43,384 nucleotides of DNA from a bacterium (GTDB lineage Bacteria; Patescibacteriota; Microgenomatia; Levybacterales; UBA12049), in the NCBI GenBank assembly GCA_021780675.1, contig JAJXYH010000020.1, positions 1 through 43,384 on the forward strand, given 5' to 3'. Position numbers and translations under genes: made by a program. Positions 1 to 43,384 of the stretch are shown piece by piece (within the stretch, counting starts at the first letter, position 1; every line of letters starts with the position of its first letter). The notes beneath the pieces were generated by a model. It ran no database searches. It had not been told where the DNA came from and worked only from the letters and a program-made list of their open reading frames with translations.

Positions 1-2070
1 TTCCGCAGAATATTTTTTAATTGCGGTTGTAATTATCTTTTTAATTCCTGATGCTTTAATTGCAGAATTAATAAATCCGTAGTTTTCGGGAAGTTTTTCA
101 TTAAGCATTAGTCTCCCAACAGTTGTTTCGATTACTTCGCCATTAACTTTTACATCAATCGGCTCTCTCAAACCTACTTTTTTAAGAGAATACGAAAGAA
201 ACGCTTCGGTTTCGCTCATAAATGAATGGTTAACTTCTTTTCTTAACGCTTCGTCTAAAGAAGTAATATAGAAAACTCCTACTGCCATTTCTTTGTTTGG
301 CAAAGTAATTGGGCTTCCGTCCGCAGGTTTTAGTAAATTTTCTCTTGGCATCATAAGACTTATTGCCTCTTCCTGTGCTTTTTGTGAAAGCGGAATATGA
401 ACAGCCATCTGATCTCCGTCGAAATCTGCGTTATAACCTGCACAAACACAAGGGTGCAAAGAAATTGCCGATCCTTCGATTAATACAGGATAAAATGCCT
501 GAATTCCGAGTTTATGAAGCGTAGGTGCGCGGTTTAAAAGAACCGGATGGTTTTTGGTTATTTCCTCCAAAATATCAAATACTTCTGGTGGTCTTTTTTC
601 GATAAATCTTTTTGCGGATTTGATATTTGGAGCAAACCCACGAACAATAACTTCTCTTAAAACAAAAGGTTTAAACATCTCAAGTGCCATTTCCTTAGGA
701 AGTCCGCATTGAGAAAGCTGAAGTTCAGGTCCAACAACAATTACGCTTCTTCCTGAGTAATCAACTCTTTTACCCAAAAGGTTTTGTCTAAACCTTCCCT
801 GTTTTCCTCTTAACATGTCCGAAAGACTTCTTAAGGGTGATGAGACAACCTGGCTTGATCTTTGTGATGCGTCAATTAACGAATCAACCGATTCCTGAAG
901 CATTCTTTTTTCGTTTCTTAAAATTATTTCCGGAGCTCCCAAAGAAATTAAGTGCTTAAGTCTATTGTTTCTGTTAATTACTCTTCTGTATAAATCGTTA
1001 AGATCACTTGTTGCAAATCTTCCTCCTGCAAGCTGGACCATTGGCCTTAAATCCGGTGGAATAACGGGAAGAACTGTCATAACCATGGATCTTGGTTCAA
1101 TTCCGGCTTTTCTCATTTTCTCTAAAAGCCTTAATCTTTTGATAAGTTTAAAGTATTTTTGACCCTTTGATTTTCCGGTTTCATCTCTAAGTGCAACAAT
1201 AAGTCCTGCGATATCAATCTTTTCGATTAGATCCATTAAGCCTTCCGCTCCTGTTTTAATAGTAAAGAATACCGGAATATCGTATTCTAAAATCTTAAAG
1301 TATTCATCTTCCGATAAAACACTTCCGATTTTTAAGCTTTTGATAAGTTTTGAGAGGGCTTCTTGTATTTCATCTAATTTTTTGTTTTCTGCTTCTGCCC
1401 TTTCTTCAAATCTTGCCATTTTTTGCCTCTTTTGAAGATCAAACTCTTGTTTTATTAATTCTTTTTGTTCATCTTTTGCTTTACCTTTTGCAGATTCTTT
1501 TTGCTTTTCTGCTGCTTCTTTTTCTAAAGTTTTTATCTCTGTTTCAATATCTTTTTTGACTTCCGCTTTTCTTCCCTCAATTGTTTTGGAAAGTTCCGAA
1601 AGAGCCTGCTTTTTCTTTTCTTCATCAAGTCCTATTACAAGATAAGAAGCATAATAAATTACCGATTCTAAAGCTTTTTGCGACATATCTAAAATTAATG
1701 ATAGTGCCGAGGATGATCCTTTGAAAAACCAAACATGTGAAACCGGTGCTGCCAGGGTAATATGTCCCATTCTTTCTCTTCTGACTCTGGAAAGGGTCAC
1801 TTCAACACCACATTTATCACAAATAATACCCCTATTTCTAATTCTTTTATATTTTCCACAATAACACTCCCAATCCTTGGTTGGTCCAAAAATTCTTTCA
1901 TCAAAAAGTCCGTCTTTTTCAGGACGTAATGTTCGGTAATTAATGGTCTCCGGTTTGGTTACTTCTCCATAAGACCAATTTAAAATATCTTCTTTTGATG
2001 CAAGAAGTAATTTAAGTGACTTAAAATCTAAAATTGTAATATCTTTATTTTTTCGATCGTTGTTATTCAT
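1..2070 (-). CDS. rpoC: DNA-directed RNA polymerase subunit beta' (C-terminal part runs off the left edge)
   Basis: Manual reverse translation from ATG at 2068-2070: [37 protein letters not shown]...; zinc Cys motif [23 protein letters not shown]; catalytic [12 protein letters not shown]. Not in ORF track because it is open at the window edge. Confidence 0.97.
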
Positions 2071-5000
2071 CTGACGAATTACCTCCTTCTAAATCTTGTA
2101 CTTCTGGCTCCGAAACCGTATCTGCAATTTCAACGCCTTGATTTTTATCTCCGGCTTCTCCGCCATTCATTACGTCTTCTCCACCTAATTCTTCCTGCAT
2201 TTCCCTTGCTTCCTCTTCTATTTTTTCTGTTTTTTCTCCTTTACCTTCATCATCAATATCTAAGGGTTTATCGGAAATTGTTGCGCCAACCGGAACAACA
2301 TTTAATCCTAATGCGTTTAACTCTTTAATTAAAACCTTAAAAGACTCCGGAACTTTGGGGGTAGGGATATCTGTTCCCTTAACAATAGCTTCAAAAGCTT
2401 TTGCTCTTCCCACCACGTCATCGGATTTAATCGTAAGCATTTCCTGCAAAGTATATCTTGCTCTATGAGATTCTAAAGCCCAAACCTCCATCTCTCCAAG
2501 TCTTTGTCCACCCATTTGTGCTTTTCCACCCAAAGGTTGTTGGGTAACTAAAGAGTAAGGACCCGTGCTTCTTGCATGAGTTTTATCTTCAACCATGTGG
2601 ATTAACTTCATCATGTATTCAATTCCTACAACTGCAGGATTATCGTATGGTTCACCTGTTCTACCGTCATAAAGAATTGCTTTTCCATTTACAGGAAGTC
2701 CTGCTTTTTTAAGTTCATCAACAATTTGATCTTCGTTAACTTCCTCAAATGCAGGAATGGCAATTTTTTCATTTAAATTAATTGCTGCCCAACCAAGATG
2801 AGCCTCTAAAAGCTGTCCTAAATTCATTCTTGCAAGTACCGAGATTGGCGAAATAATAATATCTACAGGTGTTCCATCAGCAAGATGTGGCATATCAACT
2901 TCCGGTAAAATTCTTGAGATTACACCTTTATTTCCGTGTCTTCCCGCAAGTTTATCTCCGATTACAACGTGCCTAAGTTGTGCTACTTCAACCAGAATTT
3001 TCCTTAAAGTTCCCGGTTCTAATTCGTCTCCTTTTTTCCTGTCTAAAATCTGAACGTTTATAACTGTTCCTCTTTCACCGTGTGGCATTCTGAGGGACGT
3101 GTCCCTCACTTCTCTTGCTTGTTCACCGAAAATTGCCCTAAGTAATCTTTCTTCTGCTGAAAGTTCTGTTTCTCCCTTTGGAGCAATCTTTCCAACCAAA
3201 ATGTCTCCGGGTCCAACTTCAGATCCGATTACAACAATTCCTTCTTCGTCAAGGTTTGCCAAATCTTCTTCAGAAACATTTGGAATATCTCTGGTTGTTT
3301 CTTCAGGACCTAACTTTGTTTCTACAACTGCTGCTTCGTGTTTTTCAATGTGAATAGAAGATAAAATATCTTCTTTTACCAATCTTTCGGAAATTACAAT
3401 ACCGTCCTCATAACCTAGTCCGTCAAAAGACATATATGAAATTAGTAAATTCTGCCCCAGAGCCAATTCTCCTTTTTGTGAAGCCGGTCCATCGATTAAT
3501 AAGTCTCCCTTTTTAACCTTTTGTCCCGCATTAACAACTGTTCTTTGAGTATAAGCTGTTGCCGAAGAAGTTCTCTTAAACGAGTCAATATAAAAAGTTG
3601 CTTCTTCTTTTGCCCCCTTGCCTTTTAAGACAACTTTAATTGCATCTGCATATTCAACCTCTCCGTCAAAAGGAGCGTAAACAACTCTTCCCATCATTTG
3701 GGAAATTAAATTTTCCATTCCTGTTCCAACCACGGGACTTGCAGGTTTTATAAGCGGGACTGCTTGACACTGCATGTGAGTACCCATCAAAGCTCTGTTC
3801 GCCTCATCATGGGAAACAAACGGAATAAGAGATGCTGCGGATCCGACAACTTGTCTTGGCACAACGTCAATATATTCTATATTTTCCTTATCTGTTTCTA
3901 TAAATTCTCCTCTAAACCTTGCGGCAATTCTGGCATCTTTAATTCTGTTTCCATCCATTACTCCCGCATGAGTTACATAATGTTTTTGCTCATCATCGGC
4001 AGAAAGATAAACAATTTCATCTGTTGCTTTAGATACAACGTCTGAACCTCTTTTTTCGTGAATAACTTTTCTATACGGAGCTTCTAAAAATCCATAATCA
4101 TTAACTTTTGCGTACAAAGACATATAAGTTACAAGTCCGATATTTGGTCCTTCAGGGCTTCGGATCGGACAAATCCTTGAATACTGCGAAGCATTAATAT
4201 CGCGAATCGAGAAGGCTGCCCTTTCTCTTGAAATTCCACCGGTTCCCATAACTGTAAGCCTGTTTAAGTTATCGATTTCCGATAATGGATTGGTCTGATC
4301 TAAAATTGTTGAAAGCTGTGAAGTTCTAAAGAATTCATTAATCGAAGCCATAATTGGTCTTGCGTTAATTAGTCCCCCAATGGAAATTGGCACATCGGGC
4401 TGAATTAAACTCATTCTTTCTTTTACGCTTCTCTCAAGTCTTAAAGCTCCGATTCTAAAAGCTGTAGTTGCAACCAGTTCTCCAACTCTTCTTACTCTTC
4501 GGTTTGCCAAGGAATCAATATCGTCGATTTCCTCTTCGCCTTTTGCAAGTTTTATCAAGAAGTTCATCGTTGCGATAATATCTTCTATGGTTAAAATTTT
4601 TGTTTCCTCGCTTGGTGGATTAAATCCTTCTATGTGTTCTAGTTTTTTATTTATCTTGTACCTTCCGACAGCACCCAAATCATATCTTCTATTATTAAAA
4701 AATGTTCCCAAGAAGTTTTCTCTTACTTTATCGATAACTACCGGTTCTCCCGGATGCATTTTTCTAAAGATTTCAATAAGTGCTGCATTTGAATCGGTTG
4801 TATCGTCTTTTAAGAGTGTGTTTTCTATGTATTTTGTGGTACCGTCTGCTTCTATTTTTAAAAATTTGTCTTTAATGTCCTGGTTTGAGGAAAGTCCGAG
4901 AGCGCGAAGGAAGGTTGAAGCTAAAAACTTTCTTCTTCTATCAATCTTAACCATAATTGTCTCATGTCTTGTAGTAGCAAATTCCAACCAACTCCCGTGA

Positions 5001-5500
5001 ACTGGTCTTATTTCGGCATTATAAAGTTTTTTACCGGTAACATTATCTACAGTTGCTGTAAAGAATACGCCGGGGCTTCTTACTAACTGGTTTACAACTG
5101 CTCTTTCTATACCATTAATAACAAAAGTCCCCCTGTCTGTCATTTGGGGAATATCGCCTAAGAAAACTTCCTGATCATAGGTTGCGCCGGTTTTCTTATT
5201 GGTAAGTGTTGCATTAACATATAGAGGCGCATCAAAAGTAATTCCTTTAGAAAGTGCAATATCCGGAGTATTTACGGCTTTTCCAAGTCTATAATCTTTA
5301 AGTTCAAGTGTCCAGTTTTTTTCGGTAAAATCATCAATGGGAGAAATTTCTGCTAAAACTTCTTTAATTCCATGGTCTAAAAACCATTGATAAGACTGTT
5401 TTTGTACAGCTAGAAGATCTAATTTAGGCAAGAGAGAAAAATCTTGTCCCCAGTTGATTCTAATGCCATCTTTATTATCGTTATTATTATGCTTAGCCAT
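2063..5500 (-). CDS. rpoB: DNA-directed RNA polymerase subunit beta
   Basis: 1145 aa; RpoB motifs ([50 protein letters not shown]). Stop overlaps the rpoC start. Confidence 0.98.
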
Positions 5501-5525
5501 TTATAATATAGGATTTAAATTTAAC

Positions 5526-5563
5526 GCCAAAAAAATGGGAAAGGTATCTCACCTTTTCCATTT
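5526..5563 (-). terminator. Strong hairpin plus U-tract immediately upstream of rpoB (terminator or attenuator)
   Basis: Minus strand AAATGGAAAAGGT-GAGAT-ACCTTTCCCATTT followed by a T run; 13-bp stem with one wobble; ends about 26 nt before the rpoB ATG. Confidence 0.7.
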
Positions 5564-5623
5564 GCTCTTATGAGTGATTGTTTTTATATCATGATTAAGG
5601 CTTTTATGTCAAGAGGGAATTTG

Positions 5624-5761
5624 TTATCTTAAATACCAATCCCTTTGTGCAATAATCTGGTGTGTATGACGTGTGCCATTTGGAACTTGATTCTGGGTAC
5701 CTGCTTGCTGACTACGTTTAGCTTTTAATTCGTCCATTGTTTCAACTCCCATCTGAAACAT
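5624..5761 (-). CDS. Small hypothetical protein, 45 aa
   Basis: Manual translation MFQMGVETMDELKAKRSQQAGTQNQVPNGTRHTHQIIAQRDWYLR*; lies in the gap between rpoB terminator and the 5785-6078 ORF, same strand. Confidence 0.4.
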   Translation of the reverse strand: MFQMGVETMDELKAKRSQQAGTQNQVPNGTRHTHQIIAQRDWYLR

Positions 5762-5784
5762 TTGAAAAAGTTTTGTATAAGAAG

Positions 5785-6078
5785 TTAAAAAATATGTTCA
5801 CCCAAATTATTTTCAATAACATTAATCGATCCTTGCACAAATTGAGGATCAGCTAATCTTAACTCGTCTAAAACTGCAAAAGGTGATTTAGAGTTCCAAG
5901 TCCCCCTACATTCTTCATCAACAATAAGCCCAATTCTGACCAATGCACCAATATTTACAGATTGTACTATTTCACTTAATGCATTAAATTTTTTACTGCC
6001 ACGTAAAGCTTCTCCTGCAATTCTTTCTATTCGGGCTGGCCTTTGCTCTTCAGCGACTGGATAAGGTCTTTCAGTCAT
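5785..6078 (-). CDS. Hypothetical protein, 97 aa
   Basis: ORF with TATAAT element 8 nt upstream of ATG. Confidence 0.65.
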   Translation of the reverse strand: MTERPYPVAEEQRPARIERIAGEALRGSKKFNALSEIVQSVNIGALVRIGLIVDEECRGTWNSKSPFAVLDELRLADPQFVQGSINVIENNLGEHIF

Positions 6079-6112
6079 AAAAAGGCATTATAATTTATGT
6101 CAAGCAGAAGAC

Positions 6113-6613
6113 TTATATTTTCCTTGAATCAATTGCCCAGTGTAAAAGAGCCTGACGCTGACGTGGCCTGCAAGATAAATCTTGCTTAACACAGTTTTTT
6201 TTAAGTTGAGATATATGACGTTTAATTGCAAGCCATCTTTTTATTTGCCTTTGATCATCCGTTGATCTTCTTCCCATGTAATACCTGCAATACCACTGAA
6301 ACCACCCCCGCGGATCAATTCCATTAATCCAGCCTTTTTTTCGCCAAACCGATAAAGGCTGGCTCGCGTTAACACCAAAAAAATTAAGTTTTGCTTCGTG
6401 TTTTTTAGAATTTAATTTTGCATGAGTAAACCAATTTTTAGGAAATTCTTTCTTACAGTCTGTCATATATTTTCCGCCAAAAACCCCAAGCTCAAGCATT
6501 TGCTTAGGAGTTAATTCCGGTTTAAATAAAGGTTCAAAATTTTTGCCTACCTCCTCTGTTAGCAAATACGAATATCCTTCTTGCATCTTGTCATTTACTG
6601 TAACTTTTTTCAT
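6113..6613 (-). CDS. Conserved hypothetical protein (family with ELGVFGGKYMTDC...QPLSVWRKKGWI...DPRGWFQWYCRYYMGRR...QIKRW...SCRPRQRQALLHWA)
   Basis: Highly conserved Trp/Arg-rich sequence that I recognise as a widespread uncharacterised family; start trimmed from 6634 to internal Met (MKKVTVND). Confidence 0.8.
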   Translation of the reverse strand: MKKVTVNDKMQEGYSYLLTEEVGKNFEPLFKPELTPKQMLELGVFGGKYMTDCKKEFPKNWFTHAKLNSKKHEAKLNFFGVNASQPLSVWRKKGWINGIDPRGWFQWYCRYYMGRRSTDDQRQIKRWLAIKRHISQLKKNCVKQDLSCRPRQRQALLHWAIDSRKI

Positions 6614-6614
6614 A

Positions 6615-7097
6615 TTAATTTTGCTTAAAACCAATTGTTACGAGATCAACGCCTAAAGCCGATAGTAACAAATCTACAGTCTTATCAAATTGCTCAGCCT
6701 TTGTATCTTCACCCAGTATGTTCCCATCAGATGCTTTAAATCTCATCACTATCCGGCCTTCGTGAACTTTAGATCTTACCTCAAATGGCAACTTTTTTCC
6801 TCTAAGCGGATAATAAGTAACTTCACCACCCAACGGATTATTTAACTCTGTAAGTCTATGCACATCTAATTTTTCAATTGTTTGCCCGGGAGCAAAAATA
6901 TTCTTATAAATTGTTAATACCCCTTTCCAAATTTCAGGATTAAAATCGGAAGCACTAAACCAGTGAATAGGAGTAGGTTTATCTACTTTTGCCTCACGGA
7001 CCTTTTTTGAAACCTCTACCGCGTATATTGCATCTTCTCTTGCGGAGGCCATTCTGGCAGAGGAAGAATAATATTGCCCGCCTCTATCTCTATCCAT
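6615..7097 (-). CDS. Hypothetical protein, 160 aa
   Basis: ORF, operon-like spacing with the 6113-6613 gene; TGTTATAAT promoter element upstream at 7121-7129. Confidence 0.7.
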   Translation of the reverse strand: MDRDRGGQYYSSSARMASAREDAIYAVEVSKKVREAKVDKPTPIHWFSASDFNPEIWKGVLTIYKNIFAPGQTIEKLDVHRLTELNNPLGGEVTYYPLRGKKLPFEVRSKVHEGRIVMRFKASDGNILGEDTKAEQFDKTVDLLLSALGVDLVTIGFKQN

Positions 7098-7242
7098 AAT
7101 ATAAATAATATACGAACGGGATTATAACAAATGCCCGTTTTAATTCCAAACTAAACCATATTATTTTAAGCTAATTTTAAGAAAAGGTTGTTTAAATATA
7201 CCAAGACTCAATAAAATTTCTAATTTCATGTATTTACAAACT

Positions 7243-7280
7243 GCTCCGCTTATTCCTTAACAAGCGGAGCTTTTTGTTTT
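7243..7280 (+). terminator. Rho-independent terminator-like hairpin
   Basis: GCTCCGCTT-attccttaac-AAGCGGAGC followed by TTTTTGTTTT on the + strand. Confidence 0.7.
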
Positions 7281-7310
7281 AAATAAGGATTTTTAAGTTT
7301 TTATTAAAAT

Positions 7311-7487
7311 TTAGGCGAATAGATGAGTATAGATATTTCCAAAAAATACAAAGGATATAAAGAAAAATACTCCCAATAAAACTAAGATTACCGTTAGGGC
7401 GCCAAGGGTAAAAAATATTCCATGTAAATAACTTTGAAACGGAGAAAAATGACTAATCTCATCTTGAGTATTTGCGCTTTGTTCCAT
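7311..7487 (-). CDS. Small single-pass membrane protein, 58 aa
   Basis: Manual translation MEQSANTQDEISHFSPFQSYLHGIFFTLGALTVILVLLGVFFFISFVFFGNIYTHLFA*; TATATT 5 nt upstream of ATG. Confidence 0.6.
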   Translation of the reverse strand: MEQSANTQDEISHFSPFQSYLHGIFFTLGALTVILVLLGVFFFISFVFFGNIYTHLFA

Positions 7488-7525
7488 ATACTAATATAAT
7501 CTATCAAAATATTCTTCAAGTCAAA

Positions 7526-7936
7526 TTATCCGGGATAAAACTCCTCAAAGCGTTTTTTAAGAAGTAAATATTTTTGTAAGGTTTTGTTTTTTATGGCGGT
7601 TTCACCGGTTATTATTTCTTCTTTTGTCTGATATTTTGTAACCGAAAAATTTCTATCATCATTAAATTTAATTCTGGAAAAATCTTGCCGAGAGCCTTCC
7701 GGTAATTCATTCCATAAATGAAAACTGGGTTTGTCATAGATTATTTTTCCACCCAACAAATCAAAAACCATCAAACTTGTTACGGCGCATTGACCAAGAG
7801 CTTTATTCTCGTTGGACCAATCATCTTGAACTTCAAAAAAGGCGGTATCTTTACCCCAAACTTTTTCAAAAATACTTTGTATTTTTATAAATTCGTCTTT
7901 TGTTAGTAAACTTGAGGACATGTATAAATTTTTCAT
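7526..7936 (-). CDS. YunG-like conserved protein
   Basis: Motif GQCAVTSLMVFDLLGGKI...SFHLWNELPEG...DFSRIKF resembles the YunG family GQCAVTALVVQDYFGG...HYWNRL pattern. Confidence 0.65.
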   Translation of the reverse strand: MKNLYMSSSLLTKDEFIKIQSIFEKVWGKDTAFFEVQDDWSNENKALGQCAVTSLMVFDLLGGKIIYDKPSFHLWNELPEGSRQDFSRIKFNDDRNFSVTKYQTKEEIITGETAIKNKTLQKYLLLKKRFEEFYPG

Positions 7937-8059
7937 AAAAGGAGTATAAAATTAATTAAATATTATTTCAATTAAAATAGGACTAAAATCTCAACAACTT
8001 CTAGCCGATCTATATTTTGTGATCAACTTTTTTGAGCAGATTTTAATTTAATTTTTGCT

Positions 8060-8080
8060 AAAAAATACCCCGGGGTTATA
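8060..8080 (-). terminator. Possible weak terminator after Lys-rich mini-protein gene
   Basis: Minus strand AACCCCGGGGTATTTTTT; short stem. Confidence 0.35.
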
Positions 8081-8095
8081 AATTACAAACTTAAA

Positions 8096-8203
8096 CTATT
8101 TTCTCTTTTTCTTTGTTGCTTTTTTCTTGGTTGTTTTTTTAACTGTTTTTTTAGCAACTTTTTTCTTTACTACTTTTTTCTTTGCTTTCTTTTTTGCTGG
8201 CAT
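8096..8203 (-). CDS. Lysine-rich basic mini-protein, 35 aa (histone H1-like tail composition)
   Basis: Manual translation MPAKKKAKKKVVKKKVAKKTVKKTTKKKATKKKRK*; strong Shine-Dalgarno AAAGGAGGTGATTTAC before ATG. Confidence 0.75.
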   Translation of the reverse strand: MPAKKKAKKKVVKKKVAKKTVKKTTKKKATKKKRK

Positions 8204-8336
8204 GTAAATCACCTCCTTTTCCGTGTATATATTTATTATGAATTGTTTTTTTTATCAATTTCAATAGTTTTTAATAAAAAAATGGCAAATTGGGGGTTTT
8301 TAAAACAAAAAACAACAAAAAAATAAACTTTTTAAC

Positions 8337-8363
8337 AAACTATACTTAAATACTCAAGTATTT
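8337..8363. repeat. 27-nt direct repeat copy 1 (contains inverted repeat), at the 3' end of the wHTH gene
   Basis: aaactatacttaaatactcaagtattt, identical to 8676-8702. Confidence 0.9.
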
Positions 8364-8650
8364 CAGGATTGATTTTGGAACGATTTTAAAAAACTAACGA
8401 ATTTTTTTCCATATGGAGACAGTGTATGAAGCATAAAATTACCTTCTCTTTCTTTAATAATTAATCCTGCATTATAAAGTCTTCTTGTATGATCTCCAAT
8501 TGTCTTGGCATTTCCTTTTGTTTTAGAAATTATTTCATCTAAAGTGATTTCTTTATTTTTTGCAATAAGTAAAAGTATTTCAATTCTATAATGATTAGAA
8601 ATTCCTTTAAGATGTCTTTCCATTTGCCTTGGTGTTTTTAATCTTGCCAT
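8363..8650 (-). CDS. Winged-helix (ArsR-like) transcriptional regulator
   Basis: MARLKTPRQMERHLKGISNHYRIEILLLIAKNKEITLDEIISKTKGNAKTIGDHTRRLYNAGLIIKEREG: wHTH pattern. Confidence 0.8.
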   Translation of the reverse strand: MARLKTPRQMERHLKGISNHYRIEILLLIAKNKEITLDEIISKTKGNAKTIGDHTRRLYNAGLIIKEREGNFMLHTLSPYGKKFVSFLKSFQNQS

Positions 8651-8675
8651 ATTAGATAATAAATATTAGTATAAT

Positions 8676-8708
8676 AAACTATACTTAAATACTCAAGTAT
8701 TTAAGTAT
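8676..8708. promoter_or_regulatory. 27-nt repeat copy 2 extended to a 28-nt palindrome (putative operator) in the divergent intergenic region
   Basis: ATACTTAAATACT-CA-AGTATTTAAGTAT (13-bp perfect arms, 8681-8708), between wHTH gene and metallopeptidase gene. Confidence 0.8.
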
Positions 8709-8751
8709 CTAAATAATATGATCTATTTTATGAAATTGGTATAATTTAAAA

Positions 8752-9138
8752 ATGAACTACCAAGCAAGAGAAATATATTATGCTTTTAAAGGAAAGCTTG
8801 TCGGAACCAAATTTATGAAAATTTGTGTTTGCGAAACTTTATCTAAAATGACGCCTGAAATAATTAATTTTATAACTTCAAACTGTTGGTTTTTTTCCTC
8901 CCTGGATGATGCATGGGCTTTTACATTTACGGGAAACGACTTAAAAGATAACCATTTAATTTTTCTAAGCGATGACCTCTTAAAAGAAGAACTAAATCAA
9001 ATATATTACTCTATTGCACATGAAATTGGACACGTAATGCTAAAACACAGAAACTCAACTCTTGTTAAACAAAGTAAGGTAGAAATTAAAATACAGGAAA
9101 AAGAAGCGGATATTTTTGCAAAACAATTTATATATTAG
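8752..9138 (+). CDS. ImmA/IrrE-like zinc metallopeptidase
   Basis: IAHEIGHVMLKHRN (HExxH) plus downstream EKEADIFAKQF; TGGTATAAT 6 nt before ATG. Confidence 0.75.
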   Translation: MNYQAREIYYAFKGKLVGTKFMKICVCETLSKMTPEIINFITSNCWFFSSLDDAWAFTFTGNDLKDNHLIFLSDDLLKEELNQIYYSIAHEIGHVMLKHRNSTLVKQSKVEIKIQEKEADIFAKQFIY

Positions 9139-9490
9139 ATTTCCTTAGTTCCGCCTCCGTTAGGCCAAAATGATGTCCGATTTCATGCATTACCGTACTT
9201 CTAACTTGTGCAGTTATTTCTTCGTCTGTTCTTGCAACCCTTAAAATAGAGTTTTTAAAAATGGTTATTTTATCGGGAATATTACTGTAATAAATCCCTC
9301 TTTTTGTCTGCGGCACGCCTTCATAAAGTCCTAATAAAAGCCCCCGTGGAGGAACTTTTCCTTTCCAAAGCTGAAACGGTTTAGGATAATCTTTTACGGT
9401 TACGGAAACGTTATTTAATTTTTCTCCGAATTCTTTGGGTAAACTGTCCAAGGCATCGGCTACTAATTTGTTAAATCTTTTATCGTCCAT
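9128..9490 (-). CDS. Zincin-like metallopeptidase (DUF1025/PF06262-like)
   Basis: ...RSTVMHEIGHHFGLTEAELRK; TGCTATAAT 6 nt before ATG. Confidence 0.8.
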   Translation of the reverse strand: MDDKRFNKLVADALDSLPKEFGEKLNNVSVTVKDYPKPFQLWKGKVPPRGLLLGLYEGVPQTKRGIYYSNIPDKITIFKNSILRVARTDEEITAQVRSTVMHEIGHHFGLTEAELRKSNI

Positions 9491-9515
9491 TAAAAAATTA
9501 TAGCACCGGAGTAAA

Positions 9516-10031
9516 TTATTGGTTTAACATCTTAGGTCCGCGGCCTCTTTGTACATTCCCAAAATTACTATGCTTATCACTATTATTTTGCATATACTGC
9601 CTCATAATCCCTTGCATCGGACCTCTTTTTAACCATAAATTATCTAAACCTGTTGCATCAATTAAAATTGCCGCAATAATAACCGCCGCTATAAAAAATG
9701 TAATTAACAAAAACGGATTGAATTTATAAGAAAAATCAAATTTTCTTAAAAAGAATATTCCTAATATTAGTCCCATTATTCCTAAAATTAATATCCACCA
9801 TGGAAAAGTACCAATAAGCAGTGTTAGTCTTACACCTTTCATCGGACCATTGGCTCTTATTAAAAAATCAATAAGACTAAATATAAAAACCGATGCGATT
9901 ATCGATAAAATAAGTCCTGCAAAGGTTAAGATACCTGCCAATACAAAATAAAACTTTGGTTTCATCGAAACCTTATCTTCCTTTATCTTCTCCATTACAT
10001 TTTTCTTTATATTTAATTTTTTGTATGACAT
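9516..10031 (-). CDS. Multi-pass membrane protein, putative anti-sigma partner
   Basis: Three to four hydrophobic segments; start overlaps the end of the ECF sigma gene. Confidence 0.65.
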   Translation of the reverse strand: MSYKKLNIKKNVMEKIKEDKVSMKPKFYFVLAGILTFAGLILSIIASVFIFSLIDFLIRANGPMKGVRLTLLIGTFPWWILILGIMGLILGIFFLRKFDFSYKFNPFLLITFFIAAVIIAAILIDATGLDNLWLKRGPMQGIMRQYMQNNSDKHSNFGNVQRGRGPKMLNQ

Positions 10032-10558
10032 AATTTTTTCATTAGAGCTTTTGCTCTGTTTATTCTAACAGCAACTGTTCCCATCGGTAATCTTAGTATA
10101 TCGGAAATTTCTTCATAAGATTTTTCCTCTAAATAAAAAAGCTCTAAACTTTCCGCATACTTAATGTCCATTTTATTTAAACAGTCCCTAACCATTTGTT
10201 TTACTAATTTTTCATCCAATTCTTTTTCTAAATCCGTATCGCCCTTAACGTCAAAATCCTCAATCATTGGAATTTCCTTTTTATATTTTTTAATTATATT
10301 CAAACTTTCGTTATGAACAATCCTGTAAATCCAGCTTGAAAATTTTTTCTTTTCGTTAAACCCGTTTAGATTTACAAATGTTTTTATAAAAGACTCCTGT
10401 ACTACGTCGGCTGCTCTATCTTTATCATTTATAAGGTAAGTTGCGTATCTTAATAATTTTCCCTCGTATCTATCTACAACTTCCGAAAAAGCCTCCTTTT
10501 CTTTAGTCCTTATAAAAACGACCAATTGTTCATCGCTTAAGTTTTTAACATTCTGCAT
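10013..10558 (-). CDS. ECF-type RNA polymerase sigma factor
   Basis: Sigma70 region 2 (DVVQESFIKTFVNL...FSSWIYRIVHNESLN) and region 4 (YEEISDILRLPMGTVAVRINRAKALMKK). Confidence 0.92.
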   Translation of the reverse strand: MQNVKNLSDEQLVVFIRTKEKEAFSEVVDRYEGKLLRYATYLINDKDRAADVVQESFIKTFVNLNGFNEKKKFSSWIYRIVHNESLNIIKKYKKEIPMIEDFDVKGDTDLEKELDEKLVKQMVRDCLNKMDIKYAESLELFYLEEKSYEEISDILRLPMGTVAVRINRAKALMKKLCHTKN

Positions 10559-10619
10559 ACCTTTATTTTAATACAATTTAATGTTGGTTTTTCTTTCATT
10601 TATTTAGGGTACGCTAAAA

Positions 10620-10637
10620 CCCCGAAAGTTTCCGGGG
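10620..10637 (-). terminator. Terminator-like hairpin downstream of the secreted protein gene
   Basis: CCCCG-aaagtttc-CGGGG; minus strand followed by TTTT. Confidence 0.55.
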
Positions 10638-10659
10638 CTTTAGTTTATGGTAATTAAAT

Positions 10660-11049
10660 TTACCATTGGTTTCGGTGCATACCCATTCCGCCTTGTTGGT
10701 ATCCGGAACCGTCGTGAAGTCCTAATCCAAGGTTTTGTCTAATTTGATTAGCTTCATGGATCCTCCCTTCTTCTGCTAACTGGTGTGCTTTTGCAAACTG
10801 CGCAAAATTATTCGCGTTTACAACCTGAGTAACCCTTCCTCTGCCATTCATCAGTTCGCTCCAAGCCACAAAGTCGTTTGATTCAAACGCTTTATCCATT
10901 AAAGCTTCGCGTTCCTGTGTATGATATGGTCCTTCAACAGTCGGGTCACCTCTGTATGCAAATGCGCTGTTTGTAGTACTTGCTGCTAAACCGCCTAAAA
11001 TTACGGTTGCAATTGTTAGCCCTAATAATGTTTTTTTCATGTTATTCAC
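10660..11049 (-). CDS. Secreted protein with signal peptide and Met/His-rich C-terminus
   Basis: MNNMKKTLLGLTIATVILGGLAASTTNSAFA signal; C-terminus QQGGMGMHRNQW; SD AAAGGAGGTGAATAAC. Confidence 0.75.
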   Translation of the reverse strand: MNNMKKTLLGLTIATVILGGLAASTTNSAFAYRGDPTVEGPYHTQEREALMDKAFESNDFVAWSELMNGRGRVTQVVNANNFAQFAKAHQLAEEGRIHEANQIRQNLGLGLHDGSGYQQGGMGMHRNQW

Positions 11050-11129
11050 CTCCTTTCTACTCTTAATACAACAGATGGGTTAAATTTCTTTCATATAAAT
11101 TACAATCTTATTAATGTTATAATAAACAA

Positions 11130-11696
11130 ATGGTAGACTGGCATAAACATCATTTTCGCTACGACGAAACTACAAGAAGAAAAAATCAAAATCCAAAAGA
11201 AATTTTAATATCAAACGGGTTGAAAAAAGACATGATCTGTATAGATTTAGGCTCCAATGACGGTTTTTTTACTATTCCGGCGGCAAAGATAGTTGGAAGT
11301 AAAGGAAAAGTTTATGCTTTAGATGTAAATAAGGAAGCAGTAAACGAACTTATACAAAAAGCAAAAATGGAAAATCTAACTAATATCAGCGCGAGTGTCG
11401 GCGAAGCGGAAAACTTTAGTCTTGAAAATGTAAAAGCGGATTTTGTTTTTTTGGGAATGGTTTTACACGATTTTTATAACCCTACCCTTTCATTATCTAA
11501 TGCCTACAAATCGCTAAAAAAGGGCGGCAAATTGGTTAATTTTGACTGGAAGAAAACAGATACTCTAATGGGTCCTCCGTTTGCAAAAAGACTAAGCGAA
11601 GAAGAAGTTTCCGGACTTTTGAAAAAAACCGGATTTACCAATATCGAAGTAAAAAGTTATTCCGATAACTACTATATAATTACTGCAAATACTTAA
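11130..11696 (+). CDS. Class I SAM-dependent methyltransferase
   Basis: CIDLGSNDGFFTIPAAKIVGSKGKVYALDVNKEAV; TGTTATAAT 6 nt before ATG. Confidence 0.88.
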   Translation: MVDWHKHHFRYDETTRRKNQNPKEILISNGLKKDMICIDLGSNDGFFTIPAAKIVGSKGKVYALDVNKEAVNELIQKAKMENLTNISASVGEAENFSLENVKADFVFLGMVLHDFYNPTLSLSNAYKSLKKGGKLVNFDWKKTDTLMGPPFAKRLSEEEVSGLLKKTGFTNIEVKSYSDNYYIITANT

Positions 11697-12196
11697 TTTT
11701 TATTTTTTAAAAATAAAATTGCTCCTCCAATAATTATTAGTGTTGAACAAACTAATGGAGTTATAATCGGTCCAACCCAGGCAACCGGAATTAAAAAATA
11801 AACATCCAAATCAAATATGCTTTTTGGCCAACCCACCAAAACCATAAGAAAAACGTAATAAAAAATATCCCAAAAACCAAAAGCTACAAGAAAAGCTCCG
11901 ATTCTTTGTTTAATATTAGTGCCCGAAAGATAAGCAACACATAAAAGCATAATAATCGTTGAAAATTCCCTAAAACTTTCTATGGTCGCAATATGGAAAT
12001 TAAGCAAAACGGGATTTTTAGGGGAAAGAAAAGCTATTGCATACAAATTTAAATAAACGGTTGCATTTTTAAGTGAGGCCAATCCGTAATTTGAAACAAC
12101 AGACGGATCAATAAGCTGTCTTAGATAAGTTACTACAATTGCTTCCAAGAGCCCGAAGGAAATTCCAAATACAATTATTGCAGTTAGCTTCTTCAT
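11693..12196 (-). CDS. Multi-pass membrane protein, unknown
   Basis: Hydrophobic segments throughout; TATAAT 6 nt before ATG. Confidence 0.7.
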   Translation of the reverse strand: MKKLTAIIVFGISFGLLEAIVVTYLRQLIDPSVVSNYGLASLKNATVYLNLYAIAFLSPKNPVLLNFHIATIESFREFSTIIMLLCVAYLSGTNIKQRIGAFLVAFGFWDIFYYVFLMVLVGWPKSIFDLDVYFLIPVAWVGPIITPLVCSTLIIIGGAILFLKNKN

Positions 12197-12511
12197 ACTC
12201 CGATTATAAACACCAAAAACTTATATTAACCTGAATTTTTTAAGCTATTTTTAAATAAAGATTTTTTTTGCTTGAAATATAAACCTTCTTGTAATAGAAT
12301 GGTAAATCTTATGCCAAAACTTGAAGCACGTTCTATGCCAATGGGACCAAATGAAATTAGAAAAATTATACCGGTTATGATTGGGGTTTCTGTAGAAACT
12401 GTTCAAAAGCCCGCAGCAATTACACAGGGTGAAAAACCAACATTACCTACAAAAATGACCGCAAATTTTCTGTGCGAATAAATTATTCCGCTTAACTTTT
12501 TAGAGGCAAAT

Positions 12512-12916
12512 TTAAGTTTTTTTAAGATCTAAGAGATAAAATTTCTGAATAAGTAAAATTAACACAAGTTCTAATATTCCTACAGAAAAATATAGAGTTT
12601 GCAAAACCGAAGACTTTCCAATAATATACATTTCGGTAAATATCCAAATAAGCAAACCAAAAGCGGCAATTGCACTAATTTCCAGTTTAAAAACTTTATT
12701 TTTTAAAGTTAAAAATCCTGCCAACAAATGCAGTCCCCCGACTACAAAAATTAAAATAAGTCCGGGAATTAAAAAGGATGTAAATGGTGAATTTTTTAAA
12801 TACGGAATTGGCATACCTAAACCGTTTGTCAAAACGAGCTGAACTCCACTTGATGCGGAAGTAATTCCTACGAAAATCTCCAAAATAATAAGTCCCCAAC
12901 TTAAAACTTTTTGCAT
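12512..12916 (-). CDS. Multi-pass membrane protein, unknown
   Basis: Four hydrophobic segments; TGCTATAAT 9 nt before ATG. Confidence 0.7.
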   Translation of the reverse strand: MQKVLSWGLIILEIFVGITSASSGVQLVLTNGLGMPIPYLKNSPFTSFLIPGLILIFVVGGLHLLAGFLTLKNKVFKLEISAIAAFGLLIWIFTEMYIIGKSSVLQTLYFSVGILELVLILLIQKFYLLDLKKT

Positions 12917-12981
12917 ACTTGGTTAATTATAGCATTTAAAGTTGCCCAAGCATAAGCTTAAAATTTATGTTACAATACATT

Positions 12982-13461
12982 ATGAGAGATTTTCAAAGAG
13001 GAAGACGAAACGACAGCCGAGGCGGCGGAGATTTTAGAAGAAGAGACTACGACAGACCCCAGGAAATGTTTAGAACAATTTGTAGTAACTGCGGAAAAGA
13101 TTGCGAAGTCCCTTTTAAACCAACCGGTGAAAAACCTGTTTATTGCAGGGAATGTTTTCAAAAAATGGGCGGAAACGGAAGAGACGATAGGGGTCCAAGA
13201 AGAGATAATTTTAGCAGAAGGCCGGAATTTGAAAGAAGAGACGACAGAAAAAGTGAACACTCAAGCAATGATCAGTTTGTGGCTTTAAATTCAAAACTCG
13301 ATAGAATCATAGACTTATTAACTCCAAAACAAGTACCCGTTGGGAAAGCTATCGAAGTAGAGACACCAGTTGAAACTTTAGCCGAAGTACCTGTTAAGGC
13401 AAAAGCAAAGCCAAAAAAGAAAAAAGTTGTAGCAGTCCCCGAAGAAACCCCGCAAGAATAA
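12982..13461 (+). CDS. CxxC-x17-CxxC zinc-ribbon protein with Arg/Asp-rich linkers and Lys-rich tail
   Basis: CSNCGKDCEVPFKPTGEKPVYCREC has exactly 17 residues between CxxC pairs; the track start at 12967 overlaps the promoter TGTTACAAT, so ATG 12982 preferred. Confidence 0.85.
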   Translation: MRDFQRGRRNDSRGGGDFRRRDYDRPQEMFRTICSNCGKDCEVPFKPTGEKPVYCRECFQKMGGNGRDDRGPRRDNFSRRPEFERRDDRKSEHSSNDQFVALNSKLDRIIDLLTPKQVPVGKAIEVETPVETLAEVPVKAKAKPKKKKVVAVPEETPQE

Positions 13462-13490
13462 AATTGCTTTATCACTTATAAGGTTCCATG

Positions 13491-14038
13491 CTAAATATAG
13501 TATACCTTAGACATACTAAGGGGGTGATAGACTTTGGATAAAATAGTTAAATATTTATATTTGTGAATGCGTAGTCGACTTGAAAAAAAACGTTGCCAAA
13601 ATATAAAAAGTTCAGTAATAAAAAAGAATTTTGTGTAATCCGTTGTACTTAAGTTCCCTACTTGATCTCTTAATAGTGATAAGTCTGAAATTAGTTTGTA
13701 ATTTACCACTGTTAAGTTATTTATTAACCAATCTTGTATTCTCAATATTTGTCGTATTTTGTGATCATTCACAATTTGAGGTTGACCAAAATTATGATCT
13801 TAAACAATACAGGTGTATTTAATCTCGTTGTGGTGACTTATATATTTAATAATTTTTACCCTATCTTCAAACGAAATATTATTACCCTTAATTATATTAA
13901 ATCCATTATTAAAGTTTGTATTTATAAACTCTTGAAACCTTTGCCGTTCTTCATCTGTCACAGTAACTAAAGTTACTAGTCTGAACTATTTCCGGAATTA
14001 GTATTAAAATCTCCTATTTCGTCAACTCTAATTAGCAT
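13491..14038 (-). pseudogene. Possible decayed gene with one in-frame stop and one frameshift
   Basis: Minus strand MLIRVDEIGDFNTNSGNSSD* (14038-13976), then in another frame GTG at 13961: MTDEERQRFQEFINTNFNNGFNIIKGNNISFEDRVKIIKYISHHNEIKYTCIV*(TAA 13802-13800), then same frame DHNFGQPQIVNDHKIRQILRIQDWLINNL... to TAG at 13491. Confidence 0.45.
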
Positions 14039-14142
14039 ATATTAGTATCAAAAAGCTCAATTATAATTTAGTTTTATCCTTGACTCAATGTCACACAATC
14101 TATGGTGAATGCAACAAAACTTTATTGTGTTAAACTAGTTGG

Positions 14143-14424
14143 GTGAAAAAAATTTATAAAGATCCATATTTTGTTTATATCGTTGAGTGTGCAGACGGCA
14201 CACTCTACACTGGGATTTCGAATAATTTGGTAAGAAGATTAAGACAGCACAATGGCGAAATAGTAGGAGGAGCATTTTACACTCAAAATAAAAGGCCAGT
14301 CAGATTAATATATAAGGAGGAGTACAAAACACACTTGGAAGCCGCAAGAAGGGAAATTGAAATAAAAAGCTGGACAAGAGAAAGAAAATTACTTCGGTTA
14401 GGCCTCAGTACTGCGGAAAAATAA
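14143..14424 (+). CDS. GIY-YIG nuclease superfamily protein (UPF0213-like)
   Basis: FVYIVECADGTLYTGISNNLVRRLRQHN...GAFYTQNKRPVRLIY; GTG start; TGTTAAACT 6 nt upstream. Confidence 0.9.
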   Translation: MKKIYKDPYFVYIVECADGTLYTGISNNLVRRLRQHNGEIVGGAFYTQNKRPVRLIYKEEYKTHLEAARREIEIKSWTRERKLLRLGLSTAEK

Positions 14425-14515
14425 ATTTTTCCTTGAAAAGAGAACTTGAGGTAAAATAACTTACCTGAAAGAACAAAATACAACTAATAGAAACTGTTTC
14501 TCAAGCCCTGGGTTC

Positions 14516-14656
14516 TTAAGGCTCGGGTTGGACTTGGAGTTGTTGATCCAAATTTAACTTCTTCACTTCTTTTCTAAAATGCATCATTACTAAAACCGGC
14601 ATGATAACTATTAATAATATTGCAATAACAACTAATACAAAAGTTATAAAAATCAT
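14516..14656 (-). CDS. Small single-pass membrane protein, 46 aa
   Basis: Manual translation MIFITFVLVVIAILLIVIMPVLVMMHFRKEVKKLNLDQQLQVQPEP*; ATG overlaps the TGA of the cupredoxin gene (ATGA). Confidence 0.6.
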   Translation of the reverse strand: MIFITFVLVVIAILLIVIMPVLVMMHFRKEVKKLNLDQQLQVQPEP

Positions 14657-15165
14657 TTAACTATAAGCGCTCCGACCATGCCTTTATCCGCATGTCCAGG
14701 GACCGTACAAAGGAATTTATATGTGCCCGCAGCATCTGCGGTAAAGACAATTGTATCCTGCTGCCCGGACTGAACTGTTTTGGTAGCAACATTTAAGTCG
14801 GTGATTGTTAAATTATGCGGGAATTTCCCGTTATTTTTAAAAGTTACTTCTACCTTATCCCCTTTATTTAGGGTAAGGGTTGAGGGTGTAAAAGCAAAAT
14901 CCGTTCCGGTAATTGTAACCTGTTTAACCTTTGTCATTACTTCCTGTTTTGCGGTAGCAGCCGGCCTGGAAGTTTCTTGCGTCTGGGAGGGATGTAATAG
15001 ACTTGATCCTTTAGATAGAAAGAAGAAATAACCGACAGAAATAAGAATAACAATGGAAGCGACAATTAAAATGATTAACCAGGGGGAATTTGATCTTTGA
15101 GGTGCAGTAAGATTTGTCTCATTTACATCTTCCATAGCTTTACAGATTTTAACCTCGAACGCCAT
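14653..15165 (-). CDS. Membrane-anchored cupredoxin (plastocyanin-like blue copper protein)
   Basis: TM helix then KVEVTFKNNGKFPHNLTI...GTYKFLCTVPGHADKGMVGALIV: His/Cys/His/Met type 1 copper ligands. Confidence 0.9.
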   Translation of the reverse strand: MAFEVKICKAMEDVNETNLTAPQRSNSPWLIILIVASIVILISVGYFFFLSKGSSLLHPSQTQETSRPAATAKQEVMTKVKQVTITGTDFAFTPSTLTLNKGDKVEVTFKNNGKFPHNLTITDLNVATKTVQSGQQDTIVFTADAAGTYKFLCTVPGHADKGMVGALIVK

Positions 15166-15254
15166 ACCTGTATGTAATCCAAATCACAATATTCAAGCAC
15201 TTTTTATAAGCAGTGTATTTTAGGCGTTTAATACAACTTGCGTTGCGCTGCACG

Positions 15255-15614
15255 CTATTGATAATTGGTGTATTTGAGGTGTTTGCCCTTTGCTTTTCTG
15301 ACAGGATATTTTTTCTCATTTTTTCGCATTTTTGCTTTAAAAGCCTTTTTTATATCAATATTAAAATCGTGTGCTATTAGTAATATCCAATATAAGCTGT
15401 CCGAAAGCTCCTCGCCTACTTCTTTTTTGTGTTTTATTAAATGTTCATCCATTTCTTCTTTTGTTTTCCACAAAAAATGCTCTAACACTTCCGATGTTTC
15501 TAAAGATAAAGCAACCGCTAAGTCTTTTGCATTATGAAATTGCTTCCAGTTTCTTTTATCCCGGTGCTTAATGATAATATCCGTTAATTCTTGTATATCC
15601 GACTTGGATTTCAC
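15255..15614 (-). CDS. MazG-like nucleotide pyrophosphohydrolase
   Basis: RNWKQFHNAKDLAVALSLETSEVLEHFLWK...EVGEELSDSLYWILLIAHDFNID; GTG start; TGTTATAAT 7 nt upstream. Confidence 0.88.
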   Translation of the reverse strand: MKSKSDIQELTDIIIKHRDKRNWKQFHNAKDLAVALSLETSEVLEHFLWKTKEEMDEHLIKHKKEVGEELSDSLYWILLIAHDFNIDIKKAFKAKMRKNEKKYPVRKAKGKHLKYTNYQ

Positions 15615-15666
15615 AAGGCGGATTATAACACAAAATAAATATGTGTTTCTGCTATAATTTAGCTTA

Positions 15667-17526
15667 ATGACGGCTAAAACTTTAATTGATATTTATATAT
15701 CGTTTTTTGAAAAAAACGGACATAAAAGAATTGCCAATTCTCCACTTGTTCCCGAAAACGACCCGACTACCCTTTTTACATCTTCGGGCATGCAGCCTTT
15801 AGTCCCATACCTTTTGGGAGAAGTTCACCCCGAGGGAAAAAGACTTGTAAATGTTCAGAATAGTTTTAGAGCGCAGGATATCGAGGAAATCGGCGATAAC
15901 CGACATAACACTTTTTTTAGAATGCTTGGCAACTGGAGTTTGGGGGATTATTTTAAGTCGGAGGAAATTCCCTGGCTCTGGGAACTTTTAACCGGACAGC
16001 TTAAACTTCCTAAAGAAAAATTATTTATTACGGTTTTTAAAGGCGATAAACAGGTAGAAAAAGACGAGCAGGCTTTTAAGATCTGGTCCGCTATTTTAGA
16101 AAAGGAGGGACTAAATCCCAAGGAAAGAATATCTTTTGGTGGCGTTGATAAAAATTGGTGGAGTCGAAGCGGAATTCCGGAAAACATGCCTGTTGGCGAA
16201 CCGGGAGGACCCGACAGCGAAGTCTATTTTAGATTCGATGATGTTAAACACGAAAAGGAATGCAAGGATAATCCGGTTGAATGTGAATGCGGAAAATACT
16301 TAGAAATTGCCAATTCTGTTTTTATGCAGTATCTAAAAACAGAGGACGGATTTAAACCTCTACCCAAACAAAACGTGGATTTTGGCGGCGGTTTGGAAAG
16401 GCTTTTGGCAGCAGTTGAGGAAAAATCCGATATCTTTAAAACCAGCCTTTTTACACCCATTATAAAAGCAATCGAAGATGAAACCGGAAAAGGTTATTTA
16501 CAAAATAAAAAACAAATGCAAATTATCGCCGATCATTTGGCGGGAAGCGTTTTTATAGCTGCGGCAGGGATTGTACCGTCCAACCGACAACAGGGATATA
16601 TTTTAAGAAGACTTTTAAGACGTTCCTTTGATAATTTTGAGGTTTTGGAAGGAGATAACATTTCTTTTGTTTTACAAAAAATAGTTGAACAATACGGGCA
16701 AACCGATGAAATCTTAAAAGAAAAATATGAAGAAATAAAAGGTGTTATTTTGGAGGAATTGGAAAAATACGAGAAAGTAAAAAAAGCTGCTAACGATTTT
16801 ATTATAAAAAAATACGGCAAGGGCGACGACAGCGCTAAGCCGGCAAGAGAAATTAAAGCAGACGATGCATTTATCCTTTATTCAACCCATGGCCTCTCCC
16901 CGACCCAAATAAGATCTTTAGGCTTTGTGTTTAGCGAAGCGGATTTTGCAGCTTTAATGGAAAAACATAAAAGCTTATCCAAAACCGCGTCGGCGGGAAT
17001 GTTTAAAGGAGGGCTTGCCGACCATTCTAAACTTACTATAATGGGGCACACAACCACCCACCTTTTACATAAAGCCCTAAGAGATATGTTTGGTACCGGT
17101 CTTCACCAGACTGGAAGCAATATCACAAACGAAAGAGTAAGATTCGACTTTAATTTCGACCGCATACTAACTGCCGAAGAGATGGAAAAACTGGAAAGTA
17201 CGGTTAATGAAAAAATAAAGGAGAATTTGCCCGTACACTTTGAAATAATGCCTTTGGAAAAGGCTAAAAACTTAGGCGCGATTGGCCTTTTTGATGAAAA
17301 GTATGCTAAAGACGTTAAAGTTTACTTTGTCGGAGGATCAGAAGGTTCTTCATCTGTGGACTCAGAACTACCTCGTACGCAAACTGCTTACTCGGTAGAA
17401 TTTTGCGGAGGGCCGCATGTTAATTTTACAGGCGAGATTAAAAGATTTAAAATAATAAAGGTAGAGAATATCGGAAAAGGGCAGAAAAGAATTTACGCAA
17501 AAATAAACTCTCAGCTGGAAGACTAG
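15667..17526 (+). CDS. alaS: Alanine-tRNA ligase, short form (619 aa)
   Basis: N-terminal class II motifs (FTSSGMQPLVPYLLG, SFRAQDIEEIGDNRHNTFFRMLGNWSLGDYFK, DFGGGLERL), editing HTTTH and CGGPH motifs; ends soon after the editing domain. Confidence 0.95.
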   Translation: MTAKTLIDIYISFFEKNGHKRIANSPLVPENDPTTLFTSSGMQPLVPYLLGEVHPEGKRLVNVQNSFRAQDIEEIGDNRHNTFFRMLGNWSLGDYFKSEEIPWLWELLTGQLKLPKEKLFITVFKGDKQVEKDEQAFKIWSAILEKEGLNPKERISFGGVDKNWWSRSGIPENMPVGEPGGPDSEVYFRFDDVKHEKECKDNPVECECGKYLEIANSVFMQYLKTEDGFKPLPKQNVDFGGGLERLLAAVEEKSDIFKTSLFTPIIKAIEDETGKGYLQNKKQMQIIADHLAGSVFIAAAGIVPSNRQQGYILRRLLRRSFDNFEVLEGDNISFVLQKIVEQYGQTDEILKEKYEEIKGVILEELEKYEKVKKAANDFIIKKYGKGDDSAKPAREIKADDAFILYSTHGLSPTQIRSLGFVFSEADFAALMEKHKSLSKTASAGMFKGGLADHSKLTIMGHTTTHLLHKALRDMFGTGLHQTGSNITNERVRFDFNFDRILTAEEMEKLESTVNEKIKENLPVHFEIMPLEKAKNLGAIGLFDEKYAKDVKVYFVGGSEGSSSVDSELPRTQTAYSVEFCGGPHVNFTGEIKRFKIIKVENIGKGQKRIYAKINSQLED

Positions 17527-17548
17527 CTAAATAGTAAAAGAAAAATTT

Positions 17549-19894
17549 ATGAAATTGCCTATAAAACTACTTGATAAAAAAGAAAAGGCGGAATTTTATT
17601 TAGCGCTCGTTTTGCAAAATGAAAAAGCAACCTCCGTAATCTTTGAAAAACAGGAAGAAACAATTAAATTTATTTCAACAGACGAAGAACCTTTTAAAGA
17701 AACTGTCGAGGAGGCAACCGAAAATGAATTTTTAGATGTTTTAGATAAAGTCATTACAACGGCAGAAACCGCACTGCCTGAAAGCATCGAAACCCACAAA
17801 ACACTATTCGGTCTTAAAGACAATTGGATAGAAGACGACAAAATTAAAAAGGAATACCGCGAAAAACTTAGGAAAGCCAGCGACGAACTTGCGCTTGAAC
17901 CGATCGGGTTTATGGCTTTTTCGGAAAGCCTTATTAATTTGCTGCAAAAAGAAGAAGGCGCGCCGCTTAACGCAATCTTAGTTAACGTTGGTAAAAAATA
18001 CCTGAGTGTTTATTGGATAAGGGGCGGAAAAATTTTAGAATCCAAAACCTCGGAAGTTCACGAGTCTGCTCCCTATACAACAGACACTTTACTTAAACAT
18101 TTTCAAACCGGCGGAAGTTTTCCTACCAAGATAGTAATTTCCAATAGTAACGAGGATGATTTGACACAAGAATTTATTAACCACCAGTGGAGTAAAAGTT
18201 TACCTTTCTTACATCTTCCGCAAATTGTAAGTCTTCCCCAAGACGCGATGGTTAAAGCTATACTCTTAGGAGCAGCTACTCAGATGAATTCAAACCTTAT
18301 CTTTGATTACGACAAAGAGCTGGAAGAACAGGACTTAAAAGACGGGGACGCGCCAAAAACGGAAACTCCTAAAACCGATGAAAAAGAAGAAGTACAGGAA
18401 GAAAAAGATGAAAAAGAAACAGATACTCTAATAATCACTGATCACAAAGACACATTTGAAGTAAGCGATGAAGAACCCAAAATAATAGCCGGTGGAACCG
18501 ATAACGCTCTGGAGTTTTTCGGATTTGTGGAGGGGGCAGACGTCGTAAAACAACAACCGGAGAAAATAGAGGTGGAAAAAAAAATCCCCGAGGAAATAAT
18601 TGAGCAGAATTTCGAAGAAATTCCCAACGAAATAAAACAAGTTGAAGAACAGCAAATTCCACCGGCAGTAAACGCAGCTCTTGTAACCGATAAAATCAAG
18701 GAAGTCTTACCAAAACTTATTGGTGTATTTAAAAAAATAAAAATTAATAAAGATCTTCTAAACGGATTTAAAAGTAAAAATAAACTTATTTTAATAATTC
18801 CCGCGGTTTTAATTTTGGCTCTTGTTGTAGTTTTATACTATTATTTATTTAAAACAACCGTTCAGGTTAACGTGTATGTAAATCCTAAACAAGACCAGGT
18901 AAAACAAGGCGTGACTTTTTCTTCCTCCACCGATATCGCCAATAAAACGCTTGCGTTTGAAACTGTTTCTGTTTCGGAAGACGGAACCGCGACCACCCCT
19001 TCAACCGGAAAAGATTATGTAGGAGATAAAGCAAAAGGAAGTGTTACTATTTTTAACAATAGCAGCTCAACCGTTAGTCTTTCATCGGGGACAAAAATTA
19101 CTTCGTCAAATAATCTCGATTTTACTTTGGATAGTTCAGTAAGCGTTTCCTCGGCATCGGGAGACATTTTTACAGGCACTAAACCGGGAACGACAAGTGT
19201 TAATGTAACTGCTTCTGCTATTGGCACCGATTATAATCTTCCCTCCGGAACCAAATTTTCAATCGGCTCAAATACCGACATTGCTGCAAAAAATGATAAT
19301 GCATTCTCGGGAGGCACTAAAAAAGCAGTCACTGTTGTATCATCCGGCGACATGAATAAATTGCTGACAGATTTACCTAAAAGCTTAGAACAAAAAGCGC
19401 AAAACGACTTAAAATCAAAAGTTACCGACGGAAAAACAATTATTGCCCAATTTATATCGGAAGATATTTCTAACAAAAGCTTCGATAAGAAAGCCGGCGA
19501 ACAGGCCTCATCGGTAAGTCTTAAAGGTACCGTAGACTTTGAGGCCATCTCATATTCAAACGATGATATGCTAAGTCTTGCCAACTCGGTATTTCCAAGC
19601 AGCGAGAAAATCTTACAGGGAAACTTTACGGTTGATGCAAGTAATATAAAACAGCAAAAAAGCGGAGATATAACTGCAGACCTTACGTTTAATGCAAAAC
19701 TTATGCCCAATATCGATATCTATTCTTTGCGAAAACAAATCGCAGGAGAATCAAAACAAAAAGCTATTAATACCCTATCCAACCTAGATCAGGCGCAAAG
19801 CGTTGATATAAATTTTAATCCGTCTATTCCCTTGCTTCCTCAAAATCTGCCCGGCGATTACAAAAAAATATTTATAAATATTACCTCTAAATAA
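17549..19894 (+). CDS. Large membrane-anchored protein with C-terminal baseplate J-like ectodomain
   Basis: Cytosolic N-terminus, acidic linker, single TM (LILIIPAVLILALVVVLYYYLF), then GSVTIFNNSSSTVSLSSGTKITSSNNLDFTLDSSVSV...YNLPSGTKFSIG...GGTKKAVTVVS. Confidence 0.7.
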   Translation: MKLPIKLLDKKEKAEFYLALVLQNEKATSVIFEKQEETIKFISTDEEPFKETVEEATENEFLDVLDKVITTAETALPESIETHKTLFGLKDNWIEDDKIKKEYREKLRKASDELALEPIGFMAFSESLINLLQKEEGAPLNAILVNVGKKYLSVYWIRGGKILESKTSEVHESAPYTTDTLLKHFQTGGSFPTKIVISNSNEDDLTQEFINHQWSKSLPFLHLPQIVSLPQDAMVKAILLGAATQMNSNLIFDYDKELEEQDLKDGDAPKTETPKTDEKEEVQEEKDEKETDTLIITDHKDTFEVSDEEPKIIAGGTDNALEFFGFVEGADVVKQQPEKIEVEKKIPEEIIEQNFEEIPNEIKQVEEQQIPPAVNAALVTDKIKEVLPKLIGVFKKIKINKDLLNGFKSKNKLILIIPAVLILALVVVLYYYLFKTTVQVNVYVNPKQDQVKQGVTFSSSTDIANKTLAFETVSVSEDGTATTPSTGKDYVGDKAKGSVTIFNNSSSTVSLSSGTKITSSNNLDFTLDSSVSVSSASGDIFTGTKPGTTSVNVTASAIGTDYNLPSGTKFSIGSNTDIAAKNDNAFSGGTKKAVTVVSSGDMNKLLTDLPKSLEQKAQNDLKSKVTDGKTIIAQFISEDISNKSFDKKAGEQASSVSLKGTVDFEAISYSNDDMLSLANSVFPSSEKILQGNFTVDASNIKQQKSGDITADLTFNAKLMPNIDIYSLRKQIAGESKQKAINTLSNLDQAQSVDINFNPSIPLLPQNLPGDYKKIFINITSK

Positions 19895-20602
19895 ATGCCT
19901 TCCCGATATTTTGACAAACCGAAAAATTATAAAATGAGGTTTTTAAAAACCTCTGGATTTTTGCTCATGAGTTTTGCCTTTATTATAATGATGTATATTT
20001 TCTTTCCCCTTGTCTCCTGGCAGATATTTCTTTCCAATAAGTTTCCGCTTAGTAATAATCAAAATAGTACTTCGGCAACTATTAATGAAACTCCCCTTCT
20101 TAATCTTTTTGCCGGATTTAAAAGTGTTATAACGGGAACCGATTTTAATAATGCTAAAAACTGGTTTCCTAAAGTTACCATTCCAAAAACAAAATCTGCA
20201 TCATTTACACTTTCCATTACTAAGCTTGGTATAAATAATGCTTTAGTTTCATCTTCCGATATGAATTTAGATAAACATCTTGTTAACTTTACGTCCAACT
20301 TTTTGCCTTCCCCAAATAGTAATCTTGTTATATTGGGTTTATCATCATTCCCTACGTTTTTTAAAAACGGAGACTATAAAACAATTTTTAGTAAAATTTA
20401 TACTTTAAACGTTGGCGATGAAATAATTTTAAATTCAAACGGGCAAGAATATAAATATACCGTAGAAAATACAACAATGATTGACCCAAAAGATTTTTCT
20501 TTTTTGGATCCTTATAACACTTACGGAAATTTAACTCTTGTAACATTAACTCCTCCGGGATCGGTATGGAAAAGATTAGTAATAACCGCTAAAATAGAAT
20601 AA
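19895..20602 (+). CDS. Sortase-fold protein lacking catalytic His and Cys
   Basis: Sortase-like pattern NSNLVILGLSSFPTFFKNGDYKTIFSKIYTLNVGDEI...YTVENTTMIDPKDFSFL...GNLTLVTLTPPGSVWKRLVITAKI; GH to GL and TLVTC to TLVTL. Confidence 0.72.
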   Translation: MPSRYFDKPKNYKMRFLKTSGFLLMSFAFIIMMYIFFPLVSWQIFLSNKFPLSNNQNSTSATINETPLLNLFAGFKSVITGTDFNNAKNWFPKVTIPKTKSASFTLSITKLGINNALVSSSDMNLDKHLVNFTSNFLPSPNSNLVILGLSSFPTFFKNGDYKTIFSKIYTLNVGDEIILNSNGQEYKYTVENTTMIDPKDFSFLDPYNTYGNLTLVTLTPPGSVWKRLVITAKIE

Positions 20603-20603
20603 T

Positions 20604-20747
20604 ATGTTAGAAAGACCTTGGTGGCAAAAAATTCTTTATCAAATCTGGCCAAAAATTTATCGTACAATTAATACGGCAATTTTTTACATTATTATGATCC
20701 TTCGAAACATCGGGAAAGGAATAATAAACCAAATTAAACTCAAATAA
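20604..20747 (+). CDS. Small hydrophobic/basic protein, 47 aa
   Basis: Manual translation MLERPWWQKILYQIWPKIYRTINTAIFYIIMILRNIGKGIINQIKLK*; fits exactly between sortase-like gene and phosphorylase gene. Confidence 0.6.
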   Translation: MLERPWWQKILYQIWPKIYRTINTAIFYIIMILRNIGKGIINQIKLK

Positions 20748-20748
20748 T

Positions 20749-22023
20749 ATGGATGAAAAACAAGTCGCCCTTAATGCAATCAGAAAAAAACTCGTCGGGA
20801 AGAATTTAACGTATAAAGATGTTTACGCAATCATGGATCAGATTGCGCAAAAAAAATTGGGAGATATTTTAACCACATACTTTACCGCTTCAGGATATTC
20901 AAAAGGTTTTACCAGTGACGAATTATATTACCTTACAAAAGCCATGGTTGAAACCGGTGAAAAATTGGAATTTGACGGAATTGTTGCCGATAAGCATTCA
21001 ATCGGCGGCGTCCCTGGAACACGGACCACGCCAATTGTTGTTTCAATTGTTGCTGCAGCCGGATTTAAAATTCCTAAAAGTTCTTCCCGTGCAATTACTA
21101 CTCCCGATGGAACTGCCGATGACATGGAAGTTCTTGCTAAAGTTGAATTTAAAAAGGAACAGATATATAAAATCGTCGAAAAAACCAACGGCTGTATAGT
21201 CTGGGGAGGAAGTTTTAATATTGCCCCCGCCGACGATATTATTATTCAAGTTGAAAAACCATTAATGTTTGAAAGTTTCGATAAGGTCTTAGTGTCGATT
21301 ATGGCCAAAAAGATCGCATTCGGGTCAAATCATGTAGTAATTGATATACCCTGGGGAAGAAATGTAAAAGTGCACAACTTTGAAGATGCAAAAGAGCTTG
21401 CCAATAAATTTGTAACTTTGGCAAATAAGTTTCATATAAAATTAAAACCCCTAATTCATTTAACCGAGGAACCTGCAGGAAGAGGTATCGGTCCGGTTTT
21501 AGAAATAAGAGAAGCTGTAAGAGTTTTACAGCAAAAGCCAAATCGCCCGACTGATCTTGAAGTAAGAGCAATAAACCTGGCAGGTAATTTATTGGATCTT
21601 TGCTTAAAAGATTCACCTAAAAAATTACAGGATGAGATTAGGAAAAATTATGGTAATTCATTTGGATGGGCAACGCATATTCTAAAAAGCGAAATGGCGT
21701 TTAAAAAATTCCGAGAAATTATTAAAGCCCAGGACGGAAATCCCGATATTGATAGCGAAAAACTACCTTTAGGGAAAGATACTCTAGATGAAAAGGCAAC
21801 AAAGGAGGGCATAATTAAATCAATTAACAGTAAAAATATAACCGTAGTTGCAAAAATTCTGGGTGCACCAAAACAAAAAGGCTCAGGCATTTACTTACAT
21901 AAGAAGATCGGAGACAAAGTTAATAAAGGTGATGTTATATATACACTTTTTTCGGAAAATGTGTATAATCTTAAAGAGGGAAAAGAGTCTTTAACTAATT
22001 TTCCTATAATCGAGTTTAAATGA
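20749..22023 (+). CDS. Thymidine phosphorylase / AMP phosphorylase family
   Basis: DKHSIGGVPGTRTTPIVVSIVAAAGFKIPKSSSRAITTPDGTADDMEVL, C-terminal PYNP-like domain. Similar to archaeal AMP phosphorylase but without the extra N-terminal domain. Confidence 0.88.
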   Translation: MDEKQVALNAIRKKLVGKNLTYKDVYAIMDQIAQKKLGDILTTYFTASGYSKGFTSDELYYLTKAMVETGEKLEFDGIVADKHSIGGVPGTRTTPIVVSIVAAAGFKIPKSSSRAITTPDGTADDMEVLAKVEFKKEQIYKIVEKTNGCIVWGGSFNIAPADDIIIQVEKPLMFESFDKVLVSIMAKKIAFGSNHVVIDIPWGRNVKVHNFEDAKELANKFVTLANKFHIKLKPLIHLTEEPAGRGIGPVLEIREAVRVLQQKPNRPTDLEVRAINLAGNLLDLCLKDSPKKLQDEIRKNYGNSFGWATHILKSEMAFKKFREIIKAQDGNPDIDSEKLPLGKDTLDEKATKEGIIKSINSKNITVVAKILGAPKQKGSGIYLHKKIGDKVNKGDVIYTLFSENVYNLKEGKESLTNFPIIEFK

Positions 22024-22979
22024 AAAGAATTTGGGTATTATTAGGAATAATTGTTGTATTTGTAATTGCCGGAATTTTTTGGTGGCAAAACGGTTTACTG
22101 CCTGTTAACTCCAACGATAAGCAGCCTAAAATTTTTATAATAAAAACCGGTGAGGGAATAAGAGAAATATCCAACAATCTTAAAAAGAATGGTCTTATAA
22201 GAGATCCAATAGTGTTTTTCTTGCTGGTCAGGCAAAACGGTTTTGATAAACAAATTCAAGCCGGGGACTTTAGGTTAAACCCCTCCATGAATGCAAACCA
22301 GGTGGCCGAAAATCTAACTCACGGCATATTAGATATTTGGGTAACAATTCCCGAAGGTTTAAGAGCAGATGAAATTGCCGATATTCTAAAACAAAAAATC
22401 CCTTCATATAACCAAACTTGGAGAAAAAGCTTGGAGCAAAACGAAGGATACCTATTCCCCGATACATACCTTATACCAAAAGACGCAGACATTAATTTAA
22501 TTTTATCGCTTTTTAAAAACAACTTTGATAAAAAATACGCGGAAGTTGAAAATCAAAAGACTACCAATTTAACCAAAGACCAAACGATAATTGTAGCTTC
22601 TATGGTAGAGCGCGAAGCCAAAACCGCTAAGGAGCGTCCACTAGTTGCATCGGTAATTATAAATAGGCTTAATTTAGGAATGAAACTTGATATTGATGCA
22701 ACCATTCAATATGCGCTGGGCTACCAGCAAAACACAAAAACTTGGTGGAAAAAAGATCTAACAGCAGATGATCTTTCCATAAACTCTCCATACAATACAA
22801 GACTAAATGCAGGCCTTCCGCCAACTCCAATCTCTAATCCGGGAATACTATCGATACAAGCAGCCTTAAATCCCGCAAACACGGATTATTTGTATTACAT
22901 GACTGATGCAAAAGGGGTAACGCATTTTGCAAAAACGATTGAACAGCATAACGCCAACATCCAAAAATACGGGTTATAA
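22020..22979 (+). CDS. mltG: Endolytic transglycosylase MltG
   Basis: N-terminal TM; EGLRADEIADILKQ, EGYLFPDTYLIPKDA, IVASMVEREAKTAKERPLVASVIINRLNLGMKLDIDATIQYALG, YNTRLNAGLPPTPISNPG. Confidence 0.96.
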   Translation: MKRIWVLLGIIVVFVIAGIFWWQNGLLPVNSNDKQPKIFIIKTGEGIREISNNLKKNGLIRDPIVFFLLVRQNGFDKQIQAGDFRLNPSMNANQVAENLTHGILDIWVTIPEGLRADEIADILKQKIPSYNQTWRKSLEQNEGYLFPDTYLIPKDADINLILSLFKNNFDKKYAEVENQKTTNLTKDQTIIVASMVEREAKTAKERPLVASVIINRLNLGMKLDIDATIQYALGYQQNTKTWWKKDLTADDLSINSPYNTRLNAGLPPTPISNPGILSIQAALNPANTDYLYYMTDAKGVTHFAKTIEQHNANIQKYGL

Positions 22980-22981
22980 TT

Positions 22982-23293
22982 TTATTTTCTTATTTTTTTG
23001 AAGAATCTTTTTTTAGAGGATTTTTTTTCGCCATCCGAACCTTCGCTTTTTTCTTTATCTTCCTTTTGATGTTCGGTAATATCTGCTTCATCTTCGGAAT
23101 CAACTTCTTCGTATTCTTCCAAATCGTCAATATTATATTCTTCCAAAAGATTTAAAAGGCCGTCCATTCCCTGTTCGGAGACAATTTTAAGAAGGTTTTT
23201 TCCTGTCCTTGTTCCAAGTAAGAATACCAGCCCCCCACCTAATATAATTCCAAGTAAAAATCCTGTTGAAAATTTATTCTCGTTATTATTCAT
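22982..23293 (-). CDS. Small membrane protein with acidic/Lys-rich tail (YtxH-like)
   Basis: FSTGFLLGIILGGGLVFLLGTRTGKNLLKIVSEQG. Confidence 0.65.
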   Translation of the reverse strand: MNNNENKFSTGFLLGIILGGGLVFLLGTRTGKNLLKIVSEQGMDGLLNLLEEYNIDDLEEYEEVDSEDEADITEHQKEDKEKSEGSDGEKKSSKKRFFKKIRK

Positions 23294-23555
23294 CTTTTTT
23301 GTGTTTTTTATCGGTGTTTAAGATTTTTGCAATTTTAGCGCCTGCTTTTAACCCCATTGCAATTGATGAAAGTGAAGAAATAGGTTTAGATACACTTTCT
23401 GTAATTGTACTTGTATCATCCAAAACCTTATTTGCTTTTTCTAAAGTTTTTCGAAGCTCCTTTAAAATAAAAAATACTTGAATTCCCAATACTACCAGAA
23501 GAATGGTTAGAACTATTACTACTAAAAATAGTGCTGTTTGGGCAGGATCTATCAT
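23286..23555 (-). CDS. Small membrane protein (DUF948-like)
   Basis: N-terminal TM followed by amphipathic helix; overlaps downstream gene by 8 nt. Confidence 0.6.
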   Translation of the reverse strand: MIDPAQTALFLVVIVLTILLVVLGIQVFFILKELRKTLEKANKVLDDTSTITESVSKPISSLSSIAMGLKAGAKIAKILNTDKKHKKDE

Positions 23556-23586
23556 GGTCTTAAGTTATCTTAAAAGTTAACGCTTG

Positions 23587-24225
23587 TCAAGAGCCTGTTA
23601 CCGAAAAAGTTATTTTTTTCTGGGTTTCCTTTTGAAATTTATTAACAGACTGGATTAAAATTGTTGTTATTCCGGGAAAAACGTTAATTATTTTGGAAAA
23701 ATTTCCACTTGAGTCAACAGACACTTCGTTTTTATCAATATACACCGTGGTATCGGGATCTGTTCTACCACGGACAGTTACCTGAGACGACCTAACAACA
23801 GTATTGTCTGTAGGGTAAATTATCGTTAACGAAGGATTTATAAATGCGGCTCTATATTGAAACAGCAAGAATCCAAACAATAATATAAATAAAGCCAAAA
23901 TTGAAAGCGTTGTTAAGTGAACTTTAAACTTGTGACCTTTATATTGTTGCTCCGCTTCGAAACTTCTTGGCAAAACCTTAACCAACTTTTCAATATCAAA
24001 TTCCCTTCTAAAAATTGCCATTATTTCTTTTGCATCCAGCCCTAGAAATACTGCATAGTTTTTTACAAAACCTTGGGCATAAGAAACCGACGGAAGTTTT
24101 TGATACTGACCACTTTCTATATATTCCAAAAAAATTGGCTTTATTTTTGTTGACTTGGAAATATCTTCAATGCTTAAGCCTTTCTTAAGTCTTGCTGCCT
24201 TTAATTTTTCTCCGGCCGTTGTCAT
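23587..24225 (-). CDS. RodZ-like HTH-TM protein with extracellular Ig-like domain
   Basis: GEKLKAARLKKGLSIEDISKSTKIKPIFLEYIESGQYQKLPSVSYAQGFVKNYAVFLGLD, TM, then TDNTVVRSSQVTVRGRTDPDTTVYID. Confidence 0.85.
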   Translation of the reverse strand: MTTAGEKLKAARLKKGLSIEDISKSTKIKPIFLEYIESGQYQKLPSVSYAQGFVKNYAVFLGLDAKEIMAIFRREFDIEKLVKVLPRSFEAEQQYKGHKFKVHLTTLSILALFILLFGFLLFQYRAAFINPSLTIIYPTDNTVVRSSQVTVRGRTDPDTTVYIDKNEVSVDSSGNFSKIINVFPGITTILIQSVNKFQKETQKKITFSVTGS

Positions 24226-24242
24226 AAATTATTTAAGGAGGT

Positions 24243-26363
24243 TTAATTTACCCCTAGGTTTGCTAAAAACTCTTCCGGGTCTCTAATTAAAACATCTCTT
24301 GGTTTTGAACCTTCCTGTCGTCCTACCGCACCGACTTCTTCCAGTTGATCTAAAAGTCTTCCGGCTCTTGAGAAACCGATCCCAAGTCTTCTTTGTAAAA
24401 AGGAAGCTGAAGCGGTATTATACTGACAAATAATTTTAACTGCTTCTGAAAACAAGTCATCTCTTCCACCACTACCGGATACTCCGCCTGCGCCTTTTTT
24501 AAGAATAAGGGGTTGTGAAAGCATCTCTTCGGTATTATACTGTGCCGGAGGATTTTCATTTTTTAGAAATTCCACGAGCTTTCTTACTTCTTTTTCGGAA
24601 ACAAATGCTCCCTGAATGCGAGTTGGTTTTGCCTGATCCGGCGGAATAAAAAGCATATCCCCTTTTCCTAATAATTTTTCAGCCCCCGGCGTATCCAAAA
24701 TAACGCGCGAGTCTATCATTGATGAAACGTTAAAAGCGATACGGCACGGAATATTTGCCTTAATAAGACCTGTGATAACATCAACGCTCGGCCTTTGAGT
24801 TGCAACCACCAAGTGAATCCCGGTTGCCCTTGCCATTTGTGCCAGTCTGGCAATCGCGTCTTCAACTTCAACCGGCGCATAAGACATAAGATCTGCAAGT
24901 TCGTCAATAAAAACAATAATATACGGAAGAGTTTGAAATCCCGCCAGCTCGTTATAAGAATCTATATTTCTTACTCCATGCTCTGCAAACAGTTTATAGC
25001 GTTTATCCATTTCCCCCAATGCCCATTTGAGTGAGGCAAGAATTTGATCTACTTCAACAATTACAGGAGTCATTAAATGTGGAATTCCGTTATAACCAGT
25101 AAGCTCTACTCTTTTAGGATCAATCATAATTAGTCTTACTTCATCGGGCGTTGATCTAAACAAAAGCGAGGCTATAAAAGAATTAATCATTACCGATTTT
25201 CCTGAACCCGTAGTACCTGCTATTAATACATGAGGCATTTTTCCGATATCGGCTAAGAGAGGACTTCCTGACACATCAAGACCAAGAGAAACCGCCAGCT
25301 TTGACTTATTCTTTTTCATAACGTCGCTTGAAAGCATTGTCCTTAAATTAACGACTTCTAGGCTTCGGTTAGGAATTTCTATTCCAACCAAATTTCTACC
25401 AGGAATTGGAGCTTCAATTCTAATTTGTCCTGTTGGCGCTTCGGTGTTTAATGCAAGATCATTTGAAAGATTAGTGATTTTGGATACTTTTGTGCCTAAC
25501 GGAATTTGCAAAGCATACTGTGTTACTGCAGGACCTAAATTTACTTCTACAACTTTTGCGCCGATACTAAAACTTTCCAGTGTTTCTTCAATTTTTTTAG
25601 CTATTCCCTTAACATCTCCTCTGTCTGCTTTTTGGGAAGTATCGTTTGACAAAAGATCAAGAGGTGGTAAATGCCACATTCCCACCTGACCAGGCGCATT
25701 CATAACCAATTTATCGGATATGAACGGCTCTTCTTTTTTAGCAATCTGTGTCGGTGTGTTTATTTTCATGTCTTTAACAGGTAGTGATGTTTTATCTGTC
25801 ATACCTTTAATTACCATTTGCTTATCATCTAAAGCAGTTTGTTTTTTCTTAAAAAAATTTAAGGCGTTGCCGGGAAGGATCTTTTGAAATACGCTAAATA
25901 CCGAACCTATAATTGCCACAACCTCATCAACGGATGTATCAAATAAAACAACCAAACCTACAAAAATTCCTGCTAAATACACAAAAAATGCCCCCAAACC
26001 AGAAATTACTTCTGCTAATAAATTATTCAAATAAATTCCCAAACTGCCCTCGTGTGTAAGCCCAAGAAGAGACAGGAAAAAGATTATAAAACCTATCAAA
26101 ACATTTGGTTTTGATAGAAACATCTTAAGCCTTAAAAAGAAAAATCCAAGAATAACCAAAACTATTGGGAACAAAAATGCTACTACACCAAAATACCCTA
26201 CTAAATAATCATTAAGACTTATAAAGGAATTTCCGCTCCTTGTAAAAGAGAGGCCCAATAAAATTCCGGATAAAATTACAAAAAATGCAAAAATAGAATA
26301 AACGGTATTTTTCTTTAATTTAATTTTGAATTTGTGTTTACTATAGTGCCTTCTTTTAGCCAT
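24243..26363 (-). CDS. ftsK: DNA translocase FtsK/SpoIIIE
   Basis: Four N-terminal TMs; MPHVLIAGTTGSGKSVMINSFI; VIVFIDELADLM; C-terminal gamma wHTH. Confidence 0.95.
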   Translation of the reverse strand: MAKRRHYSKHKFKIKLKKNTVYSIFAFFVILSGILLGLSFTRSGNSFISLNDYLVGYFGVVAFLFPIVLVILGFFFLRLKMFLSKPNVLIGFIIFFLSLLGLTHEGSLGIYLNNLLAEVISGLGAFFVYLAGIFVGLVVLFDTSVDEVVAIIGSVFSVFQKILPGNALNFFKKKQTALDDKQMVIKGMTDKTSLPVKDMKINTPTQIAKKEEPFISDKLVMNAPGQVGMWHLPPLDLLSNDTSQKADRGDVKGIAKKIEETLESFSIGAKVVEVNLGPAVTQYALQIPLGTKVSKITNLSNDLALNTEAPTGQIRIEAPIPGRNLVGIEIPNRSLEVVNLRTMLSSDVMKKNKSKLAVSLGLDVSGSPLLADIGKMPHVLIAGTTGSGKSVMINSFIASLLFRSTPDEVRLIMIDPKRVELTGYNGIPHLMTPVIVEVDQILASLKWALGEMDKRYKLFAEHGVRNIDSYNELAGFQTLPYIIVFIDELADLMSYAPVEVEDAIARLAQMARATGIHLVVATQRPSVDVITGLIKANIPCRIAFNVSSMIDSRVILDTPGAEKLLGKGDMLFIPPDQAKPTRIQGAFVSEKEVRKLVEFLKNENPPAQYNTEEMLSQPLILKKGAGGVSGSGGRDDLFSEAVKIICQYNTASASFLQRRLGIGFSRAGRLLDQLEEVGAVGRQEGSKPRDVLIRDPEEFLANLGVN

Positions 26364-26446
26364 AGTGATATTATAGTGAGTTTAAGGTTAACGTTCAACT
26401 TGTTCATTTTGTGCTAAAATTTAATTAAGTAAGCTTTGAATTAAAC

Positions 26447-28237
26447 GTGAATAAAAATTATCTTAAAACTTCAGCGTTAGCCTTTATTTTTTCCTTTTTT
26501 TGCCTTGTAGGACTAACTGTTTCGTGGTACTTTTTGAAAAAACCCATAAATTTTCCTTACCTTATAAATCACTTTACCCCAAAAGATATTGACTATCCAT
26601 TACTTTCTTTTGTGTTCTTCATGCTTTTAGCACTTATATCTTTTTTTACGGGAAGCTTGGATCTGGCTTCACAATTTGTAAATCAAAAACAAATTAGAAA
26701 TCCCTTTTTAAGGGGTATTTCTTTTACGGTCATTTTCTTAATACTCCCGTTTTATATTCTTTTTCATTTATATTTTACATTTGTAAAAGTGCTTATTTTT
26801 AAACGGCTCTTACAAAATATTTCCAAAAAACGCCTTTTTAAAAATATCCTTATCTTAGTTTTTACGTTTTTCATTTTAATCCCTGTTTGGTTTGTAAGTT
26901 ATTTAACTGTTTTCAACTTAACGGCCGGCGCGGTCTTAAGAATTTCAGGATACGCTCCCTATACGGAATATGTTGCCGGTACGGGATCTATGTACCCTAC
27001 TTTTCCTAAAGGAGACAAGCTTACGCCGATTGCCCAATTTAATGAAACTGTTGCCACTCCAAGCTTTATTTCATACCCAAGCGGAGTTGTAATCTTTGGC
27101 AAAAGATATTTTGGCAGGAATTTGCAGCGGGGAGACATTGTAAGTTTTACAAATCAAAAAACTATTGAAATTACCAAGAAGCAATATGGAGTTGCAGCAG
27201 GATTTGTAAAAAGAGTAATCGCTCTTTCGGGAGATACAATTCAATTAAGAGGCGGAATAGTTTATTTAAATGGCAAACCGCAGCGCGAACCTTATACCGC
27301 AAAACCTCAATCAACTTTTGGTGAAGACTTTTTGTCCGAATGTAAGCTTATTACAGTTCCTAAAGGAGCAGTATTTGTAATGGGAGACAATAGAAAAGGA
27401 AGTGGAGATTCAAGAGAAATCGGATTCATAAAATTAAGCGATATTGATCACGTTCTACCGATAGAAAATCAAAAAGGTGTCTGGGATAAAAATTGGAGAG
27501 ATACCTCAAAAGACTTTGACGCATCTTCAAAAATTACACTTAATGCAAGCGATTATCTTAAATTATTAAATGCAGAAAGGGCCAAAGTAGGAGTTAAACC
27601 ACTAAAATACGAGCCAAAATTAGAAGAGTCTGCAAAAATTAGAGCAGAAGCAATTTTAAAGTATGACGATTTTTCCTTTAATGCAACAATGTCCGGCATT
27701 ACAATGCAAAAAGCAGTTAGTGAAGCGGGCTATTCAAATATTACTTATGGAGAAATTCCGACTCAAGGATATTTTGAGGCATCCGAATTAATTGATAACC
27801 AATTCCAGTTTCCTAATACCAAACAGTTCTTACTAAATAAAGATTTTCAGGATTTTGGCGTTTCTGAGGTCGAAGGAGATATTAATAGTTGTCCTACCCA
27901 AATAATTGTTCAGCATTTTGCAGGATATGTTCCACCAAACTACCCTGCCGATCTAATTAAATCCTGGGAAGATGCCCTTTCATCTTTAAATAGTATTGCC
28001 AAAGGTTGGCAAGACTTAAAAAATTATCCCGATATCTACAATAAAGAAAAAGCAAATATCGATAGAATTAACGATATTATAACTCAAAGACAATCAGTGA
28101 TTTCGGAAATTTTGGACAAAATGCATAAAAATCTCTGGTTAACCGACGCCGAAAACACTTATACAAAGACAACCGACAAAGCACTAGTACAAGAAGAATC
28201 AACACTCGCCCAAAAAATTAATAATTCGATTAAATAA
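26447..28237 (+). CDS. Signal peptidase I fused to C-terminal CAP/SCP-like domain
   Basis: VAGTGSMYPTF (Ser box), GFVKRVIALSGDTIQLRGGIVYLNGK (Lys box), VFVMGDNRKGSGDSREIG; then LLNAERAKVGVKPLKYEPKLEESAKIRAEAIL...SEAGY... Confidence 0.85.
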   Translation: MNKNYLKTSALAFIFSFFCLVGLTVSWYFLKKPINFPYLINHFTPKDIDYPLLSFVFFMLLALISFFTGSLDLASQFVNQKQIRNPFLRGISFTVIFLILPFYILFHLYFTFVKVLIFKRLLQNISKKRLFKNILILVFTFFILIPVWFVSYLTVFNLTAGAVLRISGYAPYTEYVAGTGSMYPTFPKGDKLTPIAQFNETVATPSFISYPSGVVIFGKRYFGRNLQRGDIVSFTNQKTIEITKKQYGVAAGFVKRVIALSGDTIQLRGGIVYLNGKPQREPYTAKPQSTFGEDFLSECKLITVPKGAVFVMGDNRKGSGDSREIGFIKLSDIDHVLPIENQKGVWDKNWRDTSKDFDASSKITLNASDYLKLLNAERAKVGVKPLKYEPKLEESAKIRAEAILKYDDFSFNATMSGITMQKAVSEAGYSNITYGEIPTQGYFEASELIDNQFQFPNTKQFLLNKDFQDFGVSEVEGDINSCPTQIIVQHFAGYVPPNYPADLIKSWEDALSSLNSIAKGWQDLKNYPDIYNKEKANIDRINDIITQRQSVISEILDKMHKNLWLTDAENTYTKTTDKALVQEESTLAQKINNSIK

Positions 28238-28252
28238 GTGTAACTAAAAGCA

Positions 28253-28281
28253 TTGACAAATTTACGTTTAAAAAGTAAGCT
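28253..28281 (+). promoter_or_regulatory. Candidate promoter of the SUF operon
   Basis: TTGACA - 17 nt - TAAGCT. Confidence 0.4.
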
Positions 28282-28294
28282 TTAGTCTACGACA

Positions 28295-28534
28295 ATGGCT
28301 GGTAAAAAACCCTACGTTTTAAAAAAAGATGCCCTAATTAGCGAAATCGTTAGAGATTGTCCAAAGGCGGTTGAATTATTAGCCGAATACGGGCTTTTGT
28401 GCGTCAGCTGTTTTTTAAACCAATATGATACGCTTGAAACCGGAACTAAACTGCACCACATGGGCAAGGAAGAAATGGATAAAATGATTGATGAAATTAA
28501 CCAGGAACTAAAAAAGAAAGAAAACTTAAACTAA
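28295..28534 (+). CDS. DUF1858 (hybrid-cluster-associated redox disulfide) domain protein
   Basis: LISEIVRDCPKAVELLAEYGLLCVSCFLNQYDTLETGTKLHHM with CxxC. Confidence 0.85.
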   Translation: MAGKKPYVLKKDALISEIVRDCPKAVELLAEYGLLCVSCFLNQYDTLETGTKLHHMGKEEMDKMIDEINQELKKKENLN

Positions 28535-29274
28535 TGAAATCTTTGGAAATAAAAAATCTGCATGCACAAACAACCGACGGGAAAGAAATTCTTAAGGGTG
28601 TTTCCTTAAAAATTAAACAGGGAGAAATCCATACTATAATGGGGCCTAACGGAGGCGGAAAATCAACTCTTGCTCTGGTTTTAATGGGACATCCAGGATA
28701 TGTTATTACTCAGGGTAAAATATTTCTAAACGGAAAAGATATAACCAAATTAACTCCCGATAAGCGGGCAAAATTAGGACTTTTCTTGGGATTCCAATAT
28801 CCTGTTGAGGTACCGGGAGTTAATTTTGCAAACTTTTTAAGAATGGCAGTAAATGAAGAAAAGCAAAAAAAGGACCAACTATCTCCCATTGCATTTAGAA
28901 ACTTACTTTTAGAAAAAGCCAAGAAACTTTCCGTATCGGATGAAATAGTTAAACGGATGCTTAACGAAGGATTCTCAGGCGGAGAGAAAAAAAAGGCAGA
29001 AATTTTACAACTTGCTCTTCTTAAACCAAACTTTGCGATTTTAGACGAACCGGACTCGGGGCTGGATGTTGATGCGCTTAAATACATTGCCAAAACAATC
29101 AATGCCCTGGATTTTCCCTTAGGACTACTATTGATTACTCATTATCAAAGAATTTTAAAATATATAAAACCTGATTTTGTACATATATTACTTAAGGGAA
29201 AAATTGTTAAATCGGGAAAAGCAATCTTAGCGGCTCAGATTGAAAAAGATGGCTACGAAAATTTCAATTCATGA
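28534..29274 (+). CDS. sufC: Fe-S cluster assembly ATPase SufC
   Basis: MGPNGGGKSTLALVLMGHPGY...GFSGGEKKKAEILQLALLKPNFAILDEPDSGLDVDALK. Confidence 0.96.
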   Translation: MKSLEIKNLHAQTTDGKEILKGVSLKIKQGEIHTIMGPNGGGKSTLALVLMGHPGYVITQGKIFLNGKDITKLTPDKRAKLGLFLGFQYPVEVPGVNFANFLRMAVNEEKQKKDQLSPIAFRNLLLEKAKKLSVSDEIVKRMLNEGFSGGEKKKAEILQLALLKPNFAILDEPDSGLDVDALKYIAKTINALDFPLGLLLITHYQRILKYIKPDFVHILLKGKIVKSGKAILAAQIEKDGYENFNS

Positions 29275-30668
29275 AAAAACCGGTAAATATTAAAAATGCT
29301 TACGAATATGGTTTTCATAAACCAGATGAACCCTCTTTTAAAGTTCCTGTGGGCATAAATAAAAAAATCGTTGAGATGATCTCCGATTACAAACAGGAAC
29401 CCGAATGGATGAAAGAAAAAAGACTTAAAGCATACGATGTTTTTAAACAAAAACCCCTGCCTTTATGGGGAGCCGATCTTACCAAATTAAATTTAAATAA
29501 GCTTTGCTATTACAATAACCCATCTCAAAATAAATACAAATCTTGGGCGAAGGTCCCAAAAAATATTAAAGATACCTACGATGCAATCGGAGTTCCGGAG
29601 GCCGAAAAAAGATTTTTAGCAGGGGTTGGCGCGCAATATGATTCGGAAGTTGTTTATCACCACCTAAAAGAACAATGGGAATCATTGGGAGTTATATTTA
29701 CAGATACTGATACTGCGATTAAGGAATATCCCGAAATTATCAAAAAATATTTTGGCACAATTATTCCGGCAACAGATAATAAATTTGCAGCCCTTAATAC
29801 CGCTGTTTGGAGCGGAGGAAGTTTTGTTTACGTTCCAAAAGGAGTACATGTAACTATTCCCCTTCAAGCTTATTTTAGAATAAATGCAAAAGCAGTCGGC
29901 CAATTTGAAAGAACATTAATAATTGCCGAAGAAGGAAGTTATGTGCATTATGTTGAAGGCTGCTCTGCCCCAATTTATACAACCGACTCGCTGCATGCTG
30001 CCGTTGTTGAAGTCATCGTTAAACCCGGTGCAAGGGTAAGATATACAACAATTCAGAATTGGAGCGGAGACGTTTATAACCTGGTTACAAAAAGAATGAT
30101 GATCTACGAAAACGGCGTGGGCGAATGGATAGACGGCAACTTGGGAGCAAAAGTAACTATGAAATATCCTTCGCTTTTTCTGGTGGGTAAAGGCGCAAGA
30201 GGTGAGGTATTATCTTTAGCATATGCTGCTGATGGACAGCATCAGGATACAGGCGGAAAAGCAATTCACTTAGCACCCGAGACGACTAGCACGATTACTT
30301 CAAAGTCAGTAAGTGTTGGTAATGGACGAGCAAGTTATAGGGGGCAAGTAAAAATAATAAAGGGAGCAAAAAAAAGTAAATCTTTTGTAAGATGTGATGC
30401 TCTACTTATTGATAAAACCTCAAGATCGGATACATACCCAACAAACGAGGTCGCCGAAGAAGATGTAAATTTGGGACACGAAGCATCGGTTAGTAAAGTC
30501 GGCGAACAACAATTATTTTATTTAATGAGTAGGGGCTTATCCGAAGCGCTGGCTACTTCCTTAATAATAAACGGGTTTATCGAACCAATCGTAAGAGAAC
30601 TTCCGCTTGAATATGCGGTTGAATTAAACCGTTTGATAAATTTATCAATGGAAGGAGCAGTCGGCTAA
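29271..30668 (+). CDS. sufB: Fe-S cluster assembly protein SufB
   Basis: SGGSFVYVPKGVHVTIPLQAYFRIN..., VHYVEGCSAP, RSDTYPTNEVAEEDVNLGHEASVSKV. Confidence 0.96.
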   Translation: MKKPVNIKNAYEYGFHKPDEPSFKVPVGINKKIVEMISDYKQEPEWMKEKRLKAYDVFKQKPLPLWGADLTKLNLNKLCYYNNPSQNKYKSWAKVPKNIKDTYDAIGVPEAEKRFLAGVGAQYDSEVVYHHLKEQWESLGVIFTDTDTAIKEYPEIIKKYFGTIIPATDNKFAALNTAVWSGGSFVYVPKGVHVTIPLQAYFRINAKAVGQFERTLIIAEEGSYVHYVEGCSAPIYTTDSLHAAVVEVIVKPGARVRYTTIQNWSGDVYNLVTKRMMIYENGVGEWIDGNLGAKVTMKYPSLFLVGKGARGEVLSLAYAADGQHQDTGGKAIHLAPETTSTITSKSVSVGNGRASYRGQVKIIKGAKKSKSFVRCDALLIDKTSRSDTYPTNEVAEEDVNLGHEASVSKVGEQQLFYLMSRGLSEALATSLIINGFIEPIVRELPLEYAVELNRLINLSMEGAVG

Positions 30669-30694
30669 GGTTTGATCACTTGCGAAAACCGAAA

Positions 30695-30719
30695 GTTCTT
30701 AAGCCATCAGGCTAAGAAC
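30695..30719 (+). promoter_or_regulatory. Intra-operon hairpin between sufB and sufD
   Basis: GTTCTTaAGCC-atca-GGCTAAGAAC, flanked by CACTT/AAGTG. Confidence 0.5.
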
Positions 30720-30737
30720 AAGTGAAAATCATTTACT

Positions 30738-31307
30738 ATGGTTAAAAAAATAATTGTAAAAAATGCTGAGGAATTTTTTTTGCCGCTTATTTGGACAGGC
30801 GAGGAAAATGAAATTAAATACGATATCGACCTTAATAAGGAAGGGTCAAGCATAAAACTTCTTATGTTAATTATCGGCAGTAATAACAATTGGGCTGATG
30901 TAGATATAAAAATTACCCACAAAAAACCCAATACCAAAAGCTCTGTTATTGTAAGAGGTGTTTTAAATGACGCGTCAAGAATAAATTTTAACGGCTTAGT
31001 TAAAATTGATAAAGGCTCTGCTCTTTCCAATGCCTGGCTGGCAGCGCATTTACTGCTAACTTCCGATATGGCAAAAGGACGAGCTGTACCAAGTCTTGAG
31101 ATTTTAGAAAATGATGTAAAAGCAGGACATGCAACAACGGTTGGGAAAATTGATGAATCGGAAATTTTTTACTTAATGTCACGGGGTATAAAAGAAAAAC
31201 AGGCCAAGCAAATTATTGTCCAAGGGTTTTTACAAGGGCTACTTAATGACTTTCCGCAGTCTAAAGAAAAACAATCTGCCTTAAAACAAATAAAATATGC
31301 TATATAA
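30738..31307 (+). CDS. Truncated/mini SufD
   Basis: 189 aa; C-terminal SufD pattern GRAVPSLEILENDVKAGHATTVGKIDESEIFYLMSRGIKEKQAKQIIVQGF. Confidence 0.85.
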   Translation: MVKKIIVKNAEEFFLPLIWTGEENEIKYDIDLNKEGSSIKLLMLIIGSNNNWADVDIKITHKKPNTKSSVIVRGVLNDASRINFNGLVKIDKGSALSNAWLAAHLLLTSDMAKGRAVPSLEILENDVKAGHATTVGKIDESEIFYLMSRGIKEKQAKQIIVQGFLQGLLNDFPQSKEKQSALKQIKYAI

Positions 31308-32517
31308 AAAGGATTTCCCAATATTTAAAAATAATAAACAAATGGTATATCTTGATAGCGCGGCGACCAGTCAAAAACCTCAAGTTGTCGTTGATGCCGT
31401 AAATGATTTTTATACTAAAAATAACAGCAATATTCACCGTGGGCTTTACGATTTGGCCCAAAGAGCCGAAGATCTTTATGAAGGAACTCGTAAAAAAGTT
31501 GCCGAATTTATTAATGCAGATAGTAAAAATGAAATTATCTTTACCGGAAATACTACCGAAAGTATTAATTTGGTAACACTTAGGTATTTTGAAAAGGTTT
31601 TAAAAAAGGGGGATATTGTCGTAATATCCGAGATGGAACATCATTCCAATATTGTTCCATGGTTAAGATTAAAAGAAAAACTGGATATAAAAATTTATTA
31701 CATTCCAGTCACCAAAGATTTTTTATTGGACTTTGATAAATTATTAAAAGCTGGTCTTGATTTTAAAAAAGTTAAATTAATATCTTTAACTCATGCATCG
31801 AACGTACTGGGAACTATTAATCCTCTTGAAGAGATTATTCCAAAACTCAAAAGTAAATTTCCGAACGCAAAAGTTTTAATTGATGCTGCGCAATCAATTC
31901 CACATATAAAAGTAGACGTAGTCAATCTGCAATGTGACTTTTTGGCATTCTCCTCACATAAAATGTTCGGCCCATCGGGCTTGGGAGTTTTATGGGCAAA
32001 AACAAAGTTATTAAATGATATGGATCCTTTATTTTTAGGAGGGCATATGATAGAAACTGTTACAAAACAAAAGGCAACTTTTGCCTCTTCTCCACAAAAA
32101 TTTGAGGCCGGAACAGGTAAATTAGAGGCTGTAGTTGGCCTCGGAGCAGCCATAGACTATATAAATAGCCTGAATATTAAAAATGTTCAAAAATATGAGG
32201 ATAAGCTTACCAAATATGCATTATCAAAATTACCGAAAATAAAAAATGTCCAATTTTATGGATCCTTATCCCCCAAATACCGTTTACCGGTATTTTCTTT
32301 TAATATTGGCTCTGTTCATCCACACGATGCTTCCGAAATTTTAAATAGAAAACAAATTAGTGTCAGAGCAGGTCACCATTGCAATCAAGTTTTAATGGAA
32401 ATATTAAATAGTCCCTCAGGAACTATTAGGGCTTCCCTGTCTATTTATAATACTATCGATGATATCGATAAATTAATAGAAGGAATAAATATGGTTAAAA
32501 AAATATTTAAAAATTAA
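31297..32517 (+). CDS. sufS: Cysteine desulfurase SufS
   Basis: YLDSAATSQKPQVV, FTGNTTESINLV, DAAQSIPH, FSSHKMFGPSGLGVLW, VRAGHHCNQ active-site Cys. Confidence 0.95.
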   Translation: MLYKKDFPIFKNNKQMVYLDSAATSQKPQVVVDAVNDFYTKNNSNIHRGLYDLAQRAEDLYEGTRKKVAEFINADSKNEIIFTGNTTESINLVTLRYFEKVLKKGDIVVISEMEHHSNIVPWLRLKEKLDIKIYYIPVTKDFLLDFDKLLKAGLDFKKVKLISLTHASNVLGTINPLEEIIPKLKSKFPNAKVLIDAAQSIPHIKVDVVNLQCDFLAFSSHKMFGPSGLGVLWAKTKLLNDMDPLFLGGHMIETVTKQKATFASSPQKFEAGTGKLEAVVGLGAAIDYINSLNIKNVQKYEDKLTKYALSKLPKIKNVQFYGSLSPKYRLPVFSFNIGSVHPHDASEILNRKQISVRAGHHCNQVLMEILNSPSGTIRASLSIYNTIDDIDKLIEGINMVKKIFKN

Positions 32518-32520
32518 ATT

Positions 32521-32880
32521 ATGGAAGATCCGCTTTATAGAGAAATTATTTTAGAACATTGGCAAAATCCACAAAATTATGGAACGATTAAGAGTCCTGA
32601 CTTTAAAATTGAAGGAAGCAATCCAACTTGCGGCGACAAAATAACAATTACCGTAAAAATAGGCGCGGGAAAAATAAGTGATATAAAATTTACTTCTGAA
32701 GGTTGCGCAATTTCAAAAGCATCTGCTTCACTTCTTACCGAAAAAGTTAAGGGCATGAAACTTAAAGATGTAAGGAAGCTAACAGAAATTTCCGCTTTAA
32801 AAGCATTACCAATTGAAATTACGCCGGCACGCCATAACTGCGCATTACTTATGTTTAGAACTATTAAAGAAAAATTATAA
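32521..32880 (+). CDS. sufU: Fe-S scaffold SufU/IscU-like
   Basis: HWQNPQNYG..., NPTCGD, SEGCAISKAS, RHNCALLMF. Confidence 0.93.
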   Translation: MEDPLYREIILEHWQNPQNYGTIKSPDFKIEGSNPTCGDKITITVKIGAGKISDIKFTSEGCAISKASASLLTEKVKGMKLKDVRKLTEISALKALPIEITPARHNCALLMFRTIKEKL

Positions 32881-32881
32881 C

Positions 32882-34645
32882 TCAGGGAGTTAGATTAATC
32901 TGCTGATTATTAATAATCCATTGATAAATTTGAATTAACTGAGAATTTTGAGGCTGTATTTTTATGGCTTTTGATATCTCCTTTAACGCCCTGTTCTTAT
33001 TTCCTAATTTATAAAGAGTGATTGAATGCATTAGCAAAAGTTTAGGATTATTAGGGAATTTATTCAAAGATACTTCTAAAAATTTATCCGTTTTTAATAA
33101 GTTAAAGTTCTCTTTAAATAATCTAAGTTCTGCTAAATTAATATAAGAATTGGGATCACCCCCTGTGTTAATTGCTTTTTGATAATAATTATCTGCTAAT
33201 TTATATAATGATTGGCTATTATTTTTAGCTCCTTCCTGCTCATATAAAAATCCTAAATTATGCCATGCCATATTATTACCAGGATCAATTTGAATTGCTT
33301 TTTCAAAATGAATTTTTGCTTCATTTAAATTACCTCTACTTTGAAATTGTAATCCCAAGCTATTTTGCAGTACAAAATTATCAGGTTGAAAAGCCAAATC
33401 ATGACTTGCAAGCGCATATTCGTTTCTGTAATCAAATGTTCTTAAAAATGACCTCAGAGAAAGCGCTAATAAAATAAAAACGGTAGCTAATAATAAAATC
33501 TGAAAATATTTTTTCTTAAACCTTATCTTTTCAAAAATAATCAATATTATCCCAACTAATCCAATCATTGGAAAATAAAACCAGCGATCAGCTACGGTTG
33601 CATCCAAAGGTTGAATTTGTAAATGCAACAGTAAGCCCAGGATTAACCAAACTGAAAAAAATGTAAGTTTTTTTCTAATTTCTATAGTTTTAAAAATTAA
33701 AAATAATGATGCAATAAATAAAGCAACGCTTAAGCAAATTATAAGTGGAAAATAAAAGGTATAAAAAGTTATTGAACCTACTACCCAGTTTTGAACAGCG
33801 ATTAAGTCTTTTGGAAAGAAAAAAGTCTTAAAGTAAAATTCCAGAATTGCCGGAATTTGCAAAAGTCTTTGATCAAGTTTGAGCCTTGTAATTGTTGCAA
33901 AAGGATTGACTGTTAAACTAATCCCGGCAATGAAATATTTGAGAAATAAATAAAATATACCGGTGAAAAACGATATTACAATAGATAATCTCAAATATTT
34001 TTTCTCGTATAAATATTGATACAATAGTAACACCGCAAAAAATAAAACTCCTGTTTCTTTAGAAAGTATGGACATAAAAAGCAAAATAAAAGTACTTAAC
34101 AAATTGAAACGGTTAAATGGCTTATGAATAAAAATTAATAATGCCAAAAGTCCGAAAAACATAAATAAGACATCTTGCAAGCTAGATATATAAAGTACTG
34201 CTTCACTATTTAACGGGTGAACAAGAAATAACATAGAAGCAAAAAATGACAAGTTTTTAGAAAACCACTTACATAATAATTTATATAACAGCCAGGCGTT
34301 AAGGATAAAAAGAATTAATTGTACTAAGTGAAACGGAAATGCTATTGGACCAAAAGTACTATAAATAATAGTATAAACTAAAGTCATTACAGGTTTGTAA
34401 TAATTTCCGCGAAGCGTAGACGCACCATCGCTAAAAGTGCTTCCTGTAAAAAGCGTTGGAATATTAGAGATTGAATGGACAGCGGAATTTCCTAATATTT
34501 GATTAACATCATCTAACACAAAACCGTTTAAAAAACTATTTGCATATACTAAAAACCCAATTATAAAAAGAGTTAATAACGCATTTTTTTTAAACTTTTC
34601 TAAAAACAGAAGAATCTTTGTATTAACTTTTTGGATTAAATCCAT
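32882..34645 (-). CDS. Multi-pass membrane protein with C-terminal TPR repeats (TMTC/PMT-like)
   Basis: NGFVLDDVNQILGNSAV, FLVHPLNSEAVLYISSLQDVLF, LSKETGVLFFAVLL; TPRs at C-terminus. Confidence 0.82.
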   Translation of the reverse strand: MDLIQKVNTKILLFLEKFKKNALLTLFIIGFLVYANSFLNGFVLDDVNQILGNSAVHSISNIPTLFTGSTFSDGASTLRGNYYKPVMTLVYTIIYSTFGPIAFPFHLVQLILFILNAWLLYKLLCKWFSKNLSFFASMLFLVHPLNSEAVLYISSLQDVLFMFFGLLALLIFIHKPFNRFNLLSTFILLFMSILSKETGVLFFAVLLLYQYLYEKKYLRLSIVISFFTGIFYLFLKYFIAGISLTVNPFATITRLKLDQRLLQIPAILEFYFKTFFFPKDLIAVQNWVVGSITFYTFYFPLIICLSVALFIASLFLIFKTIEIRKKLTFFSVWLILGLLLHLQIQPLDATVADRWFYFPMIGLVGIILIIFEKIRFKKKYFQILLLATVFILLALSLRSFLRTFDYRNEYALASHDLAFQPDNFVLQNSLGLQFQSRGNLNEAKIHFEKAIQIDPGNNMAWHNLGFLYEQEGAKNNSQSLYKLADNYYQKAINTGGDPNSYINLAELRLFKENFNLLKTDKFLEVSLNKFPNNPKLLLMHSITLYKLGNKNRALKEISKAIKIQPQNSQLIQIYQWIINNQQINLTP

Positions 34646-34650
34646 ATTAT

Positions 34651-34851
34651 TTAAACCCAGGCTTTGGCAGCTTGCTTTGCCTTTGAAGATGAGATTAACT
34701 CGACAATTATTCCCATTTGTACTAATACAGAGTCTCCAATTTTAGGCTTAATATCGGCAATAAAGGCTTGTCTTGCCTCCCCACCGGGATATTTTACAAT
34801 TGCTCTGCGGTCATTGATTTCAATGACCTTACCTGGCGCTGCTATACACAT
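34651..34851 (-). CDS. hypC: Hydrogenase maturation factor HypC/HybG/HupF
   Basis: MCIAAPGKVIEINDRRAIVKYPGGEARQAFIADIKPKIGDSVLVQMGIIVELIS; TGGTAAAAT 6 nt before ATG. Confidence 0.93.
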   Translation of the reverse strand: MCIAAPGKVIEINDRRAIVKYPGGEARQAFIADIKPKIGDSVLVQMGIIVELISSSKAKQAAKAWV

Positions 34852-34903
34852 AAATCTATTTTACCATTTTTTTTATCATAATTTTTTGTTATGATTAATT
34901 AAT

Positions 34904-35407
34904 ATGGATTCCGTTAATAATACTCCAAAAAAGAAATTAGCAATAGGATGGTTTTCTTTTACATGCTGTGAAGATTCTACCATTCTTCTAACTGAACTTC
35001 TAAATCAAAACTTAGATGCATGGAAAAAATTAGTAGACTTTAAATACATCAGACAATTAAAAACGAAAAATGACATGTCAAATCTTGATGTTGCGTTTAT
35101 CGAAGGTGCTGCTTCTTCTAAGAAGCAGGAGAATGAAATGCAAAGTATAAGAGCTAACGCAAAATATGTTATTGCAATTGGTTCTTGTGCTGTAACTGGA
35201 CTTCCGTCTGCAACCAGAAACCAGTTTGTAGACATAGAATTAAACGAAAAAATCCAATGGTACATAAAAACCTTTAGCTACGGACAAAAGGTTAAAAAAC
35301 TTGATGAAGTTGTTAAAGTAGATGATTATGTAGCAGGATGCCCAATGAACGTAGATTTATTTAAACAAACCCTGGACAAATACCTTAAGGTTTTTGGAAT
35401 AATCTAA
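34904..35407 (+). CDS. [NiFe] hydrogenase small subunit (NuoB-like 20 kDa fold)
   Basis: WFSFTCCEDST, AIGSCAVTGLPS, VAGCPMN. Confidence 0.85.
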   Translation: MDSVNNTPKKKLAIGWFSFTCCEDSTILLTELLNQNLDAWKKLVDFKYIRQLKTKNDMSNLDVAFIEGAASSKKQENEMQSIRANAKYVIAIGSCAVTGLPSATRNQFVDIELNEKIQWYIKTFSYGQKVKKLDEVVKVDDYVAGCPMNVDLFKQTLDKYLKVFGII

Positions 35408-35458
35408 TCCCGCAGGACTGGGTTGCACATTGTTTTAAAAATTAATAAAGGAGTTTAT

Positions 35459-36760
35459 ATGCATAGCGGAGATATTACAATTGAAAGCGTTACTAAGATA
35501 GAAGGTTCTGCAGGACTTAAGGTTACTATTGCCGAGGATAAAGTCACGGATTTAAAGTTTATTATCCAGGACTATAAAAGATTTTATACCCATGCCGTAC
35601 AAGGAAAGCCAATAATTTCCGTACCTTCATTTTTATCTAGAATTTGCGGAACCTGTTCTGTTGCACACCTTTTTGCAGCAATCATAGCCATAGAAAATTC
35701 ACAAGGGATTAAGGTTAGCGAACAAACCAAAACTTTAAGACGGCTTGCTTATGACGGACTGATGATAAGAGACCATGCATTACATTTATATTTCTTTACT
35801 CTTCCCGATCTTTTGGGTGTTGACTCGATTTTAGACATACCCGACGATGACCAGAACCCCGGACACGTACTTTTACACGACTCTTTTGACATAAAACAAG
35901 TAGGAACAGATATCACTAATATTATAATCGGTGCTGCGATACATGCTCCTTTTCCAACCCCGGGAGGATTCTTAAAACTTCCCGACCAAAGTAAATTTCC
36001 CGAGCTCATCCAAAGACTTGAAGAAATAAGGCCTAAGGTCTTAAGAGGAATAAAAACATTTTTTGAATGGAAAGAAAGTTTAATAAGAAACTCCGACTTT
36101 TTAGCACTTAGAAATGAAGAAAGGTTTGATTTTCTTGAAGGAAGCCTTATTAATTCCAACGGCAAAAAAGTTAATTCTTCTCAATTTCTAAGTTTCATGA
36201 AAGAAGTTGTAGTTCCCTATTCCGAATCAAACAGTTATCTTTTTTCAGATACGAATGAAGATTATTTAGTGGGCGCTTTATCAAGAGTTAATTTTAATAA
36301 AGATAAATTAAACGAAAGGACAAAAAAAGACTTAGGGGAAATTTTAAATATCTTCCCCTCACACAATTTGTACCATAATAACCTTGCCCAAGCGATAGAA
36401 ATATTACAATGCGTTGATGAAGCAATCGAAATATTAAAAAAGATTCAAGTAATGCCCGAGCCTCCGATAAGAAAACCGGCAGTTGCAGGAGTTGGAATTG
36501 GGGTTGTAGAAGCACCACGTGGCACACTTTATCATATGGCAAAAGTAAATGATAAAGGCATGATTGAAGACTACGACGTGATAGTCCCAACTTCTCAAAA
36601 CCAAATAACAATTGAAAACGATTTAAAAAAATACTTTAATGAAAATATCGCAAAAGAAGAAGACGAATTAAAATTCTCGGCGGAAAAAATTATTAGAGCT
36701 TACGATCCGTGCATGTCCTGTGCCACTAATTTTCTTAAAATGGAAGTAATCCGCAAATAG
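35459..36760 (+). CDS. [NiFe] hydrogenase large subunit
   Basis: ITIESVTKIEGSAGLKV, RICGTCSVAHLFAA (L1), AYDPCMSCATN (L2). ATG at 35459 preferred over 35423 because of AAAGGAG upstream. Confidence 0.93.
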   Translation: MHSGDITIESVTKIEGSAGLKVTIAEDKVTDLKFIIQDYKRFYTHAVQGKPIISVPSFLSRICGTCSVAHLFAAIIAIENSQGIKVSEQTKTLRRLAYDGLMIRDHALHLYFFTLPDLLGVDSILDIPDDDQNPGHVLLHDSFDIKQVGTDITNIIIGAAIHAPFPTPGGFLKLPDQSKFPELIQRLEEIRPKVLRGIKTFFEWKESLIRNSDFLALRNEERFDFLEGSLINSNGKKVNSSQFLSFMKEVVVPYSESNSYLFSDTNEDYLVGALSRVNFNKDKLNERTKKDLGEILNIFPSHNLYHNNLAQAIEILQCVDEAIEILKKIQVMPEPPIRKPAVAGVGIGVVEAPRGTLYHMAKVNDKGMIEDYDVIVPTSQNQITIENDLKKYFNENIAKEEDELKFSAEKIIRAYDPCMSCATNFLKMEVIRK

Positions 36761-37101
36761 TCTAATTTTCCGCTCATCGGAATTCCTAATATCGTAAATG
36801 AACTTATCTTTCTAAGTTTCCGAAGATATTTTAGCTGGAATCCCAAATCATAATCGTGTGCCGTTAGGCTCTTGGTTAAAATCAATTTATCAAGATCATT
36901 TTCTTTAATTTCTGTAACTTCATCTAAACCCATAACGGTGTCTAGAATAATCAAATTTTTAGATTCCGATATTGGAAGATCTTGGTTTACATCAATTCTT
37001 ATAAAATTAATGTCTTTAATTTTTGTCTTTAACTTATTGGCTGTTTTAATTGCACGGTTATCAATGTTTAAATCTTCATTTCCAAAAACATATACATTCA
37101 T
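36700..37101 (-). CDS. Hydrogenase maturation protease (HycI/HyaD-like)
   Basis: MNVYVFGNEDLNIDNRAIKTANKL, NLIILDTVMGL, LTAHDYDLGFQLKYL; ATG with TGTTAAAAT 6 nt upstream. Confidence 0.75.
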   Translation of the reverse strand: MNVYVFGNEDLNIDNRAIKTANKLKTKIKDINFIRIDVNQDLPISESKNLIILDTVMGLDEVTEIKENDLDKLILTKSLTAHDYDLGFQLKYLRKLRKISSFTILGIPMSGKLDYLRITSILRKLVAQDMHGS

Positions 37102-37144
37102 CACTTTATTTTAACACATGATTTTTGATATTATTGTTTAACTT

Positions 37145-37852
37145 ATGGATAAAGCATTGCAATTTGAATCAAGGTTTTCCCTTCCCCCAAACTCGCTTGG
37201 ATACTGCGGTAAAAAAACCGCTGCTTACAAATTTAAGAAGTGTATTCTAAATGGTAAGTGCGATGGCGTAAAGAGTGAAATAAACAAGTTCATTGTACTT
37301 AATCCATATCTTGAATTACTAAAGATTGTTACAAGTAAACAAAAATTTTCATATGAACTTATAGAAAGCTATTGGATCGGCAACAGTTTATTAAAAAAGG
37401 CAAAGCCAAAAGATTTTTTGCTTCTTCTTAAATTTTTTAAAAAGCAGGGGGTTCCGGATTTCTTTATTGAAGAATTAAAAGAAAAATTACCGAAAAAATT
37501 TATTCCAAGCCATTTATTCCAGGTCTTACACGTTGGTGTTGGTAGAGCTAGTGGTTCAGTTCCTTTTAATATTAAAACAATCAATAATTGTATGATCCGT
37601 TGGGGGAAAGTTCAAAAAATATCAAAAAACCATGCAGCTATTAACTTAAATTCACTTAAGGTTGTCGGTAAGGGTAAATATAAATTGGTGAAAATAAAAG
37701 AAAATGTGCCGTTTGACAATCAGATTATTAAAAATCTAAAAATCTCAGATAATGTTGCAGTACATTGGAATATGGTTATCAAAAAACTAACAAAATCCGA
37801 AGAGGAAAAAATAAATTATTGGACAAAAGAAGTTCTAAAACTTAGCTTCTAA
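37145..37852 (+). CDS. DUF6390-like protein, hydrogenase-associated
   Basis: ALQFESRFSLPPNSLGYCGKKTA...ESYWIGNSLL...FQVLHVGVGRASGSVPFNIKTINNCMIRWGKV. Confidence 0.65.
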   Translation: MDKALQFESRFSLPPNSLGYCGKKTAAYKFKKCILNGKCDGVKSEINKFIVLNPYLELLKIVTSKQKFSYELIESYWIGNSLLKKAKPKDFLLLLKFFKKQGVPDFFIEELKEKLPKKFIPSHLFQVLHVGVGRASGSVPFNIKTINNCMIRWGKVQKISKNHAAINLNSLKVVGKGKYKLVKIKENVPFDNQIIKNLKISDNVAVHWNMVIKKLTKSEEEKINYWTKEVLKLSF

Positions 37853-38031
37853 TCCATAGCCTCAAATAATCCAACCTTTTGGTAACACTTGCTGGCAGCA
37901 TTGCTTCTACAATAAAATCCAAAACTATTATAAATTAATTATTTTATATAAAATTTTTATTAAGTTTATCAGATAATTAACTTTCCTTAAAAAAGTTTTG
38001 CAAACATACAACTTATATTCTGTAAAAATAC

Positions 38032-38061
38032 TTGACAACATATTAGAATATGCTAATATGT
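38032..38061 (+). promoter_or_regulatory. arsR-type promoter/operator
   Basis: TTGACA (38032-38037), 16-nt spacer, extended -10 TGCTAATAT; perfect palindrome ACATATTAG-aatatg-CTAATATGT at 38038-38061. Confidence 0.8.
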
Positions 38062-38065
38062 ATAT

Positions 38066-38332
38066 ATGCAATCTAAGGTACTTTCGTCATTTTCCAATAA
38101 AACTAGACTTAAACTGCTAATGTGCTTAGCGGGTCATGAAAAAAATGTTACTCAACTGATTGATAACTGCGGTCTTTCCCAATCTGCAGTTTCCCAACAT
38201 TTGGAAAAATTAAGATCTTCGGACTTGGTAAAAACCAGAAGACAAGGCAAAGAAATTTACTATAGCCTGATGTATCCAAAAACCGTAAAAATAAGCAAAG
38301 ATCTGCTTGATTTTCTTGAGGAGGTTAACTAA
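38066..38332 (+). CDS. ArsR-family winged-helix repressor
   Basis: SNKTRLKLLMCLAGHEKNVTQLIDNCGLSQSAVSQHLEKLRSSDLVKTRRQGKEIYYSL. Confidence 0.92.
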   Translation: MQSKVLSSFSNKTRLKLLMCLAGHEKNVTQLIDNCGLSQSAVSQHLEKLRSSDLVKTRRQGKEIYYSLMYPKTVKISKDLLDFLEEVN

Positions 38333-38953
38333 ATGAATTTTGCATATTTCAGAAAAAGCTCATATTCTTTGGACAAAACTATTAAAAATACGGAAAAGTT
38401 CTTACAAAAAGACTGGAAAAAATTAGGCGAAGCAAATTTACCAGACGGGCAAGGAAAAATGATATTAATTTGTAAACCTGAATGGGTAGCCAAAGTAATA
38501 AAAGAAAATTACCTACTGCTTGGTTTTTTACCCTGCTCGATAACAATATTTAAAAAGGGCAATGATGTACTTATCGGAACGGGTCAACCTGACGTAATGA
38601 AAGCATTATCCCAAACCAAAGATATGATTGATTTGGCGACTAAAGCAGAAATTCAAATTAAAGAATTAATTCATAAAGCAGCAGGAGTTGATGAGCTAAA
38701 GCCATCAATCGTGAAGCTTTACTCCACTATGACATGCCCTTACTGCAAAATGGAAAAATCATGGCTTGAGCAAAATAAAATAAAACATGATGTTGTATAT
38801 GTTGATTTAAACCCGGAAGAGGCCCAAAAAATGGTTGATAAAACAGGCCAAATGGGAGTTCCGGTTACCGAAATTCAATATGATGAAGGGGAAGCTGAAT
38901 TTATCGTAGGATTTGATAAACCAAGACTTGAACAATTATTAAATCTTGGATAA
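38333..38953 (+). CDS. DUF302 domain fused to glutaredoxin
   Basis: N-terminal DUF302-like (YSLDKTIKNTEKFL...LLLGFLPCSITIFKKGNDVLIGTGQPDVM) and C-terminal glutaredoxin (VKLYSTMTCPYCKMEKSWLEQNKIKHDVVYVD...GQMGVPVTEI). Confidence 0.88.
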   Translation: MNFAYFRKSSYSLDKTIKNTEKFLQKDWKKLGEANLPDGQGKMILICKPEWVAKVIKENYLLLGFLPCSITIFKKGNDVLIGTGQPDVMKALSQTKDMIDLATKAEIQIKELIHKAAGVDELKPSIVKLYSTMTCPYCKMEKSWLEQNKIKHDVVYVDLNPEEAQKMVDKTGQMGVPVTEIQYDEGEAEFIVGFDKPRLEQLLNLG

Positions 38954-38962
38954 ATATAAATT

Positions 38963-39166
38963 ATGACATGCCCAATTCCAAATGAAAATAAAACAGACAG
39001 AATAATTAGACTTATTACCGCTTTCACATTTTTTATTGTTTCCTTTTTTCTTCTGCATGGATTAACAAAAGATTTACTGATAATTATTTCTTTGATACTC
39101 ATGTTTACGGGATTATCCGGATTTTGCCCAATATATAAAATATTCAAATTTAAAACCAATACATAA
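38963..39166 (+). CDS. DUF2892 inner membrane protein
   Basis: MTCPIPNENKTDRIIRLITAFTFFIVSFFLLHG...LMFTGLSGFCPIYKIFKF. Confidence 0.85.
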   Translation: MTCPIPNENKTDRIIRLITAFTFFIVSFFLLHGLTKDLLIIISLILMFTGLSGFCPIYKIFKFKTNT

Positions 39167-39167
39167 C

Positions 39168-40628
39168 ATGCAGCAAGTTTTTAAATCGCTAATCAAAGTT
39201 TATGAAAAACCATACTCTTGGATAGTTACCATATCAGCAACAATCAGCGTTTTATTTATTTATTACTTTATTTTTCTACAAACTACCACCATAAGCAGAT
39301 TTTTTGAAACAAATATTGGAATTTATGTATGGTTAGAAGTTATATTAAGTTTTGCAAACGCGCTATTAATCGGAATTTCGTTGTCAATGTTTTTAGCAGT
39401 GTGGGAAATAAAACAAAAATCCAAAAATGCAACCTTGTTAACAGCAGGTTCGTTCCTTTTTTCCGCAGTTGTTACGGGCTGTCCTGTGTGTGGAGCATTC
39501 TTATTGCCTCTTTTTGGCATCTCTGCTTCTTTAGCAGCAATGCCTTTCGGGGGGATAGAAGTTAAGCTACTGACAGTTGTTCTACTTATATATGCAATTT
39601 ATGAATATTCAAAAACTTTAATGGGTACCTGTCCGGTAATAAAAAACAAAATTATTGAATATAAAAATGGCAAACTAAATTTTCATATCAATAAACTAAT
39701 CTTAAACCAGCAAAAACCGATTTTTATCCTTATTATAAGTGTCATTTTCATCTACTCATTGCCTTATCTTCCCAAACAATGGAGAATTAATTTTCAAAAA
39801 AGCGGAGTGTCTGCAACGATCATGCCTTTATCATCAACGGAAATAAATGAACAAACAATTAATGAGCAGATTAATCCTAAACAGGGTTATGAAATAAACG
39901 CCAGCTATGGAAATCTGGGACCGGAACTGATCAAATTAGGAGCCATTAATTTTGATAAATTCGCTCAAGTATTTAGTAAATACAATACTTCTCTAACTCA
40001 GGATGAAATTAATATTTTAACTAAAGGGTCTAATGAAAAAATTAAAATGACACAAGATAACGCACATTTTATTCTAGATCTGTTTTGGGCAGTCGGCTTA
40101 TCAAATAACTCTAAATTCTTAACGCAGGGTCAAATTACGCAATACGGTAAAGGACAAATTGGTAATTTTGCATCAACAGGAGGATGGACAATTGGCAATA
40201 ATGACGCCGTGCAATATTTTGCTAAAGCAAATCTTATTTCACTAACTGCTTCGCAAGAAGCCGTATTAGATAGTGTTGCTCCGAATATTTACAGACCGTG
40301 CTGTGGAAATTCTACGGCTTTCCCGGATTGCAACCATGGTATGGCACTGCTTGGAATTCTCGAATTAATGGCTGCAAATAATGCAACTGCAGACGATATG
40401 TATAAGGCTGCAAAATATTTTAATGCATATTGGTTTCCTTCGGAGTATTATCAAATAGCCGCATATTTTAAAAAGAATGAGGAAAAGGACTATAAAGACA
40501 TTGATCCTAAAATTCTTTTAAGCAAAGATTATTCTTCTGTATTCGGATTCCAGAATATCCAGCAGTGGCTAAAAAACAATAATGTAAATCTCAATCCCCC
40601 TGAGGATAAAGTAGGTTGCAGCGTTTAA
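39168..40628 (+). CDS. Membrane protein with CPVC motif and extracytoplasmic CCx8CxH domain
   Basis: Multi-TM N-terminus with VVTGCPVCGAFLLPLFG and LMGTCPVIKN; C-terminal NIYRPCCGNSTAFPDCNHGMALLGILELMAANNA, terminal GCSV. Confidence 0.75.
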   Translation: MQQVFKSLIKVYEKPYSWIVTISATISVLFIYYFIFLQTTTISRFFETNIGIYVWLEVILSFANALLIGISLSMFLAVWEIKQKSKNATLLTAGSFLFSAVVTGCPVCGAFLLPLFGISASLAAMPFGGIEVKLLTVVLLIYAIYEYSKTLMGTCPVIKNKIIEYKNGKLNFHINKLILNQQKPIFILIISVIFIYSLPYLPKQWRINFQKSGVSATIMPLSSTEINEQTINEQINPKQGYEINASYGNLGPELIKLGAINFDKFAQVFSKYNTSLTQDEINILTKGSNEKIKMTQDNAHFILDLFWAVGLSNNSKFLTQGQITQYGKGQIGNFASTGGWTIGNNDAVQYFAKANLISLTASQEAVLDSVAPNIYRPCCGNSTAFPDCNHGMALLGILELMAANNATADDMYKAAKYFNAYWFPSEYYQIAAYFKKNEEKDYKDIDPKILLSKDYSSVFGFQNIQQWLKNNNVNLNPPEDKVGCSV

Positions 40629-40655
40629 ATTTTAGATTTTAAAAATAGAGTTGAA

Positions 40656-41621
40656 CTATTTATTTACGGAATTAAGCGAATACTTCGGTATTTTAACTTT
40701 TGCAATAAACCAAAACATCAATAATGCGATAAAAGTCAGCATGACTTGCATTACCATATCTATAGTCCATACATGCATTATAAAAATTGCCGACAATATA
40801 TTAGTTACCAAAGTTGCACTAACCAAAATTGCCGAAACAACTGTTGCGGGAGCCAATCTTAATGCTCTATACCAAGTCATAACGTATCCAAGCAAGAATA
40901 CAACTGTTATACCCATCCATAACCATTGTGATTGTGTCATAATTAATCCCTTAGACAAAGCTTGTGGCGAAACAATAGCCGATGCACCTAATAAAAGAAG
41001 CGAACCAATCCCCATCCTTGCCGCAACTAAGATATCGGGATCAACTTTGGGCAGTATTTTTTTTGCTAAAATATTTTCCGCTGCCCAAAAGAGTGTTGCT
41101 GCAAAAACCATTAATTCACCTGTTGAAAATTGCAATTTAGTGAAACCGCCGATTAAAAAATTTGCTGCAAAAATTAGTATTACTGCTAAAACTTGTAGTT
41201 TTGAAATTTTTTCCTTTAAAAAAGGCAGCGCCAAAATTGCTACCCAAATAAACATTGTTTTATTAATAAGTACCGCGTTAATTGCCGGTATTTGGGAAAG
41301 CCCGGTAAAAAATAAATAAAACGGGATTGCCCCACCAATAACACCAATCGATAAAAGATATAAAACTTCTTTTCTTTTAAGTTCTTTTAATTTTTTCCAT
41401 TTCAATGTTGCTATTAAAAATCCGATTATTAAAACTGCGACAAAAGCATTTTTTTCTGCAGTAAATAAAAGCGGAGGTTTAATGCTGGTAACCGCAATTT
41501 TATTTATAAAATTTGAAAAACCGGAAATTATTGCCGTAGCAATAGCAAGATAAATTCCTGTTGTAAGTTTATTTGAAGACATATTAAGAAGGCCAAACCT
41601 GCTGATTCGTTTCGGTATCAA
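40656..41621 (-). CDS. EamA/DMT-family transporter
   Basis: Ten-TM pattern, duplicated EamA (AAENILAKKILPKVDPDILVAARMGIG...). Confidence 0.88.
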   Translation of the reverse strand: MIPKRISRFGLLNMSSNKLTTGIYLAIATAIISGFSNFINKIAVTSIKPPLLFTAEKNAFVAVLIIGFLIATLKWKKLKELKRKEVLYLLSIGVIGGAIPFYLFFTGLSQIPAINAVLINKTMFIWVAILALPFLKEKISKLQVLAVILIFAANFLIGGFTKLQFSTGELMVFAATLFWAAENILAKKILPKVDPDILVAARMGIGSLLLLGASAIVSPQALSKGLIMTQSQWLWMGITVVFLLGYVMTWYRALRLAPATVVSAILVSATLVTNILSAIFIMHVWTIDMVMQVMLTFIALLMFWFIAKVKIPKYSLNSVNK

Positions 41622-41886
41622 TTACAATAATTGCTTTAGTCGGACAACTTTGTGCTGCCATTAAAATTGTTTCTGCCGGATCCTGACTGCCCTGTTGAAC
41701 CACAGCTTTATTCTTATCATCTAGTTTAAAGGTTTGAGTGGCAACGGCAACACATGAGGCTGCGCCAATACATGCATCTCTTACAACCTTAATTTTATAT
41801 TTTCCAACTTGAATTTCCTCATCTCCTGCCGGAGGCTGAACCGGTGCCTGTTGTGGAGATTGTTGATTTTGTACATTTGGATCCAT
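41584..41886 (-). CDS. Ferredoxin, single cluster, three-Cys
   Basis: KIKVVRDACIGAASCVAVATQTFKLDDKNKAVV...AAQSCPTKAIIV; TATTAT 6 nt before ATG. Confidence 0.88.
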   Translation of the reverse strand: MDPNVQNQQSPQQAPVQPPAGDEEIQVGKYKIKVVRDACIGAASCVAVATQTFKLDDKNKAVVQQGSQDPAETILMAAQSCPTKAIIVIDTETNQQVWPS

Positions 41887-41947
41887 AAATCTATAATAAA
41901 CTGTTTTTTTAGAGCTTTCAACCCCTAAAATATGTTAAGATAAAAAC

Positions 41948-42619
41948 ATGAAAGCAAGGCTTATTAAAAGAGAGGAAATTATACCTTCATTTTGGGAAAT
42001 CGAATTTGAACCTGTCAATGAACAGATCGTTTTTGAGCCCGGGCAGTTTTTTAACCTTACTCTAATTCATCCACATGTTACAGACGACAGAGGTTACAGT
42101 CGTTATTTTGGTTTTACGAACTTACCCAACCAGCCCACCTTTAAAATGTTAATGAAAACAGGTATTAGTGCATTTAAAAAAACCCTTCTTTCTCTTCCCG
42201 AGGAAACAGAAGTTGAAATTGATAAAATCGGTGGTGAAAATAACATTGCTAAAAACCCAAACTCTCCACTTGTATTTGTTGTTTGCGGAGTTGGGATTGC
42301 GCCGGTTATTAGTATGATAAGATTTTATTTCGAAAAAAACCTTACCAATAAATTAGTGTTGTTTTATGCAAATTACGAAAGTGAAGCTTTACCGTTTGTA
42401 AACGAACTCCAGGATTTAGAAAAAAGAGGCAGTAATTTTAAATTAGTTTTAACTAAAGACTTAAACGAATTGATTTTACGGGAAAACTTACCCGATTTTA
42501 ATAATTATCTTTATTTTATAAGAGGCGCCTCAAAATTTGTAATTACTTCTATGCAGGTTATTAAATCGTTAGGGGTTGAGCAAAATAAAATTTCTATAGA
42601 AATTTTTACAGGGTACTAA
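41948..42619 (+). CDS. FNR-like FAD/NAD(P)H oxidoreductase
   Basis: GYSRYFGFTNLP FAD box; LVFVVCGVGIAPVISMIRFY NAD(P) site; TGTTAAGAT 6 nt before ATG. Confidence 0.88.
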   Translation: MKARLIKREEIIPSFWEIEFEPVNEQIVFEPGQFFNLTLIHPHVTDDRGYSRYFGFTNLPNQPTFKMLMKTGISAFKKTLLSLPEETEVEIDKIGGENNIAKNPNSPLVFVVCGVGIAPVISMIRFYFEKNLTNKLVLFYANYESEALPFVNELQDLEKRGSNFKLVLTKDLNELILRENLPDFNNYLYFIRGASKFVITSMQVIKSLGVEQNKISIEIFTGY

Positions 42620-43384
42620 AAATAGCTTTTTATAATCTCCGAAATGTCTCTTTTTGTAGGCAATTCATCAACTAAAGGTTTTTCATTTATTTGCGGTATC
42701 TGTGCTTCACAGGAAGGGTCATCAACCTCATAAAAAATTCCTAGAGGTATTTGCTTTTCTCCCCACTCAAGCGATTTTTTAAATGCCATTTCCCTATTTT
42801 TAGGATCATGGTCTTCGCCCAAATAATAAGTGTTATTTTGATAAAACTCGTGTGTATACATTTCGTTAAAAGTAACACAGGGTTGTAAAACATCAACTAT
42901 GGAAATTCCTTTATGCTCGTTTGCTTTTGCAAAAAGCTCGGCAAGTTGAGGAATATGAGATGCATATTCGCGTGCTACGAACGTGGCACCCACTGCTATT
43001 GCAACACTTAACGGATTTATGGGATTATCCAAATTCCCTTGCGGTGTTGATTTAGATTTATAGCCGTGTGGGGATCTTGGCGAGGTCTGTCCTGTTGTTA
43101 AACCATAAATAGCATTATCATGTATAACAACTGTTATGTCGTGGTTTCTTCTGCATGCATGCATAAAATGATTTCCACCCTCTGCCAGACAATCACCATC
43201 ACCTGTAAAAGTAAAAACATTAAGTCTGTTATTGGCCATTTTAACTCCGCTTGCAACAGGAAGCGCACGACCATGTAGGCCTTCAAATGAAGTTATTTTT
43301 GTAAAATTAACCAGATGTCCATGACAACCTATTCCTGCAACAAGCACCGAATTATTATTGTTCCAGTCCTTAGCAACCGCTGCA
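42616..43384 (-). CDS. 2-oxoacid:ferredoxin oxidoreductase beta subunit (5' end beyond right edge)
   Basis: GIGCHGHL...LHGRALPVASGVKMAN...FTGDGDCLAEGGNHFMHACRRNHDITVVIHDNAIYGLTTGQTSPRSPHG TPP motif; reading frame open upstream to window edge. Confidence 0.94.
   Translation of the reverse strand, partial: AAVAKDWNNNNSVLVAGIGCHGHLVNFTKITSFEGLHGRALPVASGVKMANNRLNVFTFTGDGDCLAEGGNHFMHACRRNHDITVVIHDNAIYGLTTGQTSPRSPHGYKSKSTPQGNLDNPINPLSVAIAVGATFVAREYASHIPQLAELFAKANEHKGISIVDVLQPCVTFNEMYTHEFYQNNTYYLGEDHDPKNREMAFKKSLEWGEKQIPLGIFYEVDDPSCEAQIPQINEKPLVDELPTKRDISEIIKSYF

Follow-up and report, generated by a model that had tools for sequence, protein, structure and literature searches.

A conserved ArsR-glutaredoxin-YgaP-like cassette with a predicted operator in Patescibacteria, and a two-domain membrane cysteine protein joined to it at one locus

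Four co-directional genes packed tightly behind a palindromic promoter raise the question of whether they form a single relay that passes a thiol, sulfur or soft-metal species between the cytosol and the cell surface, as an initial annotation of this DNA had proposed, or whether only some of them belong together, and to what they respond. The window (the whole stretch of DNA analysed, 43,384 nucleotides) is contig C12 of a genome of 960,518 bases (herein referred to as the home genome), which is patescibacterial and probably falls within the Microgenomatia; relatives retrieved come mostly from Microgenomates-group Patescibacteria. The layout described in that annotation was borne out in ORF coordinates, order and gaps (0, 9 and 1 nt), as was the presence of its cysteine motifs (ArsR Cys20/Cys35, glutaredoxin CPYC, membrane CPVC and CC-x8-C-x-H). 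Gene calls are greedy ORF calls throughout, the compared genomes are mostly metagenome-assembled, and a search of the window for Rfam elements returned none. The features of the locus are as follows:

38032..38059, + strand: sigma-70-like promoter, TTGACA-16-TAATAT with TG ahead of the second hexamer (pattern match, 10/12 consensus)
38038..38061, no strand: predicted operator palindrome ACATATTAG-AATATG-CTAATATGT, overlapping the promoter; core ATATTAG-N6-CTAATAT at 38040-38059
38066..38332, + strand: ArsR/SmtB-type regulator gene (88 aa; HTH_5, NF033788)
38333..38953, + strand: DUF302::CPYC-glutaredoxin fusion gene (206 aa; conserved C47, C68, C135, C138)
38963..39166, + strand: gene for a standalone YgaP-like transmembrane protein (67 aa; PF11127, formerly DUF2892)
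39168..40628, + strand: gene for a predicted two-domain membrane protein (486 aa), outside the conserved cassette
39168..39692, + strand: N-domain of the 486-aa protein, covering the first four of five predicted helices, one of them broken and bearing the CxxC; occurs on its own in other loci
39480..39491, + strand: CPVC motif, residues 105-108; CxxC in 39/39 fusion proteins
39849..40625, + strand: predicted extracytoplasmic C-domain, residues about 228-486, without a Pfam family or PDB fold match
40299..40337, + strand: CC-x8-C-x-H motif (C378, C379, C388, H390), in 59/59 sequences

Two other gene groups of the window are recorded here as observations in their own right. Just 5' of the locus (34651-37852) lies a hydrogenase cluster with sulfhydrogenase-like delta (34904-35407) and alpha (35423-36760) subunits, both scoring far below the equivalog cut-offs, together with a HypC-like ORF, a probable maturation protease and a DUF6390 protein. 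Further upstream, at 28534-32517, the SUF iron-sulfur cluster genes SufC, SufB, SufD-like and SufS stand in a row.

Profile searches assign the first three products to known families. The 88-aa protein belongs to the ArsR/SmtB family (HTH_5, E=2e-13; NF033788, 81.8 bits vs a cut-off of 55). The 206-aa protein carries a glutaredoxin domain with a CPYC site (PF00462, 1.6e-12, 47.8 bits vs 22.9) and stays below the cut-off of the YruB-type model (64.4 vs 88.6); as a single sequence it falls just short of the DUF302 cut-off (3e-4, 21.0 bits vs 23), and we nevertheless accept the DUF302 assignment because the family profile of this part matches the solved DUF302 protein 1q9u (E=4.6e-10). The 67-aa protein is a YgaP-like transmembrane domain (PF11127, 1.6e-15, 57.4 bits vs 25.3) that stands alone, lacking the rhodanese domain to which it is fused in YgaP.

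To establish which genes travel together, the 206-aa protein was searched against 329 genomes of the class and then across the phylum. The class yielded 13 full-length DUF302-glutaredoxin fusions, that of the window included, and many shorter relatives; the phylum search added further relatives in other families. Profile scans of the surroundings of 33 loci, chosen by glutaredoxin similarity and not by rhodanese, found ArsR adjoining the (DUF302-)glutaredoxin in 32, DUF2892 in 17 and a rhodanese in nine. The home genome itself holds a second cassette, on contig C29, that reads ArsR-glutaredoxin-DUF2892 without DUF302. The cysteines are likewise kept among homologues, those of the glutaredoxin CPYC site in 14/14 sequences and DUF302 C47 and C68 in 13/13, so that the annotation's picture of genes 1-3 as an operon with conserved cysteines and YgaP parts agrees with both synteny and residue conservation. 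Its larger claim fared differently: none of the other 32 cassettes examined contained a member of the 486-aa family, and by the refuting condition that the annotation had itself set, a lack of co-occurrence in relatives, the four-gene relay fails. Synteny thus rejects the four-gene unit as a conserved module, and the picture that remains is of a conserved three-gene cassette with one locally added gene.

The cassette comes with a regulatory site. Inverted repeats of the ATATTAG-N6-CTAATAT type lie a few bases 5' of ArsR in most cassettes, and a scan allowing at most one mismatch recovered such a repeat beside the cassette in each of 22 other cassette genomes, usually with no further site, whereas the reversed pattern occurred 0-1 times per genome in the same scan. 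The home genome has exactly two perfect sites, one belonging to the cassette of the window and the other lying at C29:5900-5919. A9 and T12 are common to the aligned sites as well, which extends the symmetry. Part of the right half may have been retained as a -10 element; the promoter gives no explanation for conservation of the left half, and the palindrome is, by comparison of these genomes, the conserved predicted operator of the cassette. The operator goes with the type of regulator, since cassettes with a more distant ArsR (L174-L177) lack the site. Two candidate additional sites were treated as chance. One is a second exact site in G018 that lies inside a long ORF (carB-like by reading); the other, probably chance, is a one-mismatch site in the home genome just 5' of a small cupredoxin-like ORF (L289:2001-2506; C50:12151 in the home genome), without the conserved A9 and T12.

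The regulator, presumed to be an autorepressor, has two cysteines, C20 and C35, that are invariant among 14 sequences, and the same 14 show no invariant C-terminal cysteine. The helix-2 cysteine of SqrR aligns to position 19, one residue off Cys20, and with the NCBIfam BigR model the regulator reaches 53.5, below the cut-off of 155; cysteine positions and the BigR cut-off together rule out membership of the SqrR/BigR/YgaV sensor group. The analogy to YgaV drawn in the initial annotation therefore stands for gene content but not for the sensor site. A weak NCBIfam match to an ArsR named TsoR led to no paper in a literature search.

What the cassette responds to is suggested by its association with rhodanese, the other half of YgaP, which lies repeatedly in the cassette operon or divergent from the same operator. 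On contig C29, the operator sits between ArsR2-glutaredoxin-DUF2892 and a divergent rhodanese (PF00581, 2.8e-20) with an N-terminal membrane/signal anchor and an active-site cysteine, the only rhodanese found in the home genome. Across 24 cassette genomes we counted 17 rhodaneses, eight of them beside the cassette (in G000, G016, G017, G018, G052 and G166, and two in G225), a placement with P ~1e-16 under a uniform model that is indicative only, the genomes not being fully independent (three share a genus, and G017 and G018 share another); in 13 of the 24 no rhodanese was found. Because a rhodanese repeatedly shares the operon or operator, a thiol/persulfide role is the best reading of genes 1-3; the annotation's interpretation is to that extent supported, but its four-gene relay is not.

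Published work points the same way. YgaP, in which a rhodanese and DUF2892 form one protein, is under the control of YgaV, an ArsR-type regulator that uses two cysteines to respond to sulfide (PMC9774250); H2S is formed from sulfane sulfur by the reducing action of thioredoxin and, in E. coli, of glutaredoxin (PMC6831875); and DUF302 genes occur in sox clusters (PMC5037610) and a DUF302 relative in a Synechocystis sqr operon (cited in PMC5061849). Because rhodanese linkage and this literature, taken together, favour sulfane sulfur as the business of the cassette, we hypothesize, with confidence that is about evenly balanced, that genes 1-3 constitute a response cassette for sulfane sulfur (persulfide/polysulfide), a dispersed system of the YgaV/YgaP type. 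Beyond the gene content, synteny, cysteine conservation, operator conservation and rhodanese linkage observed directly, we infer the inducer, the ArsR mechanism and the enzymatic steps, along with the cargo and direction of the 486-aa protein. ArsR would bind ATATTAG-N6-CTAATAT across the -35/-10 region and repress its own promoter until modification of Cys20/Cys35 by reactive sulfur frees it from the DNA; the CPYC glutaredoxin, at this locus a fusion with the cysteine-containing DUF302 domain, would then reduce sulfane sulfur to sulfide, with the YgaP-type membrane piece made alongside. The same operator would also control, in the home genome, the second ArsR-glutaredoxin-DUF2892 cassette and the membrane-anchored rhodanese, which could move sulfane sulfur at the cell surface, and the outer Cys/His domain of the 486-aa protein might hand a thiol-reactive species, either sulfane sulfur or an ion of a soft metal, to the membrane CxxC and on to the cytosol.

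Several observations count against the sulfane-sulfur reading: ArsR lacks the SqrR/BigR/YgaV cysteine pair and stays under the BigR cut-off, a rhodanese accompanies only nine of the 33 loci and was found in none of 13 of the 24 cassette genomes, ArsP permeases or P-type ATPases stand next to some cassettes, and the surroundings of the 486-aa family elsewhere are metal-related. Its main rival is a defence against soft metals and metalloids, in which ArsR Cys20/Cys35 would sense As(III), Hg(II), Cd(II) or Cu(I), glutaredoxin and DUF302 would repair or buffer thiols, and the 486-aa protein would be MerTP-like, its outer Cys/His domain capturing the ion. Metals hardly account for the rhodanese linkage, and we consider this rival possible but rather unlikely.

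The 486-aa protein has no Pfam family and is a fusion of a predicted five-helix CxxC membrane domain and a predicted extracytoplasmic domain. Most of the relatives found in a search of the window's GTDB family (73 genomes) match only its C-terminal or only its N-terminal part; a wider scan gave 564 candidate relatives, of which the best 80 are mostly from Patescibacteria and Chloroflexota. The coupling of a membrane CPVC to an extracytoplasmic CC-x8-C-x-H domain, as first described, was recovered, and structure prediction gave the full model a mean pLDDT of 87, the stretch where the CPVC breaks its helix being modelled at low confidence, and the C-domain alone a pLDDT of 91 and a pTM of 0.89. 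PDB fold searches with the full model and with the C-domain alone returned matches only at E>1. Conservation of C378, C379, C388 and H390, of the CxxC and of C484, the C-terminal cysteine (kept in 58/59), indicates on sequence grounds a real site.

Elsewhere the 486-aa family is found in metal-related company. Fusion proteins in L087, L088 and L089 adjoin MerA (with a C-terminal LSCC) and ArsR, and neighbours of the C-domain include DUF1573, response regulators, HMA ATPases, a HMA-DsbD_2-cupredoxin protein, CsoR-like repressors (20 loci; a representative has a Cu-type C-H-C pattern, read by eye) and CcdA-like genes (at least 37 of 58 C-only loci), the regex tallies of neighbours being lower bounds. 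The C-domain cargo may accordingly be copper or another soft metal rather than sulfur, and the protein's own relatives point no less to copper or other soft metals than to sulfur. The order of a membrane cysteine pair, cytosolic cysteine, last helix and outer domain also resembles MerT then MerP, and standalone N-domains are weakly MerT-like by hhalign (57% probability, P=1.1e-4); against this, the match falls below significance once fused forms are included (2-6%), Pfam MerT does not match the 486-aa protein, and an HMA/MerP domain was found neither in it nor in 58 relatives. Moreover, the 486-aa gene occurs in one cassette only, so its metal-associated relatives say little about the cassette.

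The neighbours bear also on a general thiol-redox role, whereby the N-domain would swap disulfides with a DsbA-like partner, the glutaredoxin-DUF302 protein would supply cytosolic electrons, and the operon would answer stress from disulfides or electrophiles and not sulfur or metal. Of the first 13 loci inspected, almost all have a DsbA-like gene (Thioredoxin_4, CPFC) directly adjoining the standalone N-domain, and the CcdA-like genes beside the C-domain fit as well; yet two VKOR proteins are already present in the home genome to oxidize DsbA, profile comparison shows the N-domain to be similar neither to VKOR nor to the CcdA-like set, and the rhodanese is left unexplained. We consider this reading improbable. 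We likewise rejected the N-domain as a VKOR or CcdA/DsbD homologue (no Pfam match; hhalign about 1% or less), and a search of the home genome for a CcdA-like partner, run without a positive control, found none.

Finally, the fourth gene could be a fortuitous neighbour, co-transcribed with the cassette and functionally unrelated to it, a substantial possibility that we place somewhat short of even. It is present in one of 33 cassettes, and neither operator nor cassette was found at the other 486-aa-family loci examined; on the other hand, it follows gene 3 after 1 nt with no terminator found, in the same operon in its own genome, and standalone DUF302 genes near the fusion proteins of L008, L013, L025 and L086, the only recurring link, mean that the DUF302 link may recur. 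The confidences attached to these readings are not mutually exclusive, and the fortuitous-neighbour reading concerns gene 4 only. The 486-aa protein is best described, from what its sequence predicts, as a surface-to-cytosol cysteine protein and a lineage-specific addition to the regulon. A bolder reading, which we hold to be rather unlikely, is that it represents a new family of transmembrane cysteine relays, with a new outer fold (the CC-x8-C-x-H...C site) and a new five-helix CxxC domain, that ferries a soft metal, or sulfane sulfur, from one to the other of surface and cytosol and is wired here into a Patescibacterial persulfide regulon.

Three further gene families were seen at these loci. 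Small membrane proteins with an invariant CxxC, an unnamed family (L146:5935-6501, L148:5423-5932, L149:5887-6438 and L195-L204), lie almost always directly 3' of a DsbA-like gene and are a candidate new redox/metal partner. An unnamed family of Cys-rich secreted proteins (GSCCSPM ... PCCCKCWRW ... DGCGG; L005:4856-5443, L086, L088, L089, L205, L212, L215), without a Pfam match, adjoins the N-domain and in some loci MerA. Pairs of a BlaI/CopY-like repressor and a BlaR1-like membrane protein, read from sequence (L005, L006, L007, L008, L288), sit 5' of fusion proteins or of a DsbA/N-domain pair.

In Patescibacteria, whose genomes are strongly reduced and in which few stress regulons have been recognised, a cassette that has an operator of its own and is conserved in many families of the phylum offers a testable regulon and a functional lead for DUF302, linked in several cassette genomes to the only rhodanese that they keep. 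The C-domain family, confidently modelled and matching no solved fold, is hence a good target for structural work on extracytoplasmic thiol/metal chemistry.

Among known systems, the cassette most invites comparison with E. coli ygaV-ygaP, with which it shares an operon that pairs an ArsR-family regulator and the YgaP transmembrane domain, a rhodanese in the same regulon and a sulfide/sulfane-sulfur theme. Unlike that system, rhodanese and DUF2892 are separate proteins here, the constant partner is a CPYC glutaredoxin, in most cases as a DUF302 fusion, the cysteine pair of ArsR lies elsewhere, and the operator is ATATTAG-N6-CTAATAT rather than ATTC-N8-GAAT. The Synechocystis plasmid sqr operon (as cited in PMC5061849) similarly combines an ArsR-type regulator and a DUF302 relative in a sulfide operon; here, by contrast, glutaredoxin is fused to DUF302, and no SQR gene was noticed on inspection of the cassette neighbours. 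The 486-aa protein resembles MerT/MerTP in its membrane cysteine pair, its cytosolic cysteine after the next helix and its C-terminal outer cysteine domain, but it has CxxC where those have CC, carries two additional helices at its N-terminus, lacks an HMA (MerP) domain and gives no significant MerT match in the fused form. With DsbD/CcdA and VKOR/DsbB it has no Pfam or profile match, whereas the membrane CxxC and the DsbA-like neighbours of the standalone N-domain are features in common.
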